Source of the DNA: an uncultured Luteimonas sp. | GTDB taxonomy: Bacteria; Pseudomonadota; Gammaproteobacteria; Xanthomonadales; Xanthomonadaceae | Reading direction: 5' to 3' | Assembly (NCBI GenBank): GCA_934541015.1 | Contig: CAKTDC010000027.1 | Span: 1-45,486 of the forward strand | Length of the DNA stretch: 45,486 nucleotides | Shown here: positions 1 to 45,486 of the stretch, in pieces | How positions within the stretch are numbered: position 1 is the first letter of the stretch | Layout: each line of letters opens with the position of its first letter | The notes under the pieces: model-generated | Database searches by the model: none | What the model was told of the DNA's origin: nothing | What the model saw: only the letters and a program-made list of their open reading frames with translations | Made by a program: the position numbers and the translations under genes

Positions 1-101
1 CTGGCGGCCGGGGATCGCGGCCAAGCAAAACATGGATGTTTTGCGCGCGAGTCAGGGCAGGATGCCCTGACCGAGCGGAGAGCGATCCCCGGCCGGCAGG
101 G
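1..101 (+). repeat. Structured dispersed repeat, copy A
   Basis: This is one of three related copies in the window (others at 16319-16500 on the minus strand and 16591-16767). The sequence folds as an outer stem pairing 1-18 with 82-99 (17 of 18 pairs), enclosing a 9-bp hairpin at 25-44 (GCAAAACAT, loop GG, ATGTTTTGC) and an 8-bp hairpin at 51-71 (GTCAGGGC with GCCCTGAC). About 60 further bases (102-160) also match the sequence following copy B. It may be cut by the window edge on the left. No protein is credible in it. Whether it acts as DNA or RNA is unknown. Confidence 0.75.
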
Positions 102-159
102 CGCGGCGTCCTTCCGACGGCGGAAGTGAAAGCGGCCCCTGCCTTGGGAGAAGAACCAG

Positions 160-184
160 AAAAACGCCCGGCAATGCCGGGCGT
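160..184 (-). terminator. Intrinsic terminator of the small exported-protein gene
   Basis: On the minus strand a perfect 9-bp stem (ACGCCCGGC / GCCGGGCGT, loop ATT) is followed by five T residues. It lies 26 bases beyond the stop codon of the gene at 211-522 and so fits as its Rho-independent terminator. Confidence 0.85.
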
Positions 185-210
185 CCATATCCAAGCAGGG
201 AAAACCGGAT

Positions 211-522
211 TCAGCGGATCGAAGGGTCCAGCCTGCGCAGCGCGTCCCTGAGGTCGACCGAGCCGGTGCGCTCGATGTCCTCGCGGGTGTAGACGCGACC
301 GGCCGCGTTCACGCACTCCTCGTCGGCCTTCTTGTTCCGGTTGCGCGTGGCGGTGATCCGGGAGCCGGTTTCCTTGATGCAGAAGCGGTCGTCGGGCTTG
401 GCCTTCTTCGCGGTGGCGTGGCCGGTCTCCTCCAGCTCCTCCTCCTGCGCCAGCGCCGTGGCGGGCACTGCAACCGAGAGTGCGAGACCGACGAACGCGG
501 CAACGAGCAGGCGATGTTTCAT
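211..522 (-). CDS. Small exported protein resembling a TonB plug fragment
   Basis: 103 residues. The start at 522 is chosen because a GGAGG ribosome binding site lies just upstream (about 528-533) and because it opens a clear signal peptide (MKHRLLVAAFVGLALS, then AVPATALAQ), predicting export to the periplasm. The mature part is charged and has two cysteines (FCIKETGSRI and EECVNAAG). Its last 30 residues, with VYTREDIERTGSVDLRDALR inside, resemble the plug-domain motif of TonB-dependent receptors, where a conserved GSRI box is followed by a TREDIERTG helix. No barrel follows and the gene has its own terminator, so it is complete and not a receptor fragment broken in place. The function is not known; a role in periplasmic binding is only a guess. 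Confidence 0.7.
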   Translation of the reverse strand: MKHRLLVAAFVGLALSVAVPATALAQEEELEETGHATAKKAKPDDRFCIKETGSRITATRNRNKKADEECVNAAGRVYTREDIERTGSVDLRDALRRLDPSIR

Positions 523-696
523 GGGATACCTCCGGCGTGGTGGCTTGATGCCAGGCGACACCCTATCGCAGGGCCGGCGAACCGGCACTGAACAATTCCG
601 CTCCCGGACGCCTGCTTCACGCCGCCTTCGCCGCGCGGGAACCTGCGGCCCGCCCCGGCTTTCCGCCCGCCGCAAGCGGCCCCGGCGGCCGGCACC
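523..696. other. Divergent intergenic region
   Basis: This spacer separates the minus-strand small exported protein from the plus-strand phosphodiesterase. Apart from the minus-strand ribosome binding site at its left end I see no gene, no repeat and no convincing minus-strand promoter. Confidence 0.4.
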
Positions 697-724
697 TTCA
701 AACCGTCATCTTGCCCCGTATCAT
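697..724 (+). promoter_or_regulatory. Candidate sigma-70 promoter placing transcription at the start codon
   Basis: TTCAAA (697-702) and TATCAT (719-724) are separated by 16 bases. The ATG of the downstream gene begins only 6 bases after the -10 box, so transcription would start at or next to the start codon, and no Shine-Dalgarno sequence is visible. This suggests a leaderless mRNA. Inference from sequence only. Confidence 0.45.
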
Positions 725-730
725 GGCCGG

Positions 731-1981
731 ATGATCCGGACCTCACTGCTCGCCGCACTCCTGCTGCTGCTCTCCGCCTGCGCCACCACCGCGCCCGCCC
801 CCACCTCCGCCACCGCCGCTCCCCAGCGCAGCCTGCTCCTGGTCTCGCTCGATGGCGTCCACCCCGCCTTCCTCGGCCGCGGCGACACCCCGCACCTGGA
901 CCGGCTGGCGCGCGAAGGCGTGCGCGCGGAGTGGATGAACCCGTCCTACCCCTCGCTGACCTTCCCCAACCACTACAGCATCGTCACCGGCCTGCGCCCG
1001 GACCGGCACGGCATCGTGCACAACGTCATGCGCGATCCCGGACTGGGCCGCTTCACCCTGTCCAACCGCGACGCCGTGGGCGAGAGCCGCTGGTGGGGCG
1101 GAGAACCGCTGTGGGTGGGCGCGGAGAAGGCAGGACTGGCGACGGCGACCCTGTCCTGGCCCGGCAGCGAGGCCGCGGTGCAGGGCGTGCGGCCGACGCG
1201 CTGGCACCTGTTCGACGCCAAGCGCCCGATCGACGAACGCATCGACATGGTCGCCGGCTGGCTGGTCGAACCGCCGGCGACGCGGCCGCGGCTGGCGACG
1301 CTCTATTTCGAGCACCCCGACACCGCCGCGCACAACCACGGCCCGCGGTCGGAGGAACTGCGCGCGGCCATGCGCGAGGTCGATGCCGCCATCGGCGAGC
1401 TGCTGGCCCGGCTGCAGCGTGCGGACGTGCTCGACGACACCGACATCGTCGTCGTCTCCGACCACGGCATGGCCGAGGTGGCGCAGGGCAACGTGGTGGC
1501 GGTCGAGGACATGGTCGAGCAGCGGTTCGCGCAGCTGGTGATGGCCGGGCAGGTGGTCGGCTTCGAGCCACGCGAGGGCCACGCCGCCGACGCCGAGGCC
1601 GCGCTGCTCGGGCGGCATGAACGGCACCAGTGCTGGCGCAAGCAGGAGCTGCCGCCGCGCTGGCACTACGGCAGCCATCCGCGGATCCCCGCCATCGTCT
1701 GCCAGATGGACAAGGGCTGGGACGCGCTTCCGCGCGAGTACATCGCGCGCCGGCCGGCGGGCACGCGCGGCTCCCACGGCTACGATCCGGCCGAGCCGGA
1801 GATGCGCGCGATCTTCATCGCCCGCGGCCCGTCGTTCCGCAGGGGCGCGACGATCCCCGCGTTCGACAATGTCGATGTCTATCCGCTGCTGGCGCGGCTG
1901 CTCGGTATCCGCCCGGCCGCGAACGACGGCAACCCCGACACCCTGCTGCCTGTGCTCGACGACGCCGCGCCGGTCCGCTGA
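731..1981 (+). CDS. Ectonucleotide pyrophosphatase/phosphodiesterase lipoprotein
   Basis: 416 residues of the alkaline-phosphatase-superfamily type I phosphodiesterase/nucleotide pyrophosphatase family, which hydrolyses nucleotide phosphodiester or pyrophosphate bonds using two zinc ions. The start at 731 gives a lipoprotein signal with lipobox LLSAC (Cys17), so it is probably anchored in the outer membrane. Metal and catalytic residues are visible: Asp41 in VSLDG, nucleophile Thr77 in SLTFPNHY, the Asp/His pair in HPDTAAHNHG, Asp-His in VVSDHGMAE, and His in GSHGYDP near residue 350. All residues known in the Xanthomonas NPP enzyme family are present. Length is normal for the bacterial family. 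The natural substrate cannot be told from the sequence. A longer upstream frame exists, but it runs antisense through the previous gene and lacks a signal. Confidence 0.9.
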   Translation: MIRTSLLAALLLLLSACATTAPAPTSATAAPQRSLLLVSLDGVHPAFLGRGDTPHLDRLAREGVRAEWMNPSYPSLTFPNHYSIVTGLRPDRHGIVHNVMRDPGLGRFTLSNRDAVGESRWWGGEPLWVGAEKAGLATATLSWPGSEAAVQGVRPTRWHLFDAKRPIDERIDMVAGWLVEPPATRPRLATLYFEHPDTAAHNHGPRSEELRAAMREVDAAIGELLARLQRADVLDDTDIVVVSDHGMAEVAQGNVVAVEDMVEQRFAQLVMAGQVVGFEPREGHAADAEAALLGRHERHQCWRKQELPPRWHYGSHPRIPAIVCQMDKGWDALPREYIARRPAGTRGSHGYDPAEPEMRAIFIARGPSFRRGATIPAFDNVDVYPLLARLLGIRPAANDGNPDTLLPVLDDAAPVR

Positions 1982-2086
1982 ACCGGCTCGCGGCCCGACG
2001 CTTCGATACCGCGACCGCGTCCGGCGCCCCGGGCCGCGCGCAGCATTGATGTCCGGAAACGGCCAGTCCGGCGCCTGCGACGGCCG

Positions 2087-2092
2087 TAGACT
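2087..2092 (+). promoter_or_regulatory. Candidate -10 box directly ahead of the ada-alkA start
   Basis: TAGACT ends 6 bases before the ATG at 2099 and no Shine-Dalgarno sequence lies between, again suggesting a leaderless transcript. No good -35 hexamer is seen at normal spacing, which could fit an activator-dependent promoter such as one controlled by methylated Ada itself. Confidence 0.3.
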
Positions 2093-2098
2093 GGCCCC

Positions 2099-3652
2099 AT
2101 GTCGCACCACATCCCGGCCCCGGACATCTGCGAGCAGGCGCGCCTGAGCCGTGACCCGCGCTTCGACGGCCTGTTCTTCACCGCCGTGCGCAGCACCGGC
2201 ATCTACTGCCGTCCGACCTGCCCGGCGCCGCCGGCCCGGCGCGGCAATGTCGACTACCTGCCCAACGCCGCCGCGGCCGAGGCCGCCGGCTTCCGCCCCT
2301 GCCTGCGCTGCCGGCCGGAGCTGGCGCCGGCCGACGGCACCTGGCGACGCGGCGACGACATCGTGGCGCGGGCGCTGACGCTGATCGACGTCGGCCTGCT
2401 CGCCGATCAGCCGGTGTCGGCGCTGGCCGCGCGCGTGCACGTGGGCGAGCGCCAGCTGCGGCGGCTGTTCGTCGAACGCCTGGGCGCGACGCCGGGCGGC
2501 GTCCACGGCACCCGCCGGCTGCTGTTCGCCAAGCAGCTGCTGACCGAAACCCGACTGCCGATCACCGAGGTCGCGCTGGCGGCCGGCTTCGGCAGCCTGC
2601 GCAGGTTCAACGCCAGCTTCCGCGAGGCCTACCGCATGGCGCCGCGCGAGCTGCGCCGGCAGCCGGGCGCGGCGGCGCAGGGCGACGGGCTGGCGCTGCG
2701 CCTGGGCTACCGGCCGCCGTACGACTTCGCGGCGATGCTCGATTTCCTGCGCGGGCGTGCACTGCCGGGTGTGGAGCTTGTCGACCGGGACAGTTACCTG
2801 CGCGTGGTCGGCGACGCGGATTCGCCGGGCTGGCTGCGTATCAGCGCCTGGCCGCGCGGTGCGGCCGGCGACGGGCACGCCCTGCGGCTGGAGCTGCACG
2901 GCGTTGCGCCAGCCGGACTGCTGGGCATGGTTGGACGCGTGCGCCGGATGTTCGATCTCGATGCCGATCCGCGCACGATCTCCGCCACGCTGTCGCGCGA
3001 TGCGCGGCTGCGACTGCTGCTGCGCAAACGCCCGGGGCTGCGCCTGCCCAGCGGCTGGGACGGTTTCGAGATCGCCGCGCGCGCGATCATCGGCCAGCAG
3101 GTCAGCGTCGCCGCCGCACGCACCGTGACCGCGCGGCTGGCCGGACGCTTCGGCACGCCGCTGCCGCCGGAGTTCCCGGCATCCGGGCTGCGCCATCTGT
3201 TCCCCGCGCCCGCGCAGCTCGCGGCCGCCGGTCCCGACGCGCTGGCCGGCATCGGACTGGCCAGGACCCGCGCCGCAACCCTGCACGCGATGGCCTGCGC
3301 GCTGCTCGAGGGCAGGGTCGACTTCAATCCCGAACGCACCCTGGACGATTTTGTCGGGCGCTGGACCGCCCTGCCCGGTATCGGGCCGTGGACCGCCCAC
3401 TACATCGCGCTGCGCGCGCTCGGCCATCCCGACGCCTTCCCCGCCGGCGACCTCGTGCTGCAGAAGCAGCTGCTGGACCGCCCGCCCGCTGCGAGGGCGA
3501 ACAGCCGCGCGGATGCGAAGACGCTGCTGGAGCGCGCGGAAGCCTGGCGGCCGTGGCGCGGTTACGCGGTGATCCACCTTTGGCGCGAAGCGGCGCTCGA
3601 ACAGCATGCCGGCGCGACGCCCGGCGCAGGTACACGGAGGAATGCGGCATGA
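2099..3652 (+). CDS. alkA: Ada-AlkA bifunctional regulator/DNA-3-methyladenine glycosylase
   Basis: 517 residues joining two repair modules. Residues 1-75 are the Ada N-terminal zinc domain with its four cysteines (Cys37 and Cys41 in IYCRPTCPAPP, Cys68 and Cys71 in PCLRCRPE); in Ada the first of these accepts methyl groups from phosphotriesters. Residues about 80-185 are an AraC-type helix-turn-helix pair (DQPVSALAARVHVGERQL, ITEVALAAGFGSLRRF). The rest is AlkA: an N-terminal domain, then HhH-GPD with LPGIGPWTAHYIALRALG and catalytic Asp451 in FPAGDL. The enzyme removes alkylated bases, and the Ada part probably activates this operon under alkylation stress. The next gene, ogt, overlaps it by four bases (ATGA), so the two repair proteins are translationally coupled. 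The fused arrangement is known in Xanthomonadaceae and actinobacteria. Confidence 0.93.
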   Translation: MSHHIPAPDICEQARLSRDPRFDGLFFTAVRSTGIYCRPTCPAPPARRGNVDYLPNAAAAEAAGFRPCLRCRPELAPADGTWRRGDDIVARALTLIDVGLLADQPVSALAARVHVGERQLRRLFVERLGATPGGVHGTRRLLFAKQLLTETRLPITEVALAAGFGSLRRFNASFREAYRMAPRELRRQPGAAAQGDGLALRLGYRPPYDFAAMLDFLRGRALPGVELVDRDSYLRVVGDADSPGWLRISAWPRGAAGDGHALRLELHGVAPAGLLGMVGRVRRMFDLDADPRTISATLSRDARLRLLLRKRPGLRLPSGWDGFEIAARAIIGQQVSVAAARTVTARLAGRFGTPLPPEFPASGLRHLFPAPAQLAAAGPDALAGIGLARTRAATLHAMACALLEGRVDFNPERTLDDFVGRWTALPGIGPWTAHYIALRALGHPDAFPAGDLVLQKQLLDRPPAARANSRADAKTLLERAEAWRPWRGYAVIHLWREAALEQHAGATPGAGTRRNAA

Positions 3653-4158
3653 CCGTTCTCGCCACCACCATCGACAGTCCGGTCGGGCCGCTGCGCGTGG
3701 CCGCCGACGCCAGCGGGCTGGTCGCGCTTGTGTTCCCACGCAACCGCCATCCAGCGAGGGGCGCGGACGCCTGGCGCGAAGGCGACAGTACGCTGCTGCG
3801 CGATGCGCGGCGGCAGCTCGCCGAATATTTCGCCGGCCGGCGCCGCACCTTCGACCTGCCGCTGTCGCCACGGGGTACGGAGTTCCAGCGCCGCGTCTGG
3901 ATGGCGCTGGCCACGATCCCCTACGGGGAAACGCTCAGCTATGCGCAGCTGGCGGCGAAGCTCGGCTCGCCGTCCGCCTCTCGCGCGGTGGGGGCGGCGA
4001 ACGGACGCAATCCGCTGCCGATCGTGCTGCCCTGCCACCGGGTGATCGGCGCGGACGGTTCGCTGACCGGATTCGGTGGCGGCCTGCCGACCAAGCAGTT
4101 CCTGCTGAAGCTGGAGGGGGCGCTGCCTCGGGATTTCGATCTGTTCGGCGAGCCTTGA
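3649..4158 (+). CDS. ogt: Methylated-DNA--protein-cysteine methyltransferase
   Basis: 169 residues, the suicide methyltransferase that repairs O6-alkylguanine and O4-alkylthymine. The active-site motif is PCHRVIG with acceptor Cys129; the DNA-binding helix (SPSASRAVGAANGRNPLPI) and the Tyr of IPYGETLSYAQLA are present. The start is set by the ATGA overlap with ada-alkA and by GGAGG at 3636-3640. Length is typical for Ogt. It should be co-expressed with the upstream glycosylase/regulator as an adaptive-response operon. No Ada domain is attached here, as that part sits on the AlkA protein. Confidence 0.95.
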   Translation: MTVLATTIDSPVGPLRVAADASGLVALVFPRNRHPARGADAWREGDSTLLRDARRQLAEYFAGRRRTFDLPLSPRGTEFQRRVWMALATIPYGETLSYAQLAAKLGSPSASRAVGAANGRNPLPIVLPCHRVIGADGSLTGFGGGLPTKQFLLKLEGALPRDFDLFGEP

Positions 4159-4162
4159 TGCG

Positions 4163-4271
4163 CACCCCCACCCGGCCCTCCGCCGCAGGCGCGGGTGGGG
4201 GCAAGGCGCGCGCGTGGCCAGCCGGGCTTTCGACTCGCTCCCCCGCCTGCGGGGAGGGCCGGGGTGGGGGC
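4163..4271. repeat. C/G-rich palindromic intergenic repeat pair
   Basis: Between the convergent ogt and hydroxylase genes lie two hairpin-prone blocks. CCCCCACCCG near 4165 pairs with CGGGTGGGG ending near 4201, and the block at 4238-4270 (TCCCCCGCCTGCGGGGAG followed by GGCCGGGGTGGGGG) also pairs with the first. Similar blocks occur near 26700 and 27513. They are typical of small dispersed intergenic repeats in Xanthomonadaceae and may help end transcription from both sides. Confidence 0.55.
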
Positions 4272-4286
4272 CGGTGCCGAAGCCGG

Positions 4287-5462
4287 CTACGGCGCCCGCT
4301 GCGTCAGCCGCGCCGCGATCGCCCGCCGGAACGGCGGCAGGCGGTCGGCGATGCGCAGCGTCGCGCGGCGCAGCAGGCGCGCACCGGGGCGCTGGTCGGT
4401 GTAGATCCGGGTCACCAGGCGGGTGCCGGCATAGATCGGCCAGGCCGCGGCATGGTGGGCGCGGTGATAGCGCGCGAGCAGCGACGCCGAGCCGATGTCG
4501 CGGCCCCCGCGATGGGCGCGCAGCACCACTTCGGCCAGCTTCGCCTGGCCCTGCAGGCCCAGGTTGAAGCCGTGCGCGGTGACCGGATGCATGCCCACCG
4601 CCGCATCGCCCACCAGCGCGAAGCGCGCGCCGGCAAAGCGGTCGGCGTAGACCGATACCAGCGGATAGACGTGGCGGCTGCCGATGGCGCTGATCTCGCC
4701 CAGGCGGCCGCGCGTGCGGCGCTGGATGTCGGCGGCGAAGGCCGCGTCGTCCATGTCCTCGACCTCCCGCATGCGCTGCGGCGGCAGGGTCAGCACCACC
4801 GATGAACGCTCGCCGTTAAGCGGCAGCAGGGCCAGCGTGTGGCCGTAGTCGAACCACTCCTGCGCCAGCTGCCCGTGCGGCTGCGTGTGCGCGATGCGAC
4901 CGACCATCATCGAGGCGCCATGGTCGAACGAGCGCGCGCCCACGCCCAGCATCCGCCGCACCTGGGAGAAGCGGCTGTCGGCGGCGACCAGCAGCCGCGT
5001 CTGGATGCGGCCGCCGTCGTCCAGCGCCAGCGCCATCGCGCCATCCGCCTGCGCCACGGCGGTCACCGAGCGCCCGTCCACCAGCTCCACCCCGGCCTGG
5101 CCGGCAACCAGGTCGAAGGCGGCCCGGCGGATGACGTGGTTGGGCACCAGCCAGCCCAGCTGGTCGGCGCGGCCGTCGCCGGAGCGGATGGTCAGGCCAT
5201 CGGCGGCATCGCCGTCGAGCACGCGCGCATCGCGCAGGGTCGAGATGGCGTCCGGGTCGAAGGCCTGCCACAGGCCCAGATCCTCCAGGATCCGGCGCGA
5301 GGCATGGGTCAGCGCGATCTCGCGGCCGTCGAACGCCGGCGCGGCGAGCGCCTCGCGCGGCTGGCGCTCGACCACGGCCACCGACAGCCCGCTGCCCGCC
5401 AGCGAGCGGGCGAAGCACAGGCCGGCGGGACCGGCTCCGACGACGGCGATATCGACCTTCAT
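4287..5462 (-). CDS. UbiH/UbiM-type FAD-dependent ubiquinone hydroxylase
   Basis: 391 residues of the UbiH/UbiF/VisC flavin monooxygenase family, which add hydroxyl groups to the ubiquinone ring. The N-terminal Rossmann motif VGAGPAGLCFARSL begins at about residue 8; the second FAD motif is LVGDAAVGMHPVTAHGFNLG. The phrase HPVTAHGFN, and the early motif GREIALTHASRRIL, match my memory of the UbiM branch (5-demethoxyubiquinol 5-hydroxylase, first described in Neisseria) better than UbiH or UbiF, so UbiM is the likeliest member. The start at 5462 puts the dinucleotide-binding strand at the extreme N-terminus as usual; a 19-residue upstream extension looks spurious. It is separated by 79 bases from the beta-lactamase-like gene on the same strand. 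Confidence 0.75.
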   Translation of the reverse strand: MKVDIAVVGAGPAGLCFARSLAGSGLSVAVVERQPREALAAPAFDGREIALTHASRRILEDLGLWQAFDPDAISTLRDARVLDGDAADGLTIRSGDGRADQLGWLVPNHVIRRAAFDLVAGQAGVELVDGRSVTAVAQADGAMALALDDGGRIQTRLLVAADSRFSQVRRMLGVGARSFDHGASMMVGRIAHTQPHGQLAQEWFDYGHTLALLPLNGERSSVVLTLPPQRMREVEDMDDAAFAADIQRRTRGRLGEISAIGSRHVYPLVSVYADRFAGARFALVGDAAVGMHPVTAHGFNLGLQGQAKLAEVVLRAHRGGRDIGSASLLARYHRAHHAAAWPIYAGTRLVTRIYTDQRPGARLLRRATLRIADRLPPFRRAIAARLTQRAP

Positions 5463-5541
5463 GGTGTCCTGTCCTCTGCAGCCATCCCGCAGGCTCGCGT
5501 GCCCGCTGCCGGGCTGCATTGATCCAGGTCAGCCGCCGGGC

Positions 5542-7194
5542 TCACTGCCGCTGGCCGGACAGCGTCTGCCCGCCCTGCTGGAGATCCAGCGCCGAGACCT
5601 CGCCGTCGGCACCACGGCGGAACACGATCCCGATGCCGTAGGCAGCCGCCTCGAAGGTGTCGGTGCCGGTGGCATCGAGCGGAAACTCGCCCTGTCCCGT
5701 CGCCTGCGCGTACAGCCTGCCGTCGCGGCCGCGCACGGTCAGCACGAACCCCGGCATCAGCGGATAGTCGCCGGCGTAGGCGGCGATCTGCGCATCGGAG
5801 AGGGCCGGCGCCGCCGGCGCATCCGCGTCGATGCGCACCGCAGGCGCCGCCCCGCCCATCTGCAGCCACAGGAAACCATAGTCGCCACGGGAGTTCTTCT
5901 GCGGCCGCAGCACCGCGTCGAAGGCCAGCGGGAAGAAGTCGCCGGCGTTGTCGTAGCCCATTTCGAACTCGGGCTGGCCGGCCGGATGGATGAACAGGCG
6001 GCCGTCGCGCGCGCGCAGCTGCATCTTCATCGCCCCCTGCAGCTGGTAGTCGCCGGCCAGCGCCTCAAGCAGCTCCTGCGGCGGCGCGACCACCTTGCGC
6101 GGCTTGCCCAGGGGGAACGAGGAATCGACCAGGTGCAGCCCCAGGCTGCCGAGGCTGCCGATGGAGTTCCACGTCGTGTCCGACAGGATCACCACCCCGC
6201 GCTGGCGCTCCAGATCAACCGACACGAAGGCCGAAAATCCCCCGGTACCGCCTTCATGCACGTGCACCGTGCGCTCGCCGGCCCTGGCCAGCATCCAGTT
6301 CATCGCCACCGGCGGCTGCTCGCTGACCTGCCGCTGTGCCAGCGCGATGGCCCCGGACAGCGGCGTCTCCACCAGGCCCAGGTTGCCCTGCACGTAGCGC
6401 ACCATGTCGTCGAGCGTGGCGCGCACGCCGCCGACGCCGGCCAGGTTGGTGGCGAGGGTCCAGGCGGGCGTGGGCAGGCGGTTGGGCAGGTGGCCGACGG
6501 CCGGGCGCACGCCCTCGGGCATCGCCCTGACGTAGGCCTTGTCCATGCCCAGCGGCGCGAACAGGCGCTGCCTGAGCAGGGTTTCGAAATCGCTGCCGGT
6601 GCGGCGCGCGAGCGCATACGAGAGCAGCATCGAGGCGAAGTTGGAGTACTCGAACTGGCTGCCTGGCGGGCGCGCCAGGGTCACGTCGGCGAGCGAGGCC
6701 AGCAGCGCCTCCTCGGTCAGCGCCGCGTAGGGATCGGCCATGCTCGCCGCGCCCAGCCGCGACGGCAGCGCCGGCAGGCCGCTGGTGTGGGTGACCAGGT
6801 GGCGCAGCAGGATCGGCTCGCCCTCGAAGGCCGGTACCGCGGTGCCTTCCGGCAGCCACGCCGAGAGCGGATCGTCCAGCGATGCCTTCCCCTGCACGAT
6901 CAGGTCCGCGAGCAGCACCGCGGTCATGGTCTTGCTGACCGAACCGATCTCGAAGGCGGTGTCCGCGTCCACGCGACCGGCGTTGGCCGGATCGGCACAG
7001 CGGTAGCTGCGGGCGACGCTGTCCTTCTCCACCACGGCCACCGCCAGGCATGCGCCGGTGCGGTCACCGAGCAGGCGCTGGTCGACGATGGCCTGCAGCG
7101 CGGCGTCGCCGGCATCGCCGGCGGAGGCATGGTCCACCGCCGTTGCGGCGGCCAGGGCAGCCATGCAGGCGAGGATGCGGGCCGATCTCTTCAT
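5542..7194 (-). CDS. Exported serine beta-lactamase-fold hydrolase
   Basis: 550 residues of the class C beta-lactamase/DD-peptidase (Beta-lactamase, PF00144-type) family. A signal peptide ends near ASA (about residue 25). The three active-site signatures are present: Ser85-x-x-Lys88 in GSVSKTMTAV, Tyr-x-Asn in FEYSNFASML, and the HxGGTGG variant of KTG in VHEGGTGGF. These proteins include esterases, D-aminopeptidases, D-stereospecific amidases and resistance enzymes, so substrate cannot be named; the HEGGTGG form is more typical of the esterase/peptidase members than of true cephalosporinases. The C-terminal 180 residues contain two copies of a small barrel-like unit with repeated wording (ALAGDYQLQGAMKMQLRARD and AAYAGDYPLMPGFVLTVRGR), each followed by a DGRLY/FxxxxGQxEF pattern, as in peptidase S12 family C-terminal domains. 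Confidence 0.85.
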   Translation of the reverse strand: MKRSARILACMAALAAATAVDHASAGDAGDAALQAIVDQRLLGDRTGACLAVAVVEKDSVARSYRCADPANAGRVDADTAFEIGSVSKTMTAVLLADLIVQGKASLDDPLSAWLPEGTAVPAFEGEPILLRHLVTHTSGLPALPSRLGAASMADPYAALTEEALLASLADVTLARPPGSQFEYSNFASMLLSYALARRTGSDFETLLRQRLFAPLGMDKAYVRAMPEGVRPAVGHLPNRLPTPAWTLATNLAGVGGVRATLDDMVRYVQGNLGLVETPLSGAIALAQRQVSEQPPVAMNWMLARAGERTVHVHEGGTGGFSAFVSVDLERQRGVVILSDTTWNSIGSLGSLGLHLVDSSFPLGKPRKVVAPPQELLEALAGDYQLQGAMKMQLRARDGRLFIHPAGQPEFEMGYDNAGDFFPLAFDAVLRPQKNSRGDYGFLWLQMGGAAPAVRIDADAPAAPALSDAQIAAYAGDYPLMPGFVLTVRGRDGRLYAQATGQGEFPLDATGTDTFEAAAYGIGIVFRRGADGEVSALDLQQGGQTLSGQRQ

Positions 7195-7260
7195 CGCGGA
7201 TACTCCAGTGAAAATGGCAGGGACATTATCGACCCGGCCGCCGGGGCGGATGTGACCGCC

Positions 7261-8517
7261 TCATCCGGCCAGCAGGTCCTGCATCGCAAGGGCGTAACGG
7301 CCCGCGATCGCCTCGCGCTCCAGGTGCCGGCCTTCCGCCACCAGCCTCCGGCCGCCCACGCGGACTTCGCGCACCAGGTTGCGGTTGCCGCTGAAGATCC
7401 AGCGATCGGCGATGTCATCGAGCGCCGCGCCCGCGAGCTGGGGCGTCTCGGCATCGAGCAGCACCCAGTCGTCCACGTCCTCGAAACCGGTGGCCTTGCA
7501 CGCCGAGGCCTGCACGCCACCGAGCAGGGTCGCGCCGACGCTGGGCGAGTCCGCCGCCACCGCGATGTTGCGCCGCCGCGTGGCCAGGCGCTGGCCGTAT
7601 TCGAGCCAGCGCAGCTCCTCCACCGGCGACACCGAGATATGCGAATCCGAGCCGATGCCCCAGCTGCCGCCGGCGTCGAGGTAGTCGCGCAGGCGGAACA
7701 GGCCATCGCCCAGGTTGGCCTCGGTGGTCGGGCAGATCGCGACCGTGGCGCCGGAGCCGGCGATGCCCGCCACCTCCCAGTCGTTGAGGTGGGTGGCGTG
7801 GACCAGGGTCCAGCGCGCGTCGACGGCGGCATTGCGCAGCAGCCATTCCACCGGCCGCAGGTCGCGCATGGCCACGCAGTCCTGCACTTCGCCGACCTGC
7901 TCGGCGATGTGGATGTGGATGCGCGCATCGGCCGGCAGCGCGTCGAGCACCGTGCGCATCGCGTCCGGCGGCACCGCGCGCAGGCTGTGCAGCGCGCAGC
8001 CGACCCGAAGCTGGCCATCCTCCTGCGCGCGCAGGGCCTCGAACAGGCGCAGGTACGACGCCGGATCATGGCCGAAGCGCTGCTGGCGCTCGCCCAGCGC
8101 GCGGCCGTCGAAGCCGCCGGTGACGTAGAGCACCGGCAGCAGGGTCAGGCGGATCCCGGTCTCTCGGGCCGCGGCGATCAGCGCGTCGGACATCGCCGTC
8201 GGCGTCGCGTAGGCGGTCCCGTCGGGCGCGTGGTGCAGATAGTGGAATTCGCAGACGCCGGTATAGCCGGCTTCGAGCATCTCGACATAAAGCTGCGCGG
8301 CGACCGCATGCAGCGAATCGGGATCGAAGCGGGCGGCCATGCGGTACATGGTGTCGCGCCAGGTCCAGAACGAATCGGTGGCGTGCGTCTGCCGCTCGGC
8401 CAGCCCGGCCATGGCGCGCTGGAAGGCGTGCGAATGCAGGTTGGTGATGCCCGGCAGGCGCCAGCCGGCGGGGGTCTGCTGGATCGGCGCGGCAGGCGCA
8501 GGCTGGGCAGGAGGCAT
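7261..8517 (-). CDS. hutF: Formimidoylglutamate deiminase
   Basis: 418 residues of the amidohydrolase superfamily. HutF converts N-formimino-L-glutamate to N-formyl-L-glutamate and ammonia in the five-step histidine degradation route. Metal-site motifs are visible: NLHSHAF (His28, His30), the histidines in CEFHYLHHAPDG, IHIHIAEQ, and Asp in GSDSHISVSP; WTWRDTMYRM is a family hallmark. The start at 8517 is uncertain, since neither it nor 8577 has a clear Shine-Dalgarno sequence. Compared with my memory of Pseudomonas HutF, the roughly 40-residue N-terminal strand region before the HSH motif is largely missing, the segment here being only a proline/alanine-rich stub. hutI is divergent on the other side of a small gene; hutH, hutU and hutG are not in the window. 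Confidence 0.9.
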   Translation of the reverse strand: MPPAQPAPAAPIQQTPAGWRLPGITNLHSHAFQRAMAGLAERQTHATDSFWTWRDTMYRMAARFDPDSLHAVAAQLYVEMLEAGYTGVCEFHYLHHAPDGTAYATPTAMSDALIAAARETGIRLTLLPVLYVTGGFDGRALGERQQRFGHDPASYLRLFEALRAQEDGQLRVGCALHSLRAVPPDAMRTVLDALPADARIHIHIAEQVGEVQDCVAMRDLRPVEWLLRNAAVDARWTLVHATHLNDWEVAGIAGSGATVAICPTTEANLGDGLFRLRDYLDAGGSWGIGSDSHISVSPVEELRWLEYGQRLATRRRNIAVAADSPSVGATLLGGVQASACKATGFEDVDDWVLLDAETPQLAGAALDDIADRWIFSGNRNLVREVRVGGRRLVAEGRHLEREAIAGRYALAMQDLLAG

Positions 8518-8582
8518 GGACGGCAGTCGGCGCTGTGGCGGATGCGCTAGGCTACCGCCTCTTCCCGGGAGCGGCATCCCGC

Positions 8583-8786
8583 ATGGGCGAATCCACCTTT
8601 CCCTTCGTGTTCTTCCTGGTCGCCCTGGCAGGCTTCGTGATCGCTGTCATCGTCGCCATCCGGCGGGCTCATGCCCGACCCCGCGACGCGTCCGGCTCCG
8701 GCGATGGCGGCAGCGGGCACATCGACATACGCCGCGGGGCGGACGGGGATGGTGACGGCGGCGGCGACGGAGGCGGCGGTGACTGA
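8583..8786 (+). CDS. Small single-pass membrane protein with Gly/Asp-rich tail
   Basis: 67 residues. One strongly hydrophobic segment ([20 protein letters not shown], residues 7-26) is followed by an Arg-rich stretch (RRAHARPR), which predicts the C-terminus in the cytoplasm, and then a tail rich in glycine and aspartate ending [11 protein letters not shown]. The start at 8583 is the ATG just before the membrane segment; an earlier in-frame ATG at 8535 adds an unconvincing leader. A TAGGCT hexamer at 8548-8553 could serve as its -10 box. The stop codon overlaps the GTG start of hutI, so the two are co-translated. The family is not recognised; the Gly-rich tail is reminiscent of other small bacterial TM proteins of unknown role. 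Confidence 0.6.
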
Positions 8787-10002
8787 GCGCTGGGACGGCC
8801 TGCTGCTGGGCGCGCGCCTGGTGACGCTCGACGGCGACGCCGGCTACGGCCTGATCGAGGACGGCGCGCTGGGCTGGAAGGACGGCCTGCTGACCTGGGT
8901 CGCTCCGCGCGGCGCGCTGCCCTCCCCGCCCGGCGCCCTGGCCGCTCAGGTGATCGAGGCCGGCGGCCTGGTGACGCCGGGACTGGTCGACTGCCATACC
9001 CACGCGGTCTTCGCCGGCGACCGCGCCGGCGAGTTCGAACAGCGCCTGCAGGGCGCCAGCTACGAGGAGATCGCGCGCAGCGGCGGCGGCATCGTCTCCA
9101 GCGTGCGCGCCACCCGCGCCGCCGGCGAGGACGAACTGCTGGCGCAGTCGCTGCCGCGGGTCCGCTCCCTGGTCGCCGACGGCGTGACCACGCTGGAGAT
9201 CAAGTCCGGCTATGGCCTGGATTTCGACAGCGAGCGCAGGATGCTGCGGGTCGCGCGCCGGATCGGGGACAGCCTCGGCATCGGCGTGCGCACCACCTTC
9301 CTGGGCGCGCACGCGCTGCCTCCGGAGTTCGCGAGCCGCGCCGACGACTACATCGGCGAGGTCTGCGCCTGGCTGCCGCGTCTGCACGCGGAAGGCCTGG
9401 TCGACGCGGTCGATGCCTTCGCCGAACGCATCGGCTTCAGCATCGACCAGACCCGGCGGGTGTTCGAGGTGGCGCGCGACCTCGGCCTGCCGGTGAAGCT
9501 GCACGCCGACCAGCTCAGCGACGGCGACGGCGCGGCGCTGGTGGCGGAGTTCGGCGGGCTGTCGGCCGACCACGTCGAATACACCTCGCCCGAAGGCGTG
9601 GCCGCGATGGCGCGCGCCGGCACGGTGGCGGTGCTCCTGCCCGGCGCCTTCCACGTGCTGCGCGAGACGCGGCTGCCGCCGCTGGACGGATTCCGCGCGC
9701 AGGGCGTGGCGATGGCGGTCGCCACCGACTGCAATCCCGGCACTTCGCCGCTGCTGTCGCTGCGCCAGGCGATGCAGCTGGCCTGCACGCATTTCCGGCT
9801 CACCCCCGAGGAGGCGCTGCGCGGCACCACGGTCAACGCCGCGCGCGCGCTGGGCCTCGACGACCGCGGCGTGCTGCGTCCCGGGCTGCGCGCGGATTTC
9901 GTGCGCTGGAACGTGGAGCAGCCGGCCGAGCTGTGCTACTGGCTGGGCGGGCAGCTGTGCGCGGCGGTGCATGTCGGCGGCCGCGAACTTGGCGCACTCT
10001 GA
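8779..10002 (+). CDS. hutI: Imidazolonepropionase
   Basis: 407 residues. HutI opens the imidazolone ring of 4-imidazolone-5-propanoate to give N-formimino-L-glutamate, the substrate of HutF. Amidohydrolase metal motifs: DCHTHAVF (His73, His75), [13 protein letters not shown], and [10 protein letters not shown] carrying the catalytic Asp; the substrate-binding region [20 protein letters not shown] is typical of HutI. A GTG start at 8779 is preferred because GGAGG sits at 8769-8773, five bases upstream, and the resulting length matches the family; the ATG at 8749 is an alternative. The start lies inside the end of the small membrane-protein gene, giving an 8-base overlap. The enzyme just upstream of HutF in the pathway is thus encoded next to it but on the opposite strand. 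Confidence 0.94.
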
Positions 10003-10134
10003 ACGGCCGCGGCGGACGCCTCCCTGCCGCCGTCCGCTACGCTTGCGCGGGGATGGCAACCGGCTGCGGCAGGCGGCATCCTCGGCAACGGCCGCCCGCC
10101 CGGCCATCATCCACCCGCAACCCAAGGAGACACC

Positions 10135-11352
10135 ATGCCGGTCCGCCCCCTGATCCTCGCCTTCGCCGTCGCGGTTGCCGGTGGCGCCCACGCCGCCCCT
10201 GACGATGCCGCGATGGAGCGCGCGCGCCGGCTGGCCCGGGACGCGATCATCGTCGACACCCATATCGACGCCCCGGCCGTGCTCACCGAAACCTGGGCCG
10301 ACCTCGGTCAGCGCGCGCCCGATCGCGAGTTCGACTACCCCAGCGCCCGCGAGGGCGGGCTCGACGTGGCCTGGATGTCGATCTACACCTCGCCGCGCGA
10401 GGACGAGGCGGGCACCGCGCGCCAGTCCGCGCACGCGCAGATCGACGCGGTCGAGGCGCTGGCGCAGCGGCATCCGGACAAGTTCGCCATCCTGACCTCG
10501 CCTGGGGATGTCGAACGCCTGCGCCAGGGCAACCGGGTGCTGCTGCCGCTGGGCATGGAGAACGGCGCGCCGCTGGGCGACGATCTTTCGCAGCTGCAGG
10601 TCTTCTTCGACCGCGGCGTGCGCTACATCACCCTGGCGCACAGCGCCGCCAACCGGATCGCCGATTCGTCCTATGGCGTCGAGCGCAAGTGGAACGGGCT
10701 GAGCCCGTTCGGCCGCGAGGTCATCGCCGGGATGAACCGGCTGGGGATCATGGTCGATGTCTCCCACGTCTCCGACGCCGCCGCGGCCGAGGCGATCGCG
10801 CTGAGCCGCGTACCGGTCATCGCCAGCCACTCGGCCTTCCGCCATTTCACCCCGGGCTTCGAGCGCAACATCAGCGACGAACTGGCCCGGGCGATCGCGG
10901 CCAGGGGCGGCGTGGTGCAGATTCCCTTCGGCACCGCCTTCGTCGAACCAAAGGCCGCCGAGGTGATGCAGGCCCGCTTCCGCATGCGCACCGGGATCGA
11001 CGCCCGCAACGCCGCGCTGGCCGCGGCCGGCGAGCCGCTGGAGGACCGCGCGGCGCTGATGGAGGCCTGGAATGCGGCCAACCCGGCGCCGGCGCACACC
11101 CCGATCGAATCGGTGCTCGACCAGATCGACTACGGCGTGAAGCTCATCGGCATCGACCACGTCGGCATCGGCTCGGACTTCGACGGCGTCGGCGGCGAAC
11201 TGGCCGACGGCCTGCGCACGGTGGCCGACTTCCCGAACCTGATCGCGGGGCTGCAGGCGCGCGGATATTCCGATGCCGACATCCGCAAGATCCTGGGCGA
11301 GAACCTGCTGCGGACCTGGCGCGAAATCGAGGCGGGCGCGGGCACGCCCTGA
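10135..11352 (+). CDS. Exported membrane dipeptidase (peptidase M19)
   Basis: 405 residues of the renal-dipeptidase-like M19 family, zinc dipeptidases that cleave L-Xaa-L/D-Xaa dipeptides. A signal peptide (VRPLILAFAVAVAGGAHAA) predicts a periplasmic or secreted enzyme. Zinc-site and family motifs are visible: VDTHIDAP near residue 40, Glu in GMENGAPLG, the HSA and SHSAFRHF histidines, and IDHVGIGSDFDGVGGE near residue 340. Length is normal. It follows hutI by 132 bases and precedes an I78 lipoprotein by 62 bases; together with asnB beyond, the neighbourhood leans to amino-acid and peptide use. The start is the first ATG of the signal peptide, with AAGGAG a few bases upstream. Confidence 0.93.
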   Translation: MPVRPLILAFAVAVAGGAHAAPDDAAMERARRLARDAIIVDTHIDAPAVLTETWADLGQRAPDREFDYPSAREGGLDVAWMSIYTSPREDEAGTARQSAHAQIDAVEALAQRHPDKFAILTSPGDVERLRQGNRVLLPLGMENGAPLGDDLSQLQVFFDRGVRYITLAHSAANRIADSSYGVERKWNGLSPFGREVIAGMNRLGIMVDVSHVSDAAAAEAIALSRVPVIASHSAFRHFTPGFERNISDELARAIAARGGVVQIPFGTAFVEPKAAEVMQARFRMRTGIDARNAALAAAGEPLEDRAALMEAWNAANPAPAHTPIESVLDQIDYGVKLIGIDHVGIGSDFDGVGGELADGLRTVADFPNLIAGLQARGYSDADIRKILGENLLRTWREIEAGAGTP

Positions 11353-11414
11353 CGCATGCACCCCGCGGCCAACCGGCGCGGGGAACACGCTTTACCGAAC
11401 CGGGGAGCACCGAC

Positions 11415-11735
11415 ATGGCCATGCAACGCTTGCGTTCCGCCCCGCTGGCCATCGCGGCCGCTGCCGCGCTGGCCGGTTGCACATCGCTGCAGCCGGATCC
11501 GGGCAGGCCCGGCGCCGCCGCCGCGCAGTCCGGCGCCTGCCACGCGGAGGCCGTGCAGTGGGCCGTGGGCGAGGACGCCAGCCAGGACATCATGGGCCGG
11601 GTCTGGCGCGAGAGCCAGGCCGGCCTGATCCGCCCGATCTCGCCCGGACAGGCGGTGACGCGCGACTACCGGCGCGACCGGGTCAACGTGGAGCTCGATG
11701 CCGGGAACCGGATCCTGCGGGTGTACTGCGGCTGA
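11415..11735 (+). CDS. I78-family peptidase-inhibitor-like lipoprotein
   Basis: 106 residues. The N-terminus is a lipoprotein signal ending in LAGC (Cys21 region, AAAALAGCTSLQPDPG). The mature domain has the I78 family signature: a Gly/Arg-rich loop (GRVWRESQAGLIRPISPGQAVT), then DYRRDRVNVELDAGNRI and the terminal VYCG. Two cysteines (SGACHAEA and YCG) probably form the conserved disulfide. I78 proteins were first described as fungal elastase inhibitors; those of Xanthomonadaceae are periplasmic and presumed to guard against the organism's own or foreign serine proteases. The gene follows an exported peptidase but that enzyme is a metallopeptidase, so no direct pairing is claimed. Confidence 0.85.
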   Translation: MAMQRLRSAPLAIAAAAALAGCTSLQPDPGRPGAAAAQSGACHAEAVQWAVGEDASQDIMGRVWRESQAGLIRPISPGQAVTRDYRRDRVNVELDAGNRILRVYCG

Positions 11736-11803
11736 TCCACTGGCGGCACGACATGCGCGGGAAGGGACCCGGCTGATCGACGCCACCGGGCTCCCGCCCC
11801 GCG

Positions 11804-13498
11804 TCAGCCCGCCAGCGCCTGCTCGTGCACCCCCGCCACGGCCCGGCCCGAGGGATCGGCCATGTTGGCGAAGCTCGCGTCCCAGGCGATCGCCGCCGGC
11901 GAGGAGCAGGCGATGGACTTGCCGCCGGGCACCGTCTCGGCCGCGGCCGGCGTGGGGTAGAACCGTTCGAACAGGGACCGGTACAGATAGGCTTCCCTGG
12001 TCTGCGGCGGGTTGAGCGGGAAACGCTTGTCCGCCGCCGCCAGCTCGCGGTCCGACACCTGCGCCTGCGCATACGCCTTGAGGCCGTCGATCCAGCCGTA
12101 GCCGACGCCGTCGCTGAACTGCTCCTTCTGCCGCCACAGGATCGACTCGGGCAGGTAGCCGTCGAAGGCCTGGCGCAGCACGCCCTTCTCCATCCGCTGC
12201 GCATCGCTGCGCGACTTGTCGACCATCTTGTACTTCGCGTCCATGCGCATGGCCACGTCGAGGAACTCGCGGTCCAGGAACGGCACCCGCGGCTCCACGC
12301 CCCAGGCCATCATCGACTTGTTGGCGCGCAGGCAGTCGTAGTTGTTGAGCGCGTCGAGCTTGCGGATCAGCTCCTCGTGGAACTCGCGCGCGTCCGGCGC
12401 CTTGTGGAAGTAGAGATAGCCGCCGAAGATCTCGTCGCTGCCCTCGCCGGAGAGCACCATCTTCACGCCCATCGCCTTGATCCGGCGGGCGAGCAGGAAC
12501 ATCGGAGTCGACGCGCGGATGGTGGTGACGTCGTAGGTCTCGATGTGGCGGATCACTTCCGGCAGCGCGTCCAGGCCTTCCTCGAGGGTGTACTCGAAGC
12601 CGTGGTGGACGGTGCCGAGCATCTCGGCGGCGACCTTCGCCGCAGCCAGATCCGGCGAGCCCTTCAGGCCGATGGCGAACGAATGCAGCCGCGGCCACCA
12701 GGCCTCGCTGCGGTCGCCGTCCTCGACGCGGTGGCGTGCGTAGCGCGCGGCCACCGCCGCCACCAGCGACGAATCCAGGCCGCCCGAGAGCAGCACGCCG
12801 TAGGGCACGTCGGTCATCAGCTGACGGTGCACGGCGGCCTCGAAGGCCTCGCGCAGTTCGGTCGGCGTCACCTCAACGCCCTCGACGGCGGCGTAGTCGC
12901 GCCACGGGCGCTCGTAGTACTTCGTCAGCTCGCCGGTCGCGGTGTCGTACCAGTGCCCGGGCGGGAACTGGGCCACGTCGGCGCAGTCGTCCACCAGCGC
13001 CTTCATCTCCGAGGCCACGCGCAGGCGGCCCTCGCGGTCGTGGCCCCAGTACAGCGGCACCACGCCGATCGGATCGCGGGCGATGATCGCGCGCCCCTGC
13101 GCGCCGTCCCACAGGGCGAAGGCGAAGATGCCGTTGAGCCGGTTCAGGAACGCGCCCGGATCGTCTTCCAGATACAGCGCGTTGATCACCTCGCAGTCGG
13201 ATTCGGTCAGGAAGCCGTAGGGCTGCGCCAGCGCCTCCCGGAGCTGGGTGTGGTTGTAGATCTCGCCGTTGACCGCCAGCGCCAGCCGGCCGTCGGAGGA
13301 CAGCAGCGGCTGCGCGCCGCCGGTGGGATCGACGATGGCCAGCCGCTCGTGCACCAGGATGGCGCCGGCGTCGTGGAACACGCCGCTCCAGTCGGGGCCG
13401 CGGTGGCGCTGCTTCTGCGACAGCTCCAGCGACTGGCGCCGCAGGGCCTGGATGTCGTCGCCGGGCTGCAGCCCGAAGATGCCGAAGATGGAACACAT
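11804..13498 (-). CDS. asnB: Asparagine synthase, glutamine-hydrolysing
   Basis: 564 residues of class B asparagine synthetase, which makes asparagine from aspartate, ATP and glutamine. The start at 13498 exposes Cys2 (MCSIFGIFG), the N-terminal nucleophile of the glutaminase domain; residues about 1-190 are that domain (RHRGPDWSGV, NGEIYNH), the rest is the synthetase domain with the ATP pyrophosphatase loop YGVLLSGGLDSSLVAAV and VLSGEGSDEIFGGYLY. A GGAG motif lies about 10 bases upstream. Length is close to E. coli AsnB. The gene is preceded at 13570-13709 by an Asn-rich leader peptide and intrinsic terminator (annotated separately), so expression probably rises when charged tRNA-Asn is scarce. 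It is convergent with the I78 gene, 68 bases away. Confidence 0.95.
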   Translation of the reverse strand: MCSIFGIFGLQPGDDIQALRRQSLELSQKQRHRGPDWSGVFHDAGAILVHERLAIVDPTGGAQPLLSSDGRLALAVNGEIYNHTQLREALAQPYGFLTESDCEVINALYLEDDPGAFLNRLNGIFAFALWDGAQGRAIIARDPIGVVPLYWGHDREGRLRVASEMKALVDDCADVAQFPPGHWYDTATGELTKYYERPWRDYAAVEGVEVTPTELREAFEAAVHRQLMTDVPYGVLLSGGLDSSLVAAVAARYARHRVEDGDRSEAWWPRLHSFAIGLKGSPDLAAAKVAAEMLGTVHHGFEYTLEEGLDALPEVIRHIETYDVTTIRASTPMFLLARRIKAMGVKMVLSGEGSDEIFGGYLYFHKAPDAREFHEELIRKLDALNNYDCLRANKSMMAWGVEPRVPFLDREFLDVAMRMDAKYKMVDKSRSDAQRMEKGVLRQAFDGYLPESILWRQKEQFSDGVGYGWIDGLKAYAQAQVSDRELAAADKRFPLNPPQTREAYLYRSLFERFYPTPAAAETVPGGKSIACSSPAAIAWDASFANMADPSGRAVAGVHEQALAG

Positions 13499-13536
13499 GC
13501 GGGGAAACTCCAGAACGTGGGGAGGTGCGTTGCTCC

Positions 13537-13550
13537 TTCCCCATGGGGAA
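13537..13550 (-). other. Perfect 14-base palindrome between attenuator and asnB
   Basis: TTCCCCATGGGGAA reads the same on both strands and could form a 6-bp hairpin or bind a dimeric regulator. It lies between the attenuator terminator and the asnB ribosome binding site. No known operator is recognised. Confidence 0.3.
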
Positions 13551-13569
13551 AGGCGGATTCGTGCCCACG

Positions 13570-13597
13570 AAAAAGCCCGCACCTTTCGGCGCGGGCT
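13570..13597 (-). terminator. Attenuator terminator of asnB
   Basis: In the minus-strand RNA a 10-bp stem (AGCCCGCGCC pairing with GGTGCGGGCT, one G-U pair) closed by a GAAA loop is followed by five U residues. It sits between a short Asn-rich reading frame and asnB, 71 bases before the asnB start, with no gene in front of it that it could end other than the leader peptide. It therefore acts as an attenuator, not as a normal 3' terminator. Confidence 0.88.
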
Positions 13598-13622
13598 TCG
13601 TTCGTGGCGCTTGTCGCTTCGC

Positions 13623-13709
13623 CTATGCGCGGGCCCGCGGCCGCGCACGATGGTTCGTGCCGCGATTATTGCGGTTGGCGTTGCTGGCGGGGGCGGACAG
13701 GCGGTGCAT
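13623..13709 (-). CDS. Asn-rich leader peptide of the asnB attenuator
   Basis: 28 residues with five asparagines within ten codons (codons 10, 12, 14, 15 and 19; AAC, AAC, AAT, AAT, AAC), in the middle stretch SNANRNNRGTNH. Asn in such density is very unlikely in a genome this rich in GC. The reading frame stops 25 bases before the attenuator stem. Codons 21-28 (13647-13626) can fold as a 7-bp hairpin (TGCGCGG / CCGCGCA) whose loop holds CGCGGGC (13639-13633); that loop can instead pair with GCCCGCG (13596-13590) in the 5' arm of the terminator. A ribosome waiting at the last Asn codon would cover the first arm and free the antiterminator, as in classical his/leu/thr attenuation. No name for an asn leader is known to me, so no symbol is given. 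Confidence 0.85.
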   Translation of the reverse strand: MHRLSAPASNANRNNRGTNHRARPRARA

Positions 13710-13717
13710 GGGGCGTG

Positions 13718-13747
13718 ACGCTACCTCAGTTGTGCCCCTGCCGGCAA
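13718..13747 (-). promoter_or_regulatory. Candidate promoter of the asnB leader transcript
   Basis: On the minus strand TTGCCG (13747-13742) and TAGCGT (13723-13718) are 18 bases apart. The -10 box ends 8 bases before the leader-peptide ATG, so the leader peptide may be read from a leaderless mRNA; a GAGGT at about 13 bases upstream would be too distant for a good ribosome binding site. Weak match, inference only. Confidence 0.35.
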
Positions 13748-13944
13748 CCGTTGCAGCCGCAACCTTCCGCGCGCAGACCGGACCCGGCCTCCCCGCGCGT
13801 TGTCCCCTTTCCACCTCGGGATCGATCCATGGCCGGGGACTGGGCCGGACATGATCCGATTCCCCTGCGTTTCGCGCATCAGGACGATGAGGCCGGCAGC
13901 AACGGCCACACCCGCCCCGGCCCATCCTCCAGCCCAGGAACCCC
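13748..13944. other. Divergent spacer between asnB leader and polyQ gene
   Basis: This spacer separates the asnB leader promoter from the plus-strand gene at 13945. I see an AGGA ribosome binding site for the latter at 13935-13938 and no other supported feature; several overlapping frames run through it but none has a start signal or familiar protein. Confidence 0.4.
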
Positions 13945-14901
<957 letters not shown>

Positions 14902-14922
14902 CCGCCACGCGCCAGCCGGACA

Positions 14923-16095
14923 TCAGGTGTGAACCGGTCCCCCGGCGGCGACATCGCGGTCGCCAGCCGCGAGAAGACGCTCGAGCAGGGCCAGGTACAG
15001 GTCCGGCAGCGCTTCCAGGTCGGCCACCCGCACGTGCTCGTCGACCTGGTGGATGCTGGCGTTGACCGGGCCGATCTCGATGCACTGCGCGCCCAGCGGC
15101 GCGATGAAGCGGGCATCGGAGGTGCCGCCGCCGGTGCTCTCCTCGGGCGGCGCGCCGGCGAACCCGGCCAGGACTTCGCGCGCGGCGGCGCGCAGCGGTC
15201 CCTCGGGGGTGTGGAAGGGCTCGCCGCTGCGGTGCCACCTCAGCGCGTAGTCGAGCCCGTGGCGGTCGAGCAGCGCGGCGACCTCGGCCTCCAGACGCGG
15301 CGAATCCCAGTGCGGGTTGTAGCGCAGGTTGAAGACCGCCTGCAGGGTGCCGGGGATGACGTTGTCGGCGCCGGTGCCGGCATGGATGTTGGAGACCTGC
15401 AGGCTGGTCGGCGGGAAGCTCTCGTAGCCTTCGTCCCAGCGCCGCGCGGCCAGCTCCGCCAGCGCGGGCGCCGCGGCGTGGATCGGGTTGCGCGCCTTGT
15501 CCGGATAGGCCACGTGCCCCTGCACGCCATTGACCACCAGGGTGCCGGTCAGGCTGCCGCGGCGGCCGACGCGCAGCAGGTCGCCGAGCGTGCGCGTGGA
15601 CGAGGGTTCGCCGGTGATGCACCAGTCGATGCGCGTGCCGCGTTCGCGGAAGGTGGCGGCGACGCGGCGCACGCCATCGAGCGCAATGCCCTCCTCGTCC
15701 GAGGTCAGCAGCAACGCGACCGTACCCGGGTGACCGGGGTGCGCGGCAACGAAGCGCTCCAGCGCCACCACGAACGCCGCCACGCTGCCCTTCATGTCCG
15801 CCGCGCCGCGGCCGTAGAGCACGCCGTCGCGCACCTGCGGGGCGAACGGATCGCTGGTCCAGGCCTCCGCCGGTCCGGGAGGGACCACGTCGGTGTGTCC
15901 CAGCAGCACCAGCACCGGCCCGTCGCCGCTGCCGTGGGTGGCCCAGAGGTTGTCGACCTCGCCGAAGCGCAGATGCTCGACCGCGAAGCCGGCGCGCGAC
16001 AGCCGCCCGGCCACCAGCGCCTGGCAGCCGGCGTCATCGGGCGTCACCGAGGGGCGCGCGATCAGCTCGCAGGACAGTTCCAGCACTTCGCTCAT
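14923..16095 (-). CDS. dapE: Succinyl-diaminopimelate desuccinylase
   Basis: 390 residues, M20-family zinc hydrolase that splits N-succinyl-LL-diaminopimelate to succinate and LL-diaminopimelate in lysine and peptidoglycan synthesis. Motifs: [11 protein letters not shown] (metal His and Asp67-type), [14 protein letters not shown] (bridging Asp), [14 protein letters not shown] (catalytic Glu pair), and [10 protein letters not shown] near the C-terminus. Length is close to the family (about 376) with a slightly longer C-terminus. The ATG at 16095 lies 13 bases from AGGAG; a GTG at 16101, two codons earlier, has better spacing (7) and could be the true start. In this family of bacteria dapE normally follows dapD and the ArsC-like gene closely; here 858 bases of repeat-rich DNA intervene. 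Confidence 0.95.
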
Positions 16096-16318
16096 GGGCA
16101 CCACACTTCTCCTGAATTCCCGGCAATAACGCCCGTCGTCGCCGCGCAGGCGGGGACCCGCGCGTGGTTCAGCATTGCACGGGCAGCAGCGGCCATCCAA
16201 TCCGCCACCCCGGATCTCCGGGCGGGTGAAAGACCCTCGCCAGCAAAACTGAAGGTTCTTCCCAAGTGCGGGGGAATCGCAAGAGCAGAGCTGGATCAGG
16301 GCTTCCGGACAGAGGGTC

Positions 16319-16500
16319 GTCCCGGGCCGGGGATTGCTCCCCGGCTCGGTCAGCCCGCTCCGCGGTCCGGCCCGGCGCAGCGCGCCGGGCGTTCGCGCGC
16401 ACGCGCGGCAGTGCCGCGCAAGCCGTGCGCGTTCACCCATGGCTGACTCGCCGCCGCAGCGCATCCATGCGCTGCTTTCCGCAATTCCCCGGCCCGGGAC
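16319..16500 (-). repeat. Structured dispersed repeat, copy C (inverted)
   Basis: This is the same architecture as copy A, read on the minus strand: the outer stem pairs 16500-16481 with 16337-16319, hairpin 1 lies at 16475-16456 (GCAGCGCAT, loop GG, ATGCGCTGC) and hairpin 2 pairs 16447-16441 with 16355-16349 (GTCAGCC with GGCTGAC). Relative to copies A and B the bases differ in each stem but the pairing is kept. Its hairpin 2 contains a long insert, 16357-16423, that recurs inverted in copy B. Confidence 0.75.
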
Positions 16501-16731
16501 GCCCCATCGATCCGTCAATGACGCGACTTCGTTCAGACAGCAAGGCCCTGCCACCGAAGCGTCGAACCGGACACAGCAACGAGCCGCGTCCTGGCGGCCG
16601 GGGATCGCGGCAGAGCAAAACATGGATGTTTTGCGCGCGAGTCAGGGCAGGGTGAGTACGGACCGCTTGCGCGGCATTGCCGCGCGTGCGCGCGAACGCC
16701 CGGCGCGCTGCGCCGGGCCGGACCGCGGAGC
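16357..16731. repeat. 67-base inverted repeat flanking 241 bases
   Basis: Positions 16357-16423 and the reverse complement of 16665-16731 agree at 66 of 67 bases. The arms are the inserts carried inside hairpin 2 of copies C and B, and each arm contains its own hairpins (GCGCGGC/GCCGCGC and GCCCGGCGC/GCGCCGGGC). The two copies therefore face each other and could form a large cruciform, or allow inversion of the middle. Confidence 0.8.
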
Positions 16732-16767
16732 GGCCCTGACCGAGCGAAGAGCGGCCCCGGCCGGCAG
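16591..16767 (+). repeat. Structured dispersed repeat, copy B (with insert)
   Basis: The sequence is nearly identical to copy A over its first 60 bases and again after the insert. The outer stem starts CTGGCGGCCGGGG and closes with the CCCCGGCCGGCAG block ending at 16767. Hairpin 1 at 16615-16634 matches copy A exactly. Hairpin 2 pairs 16641-16648 with 16733-16740, its loop enlarged from 5 bases in copy A to 84 bases by the palindromic insert also found in copy C. Confidence 0.8.
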
Positions 16768-16953
16768 GGCGCGGCGTCCTTCCGACGGCGAAACTGATGA
16801 TCCCCCCCCCGCACTTGGGAGAAGAACCAAACTAAAGTCCCTGGGGCCCCGCCTGCGCGGGGACGACAAAACGATGGTGTCCCTGGCGGAGACTGGAGCA
16901 AGAATCCTGCATCAAGGTGCGATCAAGAGACAGCGCCTTCGCGGGGAGCGCCC

Positions 16954-17310
16954 CTACGCGATGCCGAACCGCTTCTTGAAGCCGTTGTCGCTGAACCCCT
17001 GGGTCACCTCGCCGTCCGCTGTGACCACCACCGGCCGCCGGATCAGCTGCGGGTACTCGCGCAGCAGCAGCTTCCACTCCGCGTCGCTGGCCGCGGCCTT
17101 GCGGTTGTCCGGCAGCTGCCGCCAGGTGGTCGAGGACCTGTTGACCATCGCCGCGAAGCCGCCGAGCCTGCCGGCCCACTCCACGAGCATCTCGGGCGTC
17201 GGCTTGTCCTCGCGGTAGTCGACGAAGGCGTAGGCCACACCGAAACGGTCGAGCCATTTCGTCGCCTTCCTGCAGGTGTCGCAGTTCTTCAGGCCGTAGA
17301 CCGTGGTCAT
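16954..17310 (-). CDS. ArsC/Spx-family (YffB-like) thioredoxin-fold protein
   Basis: 118 residues of the arsenate reductase/Spx family. The N-terminal motif VYGLKNCDTCRKATKWLD carries the redox Cys pair, and YAFVDYREDKPT, WRQLPDN and the RRPVVV cis-Pro region follow in order, with GFSDNGFKKRFG at the end. It lacks the three-Arg set I would expect of a true arsenate reductase, so the YffB-type function (glutathione-linked reductase of unknown substrate) is as likely. It starts two bases after the dapD stop codon and is therefore part of the glnD-dapD transcript, a placement conserved in Xanthomonadaceae and suggesting a link to diaminopimelate synthesis or just operon history. Confidence 0.88.
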   Translation of the reverse strand: MTTVYGLKNCDTCRKATKWLDRFGVAYAFVDYREDKPTPEMLVEWAGRLGGFAAMVNRSSTTWRQLPDNRKAAASDAEWKLLLREYPQLIRRPVVVTADGEVTQGFSDNGFKKRFGIA

Positions 17311-17312
17311 CG

Positions 17313-18154
<842 letters not shown>

Positions 18155-18158
<4 letters not shown>

Positions 18159-20755
18159 GCCGTGTGTTCTCCGTCGATGGCGAGGTGGAGCGCGTCGCGG
18201 AGCGCGTCGCGCAGGGTGTCGTCGAGCGCGCGGTCCTGCTGGTCGCTGACGAGGAAAACGTCCTCGGCGCGCGCGCCGAAGGTGGCGATTCTCGCATCAT
18301 GCACGCGGATGCGCTGCTCGCGCAGCACGTGCGCGACGTCGGCCAGCAGGCTCGGCCGGTCGGTGCAGACCAGGCTCATCACCGTGCGGGCCTCGCCGCG
18401 GTCGTCGAAATCCACCTGCGGCGGCACCCGGAAGTGCCTGAGGTGCCGCGGCTGCGCGCGCCGCGCCGGGCGCACGTCCAGCGAGCCGGCCAGCACCGTG
18501 CCGAGCTTGCGCCCGATCGCCGCCGGGTCGGGCGAATGCCGCGGGTCGGTGGGCAGCACCTGGAAGCTGTCGAAGATGGTGCCGTCGGGCCCGTCCAGCG
18601 CACGCGCCTGCTGGATCGACAGCCCGCTGCGGTCGAGCGTGATCACGATCGCGGCGAACAGCCCGTCGCGGTCGGGCGCGCTCACGAACACGTCCAGCAC
18701 GTCGCCCACGCCCGGCAGCCTGCGCACCACCGCCACCACCGCACCCGGCCGGGCATCGTGCAGCGCCAGCGCCTGCCACGCGATCTGGTCGGGGCGCGCG
18801 CGCAGGAAATTGGCCTCCGGGATCCGCGCGAACAGCGCGTCGATATCGGCCACCCCTTCGGCTTCGAGCAGGCCGCGCACGCGGTCGCGCGATTCCGCCA
18901 GCCGCTCCGCCGCGCCGATACGGTGCTCCAGGCCGCGCCGCAGCGCGAAGCGCGTGGCGGTGCGCAGGTCCGAGAGCAGCCGGTCCTTCCACGCGTTCCA
19001 CAGCCTGGGCGACGTGCCGGCGATGTCGGCGCAGGTGAGCAGATACAGGTAATCCAGCCGTTCGCGGTCGGCGACCTCCATCGCGAAGCGGTGGATCACC
19101 GCGGGATCGGACACGTCCTGCTTCTGCGCCGTGGTCGACATCAGCAGGTGCCTGAGCACCAGCCACTCCACCAGCGCGGTATCGGTCGGGCCGTAGCCAA
19201 GCGCCTCGCAGAAGCCGCGGGCATCGACCGCGCCGAGTTCGGAGTGGTCGCCGCCGCGGCCCTTGGCGATGTCGTGGAACAGGCCGGCGATCAGCAGCAG
19301 CTCCGGCTTGCGCAGCAGCGGCCAGACCTCGTGCGCCATCGAGAAGCGCTCGTCCGGAATCCCGCTGGAGAACGACTCCAGGTTGCGCAGCACCGCCAGC
19401 GTGTGCTGGTCGACGGTGTAGACATGGAACAGGTCGAACTGCATCCGTCCCGACACCTGGGCGAATGCGGGGATCCAGCGCCCCAGCACCCCGAGCCTGG
19501 CCATCCGCTCCAGCGAGCGCACCGGCGACGGGCCGCGCAGCAGCGCCACGAAGGCCTCGCGCAGCCGCGGCCCGGCCGCGTCGAACGGAGTCAGCGAATG
19601 CAGCGATTCGGCCAGCGAGCGCGCGGTGCGCGAGTGCAGGCCACGGGCCTCGGGGTGGTCGGCCCAGATCGAGAAGATCGCGAATACACGCTCCATGTCG
19701 CCGCCGGGCCAGAACTCGTCGCGCGCGACCAGGTAGCCGCGCTGGATCGCGAACTCCGCGTCCAGCGGCTCGGCCACCGCCTCGCCCTCGATCTGCTCCT
19801 CGAAGCGCTGCAGCAGCCGGTCGCCGATGCGCAGCACGATCGCCGCGCTGCGGTAGAAACCCTGCATCATCCGCTCGACCGCGAGGTTGCCGTCGTCGCC
19901 GACGTGGCCCAGGCGCGTGGCCAGCGCCTTCTGGTAGTCGAAGCGCAGCCGCTCCTCGCGCTTTCCGGCGAGCAGGTGCAGGCCCCAGCGCAGGCGCGCC
20001 AGCAGGCGCCATTCCCGCTCCAGCGCGGCGTATTCGTCGGTGCCGATGTGCCCCAGCGGCACCAGCGATTCGATGTCGCGGGTGCCGAAGGTGCGCATCG
20101 CCATCCAGCGCATGGTCTGGATGTCGCGCAGCCCGCCCGGCCCCTCCTTGAGATTGGGCTCGAGGTTGTCGGCGGTGTCGCCGAAACGCGCGTGGCGGCG
20201 CACGTACTCCTCGCGCTTGGCCTGGAAGAACGCGCGCACCGGCCAGGCCCGGTCGACGCCCACCGCCGAGGCAAGCGCCGCGGGCGTCTCCGCCGCCGCC
20301 ACCAGCGGCCGCGCCTCCAGCAGCGCGGTCATCACCGTGATGTCCTCACGCGCGGCCTCGGTGCACTGCGCCAGCGTGCGCACCGCATGCCCGACCGGCA
20401 GGCCGGCGTCCCACAGCAGCGCGAACAGTCGCGACAGGACGGCGACGGTCCCGGCGTCGGGCTCGCGTCCGGCCAGCACCAGCAGGTCGATGTCCGAATG
20501 CGGGAACAGCTCGCCGCGGCCGTAACCGCCGACCGCGAACAGCGACAGCCCGGCCGACTCCGGCACGCAGCGCGCCCAGGCCCGCCGCACCAGCGCGTCC
20601 ACCGCCACCGCGCGCGCGCGCAGCAGGCGCTCGATGTCGCCATCGGCGTCGAAACGCTGCGCCAGCGCGGCGTCCTGCGCCCGCAGCGCCTCGGCCGCCT
20701 CCGCGACCCAGGCGGCGTCGCCCTCGGCCACCGGCGTGGCTTCGCCGCCCGCCAT
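18155..20755 (-). CDS. glnD: Bifunctional [PII] uridylyltransferase/uridylyl-removing enzyme
   Basis: 866 residues from the ATG at 20755 (a GTG at 20761 would add two). GlnD senses glutamine and adds or removes UMP on PII proteins, controlling glutamine synthetase and nitrogen genes. Domains in order: nucleotidyltransferase with [20 protein letters not shown] (near residue 75), GlnD UTase linker, an HD hydrolase domain with [19 protein letters not shown] (near residue 480), and two C-terminal ACT domains that bind glutamine ([21 protein letters not shown] and [19 protein letters not shown]). Length and order are normal. It is the first gene of the minus-strand run glnD-dapD-arsC-like. No Shine-Dalgarno sequence is clear ahead of it. 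Confidence 0.97.
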
Positions 20756-20945
20756 CGTCACTGCCCGGGCCGAATGCGGAACGGCATCAGGTTCCGCAGG
20801 TTCTCCACCCCGTCGTCCCCGCGCAGGCGGGGACCCATGGACCCTGGCCGGGAGCGGCCGGAGTCATCGCAAACCATTCTTCGCCCGCAAAACGATCCCC
20901 GTCCCGGCGGAGAGCACGGAAGCACATCTGCCGCGGCAAACGCCG
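20756..20945. repeat. Spacer with CCCCGCGCAGGCGGGGA-type palindrome
   Basis: Positions about 20810-20836 hold GTCGTCCCCGCGCAGGCGGGGACC, a hairpin of the common form seen also near 16140, 16850 and 45355 in this window. It lies between map and glnD, both on the minus strand. No gene is seen in the spacer. Confidence 0.6.
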
Positions 20946-21746
20946 TCAGGCGCATGGCGCCGACGGAACCGGGAGATCGTTGTCGTCGCCCGGCACCCGG
21001 GTCAGGATCTCCACGCCGTCTTCGGTGACCGCCACGGTGTGCTCCCACTGCGCCGACAGCTTGCGGTCCTTGGTCACCACCGTCCACCCGTCGGGCAGCA
21101 CCCGGGTGTGGCGCGAGCCCTCGTTGATCATCGGCTCGATGGTGAAGGTCATGCCCGGCGCGAGCACCACGCCCTCGCCCGGCCGGCCGTAGTGCAGCAC
21201 CTGCGGCTCGTCGTGGTAGACCTTGCCGATGCCGTGGCCGCAGTACTCGCGCACCACGCTGAAGCGCTGGCCCTCGGCATACTGCTGGATCGCATGGCCG
21301 ATATCGCCGAGGGTCGCGCCCGGCCTGACCGCGCGGATGCCGCGGAACAGCGCCTCGCGGGTGGTCTCCACCAGCCGCCGCGCCATCACCGAGGGCGTGC
21401 CGACGTAGTACATGCGGCTGGTGTCGCCGTGCCAGCCGTCCTTGATCACGGTGACGTCGATATTGATGATGTCGCCGTCCCTGAGCACCTTGGCCTCGCT
21501 GGGAATGCCGTGGCAGATCACGTTGTTGGCGGAGATGCAGGTGGCCTTGGGATAGCCCTTGTAGCCGACGTTCGCCGGCGTCGCGCCCTGCACGTTGACG
21601 ATGTGTTCGTGGCAGATGCGGTCCAGCTCTTCGGTGGTCACGCCGGGGCGCACGTGGGGCGCCACCATCTGCAGCACCTCGGCCGCCAGGCGGCCGGCCA
21701 CGCGCATCTTCTCGATCTCGTCGGGGGTCTTGAGTGGGATTGCCAT
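20946..21746 (-). CDS. map: Type I methionine aminopeptidase
   Basis: 266 residues of the M24 fold, removing the initiator methionine from nascent proteins. Metal ligands sit in VTVIKDGWHGDTSRMY (Asp pair), REYCGHGIGKVYHDEPQVLH (His), FTIEPMINEG (Glu) and SAQWEHTVAVTEDG (Glu). Length matches bacterial MAP-I. The start at 21746 (MAIPLKTPDEIEKMR) is the usual one for the family. A GATAAT hexamer lies 7 bases before it and no Shine-Dalgarno sequence is present, consistent with a leaderless message. As elsewhere in proteobacteria it is divergent from rpsB, but here two extra genes and 1.8 kb separate them. Confidence 0.97.
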   Translation of the reverse strand: MAIPLKTPDEIEKMRVAGRLAAEVLQMVAPHVRPGVTTEELDRICHEHIVNVQGATPANVGYKGYPKATCISANNVICHGIPSEAKVLRDGDIINIDVTVIKDGWHGDTSRMYYVGTPSVMARRLVETTREALFRGIRAVRPGATLGDIGHAIQQYAEGQRFSVVREYCGHGIGKVYHDEPQVLHYGRPGEGVVLAPGMTFTIEPMINEGSRHTRVLPDGWTVVTKDRKLSAQWEHTVAVTEDGVEILTRVPGDDNDLPVPSAPCA

Positions 21747-21753
21747 GGGGCCG

Positions 21754-21759
21754 ATTATC
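21754..21759 (-). promoter_or_regulatory. Candidate -10 box of map
   Basis: GATAAT on the minus strand, 7 bases ahead of the map ATG. No consensus -35 hexamer is found at 16-18 bases. The spacing would place the transcription start at the initiation codon. Confidence 0.4.
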
Positions 21760-21933
21760 GCCGATCCGCAAACCGCGGTGTGGAGACCGGGTCTTGCGCC
21801 CGAACCCGGATGGCGCGAGTCTGGACCCGCCGGGCCGGCCGTGGCGGCACCGCCGGGCGCCCGGACGAGGCCGCCACCGCGCCGTCGCCGCGCACCACCG
21901 CCCGCCGTCCGGGCACAGCCGGGAGCCTGATCC

Positions 21934-22272
21934 GTGAACCCCAGGAACCTGTTCCTCTCCCTTCCACTGGCACTGCTGATGGGCTGCACCATGCAACAGA
22001 CTCCGGCGTTCGACTCCCAGGCGTGGCAATCCCAGCGCGGCGCCGATCCGCAGCAGAACCGGCGCGGCACCATGGTCGAGGCCGTGGAGGGCGTGGTGCG
22101 CGCAGGCATGACCCGGGCCGAGGTGGTCGCCCTGCTGGGCGAACCGGATTCGGCCGATCCGGGCACCGACATCTACGAACTCGGCGTGTCCCCGGTGGGC
22201 ATCGACGAGGAGTACTACGAAGTCGGCTACGAGGACGGCAGGGTGTCCTCGCACGGCTGGCGGCGGCGCTGA
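21934..22272 (+). CDS. BamE/OmlA-like lipoprotein, candidate immunity protein
   Basis: 112 residues starting with GTG at 21934, with GGGAG eight bases upstream. A lipoprotein signal (LFLSLPLALLMGC, Cys about 19) predicts periplasmic-side anchoring. The mature part includes VVRAGMTRAEVVALLGEPDS followed by YELG, YYEVGYEDGRVSSHGW, a pattern typical of the SmpA/OmlA (BamE) domain, where a short helical G-M-T-x-x-E-V-x-x-L-L-G-x-P motif precedes a beta sheet. It is not BamE itself, since that gene normally stands alone elsewhere. It is followed 41 bases later by a DUF6973-like protein in the same direction, and both interrupt the map-rpsB neighbourhood. A role as immunity protein to its neighbour is inferred from position only. 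Confidence 0.65.
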   Translation: MNPRNLFLSLPLALLMGCTMQQTPAFDSQAWQSQRGADPQQNRRGTMVEAVEGVVRAGMTRAEVVALLGEPDSADPGTDIYELGVSPVGIDEEYYEVGYEDGRVSSHGWRRR

Positions 22273-22313
22273 ACGGCGCGATGCGCCCCCGGCATCCCCG
22301 ACAGGAGCAGACC

Positions 22314-23222
22314 GTGTCCGACCCCCGCCCCGATCCCGAGGACATCCGCCGGCAGTACCAGGTCGCCGACGACAGCCTGACCACCTACACGCCGCGGCTC
22401 CTGGGCATCCCGCTGGCCGGGGGCCGCAGGATGACGCAGACCGAGGCCGACCTGCTCGACGGCCTCTCCTACCCCCAGCTGCACGCGTTCAAGGGCATCA
22501 GCGAGGATGCGCTTGCGCAGGCGCGCGGCCAGTTCCCGCTGCCGGCCCCGCCCGGCCACGTTCCGGCGGGCCGGGCGGGCGAATGGCGGGGCACCGATGG
22601 CCATCCCGACGCCTTCCGCCACGCCTACTGGAGCGCCCGCCTGACGCAGCAGTTCGGCGAGGACTGGGCGCGCGCTTTCACCACCGCGCACGAGGCCGTG
22701 CCCGGCAACCGCCCCACCCCCGAGGCGATGGACCTGTACAACAACTCCGTGGGCATCCGGATCGGCCGCGAGAACCCCGGCGCGAGCCCGGCGGAACTGG
22801 CCACCCTGGTCCGCGACGCCGTCCTCGAAGGGCGGATGCTGGTGGTCGATGCGAACGGCCGGCTGCAGTGGAGCGACCGCGTGCCCGTCGGCCAGCACGG
22901 CCTGGCTCCGGCCCGCGAGGCCCCGCTCGACGGCGCGATCGGGGTTCCGGACACGACCCGCCCGCGCTACGGCGCCGCAGTGCATCCGGCCGACGGCCCG
23001 CGGCACGCGGCCGCCGCGGAGCGTCTGGCGCACGAGCCGGCCGTGGGCGGCTACCTGGCCGCGCTGCAGTCGGGCGACCCGGAGGCCATCCGCGCCGCGG
23101 CCGCCGGCCTGGTCCAGTCCACGGCCGCGCAGCGCGCGCTCGGGCAGGCCCAGGAGCAGGCGGCCGCCCCGGAGCAGGCCGGACCCGGCCGCGGGCCGGA
23201 TCAAGGACCGTCCCTGGCCTGA
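22314..23222 (+). CDS. DUF6973-like protein, candidate secreted toxin
   Basis: 302 residues from a GTG at 22314, supported by AGGAG at 22303-22307. No signal peptide. Residues about 85-175 carry DGHPDAFRHAYWSARLTQQF, FTTAHE and MDLYNNSVGIRIGRENP, an Asp/His/Glu-rich helical set like the domain named DUF6973, which occurs in proteins with secretion-linked architectures in Xanthomonadaceae. The C-terminal 45 residues (YLAALQSGDPEAIRAAAAGL then VQSTAAQRALGQAQEQ and an Ala/Pro/Gln-rich end) resemble the tail of the polyQ protein at 13945. Together with the preceding lipoprotein it makes a plausible effector/immunity pair, for example for a type IV or VI secretion system; no secretion genes are in the window, so this is inference. 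Confidence 0.6.
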   Translation: MSDPRPDPEDIRRQYQVADDSLTTYTPRLLGIPLAGGRRMTQTEADLLDGLSYPQLHAFKGISEDALAQARGQFPLPAPPGHVPAGRAGEWRGTDGHPDAFRHAYWSARLTQQFGEDWARAFTTAHEAVPGNRPTPEAMDLYNNSVGIRIGRENPGASPAELATLVRDAVLEGRMLVVDANGRLQWSDRVPVGQHGLAPAREAPLDGAIGVPDTTRPRYGAAVHPADGPRHAAAAERLAHEPAVGGYLAALQSGDPEAIRAAAAGLVQSTAAQRALGQAQEQAAAPEQAGPGRGPDQGPSLA

Positions 23223-23261
23223 GCCGTCCACAGCAGCGGCCCGATCGATCCCGCCCCCAGC

Positions 23262-23291
23262 TTGCCTGCGGCGGCCGTTTCCCGCTAGAAT
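23262..23291 (+). promoter_or_regulatory. Sigma-70 promoter of rpsB-tsf
   Basis: TTGCCT (23262-23267) and TAGAAT (23286-23291), 18 bases apart, form the best promoter match in the window. It would start transcription near 23298 and give a leader of about 230 bases. Confidence 0.65.
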
Positions 23292-23297
23292 TCCGCG

Positions 23298-23528
23298 GTT
23301 GTCCCGCCCAGGCTGCACGCCCGGGCCGCCCACGCCGGGCGCAGCTTCCCGCGGGAAGCGGGCGAATACACACCCGCTGCAACCACCCGTGTCGGGGTGC
23401 CTTCCGCGAGGAGGGTTCGGCCACGGAGGCGGCGGGGAGGCCCAACCCCGGAACCACGCGCCCCGCCCCGCGGCGGCGCCCCGCCCTCCACGGATCCGGG
23501 CGGCGGTTCCCTGCCAGGAGTCACAGCA
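23298..23528 (+). promoter_or_regulatory. Long 5' leader of rpsB
   Basis: About 230 bases lie between the predicted start of transcription and the rpsB ATG. They are rich in hairpin-capable blocks (for example CCCGGGC...GCCCGG and CTTCCCGCGGGAAG near 23345-23358) and contain no gene. In E. coli the rpsB leader is the site of autoregulation by S2, so a similar role is likely here, but I cannot align the structure to that leader by eye. Confidence 0.5.
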
Positions 23529-24335
23529 ATGCCCCAGATCACCATGCGCCAGATGCTGGAAGCCGGCGTCCATTTCGGCCACCAGACGCGCTACTGGAAC
23601 CCGAAGATGGCGCCCTACATCTTCGGCGCCCGCGGCAAGATCCACATCATCAACCTCGAAAAGACCGTCCCGCTGTTCTCGGACGCGATGAACTTCATCT
23701 CCGGCATCGCCCAGAAGCGCGGCGTGATCCTGTTCGTCGGCACCAAGCGCAGCGCGCGCGAGGCGATCAAGGAAGAGGCCGAGCGCTGCGGCATGCCGTA
23801 CATGACCCAGCGCTGGCTCGGCGGCACGCTGACCAACTTCGTCACGGTGAAGAAGTCGGTGGCGCGCCTGAAGGAGCTCGAAGCGGCCGAAACCGACGGC
23901 ACCTTCGACAAGCTGGTCAAGCACGAGGTGCTGGGCCTGCGCCGCGAGCGCGAGAAGCTGGAAGCCTCGCTCGGCGGCATCAAGGACCTCAACCGCCTGC
24001 CCGACGCGCTGTTCGTGATCGACATCGGCCACGAGGACATCGCGATCAAGGAAGCCAAGAAGCTCGGCATCCCGGTGATCGCGGTGGTCGACACCAACTA
24101 CGATCCGGCCCTGGTCGACTACGCCATCCCCGGCAACGACGACGCCATCCGCGCCGTGCAGCTGTACGCCCGCGCCGCGGCCGACGCCGTGCTCGAGGGC
24201 AAGGCCGCCGCGCCGAGCGCCGCCAGCGTGCGCGAGGAAGAGTTCTCCGAGGGCGACAAGGCGGCCCGCCGCGCCCCGGCGAAGAAGGCCGCGGCCGGGA
24301 ACGGCGAAGCTCCGGCGGCCCCGGCGGCCGAGTAA
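23529..24335 (+). CDS. rpsB: 30S ribosomal protein S2
   Basis: 268 residues. The N-terminus [20 protein letters not shown] and the signatures [40 protein letters not shown] and [12 protein letters not shown] are classic S2. AGGAG lies eight bases before the ATG. The last 40 residues form an Ala/Lys/Glu-rich tail ([16 protein letters not shown]), longer than in E. coli and common in Xanthomonadaceae. It is followed by tsf after 135 bases, the usual rpsB-tsf operon. Confidence 0.98.
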
Positions 24336-24470
24336 CCGGCCAGACACGCAGCCGCAGCATCCTGCCGCGGTTGCGATCCGGGGCCCGCGGCCCCATGTCA
24401 GCCCAGACACGCATCCCGCGGCGGACGGCCCTGCCCGTCCGCCCAATTTTTTCCGAACCCGAGGTCCCCG

Positions 24471-25343
<873 letters not shown>

Positions 25344-25376
25344 TTCCGACGCACTCCCCGCCGGATGGAAACGAAA

Positions 25377-25403
25377 AGCCCGCGGACGACCGCGGGCTTT
25401 TTT
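25377..25403 (+). terminator. Intrinsic terminator of rpsB-tsf
   Basis: A perfect 9-bp stem (AGCCCGCGG / CCGCGGGCT, loop ACGA) followed by five further T residues, 33 bases after the tsf stop codon. Confidence 0.92.
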
Positions 25404-25495
25404 GTGCACGCAGCGCGGCGTGGAGACGGGTGCAACAGGACTGGATTCATGTACTGGATTGAGGGGAGCACCCTGCGTCCGCGAATGGATCTGCA

Positions 25496-25725
25496 ATGGG
25501 ATTCAGGAGCCAGGGCGCCATCGAACAGGTGGAAACCATTGCCGAAGGCAACGGCATCCGCGAACCGGCCGGATGGAAGGCCAGTTCGGGCTGGGCAGCT
25601 GGAAGAAGAAGAAGGGAGTGGCGCGCATATCATTGCCCAGCGGCACGACCGGCCTGGCCGAGATCCATGGGTACGAAGCGCACGGAATGAGCAAGGTCAC
25701 GATGAAGATCAGGAGGTGGTCATGA
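25496..25725 (+). pseudogene. Frameshifted small gene of unknown family
   Basis: Two adjacent frames read as one protein. Frame 1 from about 25496 gives GAIEQVETIAEGNGIREPAG; frame 2 from 25573 gives MEGQFGLGSWKKKKGVARIS and continues with LPSGTTGLAEIHGYEAHGMS and KVTMKIRRWS to a TGA at 25723-25725. The second part has the look of a compact beta-rich domain (W-K-K-x-K-G-x-A, then A-E-x-H-x-Y-E-A-H-G) that I associate with small conserved proteins of Xanthomonadaceae. A one- or two-base change near 25560-25575 would join the frames. Alternatively only the 50-residue frame-2 protein from 25573 is made. Its stop overlaps the next start (ATGA). The function is unknown. Confidence 0.45.
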
Positions 25726-25946
25726 AATTCCTCGTCTGCGTTTCCCGCGAAGAATTCGGCGGCTTTTCCAGCGCCGACCTCACGCTCGGCCGCTTGTACG
25801 AAATCATCGAACCCGCCGATGCCAGGGGCATGGTATGCATCGTGGATGACTCCGGCGAAGACTACCTCTACCCGGCCACGCTGTTCGAAACCGTCGAGAT
25901 CGAGCCTTCCACGGCGCAACGCCTGCATGCCGTCCTGGCGGCTTGA
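25722..25946 (+). CDS. Small conserved-looking protein of unknown function
   Basis: 74 residues with an excellent AGGAGG at 25711-25716, five bases before the ATG. The sequence (MKFLVCVSREEF, LTLGRLYEIIEP, MVCIVDDSGEDYLYPATLFE) suggests a small SH3-like beta barrel: the pattern T-x-G-[KR]-x-Y-E-[IV] followed by D-D-S-G-E-D-Y-L-Y-P is shared by many short phage and accessory proteins. There is no signal peptide. It overlaps the stop codon of the frameshifted gene in front, so the pair were once co-translated. It could be the surviving partner of a two-gene module, perhaps an immunity-type protein, but this is only inferred from its setting. Confidence 0.65.
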   Translation: MKFLVCVSREEFGGFSSADLTLGRLYEIIEPADARGMVCIVDDSGEDYLYPATLFETVEIEPSTAQRLHAVLAA

Positions 25947-26058
25947 GCCAGCTCCCTGCGGGAGCCGCGTCCGAGATACGGAATTTCTGAGCGTCCGATC
26001 GTTCCCTTTCAGCGCAGTTGATCGGCAAGACGCAGCGCTATAAAACCGCCCCGGACAG
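25947..26058. other. Short spacer with hairpin
   Basis: GCTCCC TGC GGGAGC near 25951-25965 forms a 6-bp hairpin without a T run. The rest is less GC-rich than the surroundings. No gene is seen. Confidence 0.35.
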
Positions 26059-26366
26059 TCAATCTTTCCTCAACTGACCAGCGTCGTCCGGCAACAGCTG
26101 CTGATAATGCCGCACCGTCACGATCTCGATGGCATCCGGCATGACCCGGCAGATCAACCGCCAGGGTCGCTCAGGCAGCTCCCGCAGCTCCTCGTCCGGA
26201 TACTCCGGCAATCGGCGCCCCAGCTACAACGGCGGCTCACCCAACTGCCGCGACCGCAGCAGCAACCGCGCAGCCACCTTGCGCGCGGCCATCGGCGAGT
26301 CCCGGGCGATGTAGCGACGGTCTGGTGCAGGCTGCGGGTCGCTTCCGCCGACCAGACGACCCTCAC
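26059..26366 (-). pseudogene. Broken ParE/RelE-family toxin gene
   Basis: The gene starts with GTG at 26366, overlapping the antitoxin stop. It reads [16 protein letters not shown], then loses one base near 26319 and continues in the next frame as [20 protein letters not shown] and LRSRQLGEPPL to an in-frame TAG at 26224-26226. After the TAG the same frame goes on to LGRRLPEYPDEELRELPERP, WRLICRVMPDAIEIVTVRHY, QQLLPDD to TGA at 26059. Joined, it makes a roughly 102-residue protein with the usual ParE order (YIARDSP, GR, LRELPxRPWRLICRV, IEIVTVRHxxQ). One frameshift and one nonsense codon make it inactive unless both are sequencing errors. Confidence 0.85.
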
Positions 26367-26545
26367 TCCAGCACGCCGTACTCGGCCAGCAATTCCTCCA
26401 CCGGCACCACACGCCCGGCCTTTACGTCAGCCAGGCCGCGCTCGATCGAGGCTCGCAGTTCCACCTGATAACGTACGTCGTCCCACGTCGCCTCCGACGA
26501 CAACTGGTCCGCGATCTGGTGCACCTGCTGGCTGAGCGTGGTCAT
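26363..26545 (-). CDS. Antitoxin of a ParE/RelE-type module
   Basis: 60 residues, [15 protein letters not shown] at the start and [19 protein letters not shown] then [17 protein letters not shown] at the end. The pattern of a weak N-terminal part, a D-V-x-Y-x-x-x-x-R-x-x-I-E-x-G-L-x-D-V-x-x-G-R-V segment and a C-terminal helix fits the short antitoxins paired with RelE/ParE toxins. Its stop overlaps the GTG start of the toxin by four bases. The frame is intact while the toxin is broken, the common order of decay. The start at 26545 has no clear Shine-Dalgarno sequence; a longer frame upstream looks like translation of non-coding DNA. Confidence 0.75.
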
Positions 26546-26767
26546 GGCGGCAACCCGTGGGACATTGGCTGCATTCCAGTCCTCGGGACCGGAACTCCCA
26601 AGACAGAAGCGGAAGTCGGGAGTTCTGGCCCCTTCGCTCCACCACCATGGCGAAACGACGTCCTTGCGGTCATTCGACTCGTGCGGCACCGCGCTGGACT
26701 CCCCCGCAGGCGGGAAAGGGGATGCGATCGGCTAGAATCTCCGCGTTTGCCCCCCCGGAGCCCCCCC
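26546..26767. other. Spacer ahead of pyrH
   Basis: It separates the antitoxin (minus) from pyrH (plus). It holds a GC-rich palindromic block (CCCCCGCAGGCGGG, about 26701-26714), the pyrH -10 candidate and a GGAG at 26757-26760. Confidence 0.4.
26733..26738 (+). promoter_or_regulatory. Candidate -10 box of pyrH
   Basis: TAGAAT, in the same local context (CTAGAATxTCCGCG) as the rpsB promoter, 29 bases before the pyrH ATG. No clear -35 box is seen at normal spacing. Confidence 0.45.
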
Positions 26768-27490
26768 ATGTCGCAACTCGCCTACCGCCGCGTCCTGTTG
26801 AAGCTGTCCGGCGAGGCGCTGATGGGCGAGGAGGACTACGGGATCGATCCCAACGTGATCGGCCGGCTGGCGCTGGAGATCATGGAGGCGCAGCAGGCCG
26901 GGGCCGAGATCGGCGTGGTCATCGGCGGCGGCAACATCTTCCGCGGCGCCGGGCTCGCGGCGGCGGGCATGGACCGCGTCACCGGCGACCAGATGGGCAT
27001 GCTGGCCACGGTGATCAACGCGCTGGCCATGCAGGACGCGCTGGAGAAGCTCGACGGCAAGGTCAGGGTGATGAGCGCGATCAAGATCAACGACGTCTGC
27101 GAGGACTACATCCGCAGGCGCGCCATCCGCCACCTGGAGAAGGGCCGGATCGCGGTGTTCGCCGCCGGCACCGGCAACCCCTTCTTCACCACCGACTCCG
27201 GGGCCGCGCTGCGCGCGATCGAGATCGGCGCCGACCTGCTGCTCAAGGCGACCAAGGTCGACGGCGTCTACGACAGGGACCCGAAGAAGCACGCCGACGC
27301 GGTGCGTTTCGACACCCTGAGCTACGACGAGGTCATCGCCCGCAACCTGCAGGTGATGGACACCGCCGCGTTCGCGCTGTGCCGCGACAGCGACCTGCCG
27401 CTGCGCATCTTCGACATGTCCCAGCCGGGGGTGCTGCTGCGCATCCTCAAGGGTGAGCCGATCGGCACGCTGGTGCGCGGGCGGGGGTAA
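26768..27490 (+). CDS. pyrH: UMP kinase
   Basis: 240 residues of the bacterial amino-acid-kinase-type UMP kinase, which makes UDP from UMP. Motifs: [13 protein letters not shown] at the N-terminus, [65 protein letters not shown]. The length equals that of E. coli PyrH. The start at 26768 is fixed by GGAG at 26757-26760. It is separated from tsf by 1.4 kb of accessory DNA and from frr by 247 bases, where many proteobacteria have the four genes close together. Confidence 0.97.
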
Positions 27491-27706
27491 ACGACGGGGC
27501 TGCGGGCACTGCCCCCCACTCCGGCCCTCCCCCGCTCCGCTGGCAGGGAACTGAACGCCGACGCAGCGCTTCGGACCGTACACCGGGCCAGGTCGATGCT
27601 CCGACGGGAGGAGGGAGAACTGAACGCCGGGGAGGCGCTTCGGACCCTGCCGCGCACGCATTCACGCCGGCCCGCCCGGCCCCGCGCCGCACCGCCTATA
27701 ATCCCG
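27491..27706. repeat. pyrH-frr spacer with duplicated 33-base unit
   Basis: Two imperfect copies of GGxRAACTGAACGCCG... GCGCTTCGGACC occur at 27545-27577 and 27614-27646, 69 bases apart, with most bases shared. A further C/G-rich palindromic block (CCCCCCACTCCGGCCCTCCC) is at about 27512-27535. No gene is seen. Confidence 0.65.
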
Positions 27707-27712
27707 CAGCTG
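27707..27712 (+). promoter_or_regulatory. Consensus -10 box ahead of frr
   Basis: A perfect TATAAT in very GC-rich surroundings, 26 bases before the frr ATG. The -35 region is poor. It could drive the long downstream cluster beginning with frr. Confidence 0.55.
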
Positions 27713-27737
27713 ACACCAGAAGACGCCGGAGCCCGCG

Positions 27738-28295
27738 ATGCTCAACGAGATCAAGAAAGACGCCCAGACCAGGATGGCCAAGAGCATCGAGGCGCTGCGC
27801 CACGCCCTTGTGAAGATCCGTACCGGGCGCGCCTCCGCCGCGCTGGTCGACCACCTCAAGGTCAACTACTACGGCTCCGACATGCCGCTCAACCAGGTGG
27901 CCAGCGTCGTCGTCAGCGACGCCCGCACCCTGACCATCACGCCCTGGGAAAAGCAGATGGTCGGTCCGGTGGAGAAGGCGATCCTGGCCTCCGATCTCGG
28001 CCTGACCCCGAACACCGCCGGCACCACCATCCGCCTGAACATGCCGGCCCTCACCGAAGAGCGGCGCCGGGATCTGACCAAGGTCGTCCACAGCGAAGGC
28101 GAGGACGCCAAGGTCGCCGTCCGCAACATCCGCCGCGACGCCAACCAGCAGGCCAAGGAGCTGCTCAAGGAGAAGCTGATCTCCGAGGACGACGAGCGCA
28201 AGGCCGAGGAAGAGATCCAGAAGATCACCGACAAGGCGATCAAGGACGTCGACGAGGTGGTCAAGGCCAAGGAAGTGGAGCTGATGGCGGTCTGA
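27738..28295 (+). CDS. frr: Ribosome recycling factor
   Basis: 185 residues, the exact length of E. coli RRF. It splits post-termination ribosomes together with EF-G. The sequence shows the long-helix pattern and the conserved [60 protein letters not shown] and RNIRRDAN segments. The start [16 protein letters not shown] is standard. It is the first gene of the dense envelope/replication cluster. Confidence 0.98.
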
Positions 28296-28303
28296 CCAGG
28301 GCC

Positions 28304-28438
28304 GGGATCGGAAATTCGGGATTCGGGATTGGGATTGGCCACGAGCCAACGCGCGAAAGAGGCCATGCCATTGAGTGATCCAGTCGGTACGGGAGAGCCA
28401 GCCTTTTCCAATCCCGAATCCCGAATCCCGAATCCCGG
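28304..28438. repeat. ATTCGGGA-type palindromic element at the uppS start
   Basis: The left arm 28304-28338 (repeats of GGGATTC/GGGATTGG) is the inverse of the right arm 28408-28438 (CCAATCCCGAATCCCGAATC and onward). The element begins 9 bases after the frr stop and its right arm is inside the predicted uppS reading frame, where it encodes [11 protein letters not shown]. Related elements are at 32624, 37485 and 41214. Confidence 0.85.
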
Positions 28439-29180
28439 CAACGTGCCCCGCCACGTTGCCATCATCATGGACGGCAACGGCCGCTGGGCGGCGCGGCGGC
28501 GGCGGCCGCGGATGATCGGCCACCGCGCCGGCGCGCGCGCGGTCAACCTGTGCATCGATTTCTGCCTCGAACGCGGGGTCGAGGTGCTCACCCTGTTCGC
28601 ATTTTCCAGCGAGAACTGGGGGCGGCCGCCGGACGAGGTCGACGCCCTGATGAAGCTGTTCCTCAACGCCCTGGACCGGGAGGTCGAGGAGCTGCACCGG
28701 CGCGGCGTGCGCATCCGCTTCATCGGCGAGCGCGAGGCCTTCGCCGCGCCGATCCGCGCGCGCATGGCCCAGGCCGAAGCCGTGACCGCCGGCAATGCGC
28801 GGCTGGTGCTGTGCATCGCCGCCAGCTACGGCGGCCGCCAGGACATCGCCGCCGCCGCGCGCGCGCTGGCCGGGGAGGTGGCCGCCGGGCGCCTGCGCCC
28901 GCAGGACATCGACGAGGCCGCGGTCGGCGCCCGGGTCGCGCTCGCCGACCTGCCCGCGCCGGACCTGTTCATCCGCACCGGGGGCGACCTGCGCGTCAGC
29001 AACTTCCTGCTGTGGCAGCTGGCCTATACCGAGCTGTGGTTCACCCCGACGCTGTGGCCGGACCTGGACCGGAGCACGCTGGACCAGGCGCTGGCGGACT
29101 ATGCCGCGCGCGAGCGCCGCTTCGGCCTGACCGGCGACCAGATCTCCCTCCCGCCCATGGCCGGAGGCCGCCCCGGATGA
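28365..29180 (+). CDS. uppS: Undecaprenyl diphosphate synthase
   Basis: 271 residues from the ATG at 28365. UppS adds eight isoprene units to farnesyl diphosphate to make the C55 carrier for cell wall and O-antigen. Motifs: [15 protein letters not shown] (catalytic Asp, P-loop), [20 protein letters not shown], and [23 protein letters not shown] near the C-terminus. The first 26 residues come from the palindromic element ([11 protein letters not shown]) and have no counterpart in the family; a GTG at 28443, right after the element, would give a 245-residue protein of normal size. Neither start has a good Shine-Dalgarno sequence, so the true start is open. The stop overlaps cdsA (ATGA). Confidence 0.93.
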
Positions 29181-30040
29181 CCGGTATCCGCATTCTCACC
29201 GCGCTGCTGATGGCGCCGGCCGCGATCGCCGCGGTGCTGCTGCTGGACACGCCCTGGCTGGTGGCGATCTCGGCCGTGGTCTTCCTCGGCGCGCTGTGGG
29301 AATGGCTGCGCCTGGCCGGGCTGGACGACACCCTGCCCCGGGCCCTGCTGCTGCTGGCCAACCTGCTGCTGATGGTCACCCTGGTCTGGGCCTCGCGCAC
29401 CGACGCCGGCGGATCGCTGGTGCTGTTCAAGATCGGCGCCCTGATCGGGGTGCTGTGGTGGCTGCTGGCGGTGCTGTGGCTGCGGCGCCCGCGGCTGGGC
29501 ACCGGATCCACCGCGCTGGCCGGCGTGGGCAAGCTCGCGGCCGGCACGCTCGCCATCGTGCCGGCCTGGTGCGCGCTGGCGCTGGTGCACGCGGGCGATG
29601 CCGAGCCGGCCACCGTGCTGCCGGTGGCGCAGGGCCACGTCTGGCTGCTGCTGGCGCTGATGATCGTGTGGGCGACCGACACCGGCGCCTACTTCACCGG
29701 GCGCAGGTTCGGCAAGCGCAAGCTGGCGCCGGTGATCAGCCCGAACAAGACCCTGGAAGGCCTGGCCGGCGGCGTGCTCGCCGGCGTGCTGGTGGCGCTG
29801 CTGATGGCGCCACTGGCCGGCGCGACCACCGCGCAGCTGCCGCTGGTGGCGGTGCTGGCGCTGGTCACCGTGCTGTTCTCGGTGCTGGGCGACCTGGTCG
29901 AAAGCCTGCTCAAGCGCCAGGCCCACGCCAAGGACTCGGGCACCCTGATCCCCGGACACGGCGGCATCCTCGACCGCGTCGACAGCGTGCTCGCCGCGCT
30001 CCCGGTGTTCGCGGTGGGCAAGATCTGGCTGGGACTGTGA
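29177..30040 (+). CDS. cdsA: Phosphatidate cytidylyltransferase
   Basis: 287 residues, an inner-membrane enzyme making CDP-diacylglycerol from phosphatidate and CTP, the precursor of all phospholipids. About eight hydrophobic segments are visible ([48 protein letters not shown] and others). The C-terminal CDS signature [20 protein letters not shown] continues with [16 protein letters not shown]. Starts inside the uppS stop codon (ATGA) and its own stop overlaps dxr by one base, so the three are translationally coupled. Confidence 0.96.
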
Positions 30041-31209
30041 TGCAGCGCGTCGCCATCCTCGGCGCCACCGGATCGATCGGGAGCTCGGCGCTGGACGTGA
30101 TCTCCCGCCACCCGCAGCGGATGCGCGCCAGCGTGCTCGCCGCCGGCAGCAACGTCGACGCCCTGCTCGCCCTGTGCCGCAGCCACCGCCCCGAACACGC
30201 GGTGATCGCCGACCAGCAGGGCTACGCGGCCCTGCGCGACGGCCTGCGCGACGCCGGCCTTTCGACCCGCGCCCACGCCGGCAACGCGGCGCTGGACACC
30301 CTCGCCGCGGGCGGGGACTGCGACACCGTGATCGCCGCCATCGTCGGCGCCGCCGGGCTGGATTCGACCCTGGCCGCGGCGCGGGCCGGCAAACGCCTGC
30401 TGCTGGCGAACAAGGAATCGCTGGTGCTGGCCGGCGAACTGCTGATCGCCGCCGCCGCCGCCGCCGGCACGGCCATCGTCCCGATCGACAGCGAGCACAA
30501 CGCCATCCACCAGTGCCTGGCCGCCACCCCGGCCGGCGAAGGCATCCGCCGGATCACCCTCACCGCCTCCGGCGGCCCGTTCCGCGGCCGCTCGCGCGCG
30601 CAGCTGGAGGCGGTCACTCCGGCCGAGGCCGTCGCCCACCCGAAATGGTCGATGGGGCCGAAGATCTCGGTGGACTCGGCCACGCTGATGAACAAGGGGC
30701 TGGAGCTGATCGAGGCCCACCACCTGTTCGCCCAGCCGGCGGACCGGCTGGAGGTGCTGGTCCACCCGCAGAGTCTGGTGCACTCGCTGGTCGAGTTCAT
30801 CGACGGCTCCACCCTCGCCCAGCTGGGCCTGCCGGACATGCGCACCGCGCTGGCGGTCGGGCTGGGCTGGCCGGAGCGGATCGAATCGGGGGTCGGCCTG
30901 CTCGACCTGCTGGCCCAGGGCCGGCTGGATTTCGAGGCCCCGGACCTCGATGCCTTTCCCTGCCTGCGCCTGGCCCGGGAGGCGCTGCAGGCCGGGGGAA
31001 CCGCCCCGGCGGTGCTCAACGCCGCCAACGAAGTCGCGGTTTCAGCATTTCTTCAGGGCAGGATCGGTTTCCTGTCCATCGCAGCGCTCGTGGAGCACGT
31101 CCTGGCAGCGCTCCCGGCTTCGGCCGCGGAGTCCCTGGAGGTGCTGCGCGCGTGCGACACACGGGCCCGCGAGCACGCGCTGCGGGCCATCGCCAACGGC
31201 AGGTTCTGA
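30040..31209 (+). CDS. dxr: 1-deoxy-D-xylulose 5-phosphate reductoisomerase
   Basis: 389 residues. Dxr turns DXP into 2-C-methyl-D-erythritol 4-phosphate using NADPH, the committed step of the non-mevalonate isoprenoid pathway that feeds UppS. Motifs: [18 protein letters not shown] (NADPH site), [18 protein letters not shown] [30 protein letters not shown] (metal and substrate), [10 protein letters not shown] and [20 protein letters not shown]. Length matches the family. The start is set by the TGATG overlap with cdsA. Confidence 0.97.
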
Positions 31210-31218
31210 GCCAGAGAC

Positions 31219-32583
31219 ATGTCTGAATTCATCGGCTCCGTCTGGTGGTTGATCGTCAGCCTCGGCATTCTCGTCACCTTCCACGAGTTCGGGCACTACT
31301 GGGTCGCCCGCCGCAGCGGGGTCAAGGTGCTGCGCTTCTCGGTCGGCTTCGGCAGCGCGCTGTGGTCGCGCACCGCGAAGAACGGCACCGAGTACCGGAT
31401 CGCGATGATCCCGCTCGGCGGCTACGTGAAGATGCTCGACGAGCGCGAGGGCGACGTGCGCGCCGCCGACGCCGGGCAGGCCTTCAACCGGCAGCCGGTA
31501 TGGAAGCGGATCGCGATCGTCGCCGCCGGGCCGCTGGCCAACCTGCTGCTGTGCGTGGCCCTGCTGTGGACGATGTTCGTGGTCGGCCGCCCGAACTATT
31601 CGCCCACGCTGGGCAAGGTCGGGGCGATCGCCGCCGAGTCCGGCCTGCGCGCGGGCGACGTGGTCGCCTCGGTCGACGGCCACCCCACGCCCACCTGGAC
31701 CGAGCTGCAGATGGCCCTGCTGCCGTCGGCGCTGGACCGCGCCGACGTCGACCTGCAGGTCACCGACGCGGCCACCGGGGCGGGCCGCCAGGTCCGGCTG
31801 CGGCTGTCGCAGCTTCCCGAAGGCTTCGACCAGCGCCGGATCATCCCCATCATCGGCCTGGTCCCGCGCCACCTGCTGGTCCCGGCCGACGTTGGCCGGG
31901 TCATGCCCGACGGCGCGGCCTGGGGCGTCCTGGCCGAGGGCGACCGGATCACCGCCATCGACGGCCGGCCGGTGGCCAGCTTCGACGACGTCGCACCGCT
32001 GGTGCAGACCCTGGGCGAGCGCGGCGGCGACGCGATGATCGAGGTCGAGCGCGACGGCGAGCGCCTGGCCTTCCCGATCGAGCCCCGCCGCGCCACCGGC
32101 GAGGACGGCCAGACGCGCTGGCTGCTGGGGGTGGAGCGCCCGCGCGGCTTCGACCTGCCGCCGCAGGACGCCCTGCAGCGCTACGGCCCGGTGGCCGCCC
32201 TGCCGCGGGCCGTGGCCGAGGTCGGGCACCTGACCCGGCAGACCTTCGAGATGCTCAGCCGCGCCGTCAGCGGCCGCCTGGCGCTGGAAAACACCATCGC
32301 CGGCCCGGTGACCATCGGCCGGGCGGCCAACGCCTACGCCCAGCGCGGCCTGGCCTGGTACCTGAGCCTGCTTGCGCTGCTGTCGCTGAGCCTGGCGATC
32401 CTCAACCTGCTCCCGATCCCGCTCTTGGACGGGGGTCACCTGATGTATTACCTTATCGAGTTGGTCAAAGGCAGCCCGTTGAGCGAGCGTGCGATGGCGG
32501 CGGGCCAGTATGTCGGGCTGGTGCTGTTGGCCGGCCTGATGGGACTGGCGTTCTACAACGACATCCTGCTGCTGGTGCGCTGA
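31219..32583 (+). CDS. rseP: RIP zinc metalloprotease RseP
   Basis: 454 residues, the site-2 protease that cleaves anti-sigma factor RseA and signal peptides within the inner membrane during envelope stress. The HEFGH zinc motif (residues 22-26) lies in the first transmembrane segment, the third ligand is in LLDGG (Asp404), and two PDZ domains lie between (about 120-200 and 205-290; GLRAGDVVASVDGHPTP and GVLAEGDRITAIDGRPV). Length equals E. coli RseP. It starts 9 bases after dxr and stands directly before bamA, whose product handles the proteins whose misfolding triggers this protease. Confidence 0.97.
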   Translation: MSEFIGSVWWLIVSLGILVTFHEFGHYWVARRSGVKVLRFSVGFGSALWSRTAKNGTEYRIAMIPLGGYVKMLDEREGDVRAADAGQAFNRQPVWKRIAIVAAGPLANLLLCVALLWTMFVVGRPNYSPTLGKVGAIAAESGLRAGDVVASVDGHPTPTWTELQMALLPSALDRADVDLQVTDAATGAGRQVRLRLSQLPEGFDQRRIIPIIGLVPRHLLVPADVGRVMPDGAAWGVLAEGDRITAIDGRPVASFDDVAPLVQTLGERGGDAMIEVERDGERLAFPIEPRRATGEDGQTRWLLGVERPRGFDLPPQDALQRYGPVAALPRAVAEVGHLTRQTFEMLSRAVSGRLALENTIAGPVTIGRAANAYAQRGLAWYLSLLALLSLSLAILNLLPIPLLDGGHLMYYLIELVKGSPLSERAMAAGQYVGLVLLAGLMGLAFYNDILLLVR

Positions 32584-32623
32584 TGGCTGTTCCCGACCCT
32601 GCCCTCGCGCCACCGGCGACGGC

Positions 32624-32645
32624 CCAATCCCCAATCCGGAATCCA
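32624..32645. repeat. Half copy of the ATTCGGGA-type element before bamA
   Basis: CCAATCCCCAATCCGGAATCC, a single arm of the palindromic element, occupies most of the 5' side of the bamA start and ends 2 bases before the ATG. No partner arm is seen within 200 bases. Confidence 0.6.
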
Positions 32646-32647
32646 CG

Positions 32648-35170
32648 ATGACGCGATCCCCCGTCCGCCGACTGCTTGCCCTTGCCCTTGCCGCGTCGAT
32701 CGCCGGCCCGGTCCTGGGGCAGACCGCGGCGCAACCGCTGGCGCCGCCGTCGGCGAGCAATTTCACGGTCAGCGACATCCGCGTCGACGGACTCCAGCGC
32801 ATCGGCGCCGGCACGGTGTTCACCTACCTGCCGATCGAGCGCGGCGACAGCATCGACCAGGCCCGCATCGGCGAGGCCATGCGCCGCCTGTACGGCACCG
32901 GGTTCTTCGAGGACGTGCAGATCTCCCGCCAGGGCGACATCCTGGTGGTGACGGTCAGCGAGCGCCCGGCGATCAACAAGCTCACCCTGACCGGCAACAA
33001 GGACATCAAGACCGAGGACCTGACCAAGGGTCTGTCCGACATCGGCCTGGCCGAGGGCGAGACCTTCGACCGCCTCGCCCTCGACCGCGTGACCCAGGAG
33101 CTCACCCGCCAGTACAACAACCGCGGCAAGTACAACGTCGAGATCGTGCCCACGGTCTCGCGCCTGGACCGCAACCGCGTCGACGTGACCATCGACGTCA
33201 AGGAAGGCAAGGCCGCCAAGATCCGCCACATCAACATCGTCGGCAACGACAGCTACGAGCAGGACGACCTGGTCGACAGCTGGGAGTCGGCCGAGAGCAA
33301 CTGGCTGAGCTGGTACCGGCGCGACGACCAGTACTCCAAGGAGAAGATGCAGGGCGACCTGGAGAAGCTGCACAACTTCTACCTCGACCGCGGCCACATC
33401 GATTTCAGCATCGACAGCACGCAGGTCTCGATCAGCCCCGACAAGCGCGACATGTTCCTCGGCGCCGGCATCACCGAAGGCGACATCTACAAGGTGTCCT
33501 CGGTGGAGCTGACCGGCGACACCGTGCTGCCGAAGGAAGACGTCGAGACGATGGTGTTCGTGAAGGCCGAGCAGACCTTCTCGCGCGCGCTGCTGGAGCT
33601 GACCTCCGACGCGATCGTCGCGCGGCTGGGCAACATCGGCTACGCCTTCGCCCAGGTCAACCCGATCCCCGAGGTCAACCGCGCCGAGCGCACCGTGGCG
33701 ATCAAGCTGCACGTGGTTCCCGGTCCGCGCGTGAACGTGCGCCGCATCGTGTTCAAGGGCAACACCCGCACCTCCGACGAGGTGCTGCGCCGGGAGATGC
33801 GCCAGTTCGAGGGCGCCTGGTACTCGCAGGCGGCGATCGACCGCTCCAAGGTGCGCCTGCAGCGCCTGGGCTATTTCGAGTCGGGCAGCGTCAACGTCGA
33901 CACCCGCCCGGTGCCGGGCAGCAACGACCAGGTCGACGTCGAGTTCAGCGTCACCGAGACCACCTCGGGCAGCTTCATGTTCGGCCTGGGCTACTCGCAG
34001 TTGACCGGCATGACCACCTCGATCGAACTGTCGCAGAACAACTTCCTCGGCAGTGGCAACCGGGTCTCGATCGGCGCGCAGCGCAACGTCTACCTGCAGC
34101 GCTACTCGTTCTCGTTCATGAACCCCTACTTCACCGACGAGGGACTGCAGCTGGGCTACAACCTGTGGTGGCGCGAGTTCGACAACTCGGACTTCAACAC
34201 CGCGCAGTACTCCTCGACCAGCGCGGCGATGCAGACCATCCTCGGCATCCCGATCACCGAGCACGACAGCGTCTCGGCCCTGTTCGGCATCGACCGCAAC
34301 CAGATCTTCGCCTGGCGCGGCAGCACGCCCGAGTCCATCGTCGACTACATCGACGCGATGGGCACGCGCACCTTCCACGCCTGGCGCGGCGAACTGGCCT
34401 GGGCGCGCGATTCCCGCAACGACTTCTACCAGCCCACCGCCGGCACCCTGCAGCGGGTGTCGCTGGAGGCCACCCTGCCCGGTTCGACCGCCGAGTACTA
34501 CAAGGTCAACTACGAGTTCTCCAAGTACTGGCGCCTGAGCCGCGCGCTGGTGCTCAACACCCGCTTCGACATCGGCTACGGCGACAGCTACGGCAGCGAC
34601 CACGTGCGCAACGTCTGCTTCACAGCGCCGACGGTCATCGACAGCGACGGCGACGGCATCGACGACACCGTGGTGCCCGGGCCCGACCCCAGCGAGCCGT
34701 GCGACACCACCTCGCCCGACTACACCCGCACCATCACCGCCAGCGGCCTGCCGTTCTTCGAGAACTTCTACGCCGGCGGCGCGCGCTCGGTGCGCGGTTT
34801 CCGCGACAACACCCTGGGCCCGCGCGAGGCCGCATTCGGCAGCACCTACCTGCAGCCGATGGGCGGATCGGTGAAGACCGTCGGTTCGCTGGAGATGTTC
34901 TTCCCGACCCTGATCAAGTCGCCGGCCGCGCGCGTGTCGGCCTTCATCGACGTCGGTAACGTGTTCAGGGATGTCGACAGCTGGGAGGCCAAGGATCTGC
35001 GCGTCTCGGCCGGCATCGCGCTGATGTGGCGCGCGCCCGTGGGCCCGATCTCGATCAGCTACGCGTTCCCGATCGAGATGCAGAAGAACGTCTACGGCGG
35101 CGCCGGCGACCTGATCCGCGAAGGCGACGAGGTCGAGCGCCTGCAGTTCACCTTCGGCGGCGCGTTCTGA
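32648..35170 (+). CDS. bamA: Outer membrane protein assembly factor BamA
   Basis: 840 residues. BamA inserts beta-barrel proteins in the outer membrane. A signal peptide ends near VLGQT (about residue 27), five POTRA domains follow (first FTVSDIRVDGLQRIGAGTVF), then a 16-strand barrel starting near residue 440 and ending LQFTFGGAF with terminal Phe. The lid-loop motif SVRGFRDNTLGP is at 714-725. Just before it sits an insert with DSDGDGIDD (665-673), a calcium-binding-like loop flanked by two cysteines (657 and 685), not seen in E. coli BamA at this place. It begins 64 bases after rseP. The usual neighbour skp is absent and lpxD follows directly. Confidence 0.97.
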   Translation: MTRSPVRRLLALALAASIAGPVLGQTAAQPLAPPSASNFTVSDIRVDGLQRIGAGTVFTYLPIERGDSIDQARIGEAMRRLYGTGFFEDVQISRQGDILVVTVSERPAINKLTLTGNKDIKTEDLTKGLSDIGLAEGETFDRLALDRVTQELTRQYNNRGKYNVEIVPTVSRLDRNRVDVTIDVKEGKAAKIRHINIVGNDSYEQDDLVDSWESAESNWLSWYRRDDQYSKEKMQGDLEKLHNFYLDRGHIDFSIDSTQVSISPDKRDMFLGAGITEGDIYKVSSVELTGDTVLPKEDVETMVFVKAEQTFSRALLELTSDAIVARLGNIGYAFAQVNPIPEVNRAERTVAIKLHVVPGPRVNVRRIVFKGNTRTSDEVLRREMRQFEGAWYSQAAIDRSKVRLQRLGYFESGSVNVDTRPVPGSNDQVDVEFSVTETTSGSFMFGLGYSQLTGMTTSIELSQNNFLGSGNRVSIGAQRNVYLQRYSFSFMNPYFTDEGLQLGYNLWWREFDNSDFNTAQYSSTSAAMQTILGIPITEHDSVSALFGIDRNQIFAWRGSTPESIVDYIDAMGTRTFHAWRGELAWARDSRNDFYQPTAGTLQRVSLEATLPGSTAEYYKVNYEFSKYWRLSRALVLNTRFDIGYGDSYGSDHVRNVCFTAPTVIDSDGDGIDDTVVPGPDPSEPCDTTSPDYTRTITASGLPFFENFYAGGARSVRGFRDNTLGPREAAFGSTYLQPMGGSVKTVGSLEMFFPTLIKSPAARVSAFIDVGNVFRDVDSWEAKDLRVSAGIALMWRAPVGPISISYAFPIEMQKNVYGGAGDLIREGDEVERLQFTFGGAF

Positions 35171-35196
35171 CCGGGCCGGGCGGGCACGCGCAGCGC

Positions 35197-36228
35197 ATGG
35201 ACGGCCCTCCGTTCACCGCGGCCTGGCTGGCCGAGCGCTTCGGGCTCGGCCTGCATGGCGACGGCACGGCATCGGTCTCGGCCGTTGCCACGCTGGCCAC
35301 GGCCGGCCCCGGCCAGCTCGCCTTCCTCGCCAATCCGCGCTACCGCGGCCAGCTCGCCGATACCCGCGCCGGGATCGTGGTGCTGCGCGCCGCCGACGCC
35401 GACGGCTACGCCGGCACCGCCCTGGTCGCGGCCGATCCCTATTCGGCCTACGCCCGCATCGCGGCGCTGTTCGAGGCGCGACCGGCGGCGGAAGCGGGCA
35501 TCCATCCATCCGCGGCGGTGGATCCGTCCGCGACCATCGACCCGGGCGCGAGCATTGGTCCCTTCTGCAGCATCGGCGCCAACACCACGGTCGCCGCCGG
35601 CGCGCGCATCGGCCCGGGCTGCGCCATCGGCGAGGACTGCGCCATCGGCGAAGGCTGCGAACTGGTCGCGCGGGTCACCCTGGTCCGGCGCGTGCGCCTG
35701 GGCCGGCGGGTGCTGGTGCATCCGGGCGCGGTGCTCGGTGCCGACGGCTTCGGGATCGCGCTCGAGCGTCCGTCCGCGGGCGAACCGCACTGGATCAAGG
35801 TGCCGCAGCTGGGCGGGGTGGCGGTCGGCGACGACTGCGAGATCGGCGCCAACACCTGCATCGACCGCGGCGCACTCGAGGACACCGTGCTCGAGCACGA
35901 CGTGCGCCTGGACAACCACATCCAGATCGCCCACAACGTCCGCGTCGGCGCGCATTCGGCCATGGCCGGGGGCGTCAGCGTGGCCGGCAGCACCCGCATC
36001 GGCCGCTACTGCATGATCGGCGGGCGCGCCGGGATCGTCGGCCACATCGAGATCTGCGACCGCGTGACCGTCACCGCGATGAGCTTCGTGACCCGTTCCA
36101 TTCGCGATGCGGGGGAGTATTCTTCGGGGATTCCGGCCGTTTCCAGTCGCGAATGGAGAAAGAGCGTCGTCCGGCTCAGGCAGCTTGGCGCAGCGTCGCG
36201 TAGTACCGCACCACAGGAGGGGGACTGA
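35197..36228 (+). CDS. lpxD: UDP-3-O-(3-hydroxyacyl)glucosamine N-acyltransferase
   Basis: 343 residues. LpxD adds the N-linked hydroxyacyl chain in lipid A synthesis. An N-terminal uridine-binding domain (to about residue 100) precedes a left-handed beta-helix of hexapeptides (SIGPFCSIGANTTVAAGARI, GRRVLVHPGAVLGADGFGIA); the catalytic His is in DNHIQIAHNVRVG. The C-terminus ends with helices (REWRKSVVRLRQLGAAS). The start at 35197 gives the usual FTAAWLAERFGL opening, 26 bases after bamA. Length is typical. Confidence 0.97.
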   Translation: MDGPPFTAAWLAERFGLGLHGDGTASVSAVATLATAGPGQLAFLANPRYRGQLADTRAGIVVLRAADADGYAGTALVAADPYSAYARIAALFEARPAAEAGIHPSAAVDPSATIDPGASIGPFCSIGANTTVAAGARIGPGCAIGEDCAIGEGCELVARVTLVRRVRLGRRVLVHPGAVLGADGFGIALERPSAGEPHWIKVPQLGGVAVGDDCEIGANTCIDRGALEDTVLEHDVRLDNHIQIAHNVRVGAHSAMAGGVSVAGSTRIGRYCMIGGRAGIVGHIEICDRVTVTAMSFVTRSIRDAGEYSSGIPAVSSREWRKSVVRLRQLGAASRSTAPQEGD

Positions 36229-36232
36229 ATTG
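36215..36232 (+). promoter_or_regulatory. Ribosome binding site deciding the TTG start of fabZ
   Basis: AGGAGG at 36215-36220 lies nine bases before a TTG at 36230-36232 that opens the expected FabZ N-terminus. No ATG or GTG in frame would give a full-length protein. Confidence 0.75.
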
Positions 36233-36685
36233 AATCAGCCGGTTTCGCTGCCGATCGACATCGTCGGCATCCAGAAAATGCTGCCGCACCGCCATCCGTT
36301 CCTGCTCATCGACCGCGTGGTCGAAGTCGAGCTGGGGCGGCGGGTGCTGGCGTACAAGGCCGTCAGCGGCAACGAGGGATTTTTCCAGGGCCACTTCCCC
36401 GACCGCCCGGTGATGCCGGGCGTGCTGGTGATCGAAGCGCTGGCCCAGGCCGGCGGCATCCTCAGCAACCTGACCCACACCGATGTCCTGGTGGGCCGCC
36501 TGTCGTACCTGGTGAAGGTGGACAACGCCAGGTTCTCGCGCATGGTGGTTCCCGGCGACCGCCTGGACCTGGAGGTCACGATCAAGCGCGAGATCCGCAA
36601 CATGACCCTGTACGCGGGCGTGGCCAGCGTGGCCGGCGAGCAGGTCGCCTGCGCCGAGATCCTCTGCGCCGCCGTTCCGATCTGA
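36230..36685 (+). CDS. fabZ: 3-hydroxyacyl-[acyl-carrier-protein] dehydratase FabZ
   Basis: 151 residues with a TTG start. FabZ removes water from 3-hydroxyacyl-ACP in fatty acid elongation and competes with LpxA/LpxD for the same 3-hydroxyacyl-ACP, which explains its place between them. Motifs: [16 protein letters not shown] with catalytic His and [20 protein letters not shown] with catalytic Glu. The length equals E. coli FabZ. It begins one base after the lpxD stop and ends one base before lpxA, so the three are tightly coupled; the weak TTG start may lower its translation relative to the acyltransferases. Confidence 0.97.
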
Positions 36686-36686
36686 C

Positions 36687-37472
36687 ATGGCCGGCGCGCG
36701 GATCCACTCCAGCGCCGTCGTCGACCCCGCCGCCCGCCTGGGCGCGGATGTGGAGATCGGCGCGTTCACCCTGGTCGGCGCCGGCGTGGAGATCGGCGAC
36801 GGCACCCGCATCGGCCCCCACTGCAGCCTCCACGGCCCGACCCGGATCGGCCGCGACAACCGCATCATCGGCCATGCAGCGATCGGCGGCGAGCCGCAGG
36901 ACAAGAAGTACCGCGGCGAGCGCGTGGAGCTGGAGATCGGCGACCGCAACCTGATCCGCGAGTTCGTCACCATCAACCGCGGCACCGGCGACGGCGGCGG
37001 CATCACCCGCGTCGGCCACGACAACTGGCTGCTGGCCTACACCCACATCGCCCACGACTGCATCGTGGGCGACCACTGCGTCTTCTCCAACAACGCCACC
37101 CTGGCCGGGCACGTCGAGATCGGCGACCACGTCATCCTCAGCGGCTTCGCCGGCATCCACCAGTTCTGCCGCATCGGCGCCCACGCGTTCATCGGCATGG
37201 GGGCCCTCGTCAACGGCGACGTGCCGCCATTCGTGATGGTGGCGCAGGAGGGCTACGGCCGCCCGCGCGGCATCAATTCCGAGGGCCTGAGGCGCCGCGG
37301 CTTCGATGCCGAACGCACCGCCGCGATCAAGCGCGCCTACCGCACCGTGTACATGTCGGGCGCCAACCTCGCCGAAGCCAGGGAGCGGCTGGCCGAGATG
37401 GCCCGCGACAGCGAGGACGTACGCGCCTTCCTGGAGTTCATCGAGCGCGGCGAGCGGCCGCTGTTGCGGTGA
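36687..37472 (+). CDS. lpxA: UDP-N-acetylglucosamine acyltransferase
   Basis: 261 residues. LpxA makes the first step of lipid A synthesis, adding a 3-hydroxyacyl chain to UDP-GlcNAc. A hexapeptide-repeat beta-helix ([40 protein letters not shown]) carries the catalytic His in [13 protein letters not shown], and the C-terminal alpha-helical part starts at [15 protein letters not shown]. Length is as in E. coli (262). It starts one base after fabZ. Confidence 0.98.
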
Positions 37473-37476
37473 AGCG

Positions 37477-38748
37477 GTGAAGCCGGGATTGGGGAATGGG
37501 GATTCGGGATTCGGAAGGGCGGCTGAAGCCACTTCGGAACCCGGCACTGTTCTTCCGAATCCCGAATCCCGGATCCCGGATCCCGCGACCAGCGCCACGC
37601 CCCGCGTGGCGCTGGTCGCGGGCGAAGCCTCCGGCGACCTCCTCGCCGCCGGGCTGATCGAGCGGCTGCGCGAGCGCTTTCCCGGGGCGCGGTTCGCGGG
37701 GATCGGCGGGGACGCGATGCGCGCGGCGGGACTGGACGCCTGGCACGACGCTTCGGAGCTGGCGGTGATGGGGCTGGGCGAGGTGGTGCGCCATCTTCCG
37801 CGGCTGCTGCGGCTGCGCCGGAACCTGCGCAGGCGGCTGCTGGCGTGGAAGCCGGACGTGTTCATCGGCATCGATGCCCCGGACTTCAACCTCGGCCTGG
37901 AGCGCGCGCTCAAGCGCCGCGGGATCCGCACCGTGCACTACGTCGGCCCGTCGATCTGGGCCTGGCGGCAGGGGCGCGCGAAGAAGATCGGGCGCAGCGC
38001 CGACCGCGTGCTGTGCCTGTTCCCGATGGAGCCGGAGATCTACGCCCGGCACGGCGTCGATGCGCGCTTCGTCGGCCACCCGACCGCCGACAGCATGCCG
38101 CAGAACCCCGACCGCCGCCGCGCGCGCGCCGATCTCGGCCTGCCCGCCGACGCGCCGGTGCTCGCCGTGCTGCCCGGTTCGCGGCTGGGCGAGATCGAGC
38201 GCCTCGGCGCCGTCTTCCTCGAAGCCGCGGCCCGCGTCTCCGCGCAGCTGCCCGGCCTGCACGTGCTGGTCCCGGCCGCGACCCCGGCCTGCCGGGACGC
38301 CATCGCGCCGCTGCTCCCGGACCCACGACACCCCGTTCCGCGGTCCCTGCTCCTCGACGGCCGCGCCCGCGAGGCCATGGTCGCCGCCGACGTGGTGCTG
38401 CTGGCGTCTGGCACCGCCACGCTGGAGGCGATGCTGGCCAAGCGGCCGATGGTGGTGGGCTACCGCATCGCCAGCTCCACTTACCGTATCGTCAGGCTGC
38501 TGGGGCTGCTCAAGGTGGACCGCTACGCCCTGCCCAACGTGCTCGCCGGTCGGACCATCGCCCCCGAGCTGATGCAGGACGACTGCACCCCGGAGAAGCT
38601 CGCCGCGGCGGTGCTGGCCTGGTTCGACGACCCCGAGGCCGTGGCGGCGCTGGAGCCGGTCTACCGCGACCTGCACCTGGCGCTGCGCCGCGACGCTTCG
38701 GCCAGCGCGGCCGAGGCCGTCGCCGGGCTGCTGGAGGAAGCGCGGTGA
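37477..38748 (+). CDS. lpxB: Lipid-A-disaccharide synthase with repeat-encoded N-terminus
   Basis: 423 residues from a GTG at 37477, four bases after the lpxA stop. LpxB joins two glucosamine precursors to form the lipid A disaccharide (GT19 family). Core motifs: [63 protein letters not shown] and [13 protein letters not shown]. Residues 3-37 are encoded by an ATTCGGGA-type palindromic element and contain [10 protein letters not shown]; family members normally begin only a few residues before the [10 protein letters not shown] strand, so this 40-residue extension is extra. There is no other in-frame start between the element and that strand except a GTG inside it. The stop overlaps rnhB (GTGA). 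Confidence 0.95.
37485..37585. repeat. ATTCGGGA-type palindromic element inside lpxB
   Basis: The left arm 37485-37518 (GGGATTGGGGAATGGGGATT and onward) is inverse to the right arm 37551-37585 (TCTTCCGAATCCCGAATCCC and onward). The whole element is within the predicted lpxB reading frame (residues 3-37) and adds no stop codon. Confidence 0.85.
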
Positions 38749-39350
38749 CCCTGCTGGTGGCGGGCGTCGACGAGGCCGGGCGCGGCCCGCTGGCCGGGCC
38801 GGTGGTGGTGGCCGCGGTGATCCTCGACCCCGCCCGTCCCATCGACGGCCTGGACGATTCGAAGAAGCTGACGGAGAAACGGCGCGAGGCGCTCTACCCG
38901 CTGATCGTCGGACGCGCGCTGGCGCACCGCATCGAGTTCGTCGAGTGCGCCGAGATCGACGCGCTCAACATCCTCCAGGCCACCCTCGCCGGCATGTCCC
39001 GCGCGCTGCTCGCCCTGTCCCCGGCAGCGCAGCTGGCGCGCATCGACGGCAACCGCCTGCCGCGGGAGCTGCCCTGCCGTGCCGAGGCGCTGGTCGGCGG
39101 CGACGGCCTCGACCCGGCGATCATGGCCGCCTCGATCCTGGCCAAGGTGGCGCGCGACCGCGCCATGGTCGCCCTGCACGCACGATATCCGCAGTACGGC
39201 TTCGACCGGCACAAGGGCTATCCCTCGCCCCTGCACCTGGCGGCGCTGCGCGAGCACGGCCCCTGCCCGCAGCACCGGCGCAGCTTCGCGCCGGTGCGCG
39301 GATCGCTGTTCGTCGACGCCGCACGGGCGCCTGACACCGTCGACGCCTGA
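38745..39350 (+). CDS. rnhB: Ribonuclease HII
   Basis: 201 residues. RNase HII cuts RNA in RNA-DNA hybrids, mainly removing single misinserted ribonucleotides. Motifs: [20 protein letters not shown] (catalytic Asp-Glu), [13 protein letters not shown], and [16 protein letters not shown] with [15 protein letters not shown] start at 38745 overlaps the lpxB stop, with GGAGG about seven bases upstream. Length is usual. It stands between lpxB and dnaE as in most gammaproteobacteria. Confidence 0.97.
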
Positions 39351-39455
39351 CTGTCGCGACCGCCGGTCCCGGGCGCGCCGCAAACCGGCGGTGTCAAGCC
39401 TTGTCCGGCCCTGCGGGGGGCCCTACCCTGACGGTCGGCTCGCAACACTGCCGCG

Positions 39456-42400
39456 ATGACCTCCCGCTTCGTCCATCTCCACCTCCACAGCGAGTACTCG
39501 CTGGCCGATTCGACGATCCGCATTCCGGAGCTCGTCGCGCGCTGTGCCGCCCTCGGCCAGCCCTCGGTGGCGATCACCGACCGCAACAACCTGTTCGCGC
39601 TGGTCAAGTTCTACCGCGCCGCCGAAGAGGCCGGGATCAAGCCGGTGGTCGGCGCCGACATCAGCGTCGCCGATGGCGACGAGGCCGCCTGGCCGCTGAC
39701 CCTGCTGTGCCGCGACCACGAGGGCTACCGGGCGCTGTCGCGGCTGCTCAGCCGCGCATACATGGAAGGCCATCGCCACGACGGTGTGGTCGTGCGCCCG
39801 GCGTGGCTGCGCGAGGCCGGCGAGGGCCTGTTCGCCCTCACCGGGCGGCTCGGGCCCGCCGGGCGGCTGGCCGCCAGCGGGCGCCACGACCTCGCCAGCC
39901 AGTGGCTGCACGACTGGCAGCGGGTCTTCGACGAACGCCTGTTCCTGGAGCTGACCCGCTGCGGGCGCGAGGGCGAGGAGGAATTCAACACCTTCGCCCT
40001 GCAGGCTTCGGCCGCACGCGCGATCCCGGTGGTTGCCAGCAACGACGTGCGCTTCCTCGACGCCGAGGGCTTCGAGGCCCACGAGGCCCGCGTCTGCATC
40101 GCCTCCGGCCGCGTGCTCGCCGACCCGCGCCGTCCGCACGACTACAGCCGCGAGCAGTCCCTCAAGTCCGGACAGGAGATGGCGGCGCTGTTCGCCGACG
40201 TGCCCGACGCCATCGACAACGCCGTCGTCCTCGCCCAGCGCTGCAACCTGGAGCTGAGATTCGGCAAGTACTACCTGCCCGCGTTCCCGGTGCCGGCCGA
40301 GCACACCCTCGACAGCTGGATCGGCAGCGAGGCGCGCGACGGGCTGGCGCGGCGGCTGGAGAAACACCCGCTGGCGCCCGGGCACAGCCGCCAGAGCTAC
40401 GACGAGCGCCTGGAGCGCGAGCTCGACGTCATCGTCGGCATGGGCTTCCCCGGCTACTTCCTGATCGTGGCCGACTTCATCAACTGGGCCAAGGAGCACG
40501 GCATCCCGGTCGGTCCCGGCCGTGGCTCGGGCGCCGGCTCGCTCGTGGCCTGGGCGCTGGGCATCACCGATCTCGACCCGCTGCCCTACGACCTGCTGTT
40601 CGAACGCTTCCTCAACCCCGAACGCGTGTCGATGCCCGACTTCGACATCGACTTCTGCATGGACCGCCGCGACGAGGTGATCGACTACGTCGCCGGCAAG
40701 TACGGCCGCGACCGCGTCAGCCAGATCATCACCTACGGCACCATGGCCGCCAAGGCGGTGCTGCGCGACGCCGGGCGCGTGCTCGGGCACCCCTACGGCT
40801 TCGTCGACGGCCTGGCGAAGCTGATCCCGCTGCAGCCGACCGACCCGCTGTCGCTGGAGGACGCGATCGGCCGCAGCAGGCGCGCGCAGACGGACGCCTC
40901 CTATGTCGTCGCCGAGTTCAGGCAGCGCTACGAGGAAGAGGACGACGTCCGCGACCTCGTCGACCTCGCCCTGCAGCTCGAGGACCTGACCCGCAACGCC
41001 GGCAGGCACGCCGGCGGCGTTGTCATCGCGCCGCGCCCGCTGTCCGACTTCTGCCCGCTGCACGCCGAACACGACGGCGAAGGCCGCGGCCGCCACCCGG
41101 TCACACAGTTCGACAAGGACGACGTCGAAGCCGTCGGCCTGGTCAAGTTCGACTTCCTCGGCCTGCGCACGCTGACGATCATCGACTGGGCGGTGAAGGC
41201 GATCAATCGGCGGAATTCGGGATTCGGGATTGGGGATTCGGAGAAGCGGAGCCTTGCTGTTCCGGATCCCGAATCCCGGATCCCGGATCCCGTCGCTCCA
41301 CTGGACATGACCGCCCTTCCCCTCGACGACAGGGCGACCTACGAGCTGTTCGCGCGCGGCGATACCGTTGCGGTGTTCCAGTTCGAGTCGCGCGGCATGC
41401 GCGAGCTGCTCAAGCGCGCCAGGCCCGATACCTTCGAGGACATCATCGCGCTGGCGGCGCTGTTCCGGCCCGGTCCGCTGAACTCGGGGATGGACCGCGA
41501 GTGGGTGGACCGCAAGCACGGCAACACCCGGGTGACCTATCCGCACCCGGCGCTGGAGCCGGTGCTCAAGCCCACCTACGGCGTGATCGTCTACCAGGAA
41601 CAGGTGATGCAGATCGCGCAGGTGCTGGCCGGCTATTCGCTGGGCGGCGCCGACCTGCTGCGCCGCGCGATGGGCAAGAAGAAGCCCGAGGAGATGGCCA
41701 AGGAGCGCGCCAAGTTCGAGGCCGGCGCGGCCGAACGCGGCGTCGAGCCGGCCACCGCCACCGCGATCTTCGACCTGATGGAGCAGTTCGCCGAGTACGG
41801 CTTCAACAAGTCGCACTCGGCCGCCTACGCCCTGGTCGCCTACCAGACCGCGTGGCTGAAGGTGCACCACCCGGCCGAGTTCATGGCCGCGGTGATGTCC
41901 TCGGACATGGACAACACCGACAAGGTGGTCGGCTTCCTCAACGAGGCCAAGGCGATGGGCCTGACCGTGCTGCCGCCGGACGTGAACGCGTCCAACCACA
42001 TGTTCGAGGCGATCGACGAACGCACGATCCGCTACGGCCTGGGCGCGGTGAAGGGCGTGGGCCGCGGTGCCTGCGACGCGATCGTCGAGGGCCGGCGCGG
42101 GCGCGGCTACGACGACCTGTACGACTTCTGCACCCGCGTCGATGCGGCCAGGCTCAACCGGCGCACGCTGGAAGCCCTGATCCAGGCCGGCGCACTCGAC
42201 GCGCTCGCGCCCAACCGCGCATCGCTGATGCTGCAGCTGCCGGATGTGCTGCAGGCGACCGACCAGGTGGCGAAGAACCGCGAGGCGGGCATCGTCGACA
42301 TGTTCGGCGCCAGTCCATCCGGCGATCCGGCCGGCGCACCGGGCATCCGCATCGAGCTCGGGACCTGCGATGAATGGCCGCTCAGGCAGAAGCTCGACGG

Positions 42401-43076
42401 CGAGCGCGAGACCCTGGGTTACTACCTCAGCGGCCATCCGCTCGACCCCTACCGCGAGGAACTGCAGGCGCTGGTCGGCCACGACCTGGGCAAGCTCGAT
42501 GCCCTGTGGGCCGCGCGCTCGACCGAAACCGGCGGCCGGCGCTGGCGGCCGGAGGTGAACGTGGTCATCGCCGGCCAGGTGATGGCGATGCGCAAGCGCG
42601 GCGACTCGCAGGCCTTCGTGCTGCTCGAGGACGGGCGCGGACGCCTGGAATGCGGCTTCTTCAGCGAGGACTATCTCGAAAACGCGGCGCTGCTGACCCG
42701 CGACCGCATCCTGGTGGTCGAAGGCGGCCTGCGCGAGGACGAATTCAGCGGCGGCTTCTCGCTGCGCGCGCGCCGCTGCTGGGATTTCGAACAGCTGTGC
42801 GCGCAGGCCGCGCAGCGGCTGGCGATGCGCCTGGACCTGCGCACGCCGGGCGTGCTCGACCGCATCGAAACCCTGTTCTCGCAGCGCCGTCCGGGCAGCA
42901 CGCCGCTGCACTACGATCTGCTGCTCCCCGGCGGCGCGCGCGGCGCCTTGGTGGTCAACGGCAGCCAGGGCATCCGCATCGACGCCGACCTGCCGTCGAT
43001 CCTGCGCGCCCAGCCGGGCGTGCAGCACGTCAGCCTCGTCCTCTCCCGCCCCTGGCTGCAGGCGCAGGGCGCGTAG
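39456..43076 (+). CDS. dnaE: DNA polymerase III subunit alpha with repeat-encoded insert
   Basis: 1206 residues, the replicative polymerase. N-terminal PHP domain (FVHLHLHSEYSLADSTI), palm with catalytic aspartates Asp395/397/399 in MPDFDIDFCMD and Asp566 in VKFDFLGL, tandem HhH near residue 860 and an OB domain near 1035 (VNVVIAGQVMAMRKRGDSQA). Residues about 586-613 (with SGFGIGDSEK and [10 protein letters not shown]) are encoded by a palindromic repeat; E. coli DnaE has only a few residues at this spot between INKRR and PLDIAAIPLDD, so the repeat has added about 22 residues in frame without harm to any motif. The start is the ATG before the PHP domain; a TACCCT hexamer at 39423-39428 may be a -10 box. 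Confidence 0.98.
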   Translation: MTSRFVHLHLHSEYSLADSTIRIPELVARCAALGQPSVAITDRNNLFALVKFYRAAEEAGIKPVVGADISVADGDEAAWPLTLLCRDHEGYRALSRLLSRAYMEGHRHDGVVVRPAWLREAGEGLFALTGRLGPAGRLAASGRHDLASQWLHDWQRVFDERLFLELTRCGREGEEEFNTFALQASAARAIPVVASNDVRFLDAEGFEAHEARVCIASGRVLADPRRPHDYSREQSLKSGQEMAALFADVPDAIDNAVVLAQRCNLELRFGKYYLPAFPVPAEHTLDSWIGSEARDGLARRLEKHPLAPGHSRQSYDERLERELDVIVGMGFPGYFLIVADFINWAKEHGIPVGPGRGSGAGSLVAWALGITDLDPLPYDLLFERFLNPERVSMPDFDIDFCMDRRDEVIDYVAGKYGRDRVSQIITYGTMAAKAVLRDAGRVLGHPYGFVDGLAKLIPLQPTDPLSLEDAIGRSRRAQTDASYVVAEFRQRYEEEDDVRDLVDLALQLEDLTRNAGRHAGGVVIAPRPLSDFCPLHAEHDGEGRGRHPVTQFDKDDVEAVGLVKFDFLGLRTLTIIDWAVKAINRRNSGFGIGDSEKRSLAVPDPESRIPDPVAPLDMTALPLDDRATYELFARGDTVAVFQFESRGMRELLKRARPDTFEDIIALAALFRPGPLNSGMDREWVDRKHGNTRVTYPHPALEPVLKPTYGVIVYQEQVMQIAQVLAGYSLGGADLLRRAMGKKKPEEMAKERAKFEAGAAERGVEPATATAIFDLMEQFAEYGFNKSHSAAYALVAYQTAWLKVHHPAEFMAAVMSSDMDNTDKVVGFLNEAKAMGLTVLPPDVNASNHMFEAIDERTIRYGLGAVKGVGRGACDAIVEGRRGRGYDDLYDFCTRVDAARLNRRTLEALIQAGALDALAPNRASLMLQLPDVLQATDQVAKNREAGIVDMFGASPSGDPAGAPGIRIELGTCDEWPLRQKLDGERETLGYYLSGHPLDPYREELQALVGHDLGKLDALWAARSTETGGRRWRPEVNVVIAGQVMAMRKRGDSQAFVLLEDGRGRLECGFFSEDYLENAALLTRDRILVVEGGLREDEFSGGFSLRARRCWDFEQLCAQAAQRLAMRLDLRTPGVLDRIETLFSQRRPGSTPLHYDLLLPGGARGALVVNGSQGIRIDADLPSILRAQPGVQHVSLVLSRPWLQAQGA
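41214..41292. repeat. ATTCGGGA-type palindromic element inside dnaE
   Basis: The left arm 41214-41245 (AATTCGGGATTCGGGATTGG and onward) and right arm 41260-41292 (TCCGGATCCCGAATCCCGGA and onward) are inverted copies around a 14-base centre. The element is wholly inside dnaE, keeps its frame, and encodes NSGFGIGDSEK plus [10 protein letters not shown]. Confidence 0.9.
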
Positions 43077-43113
43077 GGCGCCTCCCGCGTCGCGCGATCA
43101 AGCGCGGGGGGAC

Positions 43114-43986
43114 CTACATGGAGTCGCCGCCCGGAAGTCCGAGCGCCGCGGCACGGGTGGCACGCCATTGCAGGTCCCGGCGGCAGGCGGCCTGCGCGCG
43201 ATGGCTGTCCTCCTCGGCACCGATGTACTGCGCCATCCGGATTCCGTATGCGTTCGACATGCAGTGGCGGAAGGCCTGGTCCTCGTCCTCGGGTCGCAGC
43301 CGGGCGAACATGCCGACCCTGTACAGGCCGGCGTCCTCGAAGCCGTCCGCGGGCGCGGTGGCGATGCGGGTGTGCAGCCAGCCGCCGGCGGCATCGAGCC
43401 ACACCTGGATGTCGCTCCGGGTGCGACGCCCCGCATCGTCGTAGTACAGGGTGAGTGTCACCGGCTCGTCCGGCGGTCGCCCCGCCCCGGCGCGCGGTGC
43501 GGGGGCGGGTTCGTCCACGCTCGCGCCCGGAAAGCGCCGGGCGGCGATCTCCCGCGCCCGAACGAGGGCGCGATCGTTCCCCGCCGCCGCGCCGGCGGCG
43601 ACCGCAGGCAGCCGCTCGACGCGCCGGACGCCATCGTCCGAAGCGACGATCCAGTGCAGGCACTCCTCCGACGTGCAGCCGTCCGGAACCTGCAGGTGGC
43701 CCTGCCAGCCTTCCCCGGGCACCATCTCGATCCGCTGCAGCAGCCAGTCGGCATAGGCACCGCGCCCGCTCACCACCGCCAGCGCATCCGCGGCACGACG
43801 TTCGGAAGGCGGACCGGAAGCATCTGTCACCGGCGCCTGCGGGAAACCGTCCTGGGACGCGGAGCCTTGCATCGCCCCGATCGCACTCTCGCTTCCGGCG
43901 GACGCTGCCGGCCCTCCGCAGCCGCCCGCCAGCAGCATCAGCATGAACATCAGCGGCACCGCCAGCGGCGGCACCGGCGGCAACAT
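43114..43986 (-). CDS. Putative lipoprotein of unknown function
   Basis: 290 residues from the ATG at 43986; a GTG at 44034 that overlaps the previous gene's stop (GTGA) would add 16. A hydrophobic stretch (VPLMFMLMLLAGGCGG) with lipobox LAGGC marks a lipoprotein. The mature part has a Gly/Ser-rich linker, then a domain with cysteines in DGCTSEECLHWIV, a long Pro/Ala region and a C-terminal part with LTLYYDDAGRRTRSDIQVWL and DQAFRHCMSNAYGIRMAQYI. No family is recognised. Both genes of this pair are convergent with dnaE and appear to be one operon; they are probably partners at the cell envelope. The start is uncertain since no Shine-Dalgarno sequence stands out. Confidence 0.6.
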   Translation of the reverse strand: MLPPVPPLAVPLMFMLMLLAGGCGGPAASAGSESAIGAMQGSASQDGFPQAPVTDASGPPSERRAADALAVVSGRGAYADWLLQRIEMVPGEGWQGHLQVPDGCTSEECLHWIVASDDGVRRVERLPAVAAGAAAGNDRALVRAREIAARRFPGASVDEPAPAPRAGAGRPPDEPVTLTLYYDDAGRRTRSDIQVWLDAAGGWLHTRIATAPADGFEDAGLYRVGMFARLRPEDEDQAFRHCMSNAYGIRMAQYIGAEEDSHRAQAACRRDLQWRATRAAALGLPGGDSM

Positions 43987-44030
43987 CGGCGGCAGTGCAC
44001 GCGAACCGGGATCGCTCGCGCGCACGCGGT

Positions 44031-45221
44031 TCACCAGCGGCGCTCGAGTTCGGTCGCGTCGGTGGGATTGTGGAAGGCGTCGTCGGTGCTGTAGCTCCGG
44101 TCGGTCCAGACATTGTCCTGGAACACGCGGCTGCCGCCGTGGATCGAGCTGTAGACGGTGCTGCCGTCGACGCCGGCGTAGGCGCTGCGCTCGTGGATGG
44201 CATCGATCGTGCGCGCGTGCATCCGGTCGTTGGCCGCCTGGGTATCGGCCCAGGTGCTGTTGCGGATCGCGGCGACGTCGCGCAGCGCTCCCATGTTGAT
44301 CGCGTGGCGGTCCGCGGCGCCCCTGGCGTTGATCTCGGCCATGCGGCGGTTGTGCCAGGCCTCGATGCCCTGGCGCTGGGCGCTGTAGTAGCGCTCGACA
44401 TTGGCGCGGATCCGCTCGCGCGCCAGCTGCGTCCACTGCGGGTCGTCGTCGGCCGAACCGACGATGCGGTCGAGCAGGCCGAAATCGAGCTGGCCGTTCG
44501 GTGCCCGATAGGAGACGATGCGCCCGGTGCTGCCGTCGAGCTTGTTCCCCTGCAGGAAGGTCACGGTAGCCGCCAGGATCTCGCGCATCTCCACGCCGCC
44601 GGCCTGGTAGGCGATCAGCAGGCGTCCCGATTCGATCCAGCGGCGGAAGCCCGGCGGCATCCCGCCCGCCGGGTCCTGCGCCCTGGCTTCCGCCTTCTGC
44701 GTCATCTCCGGCCAGTCGCTGAAGTCGAGCACGCGGGCGCCCGGGCGGATCTGCTGCGCCACCGCCTCGAGCAGTTCGCGCGCCGAGCGGTAGGGCGCGA
44801 CCGGGCAGGGATCGGTGGGAATCTCGGTGCCGCTCACCTGCCAGGCGACACCGGGTATCGTCTGGAACACGCTCGACCCGTCGGGCGCGGCCGCCGCCCA
44901 GGTCGACACGACCTGGCCGACATAGCATTCGGCGCCGTCGTTCCAGCGGATGCCGCCCGACGTCTGCCAGCCCGCGGGAATCTGCAGCCGGCTCGCCACC
45001 ATCGGCTGGCCGAAGCCGGCCTCGTCGACGACCTGGGCATCCACCATCGCCCCGCCTGCGTTCGCGGTGGCGGCTTCCATCGCCTTGCCAGCCCACGCCA
45101 TCGAGCCGGGCTGCTGCGCGTCGCCGCCGCCATCGCCGCCGGCCGACTGCAGACCCCCGCACGCGCCCAGCGCCAGCGAAAGCGCCGCCGCACACATCGT
45201 CGTCGATAACCGTCCGCTCAT
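44031..45221 (-). CDS. Putative lipoprotein with helical repeat-like C-terminus
   Basis: 396 residues from the ATG at 45221, with signal CAAALSLALGAC (lipobox LGAC). Residues about 40-215 look globular and beta-rich (MVASRLQIPAGWQTSGGIRW, FQTIPGVAWQVSG, with two cysteines ECYVGQ and DPCPVAP). Residues about 285-360 are helical and rich in Arg, Ala, Asn and His, with the repeating flavour WHNRRMAEINARGAADRHAI, DTQAANDRMHARTIDAIHER. The last 35 residues hold TVYSSIHGGSRVFQDNVW and DDAFHNPTDATELERRW. I recall similar proteins next to secretion-linked loci in Xanthomonadaceae but cannot name a family. It is probably co-translated with the following lipoprotein gene. Confidence 0.65.
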   Translation of the reverse strand: MSGRLSTTMCAAALSLALGACGGLQSAGGDGGGDAQQPGSMAWAGKAMEAATANAGGAMVDAQVVDEAGFGQPMVASRLQIPAGWQTSGGIRWNDGAECYVGQVVSTWAAAAPDGSSVFQTIPGVAWQVSGTEIPTDPCPVAPYRSARELLEAVAQQIRPGARVLDFSDWPEMTQKAEARAQDPAGGMPPGFRRWIESGRLLIAYQAGGVEMREILAATVTFLQGNKLDGSTGRIVSYRAPNGQLDFGLLDRIVGSADDDPQWTQLARERIRANVERYYSAQRQGIEAWHNRRMAEINARGAADRHAINMGALRDVAAIRNSTWADTQAANDRMHARTIDAIHERSAYAGVDGSTVYSSIHGGSRVFQDNVWTDRSYSTDDAFHNPTDATELERRW

Positions 45222-45467
45222 GTCCCGCCCCCGTCGCTGCAGTTGTGTCCTGTCCATGCAGGCGCGGAACACCCGCCGATCGGCTCATCCTGCGTGCATC
45301 CACGGCGGCACCGGGCCCGGCGGACGGCCCAGGATCCTCTGGACAACGACCGTCATCCCCGCGAGGGCGGGAATGACGCTCAAAAGCGGGTTGTTCAGAG
45401 GTCCCCTAATCCTACTGTGTCATAAATAGGATATCCTGTCGTCAGTCCCGAGATGCGATGGTCCATC
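45222..45467. other. Right-edge spacer with palindrome and AT-rich promoter-like stretch
   Basis: Position 45351-45378 holds CGTCATCCCCGCGAGGGCGG GAATGACG, a widespread hairpin repeat with perfect CGTCAT/ATGACG ends. From 45395 the base composition drops (AATCCTACTGTGTCATAAAT and AGGATATCCT, a 10-base palindrome), unlike everything else in the window, which suggests the border of a mobile or foreign segment. No gene is complete here. Confidence 0.5.
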
Positions 45468-45486
45468 ATGGCCACAACCCGCAGTC
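45468..45486 (+). CDS. Start of a further gene, cut by the window edge
   Basis: Only six codons (MATTRS) are present. The compositional change just upstream and the opening M-A-T-x-R-S resemble the first residues of REP-associated (Y1-type) transposases that are common in Xanthomonadaceae, but six residues cannot establish this. It could equally be a false start. Confidence 0.25.

Follow-up and report, generated by a model that had tools for sequence, protein, structure and literature searches.

An asparagine-rich leader upstream of asnB in Xanthomonadales with the features of a ribosome-mediated attenuator

Leader-peptide attenuators of trp, his, thr, leu, ilv and phe genes are established in proteobacteria, and Asn genes in Firmicutes are controlled by T-box RNAs, which bind uncharged tRNA directly. 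The region upstream of asnB that we describe here resembles the proteobacterial attenuators in that a short ORF rich in cognate codons precedes a gene that serves the same amino acid, antiterminator and terminator are predicted to be mutually exclusive, and a ribosome at the stop codon would favor termination. It differs from them in its amino acid, which is asparagine, in its gene, and in its putative antiterminator strand, which is supplied by the leader frame's own end and sits in a protector-hairpin loop. With the T-box RNAs of Firmicutes it would share the pathway and the sensing of tRNA-Asn charging. We regard it as highly probable that asnB is controlled through this element by ribosome-mediated transcription attenuation of the trp/his/thr type, with charged tRNA-Asn as the signal that is sensed. 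A leaderless leader mRNA, which we predict here, has a precedent in trpL of the alphaproteobacterium Sinorhizobium meliloti, where the cognate amino acid is Trp and the leaderless start is stated in the available part of the source (PMC7298713). As excerpts of PMC8632094 describe it, uORFC-8-2, upstream of cysS in Rhodobacterales, is a predicted ribosome-mediated attenuator for Cys; like the asnB leader it involves a less usual amino acid, but it precedes a tRNA synthetase gene and belongs to alphaproteobacteria.

The window, which is the whole stretch of 45,486 nucleotides that was analyzed, carries asnB at 11804..13498 on the minus strand, as are all features described below. Its 564-amino-acid product is with certainty a glutamine-hydrolysing asparagine synthase B (860.9 bits against NCBIfam NF006949, asparagine synthase B, whose cut-off is 499). 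A leader ORF of 28 codons plus TAG occupies 13623..13709 and, read from 13709 to 13623, translates as MHRLSAPASNANRNNRGTNHRARPRARA. The putative regulatory Asn codons, numbers 10, 12, 14, 15 and 19 (13682-13680, 13676-13674, 13670-13668, 13667-13665 and 13655-13653, spanning 13653..13682), are assigned from the sequence and from AAC/AAT exchange in relatives. The frame and these codons had been proposed in a first-pass annotation of the same DNA, and its coordinates are exact. Annotation easily overlooks leaders as small as this. Exactly 25 bases (13622-13598) separate the leader from the terminator hairpin, and 71 bases lie between the terminator U run and the asnB ATG at 13498, a start and a distance that had also been given correctly. 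The asnB Shine-Dalgarno sequence, GGAG at 13508..13511, has a predicted pairing energy with the anti-Shine-Dalgarno sequence of -5.9 kcal/mol. The adjoining upstream ORF (13945-14901) is divergent, and therefore the terminator belongs to asnB transcription; that it is the terminator of an upstream gene is ruled out.

The intrinsic terminator (13570..13597) consists of a hairpin at 13597-13574, with arms GCCCGCGCC and GGUGCGGGC and a GAAA loop, and five U residues at 13574-13570, and is supported by covariation in an alignment of 30 sequences. It had been described as a 10-bp GC stem; the position, the 25-base gap, the loop and the U residues are as claimed, but the composition is not, as the stem has eight G-C pairs, one G.U pair and an outer A-U pair. 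A generic terminator scan reported no site at 13570..13597, we think because the stem continues into the U run. Within the leader, a first hairpin, GCACG-AACCAU-CGUGC (13645..13660), carries Asn codon 19 in its loop. It is followed by a protector, or anti-antiterminator, hairpin of 7 bp (13626..13647; arms UGCGCGG and CCGCGCA), which shows compensatory changes in the alignment. This hairpin was correctly placed in the first-pass annotation, although its loop, CCGCGGGC, has 8 nucleotides and not the 7 given. The candidate antiterminator strand, CGCGGGC (13633..13639), is, as had been noted, complementary to GCCCGCG (13596-13590) in the terminator 5' arm, and a permutation test described below also bears on this pairing.

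From this arrangement we infer leader translation from a leaderless start, stalling, a kinetic choice between structures and a response to asparagine. Transcription would probably start at the A of the leader AUG, with a ribosome trailing RNA polymerase along the leader. If Asn-tRNA is ample, the ribosome would reach the stop codon and mask the antiterminator strand, or alternatively it would depart and the protector hairpin would sequester the strand. With the strand unavailable, the terminator (13597-13570) would form and transcription would stop. If Asn-tRNA is scarce, the ribosome would stall on the Asn codons and disrupt the protector hairpin, releasing the strand (13639-13633) to pair with the 5' arm (13596-13590) ahead of 3' arm synthesis. 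The terminator would thereby be blocked at the decisive moment, and polymerase would continue into asnB.

By sequence, the parts of the element, their geometry and their conservation are established. We compared 201 regions from the order that lie upstream of asnB, comprising 80 loci that are the nearest of 450 asnB loci in a named genome collection, the window, and 120 order-wide regions, with some genomes present in both the 80-locus and the 120-region sets. This AsnB occurs in 215 of 299 genomes order-wide, and the 120 regions come from 150 matches listed, the other 30, given as loci, not being analyzed a second time. All 80 nearest loci have an upstream frame holding 3 to 10 Asn codons. 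An Asn-rich leader, with at least 3 Asn codons, is found in 190 of the 201 regions and is lacking in 9; two were not judged (L230, with an uncertain start, and L231, with only 95 bases upstream). Alignment of relatives, which had been suggested as a check, therefore reveals a conserved Asn-rich leader, present down to AsnB proteins that are ~71% identical. Relatives that keep asnB but lack the leader had been named as evidence against an attenuator, and the 9 such regions (L222-L229 and L233) all have AsnB proteins that are 66-68% identical. A divergent version of the leader, which has a terminator and 4 Asn codons, is present in L232, whose AsnB is 66% identical. The sequence preceding asnB in L222 and L233, the two leader-lacking regions that were read, resembles the terminal part of a different gene.

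A terminator-like hairpin follows the leader in 188 of 189 frames; a stricter hairpin scan missed L045, L068 and L070. The set of 187 leaders used below excludes two regions: L227, which has a chance frame with no hairpin and is scored as leader-lacking, and L009, which has a run of N in its leader and is scored as leader-bearing. Two leaders that lie more than 350 nucleotides upstream (L145 and L149) were read by eye and belong to the 189 sequences whose leader tails and terminator arms were tabulated. Frames of 10-60 codons with at least 5 Asn codons, located at most 350 nucleotides upstream of asnB, occur in 175 of 201 asnB regions, compared with 9 of 2278 flanking 350-nucleotide windows and 63 of 4020 dinucleotide shuffles. 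Asn accounts for 18.5% of residues in 173 distinct leaders. Among relatives, Asn is kept at fixed positions and its codon alternates between AAC and AAT, as at anchored position -7, with 39 AAC, 31 AAT and 11 other codons (n=81). AAT makes up 262 of 553 Asn codons in 81 leaders versus 118 of 849 in asnB at the same loci (AAU, 47% versus 14%).

In the alignment of 30 diverse Xanthomonadaceae, RNAalifold found two hairpins unaided, corresponding to the protector and the terminator. The terminator is 98% paired, with 5 pairs changed on both sides, and its covariation score was reached in 0 of 500 shuffles; the protector (90.7% paired) and the first hairpin (69.6% paired) had their scores reached in 4 and 3 of 500 shuffles, respectively, although such counts can be inflated by sequence relatedness. 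The antiterminator, at 87.6% paired, is nearly invariant within Xanthomonadaceae, and its covariation there is not significant (54 of 500 shuffles). Of the hairpin covariation that the first-pass annotation had anticipated, that of protector and terminator is present, but that of the antiterminator within this family is not.

Sequence comparisons suggest that antiterminator covariation occurs between clades only. The peptide encoded by the leader tail varies across the order (MRVCD, RARA, AGD, GWAGV, RVGV), and despite these differences the tails retain a GC-rich strand complementary to the arm of their own terminator; the table of tails and arms is flattered by its offsets, which were picked for best pairing. 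Across 135 distinct tail/arm combinations, duplexes with the cognate arm average -17.2 kcal/mol versus -14.7 kcal/mol with swapped arms, and none of 2000 permutations gave a mean as strong as the cognate one. Inside single arm classes, however, this advantage does not reach significance (194, 319 and 596 of 2000). In 136 of 187 leaders, the tail pairs with its own arm at least as well as 95% of codon-permuted tails do; the 51 that fail this cut include the window, for which 8% of codon-permuted tails, and 0% of base-shuffled ones, pair as well. L173, L145 and L149 have a leader GCAGG that faces CCTGC in the terminator, where the others have CCCGC, and L173 retains a G in the terminator 3' arm; in L145 and L149, the terminator arm gains no pairing strength from its own tail relative to other tails. 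The complementarity and the permutation test thus support the mutually exclusive antiterminator and terminator that had been proposed, with no significant covariation within clades.

Switching was modeled by folding partial transcripts that reached as far as the terminator loop, with a mask of 13 nucleotides starting at the A site. With a ribosome stalled at the first Asn codon, the antiterminator is predicted (P>0.5) in 183 of 187 leaders, and with a stall at the last Asn codon in 147 of 187. With a ribosome at the stop codon, the count is 0 of 187, as the construction of the model dictates: the strand is then masked by the ribosome. In the window, predicted pairing between strand and arm is 0.0 in untranslated RNA and 1.0 with a stalled ribosome, in agreement with the earlier proposal that stalling would free the antiterminator. 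In this model, the leader tail has a geometry by which an Asn-stalled ribosome would free the strand and a ribosome at the stop codon would cover it. When untranslated, 159 of 187 RNAs are predicted to adopt the antiterminator, the window not among them, and termination would therefore not be the default in most relatives. When the terminator is complete, it is predicted at equilibrium to form in the window even with a stalled ribosome (P ~1.0), and the antiterminator is ahead in 90 of 187 leaders if the ribosome stalls at the first Asn codon, and in 52 of 187 if it stalls at the last. Since the finished terminator is favored at equilibrium in the window and many of its relatives, the switch must be kinetic and would depend on the order of co-transcriptional folding.

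The putative promoter consists of a -35 element, TTGCCG (13742..13747), and a -10 element, TAGCGT (13718..13723), with an 18-nucleotide spacer, and the predicted transcription start is the A of the leader AUG (13709). A consensus promoter scan did not list the TTGCCG promoter. Relative to the leader ATG, for which the most upstream was used in the 53 of 187 leaders with several in frame, TTG occurs at -38..-34 in 154 of 187 leaders, compared with 5% of control positions, and 127 of 187 have TA at -14..-10. The two boxes occur together in 122 of 187 leaders, as against 52 of 13927 control positions, and their positions approximate canonical -35 and -10 distances for a start at the A of AUG; C or T is at -1 in 156 of 187. 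Shine-Dalgarno pairing upstream of the leaders is not beyond chance (median -2.8 kcal/mol and 61 of 187 at -4 or below, versus -3.3 kcal/mol and 41% when shuffled); the values for asnB are -6.6 kcal/mol and 181 of 187. The leader in the window is an exception, at -6.9 kcal/mol in the upstream 20 nucleotides, due to a GAGG 13-14 nucleotides before the ATG, in overlap with the -10 region. Because of the promoter spacing and the absence of Shine-Dalgarno sequences over the leaders, the leader mRNA is probably leaderless, with the leader AUG as its 5' end. If the first transcribed base is the first base of the start codon, then ribosome loading, the polymerase start and an AAU-rich sensor would be locked together, and the element would offer a compact natural system for studying how a ribosome on leaderless mRNA keeps pace with polymerase. 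The probable leaderless start, like the equilibrium preference for the complete terminator, goes beyond the first-pass annotation.

The charging of tRNA-Asn was considered in 40 genomes of the order, of which 20 have the leader (15 by reading of upstream regions and 5 by a covariance model), 9 have AsnB with a missing or unjudged leader, and 11 lack this AsnB. All 20 leader-bearing genomes encode AsnRS, and none encodes GatB or AsnA. The 9 genomes with a missing or unjudged leader include 8 with AsnRS and none with GatB, and GatB is present in 10 of the 11 genomes without this AsnB; absence of GatB alone thus does not predict the leader. A search for AsnA in 38 genomes yielded one weak match, in a genome without AsnB (G006). 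With AsnRS present and both GatB and AsnA absent, tRNA-Asn charging should depend on free Asn that, judging from gene content, AsnB would make or the cell would import. In attenuator-bearing genomes, free Asn should therefore be the sole source of Asn-tRNA, giving the sensor meaning. We lean toward the broader view that a previously undescribed, Asn-specific and ribosome-mediated attenuator, working on leaderless mRNA, is the general form of asnB control in this order, whose AsnB-bearing members would charge tRNA-Asn only from free Asn.

Some of the same observations bear on other explanations. TnaC and SpeFL are nascent leader peptides that arrest the ribosome as ligand sensors, and a peptide of this kind, sensing free asparagine or another ligand in place of slow decoding at Asn codons, would fit the ANNRARPMRVCD end common to many Xanthomonas leaders. 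However, the peptide end varies between groups as listed above while the pairing strand stays, and what the leaders have in common is Asn, at shifting positions, so we consider peptide arrest very improbable. We give equally little credence to the view that the hairpin does not respond to Asn and fixes the basal level of asnB, as a constitutive partial terminator or an element of RNA stability: the terminator is strongly conserved and stable enough to win at equilibrium, as such an element would be, but this view would account neither for the clustering of Asn codons in 190 of the 201 regions nor for the matching leader strand.

Frames with at least 5 Asn codons do arise by chance, at rates between 0.4% (flanking windows) and 1.6% (shuffles), but the recurrence of the leader throughout the order and its synonymous AAC/AAT exchange make an accidental Asn-rich frame before an ordinary terminator next to inconceivable. 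A role for the terminated leader as a stand-alone small RNA or the source of a trans-acting peptide, possibly besides attenuation, is unlikely but less so than these alternatives. Such products, rnTrpL and peTrpL, derive from a terminated leader in S. meliloti according to the accessible text of PMC7298713, and the short transcript predicted here would be leaderless like rnTrpL, although peptide N-termini vary widely between groups. A ribosome-mediated attenuator remains our preferred explanation. The codon cluster, terminator, antiterminator and gene for the same amino acid that make up established attenuation logic all appear to be present, as had been claimed, and the asnB leader would work like, and on the features that sequence can test is, such an attenuator.

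Searches of Rfam at gathering cut-offs, its His, Leu, Thr and Trp leader families included, gave 0 matches in the window and 10 other loci. In a permissive region search, the best score for an Rfam leader was 23.7 bits, for Thr_leader (cut-off 55), and T-box was also without a match; a T-box or known riboswitch was rejected on these grounds. We found no earlier description of an Asn attenuator in Rfam or among the papers listed in searches of the open-access literature, to which subscription papers were mostly out of reach. None is described in the available portions of PMC2965389, PMC1262725, PMC8632094, PMC1183508, PMC7298713 and PMC3771888, and a term search of the searchable text of PMC4833913 gave no match. 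One of these, a paper on Xanthomonas small RNAs, names an AsnB2 without its leader in the portion available (PMC3771888). If our proposal is true, Asn would be added to the amino acids that ribosome-mediated attenuation senses, on clean comparative support that spans the order, including Xanthomonas, Stenotrophomonas and Pseudoxanthomonas. It would also explain how asnB could be tied to tRNA-Asn charging without a dedicated regulator in the genomes tested, which have AsnRS and neither GatB nor AsnA.

Among 398 genomes of the phylum, 54 have this AsnB at E <= 1e-110. Upstream regions were scanned for 27 of these loci, of which 5 are from the order, 3 yielded no start and 19 are readable and from outside the order. 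These 19, with AsnB proteins of ~60% identity, show by eye no Asn run like that of the order, although AT-rich frames in L263, L271, L277 and L269 hold 5, 5, 7 and 10 Asn codons, respectively; that the leader is missing outside the order is not proven by this by-eye reading. A class-level search for AsnB (E <= 1e-120) found it in 4 of 185 genomes, three of them from the order. A covariance model of the element has matches in 55 of 60 genomes, many of them weak, below ~40 bits. Eleven of these loci were inspected, and they comprise 6 asnB leaders, 4 ilvC/ilvD leaders and 1 unrelated hairpin. The four ilvC/ilvD leaders (L245, L246, L249 and L255), which are from the same order, have by eye the same layout as the asnB leader, but they are rich in Ile, Val and Leu and precede other genes.

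Within the order Xanthomonadales, the distribution of AsnB, the glutamine-hydrolysing asparagine synthase, is largely complementary to that of GatB, which marks the other route to Asn-tRNA. GatB is present in 10 of the 11 genomes that lack this AsnB (among G005-G036) and in 0 of the 29 AsnB-bearing genomes compared with them. Judged by gene content, the order holds two routes to Asn-tRNA.

The leaders upstream of asnB differ from the gene itself in their choice of Asn codons. In 81 leaders, comprising those of the nearest 80 named asnB loci (L001-L080) and that of the window (13709-13623, minus strand), AAT accounts for 47% of Asn codons, versus 14% in asnB. This enrichment may reflect slower decoding or the avoidance of structure.

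In the window, the asnB frame is open upstream as far as a GTG at 13648 (13648-11804, minus strand), and a gene caller could therefore place the asnB start inside the leader, hiding the attenuator. A divergent ORF (13945-14901, plus strand) carries a long glutamine run close to its end; at E 0.001 it matches nothing in Pfam or NCBIfam.

Matches of the asnB-leader covariance model include the upstream regions of ilvC (L245, L246, L255) and ilvD (L249), where Ile/Val/Leu-rich leader frames are followed by terminators. By eye, the leader end in these four regions is complementary to the terminator 5' arm, as in asnB leaders. One locus from outside the order (L269), whose AsnB is 61% identical, carries an AT-rich 50-codon frame with 10 Asn codons. 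The frame runs from 166 to 13 bases before asnB, with scant space for a terminator between frame and gene.
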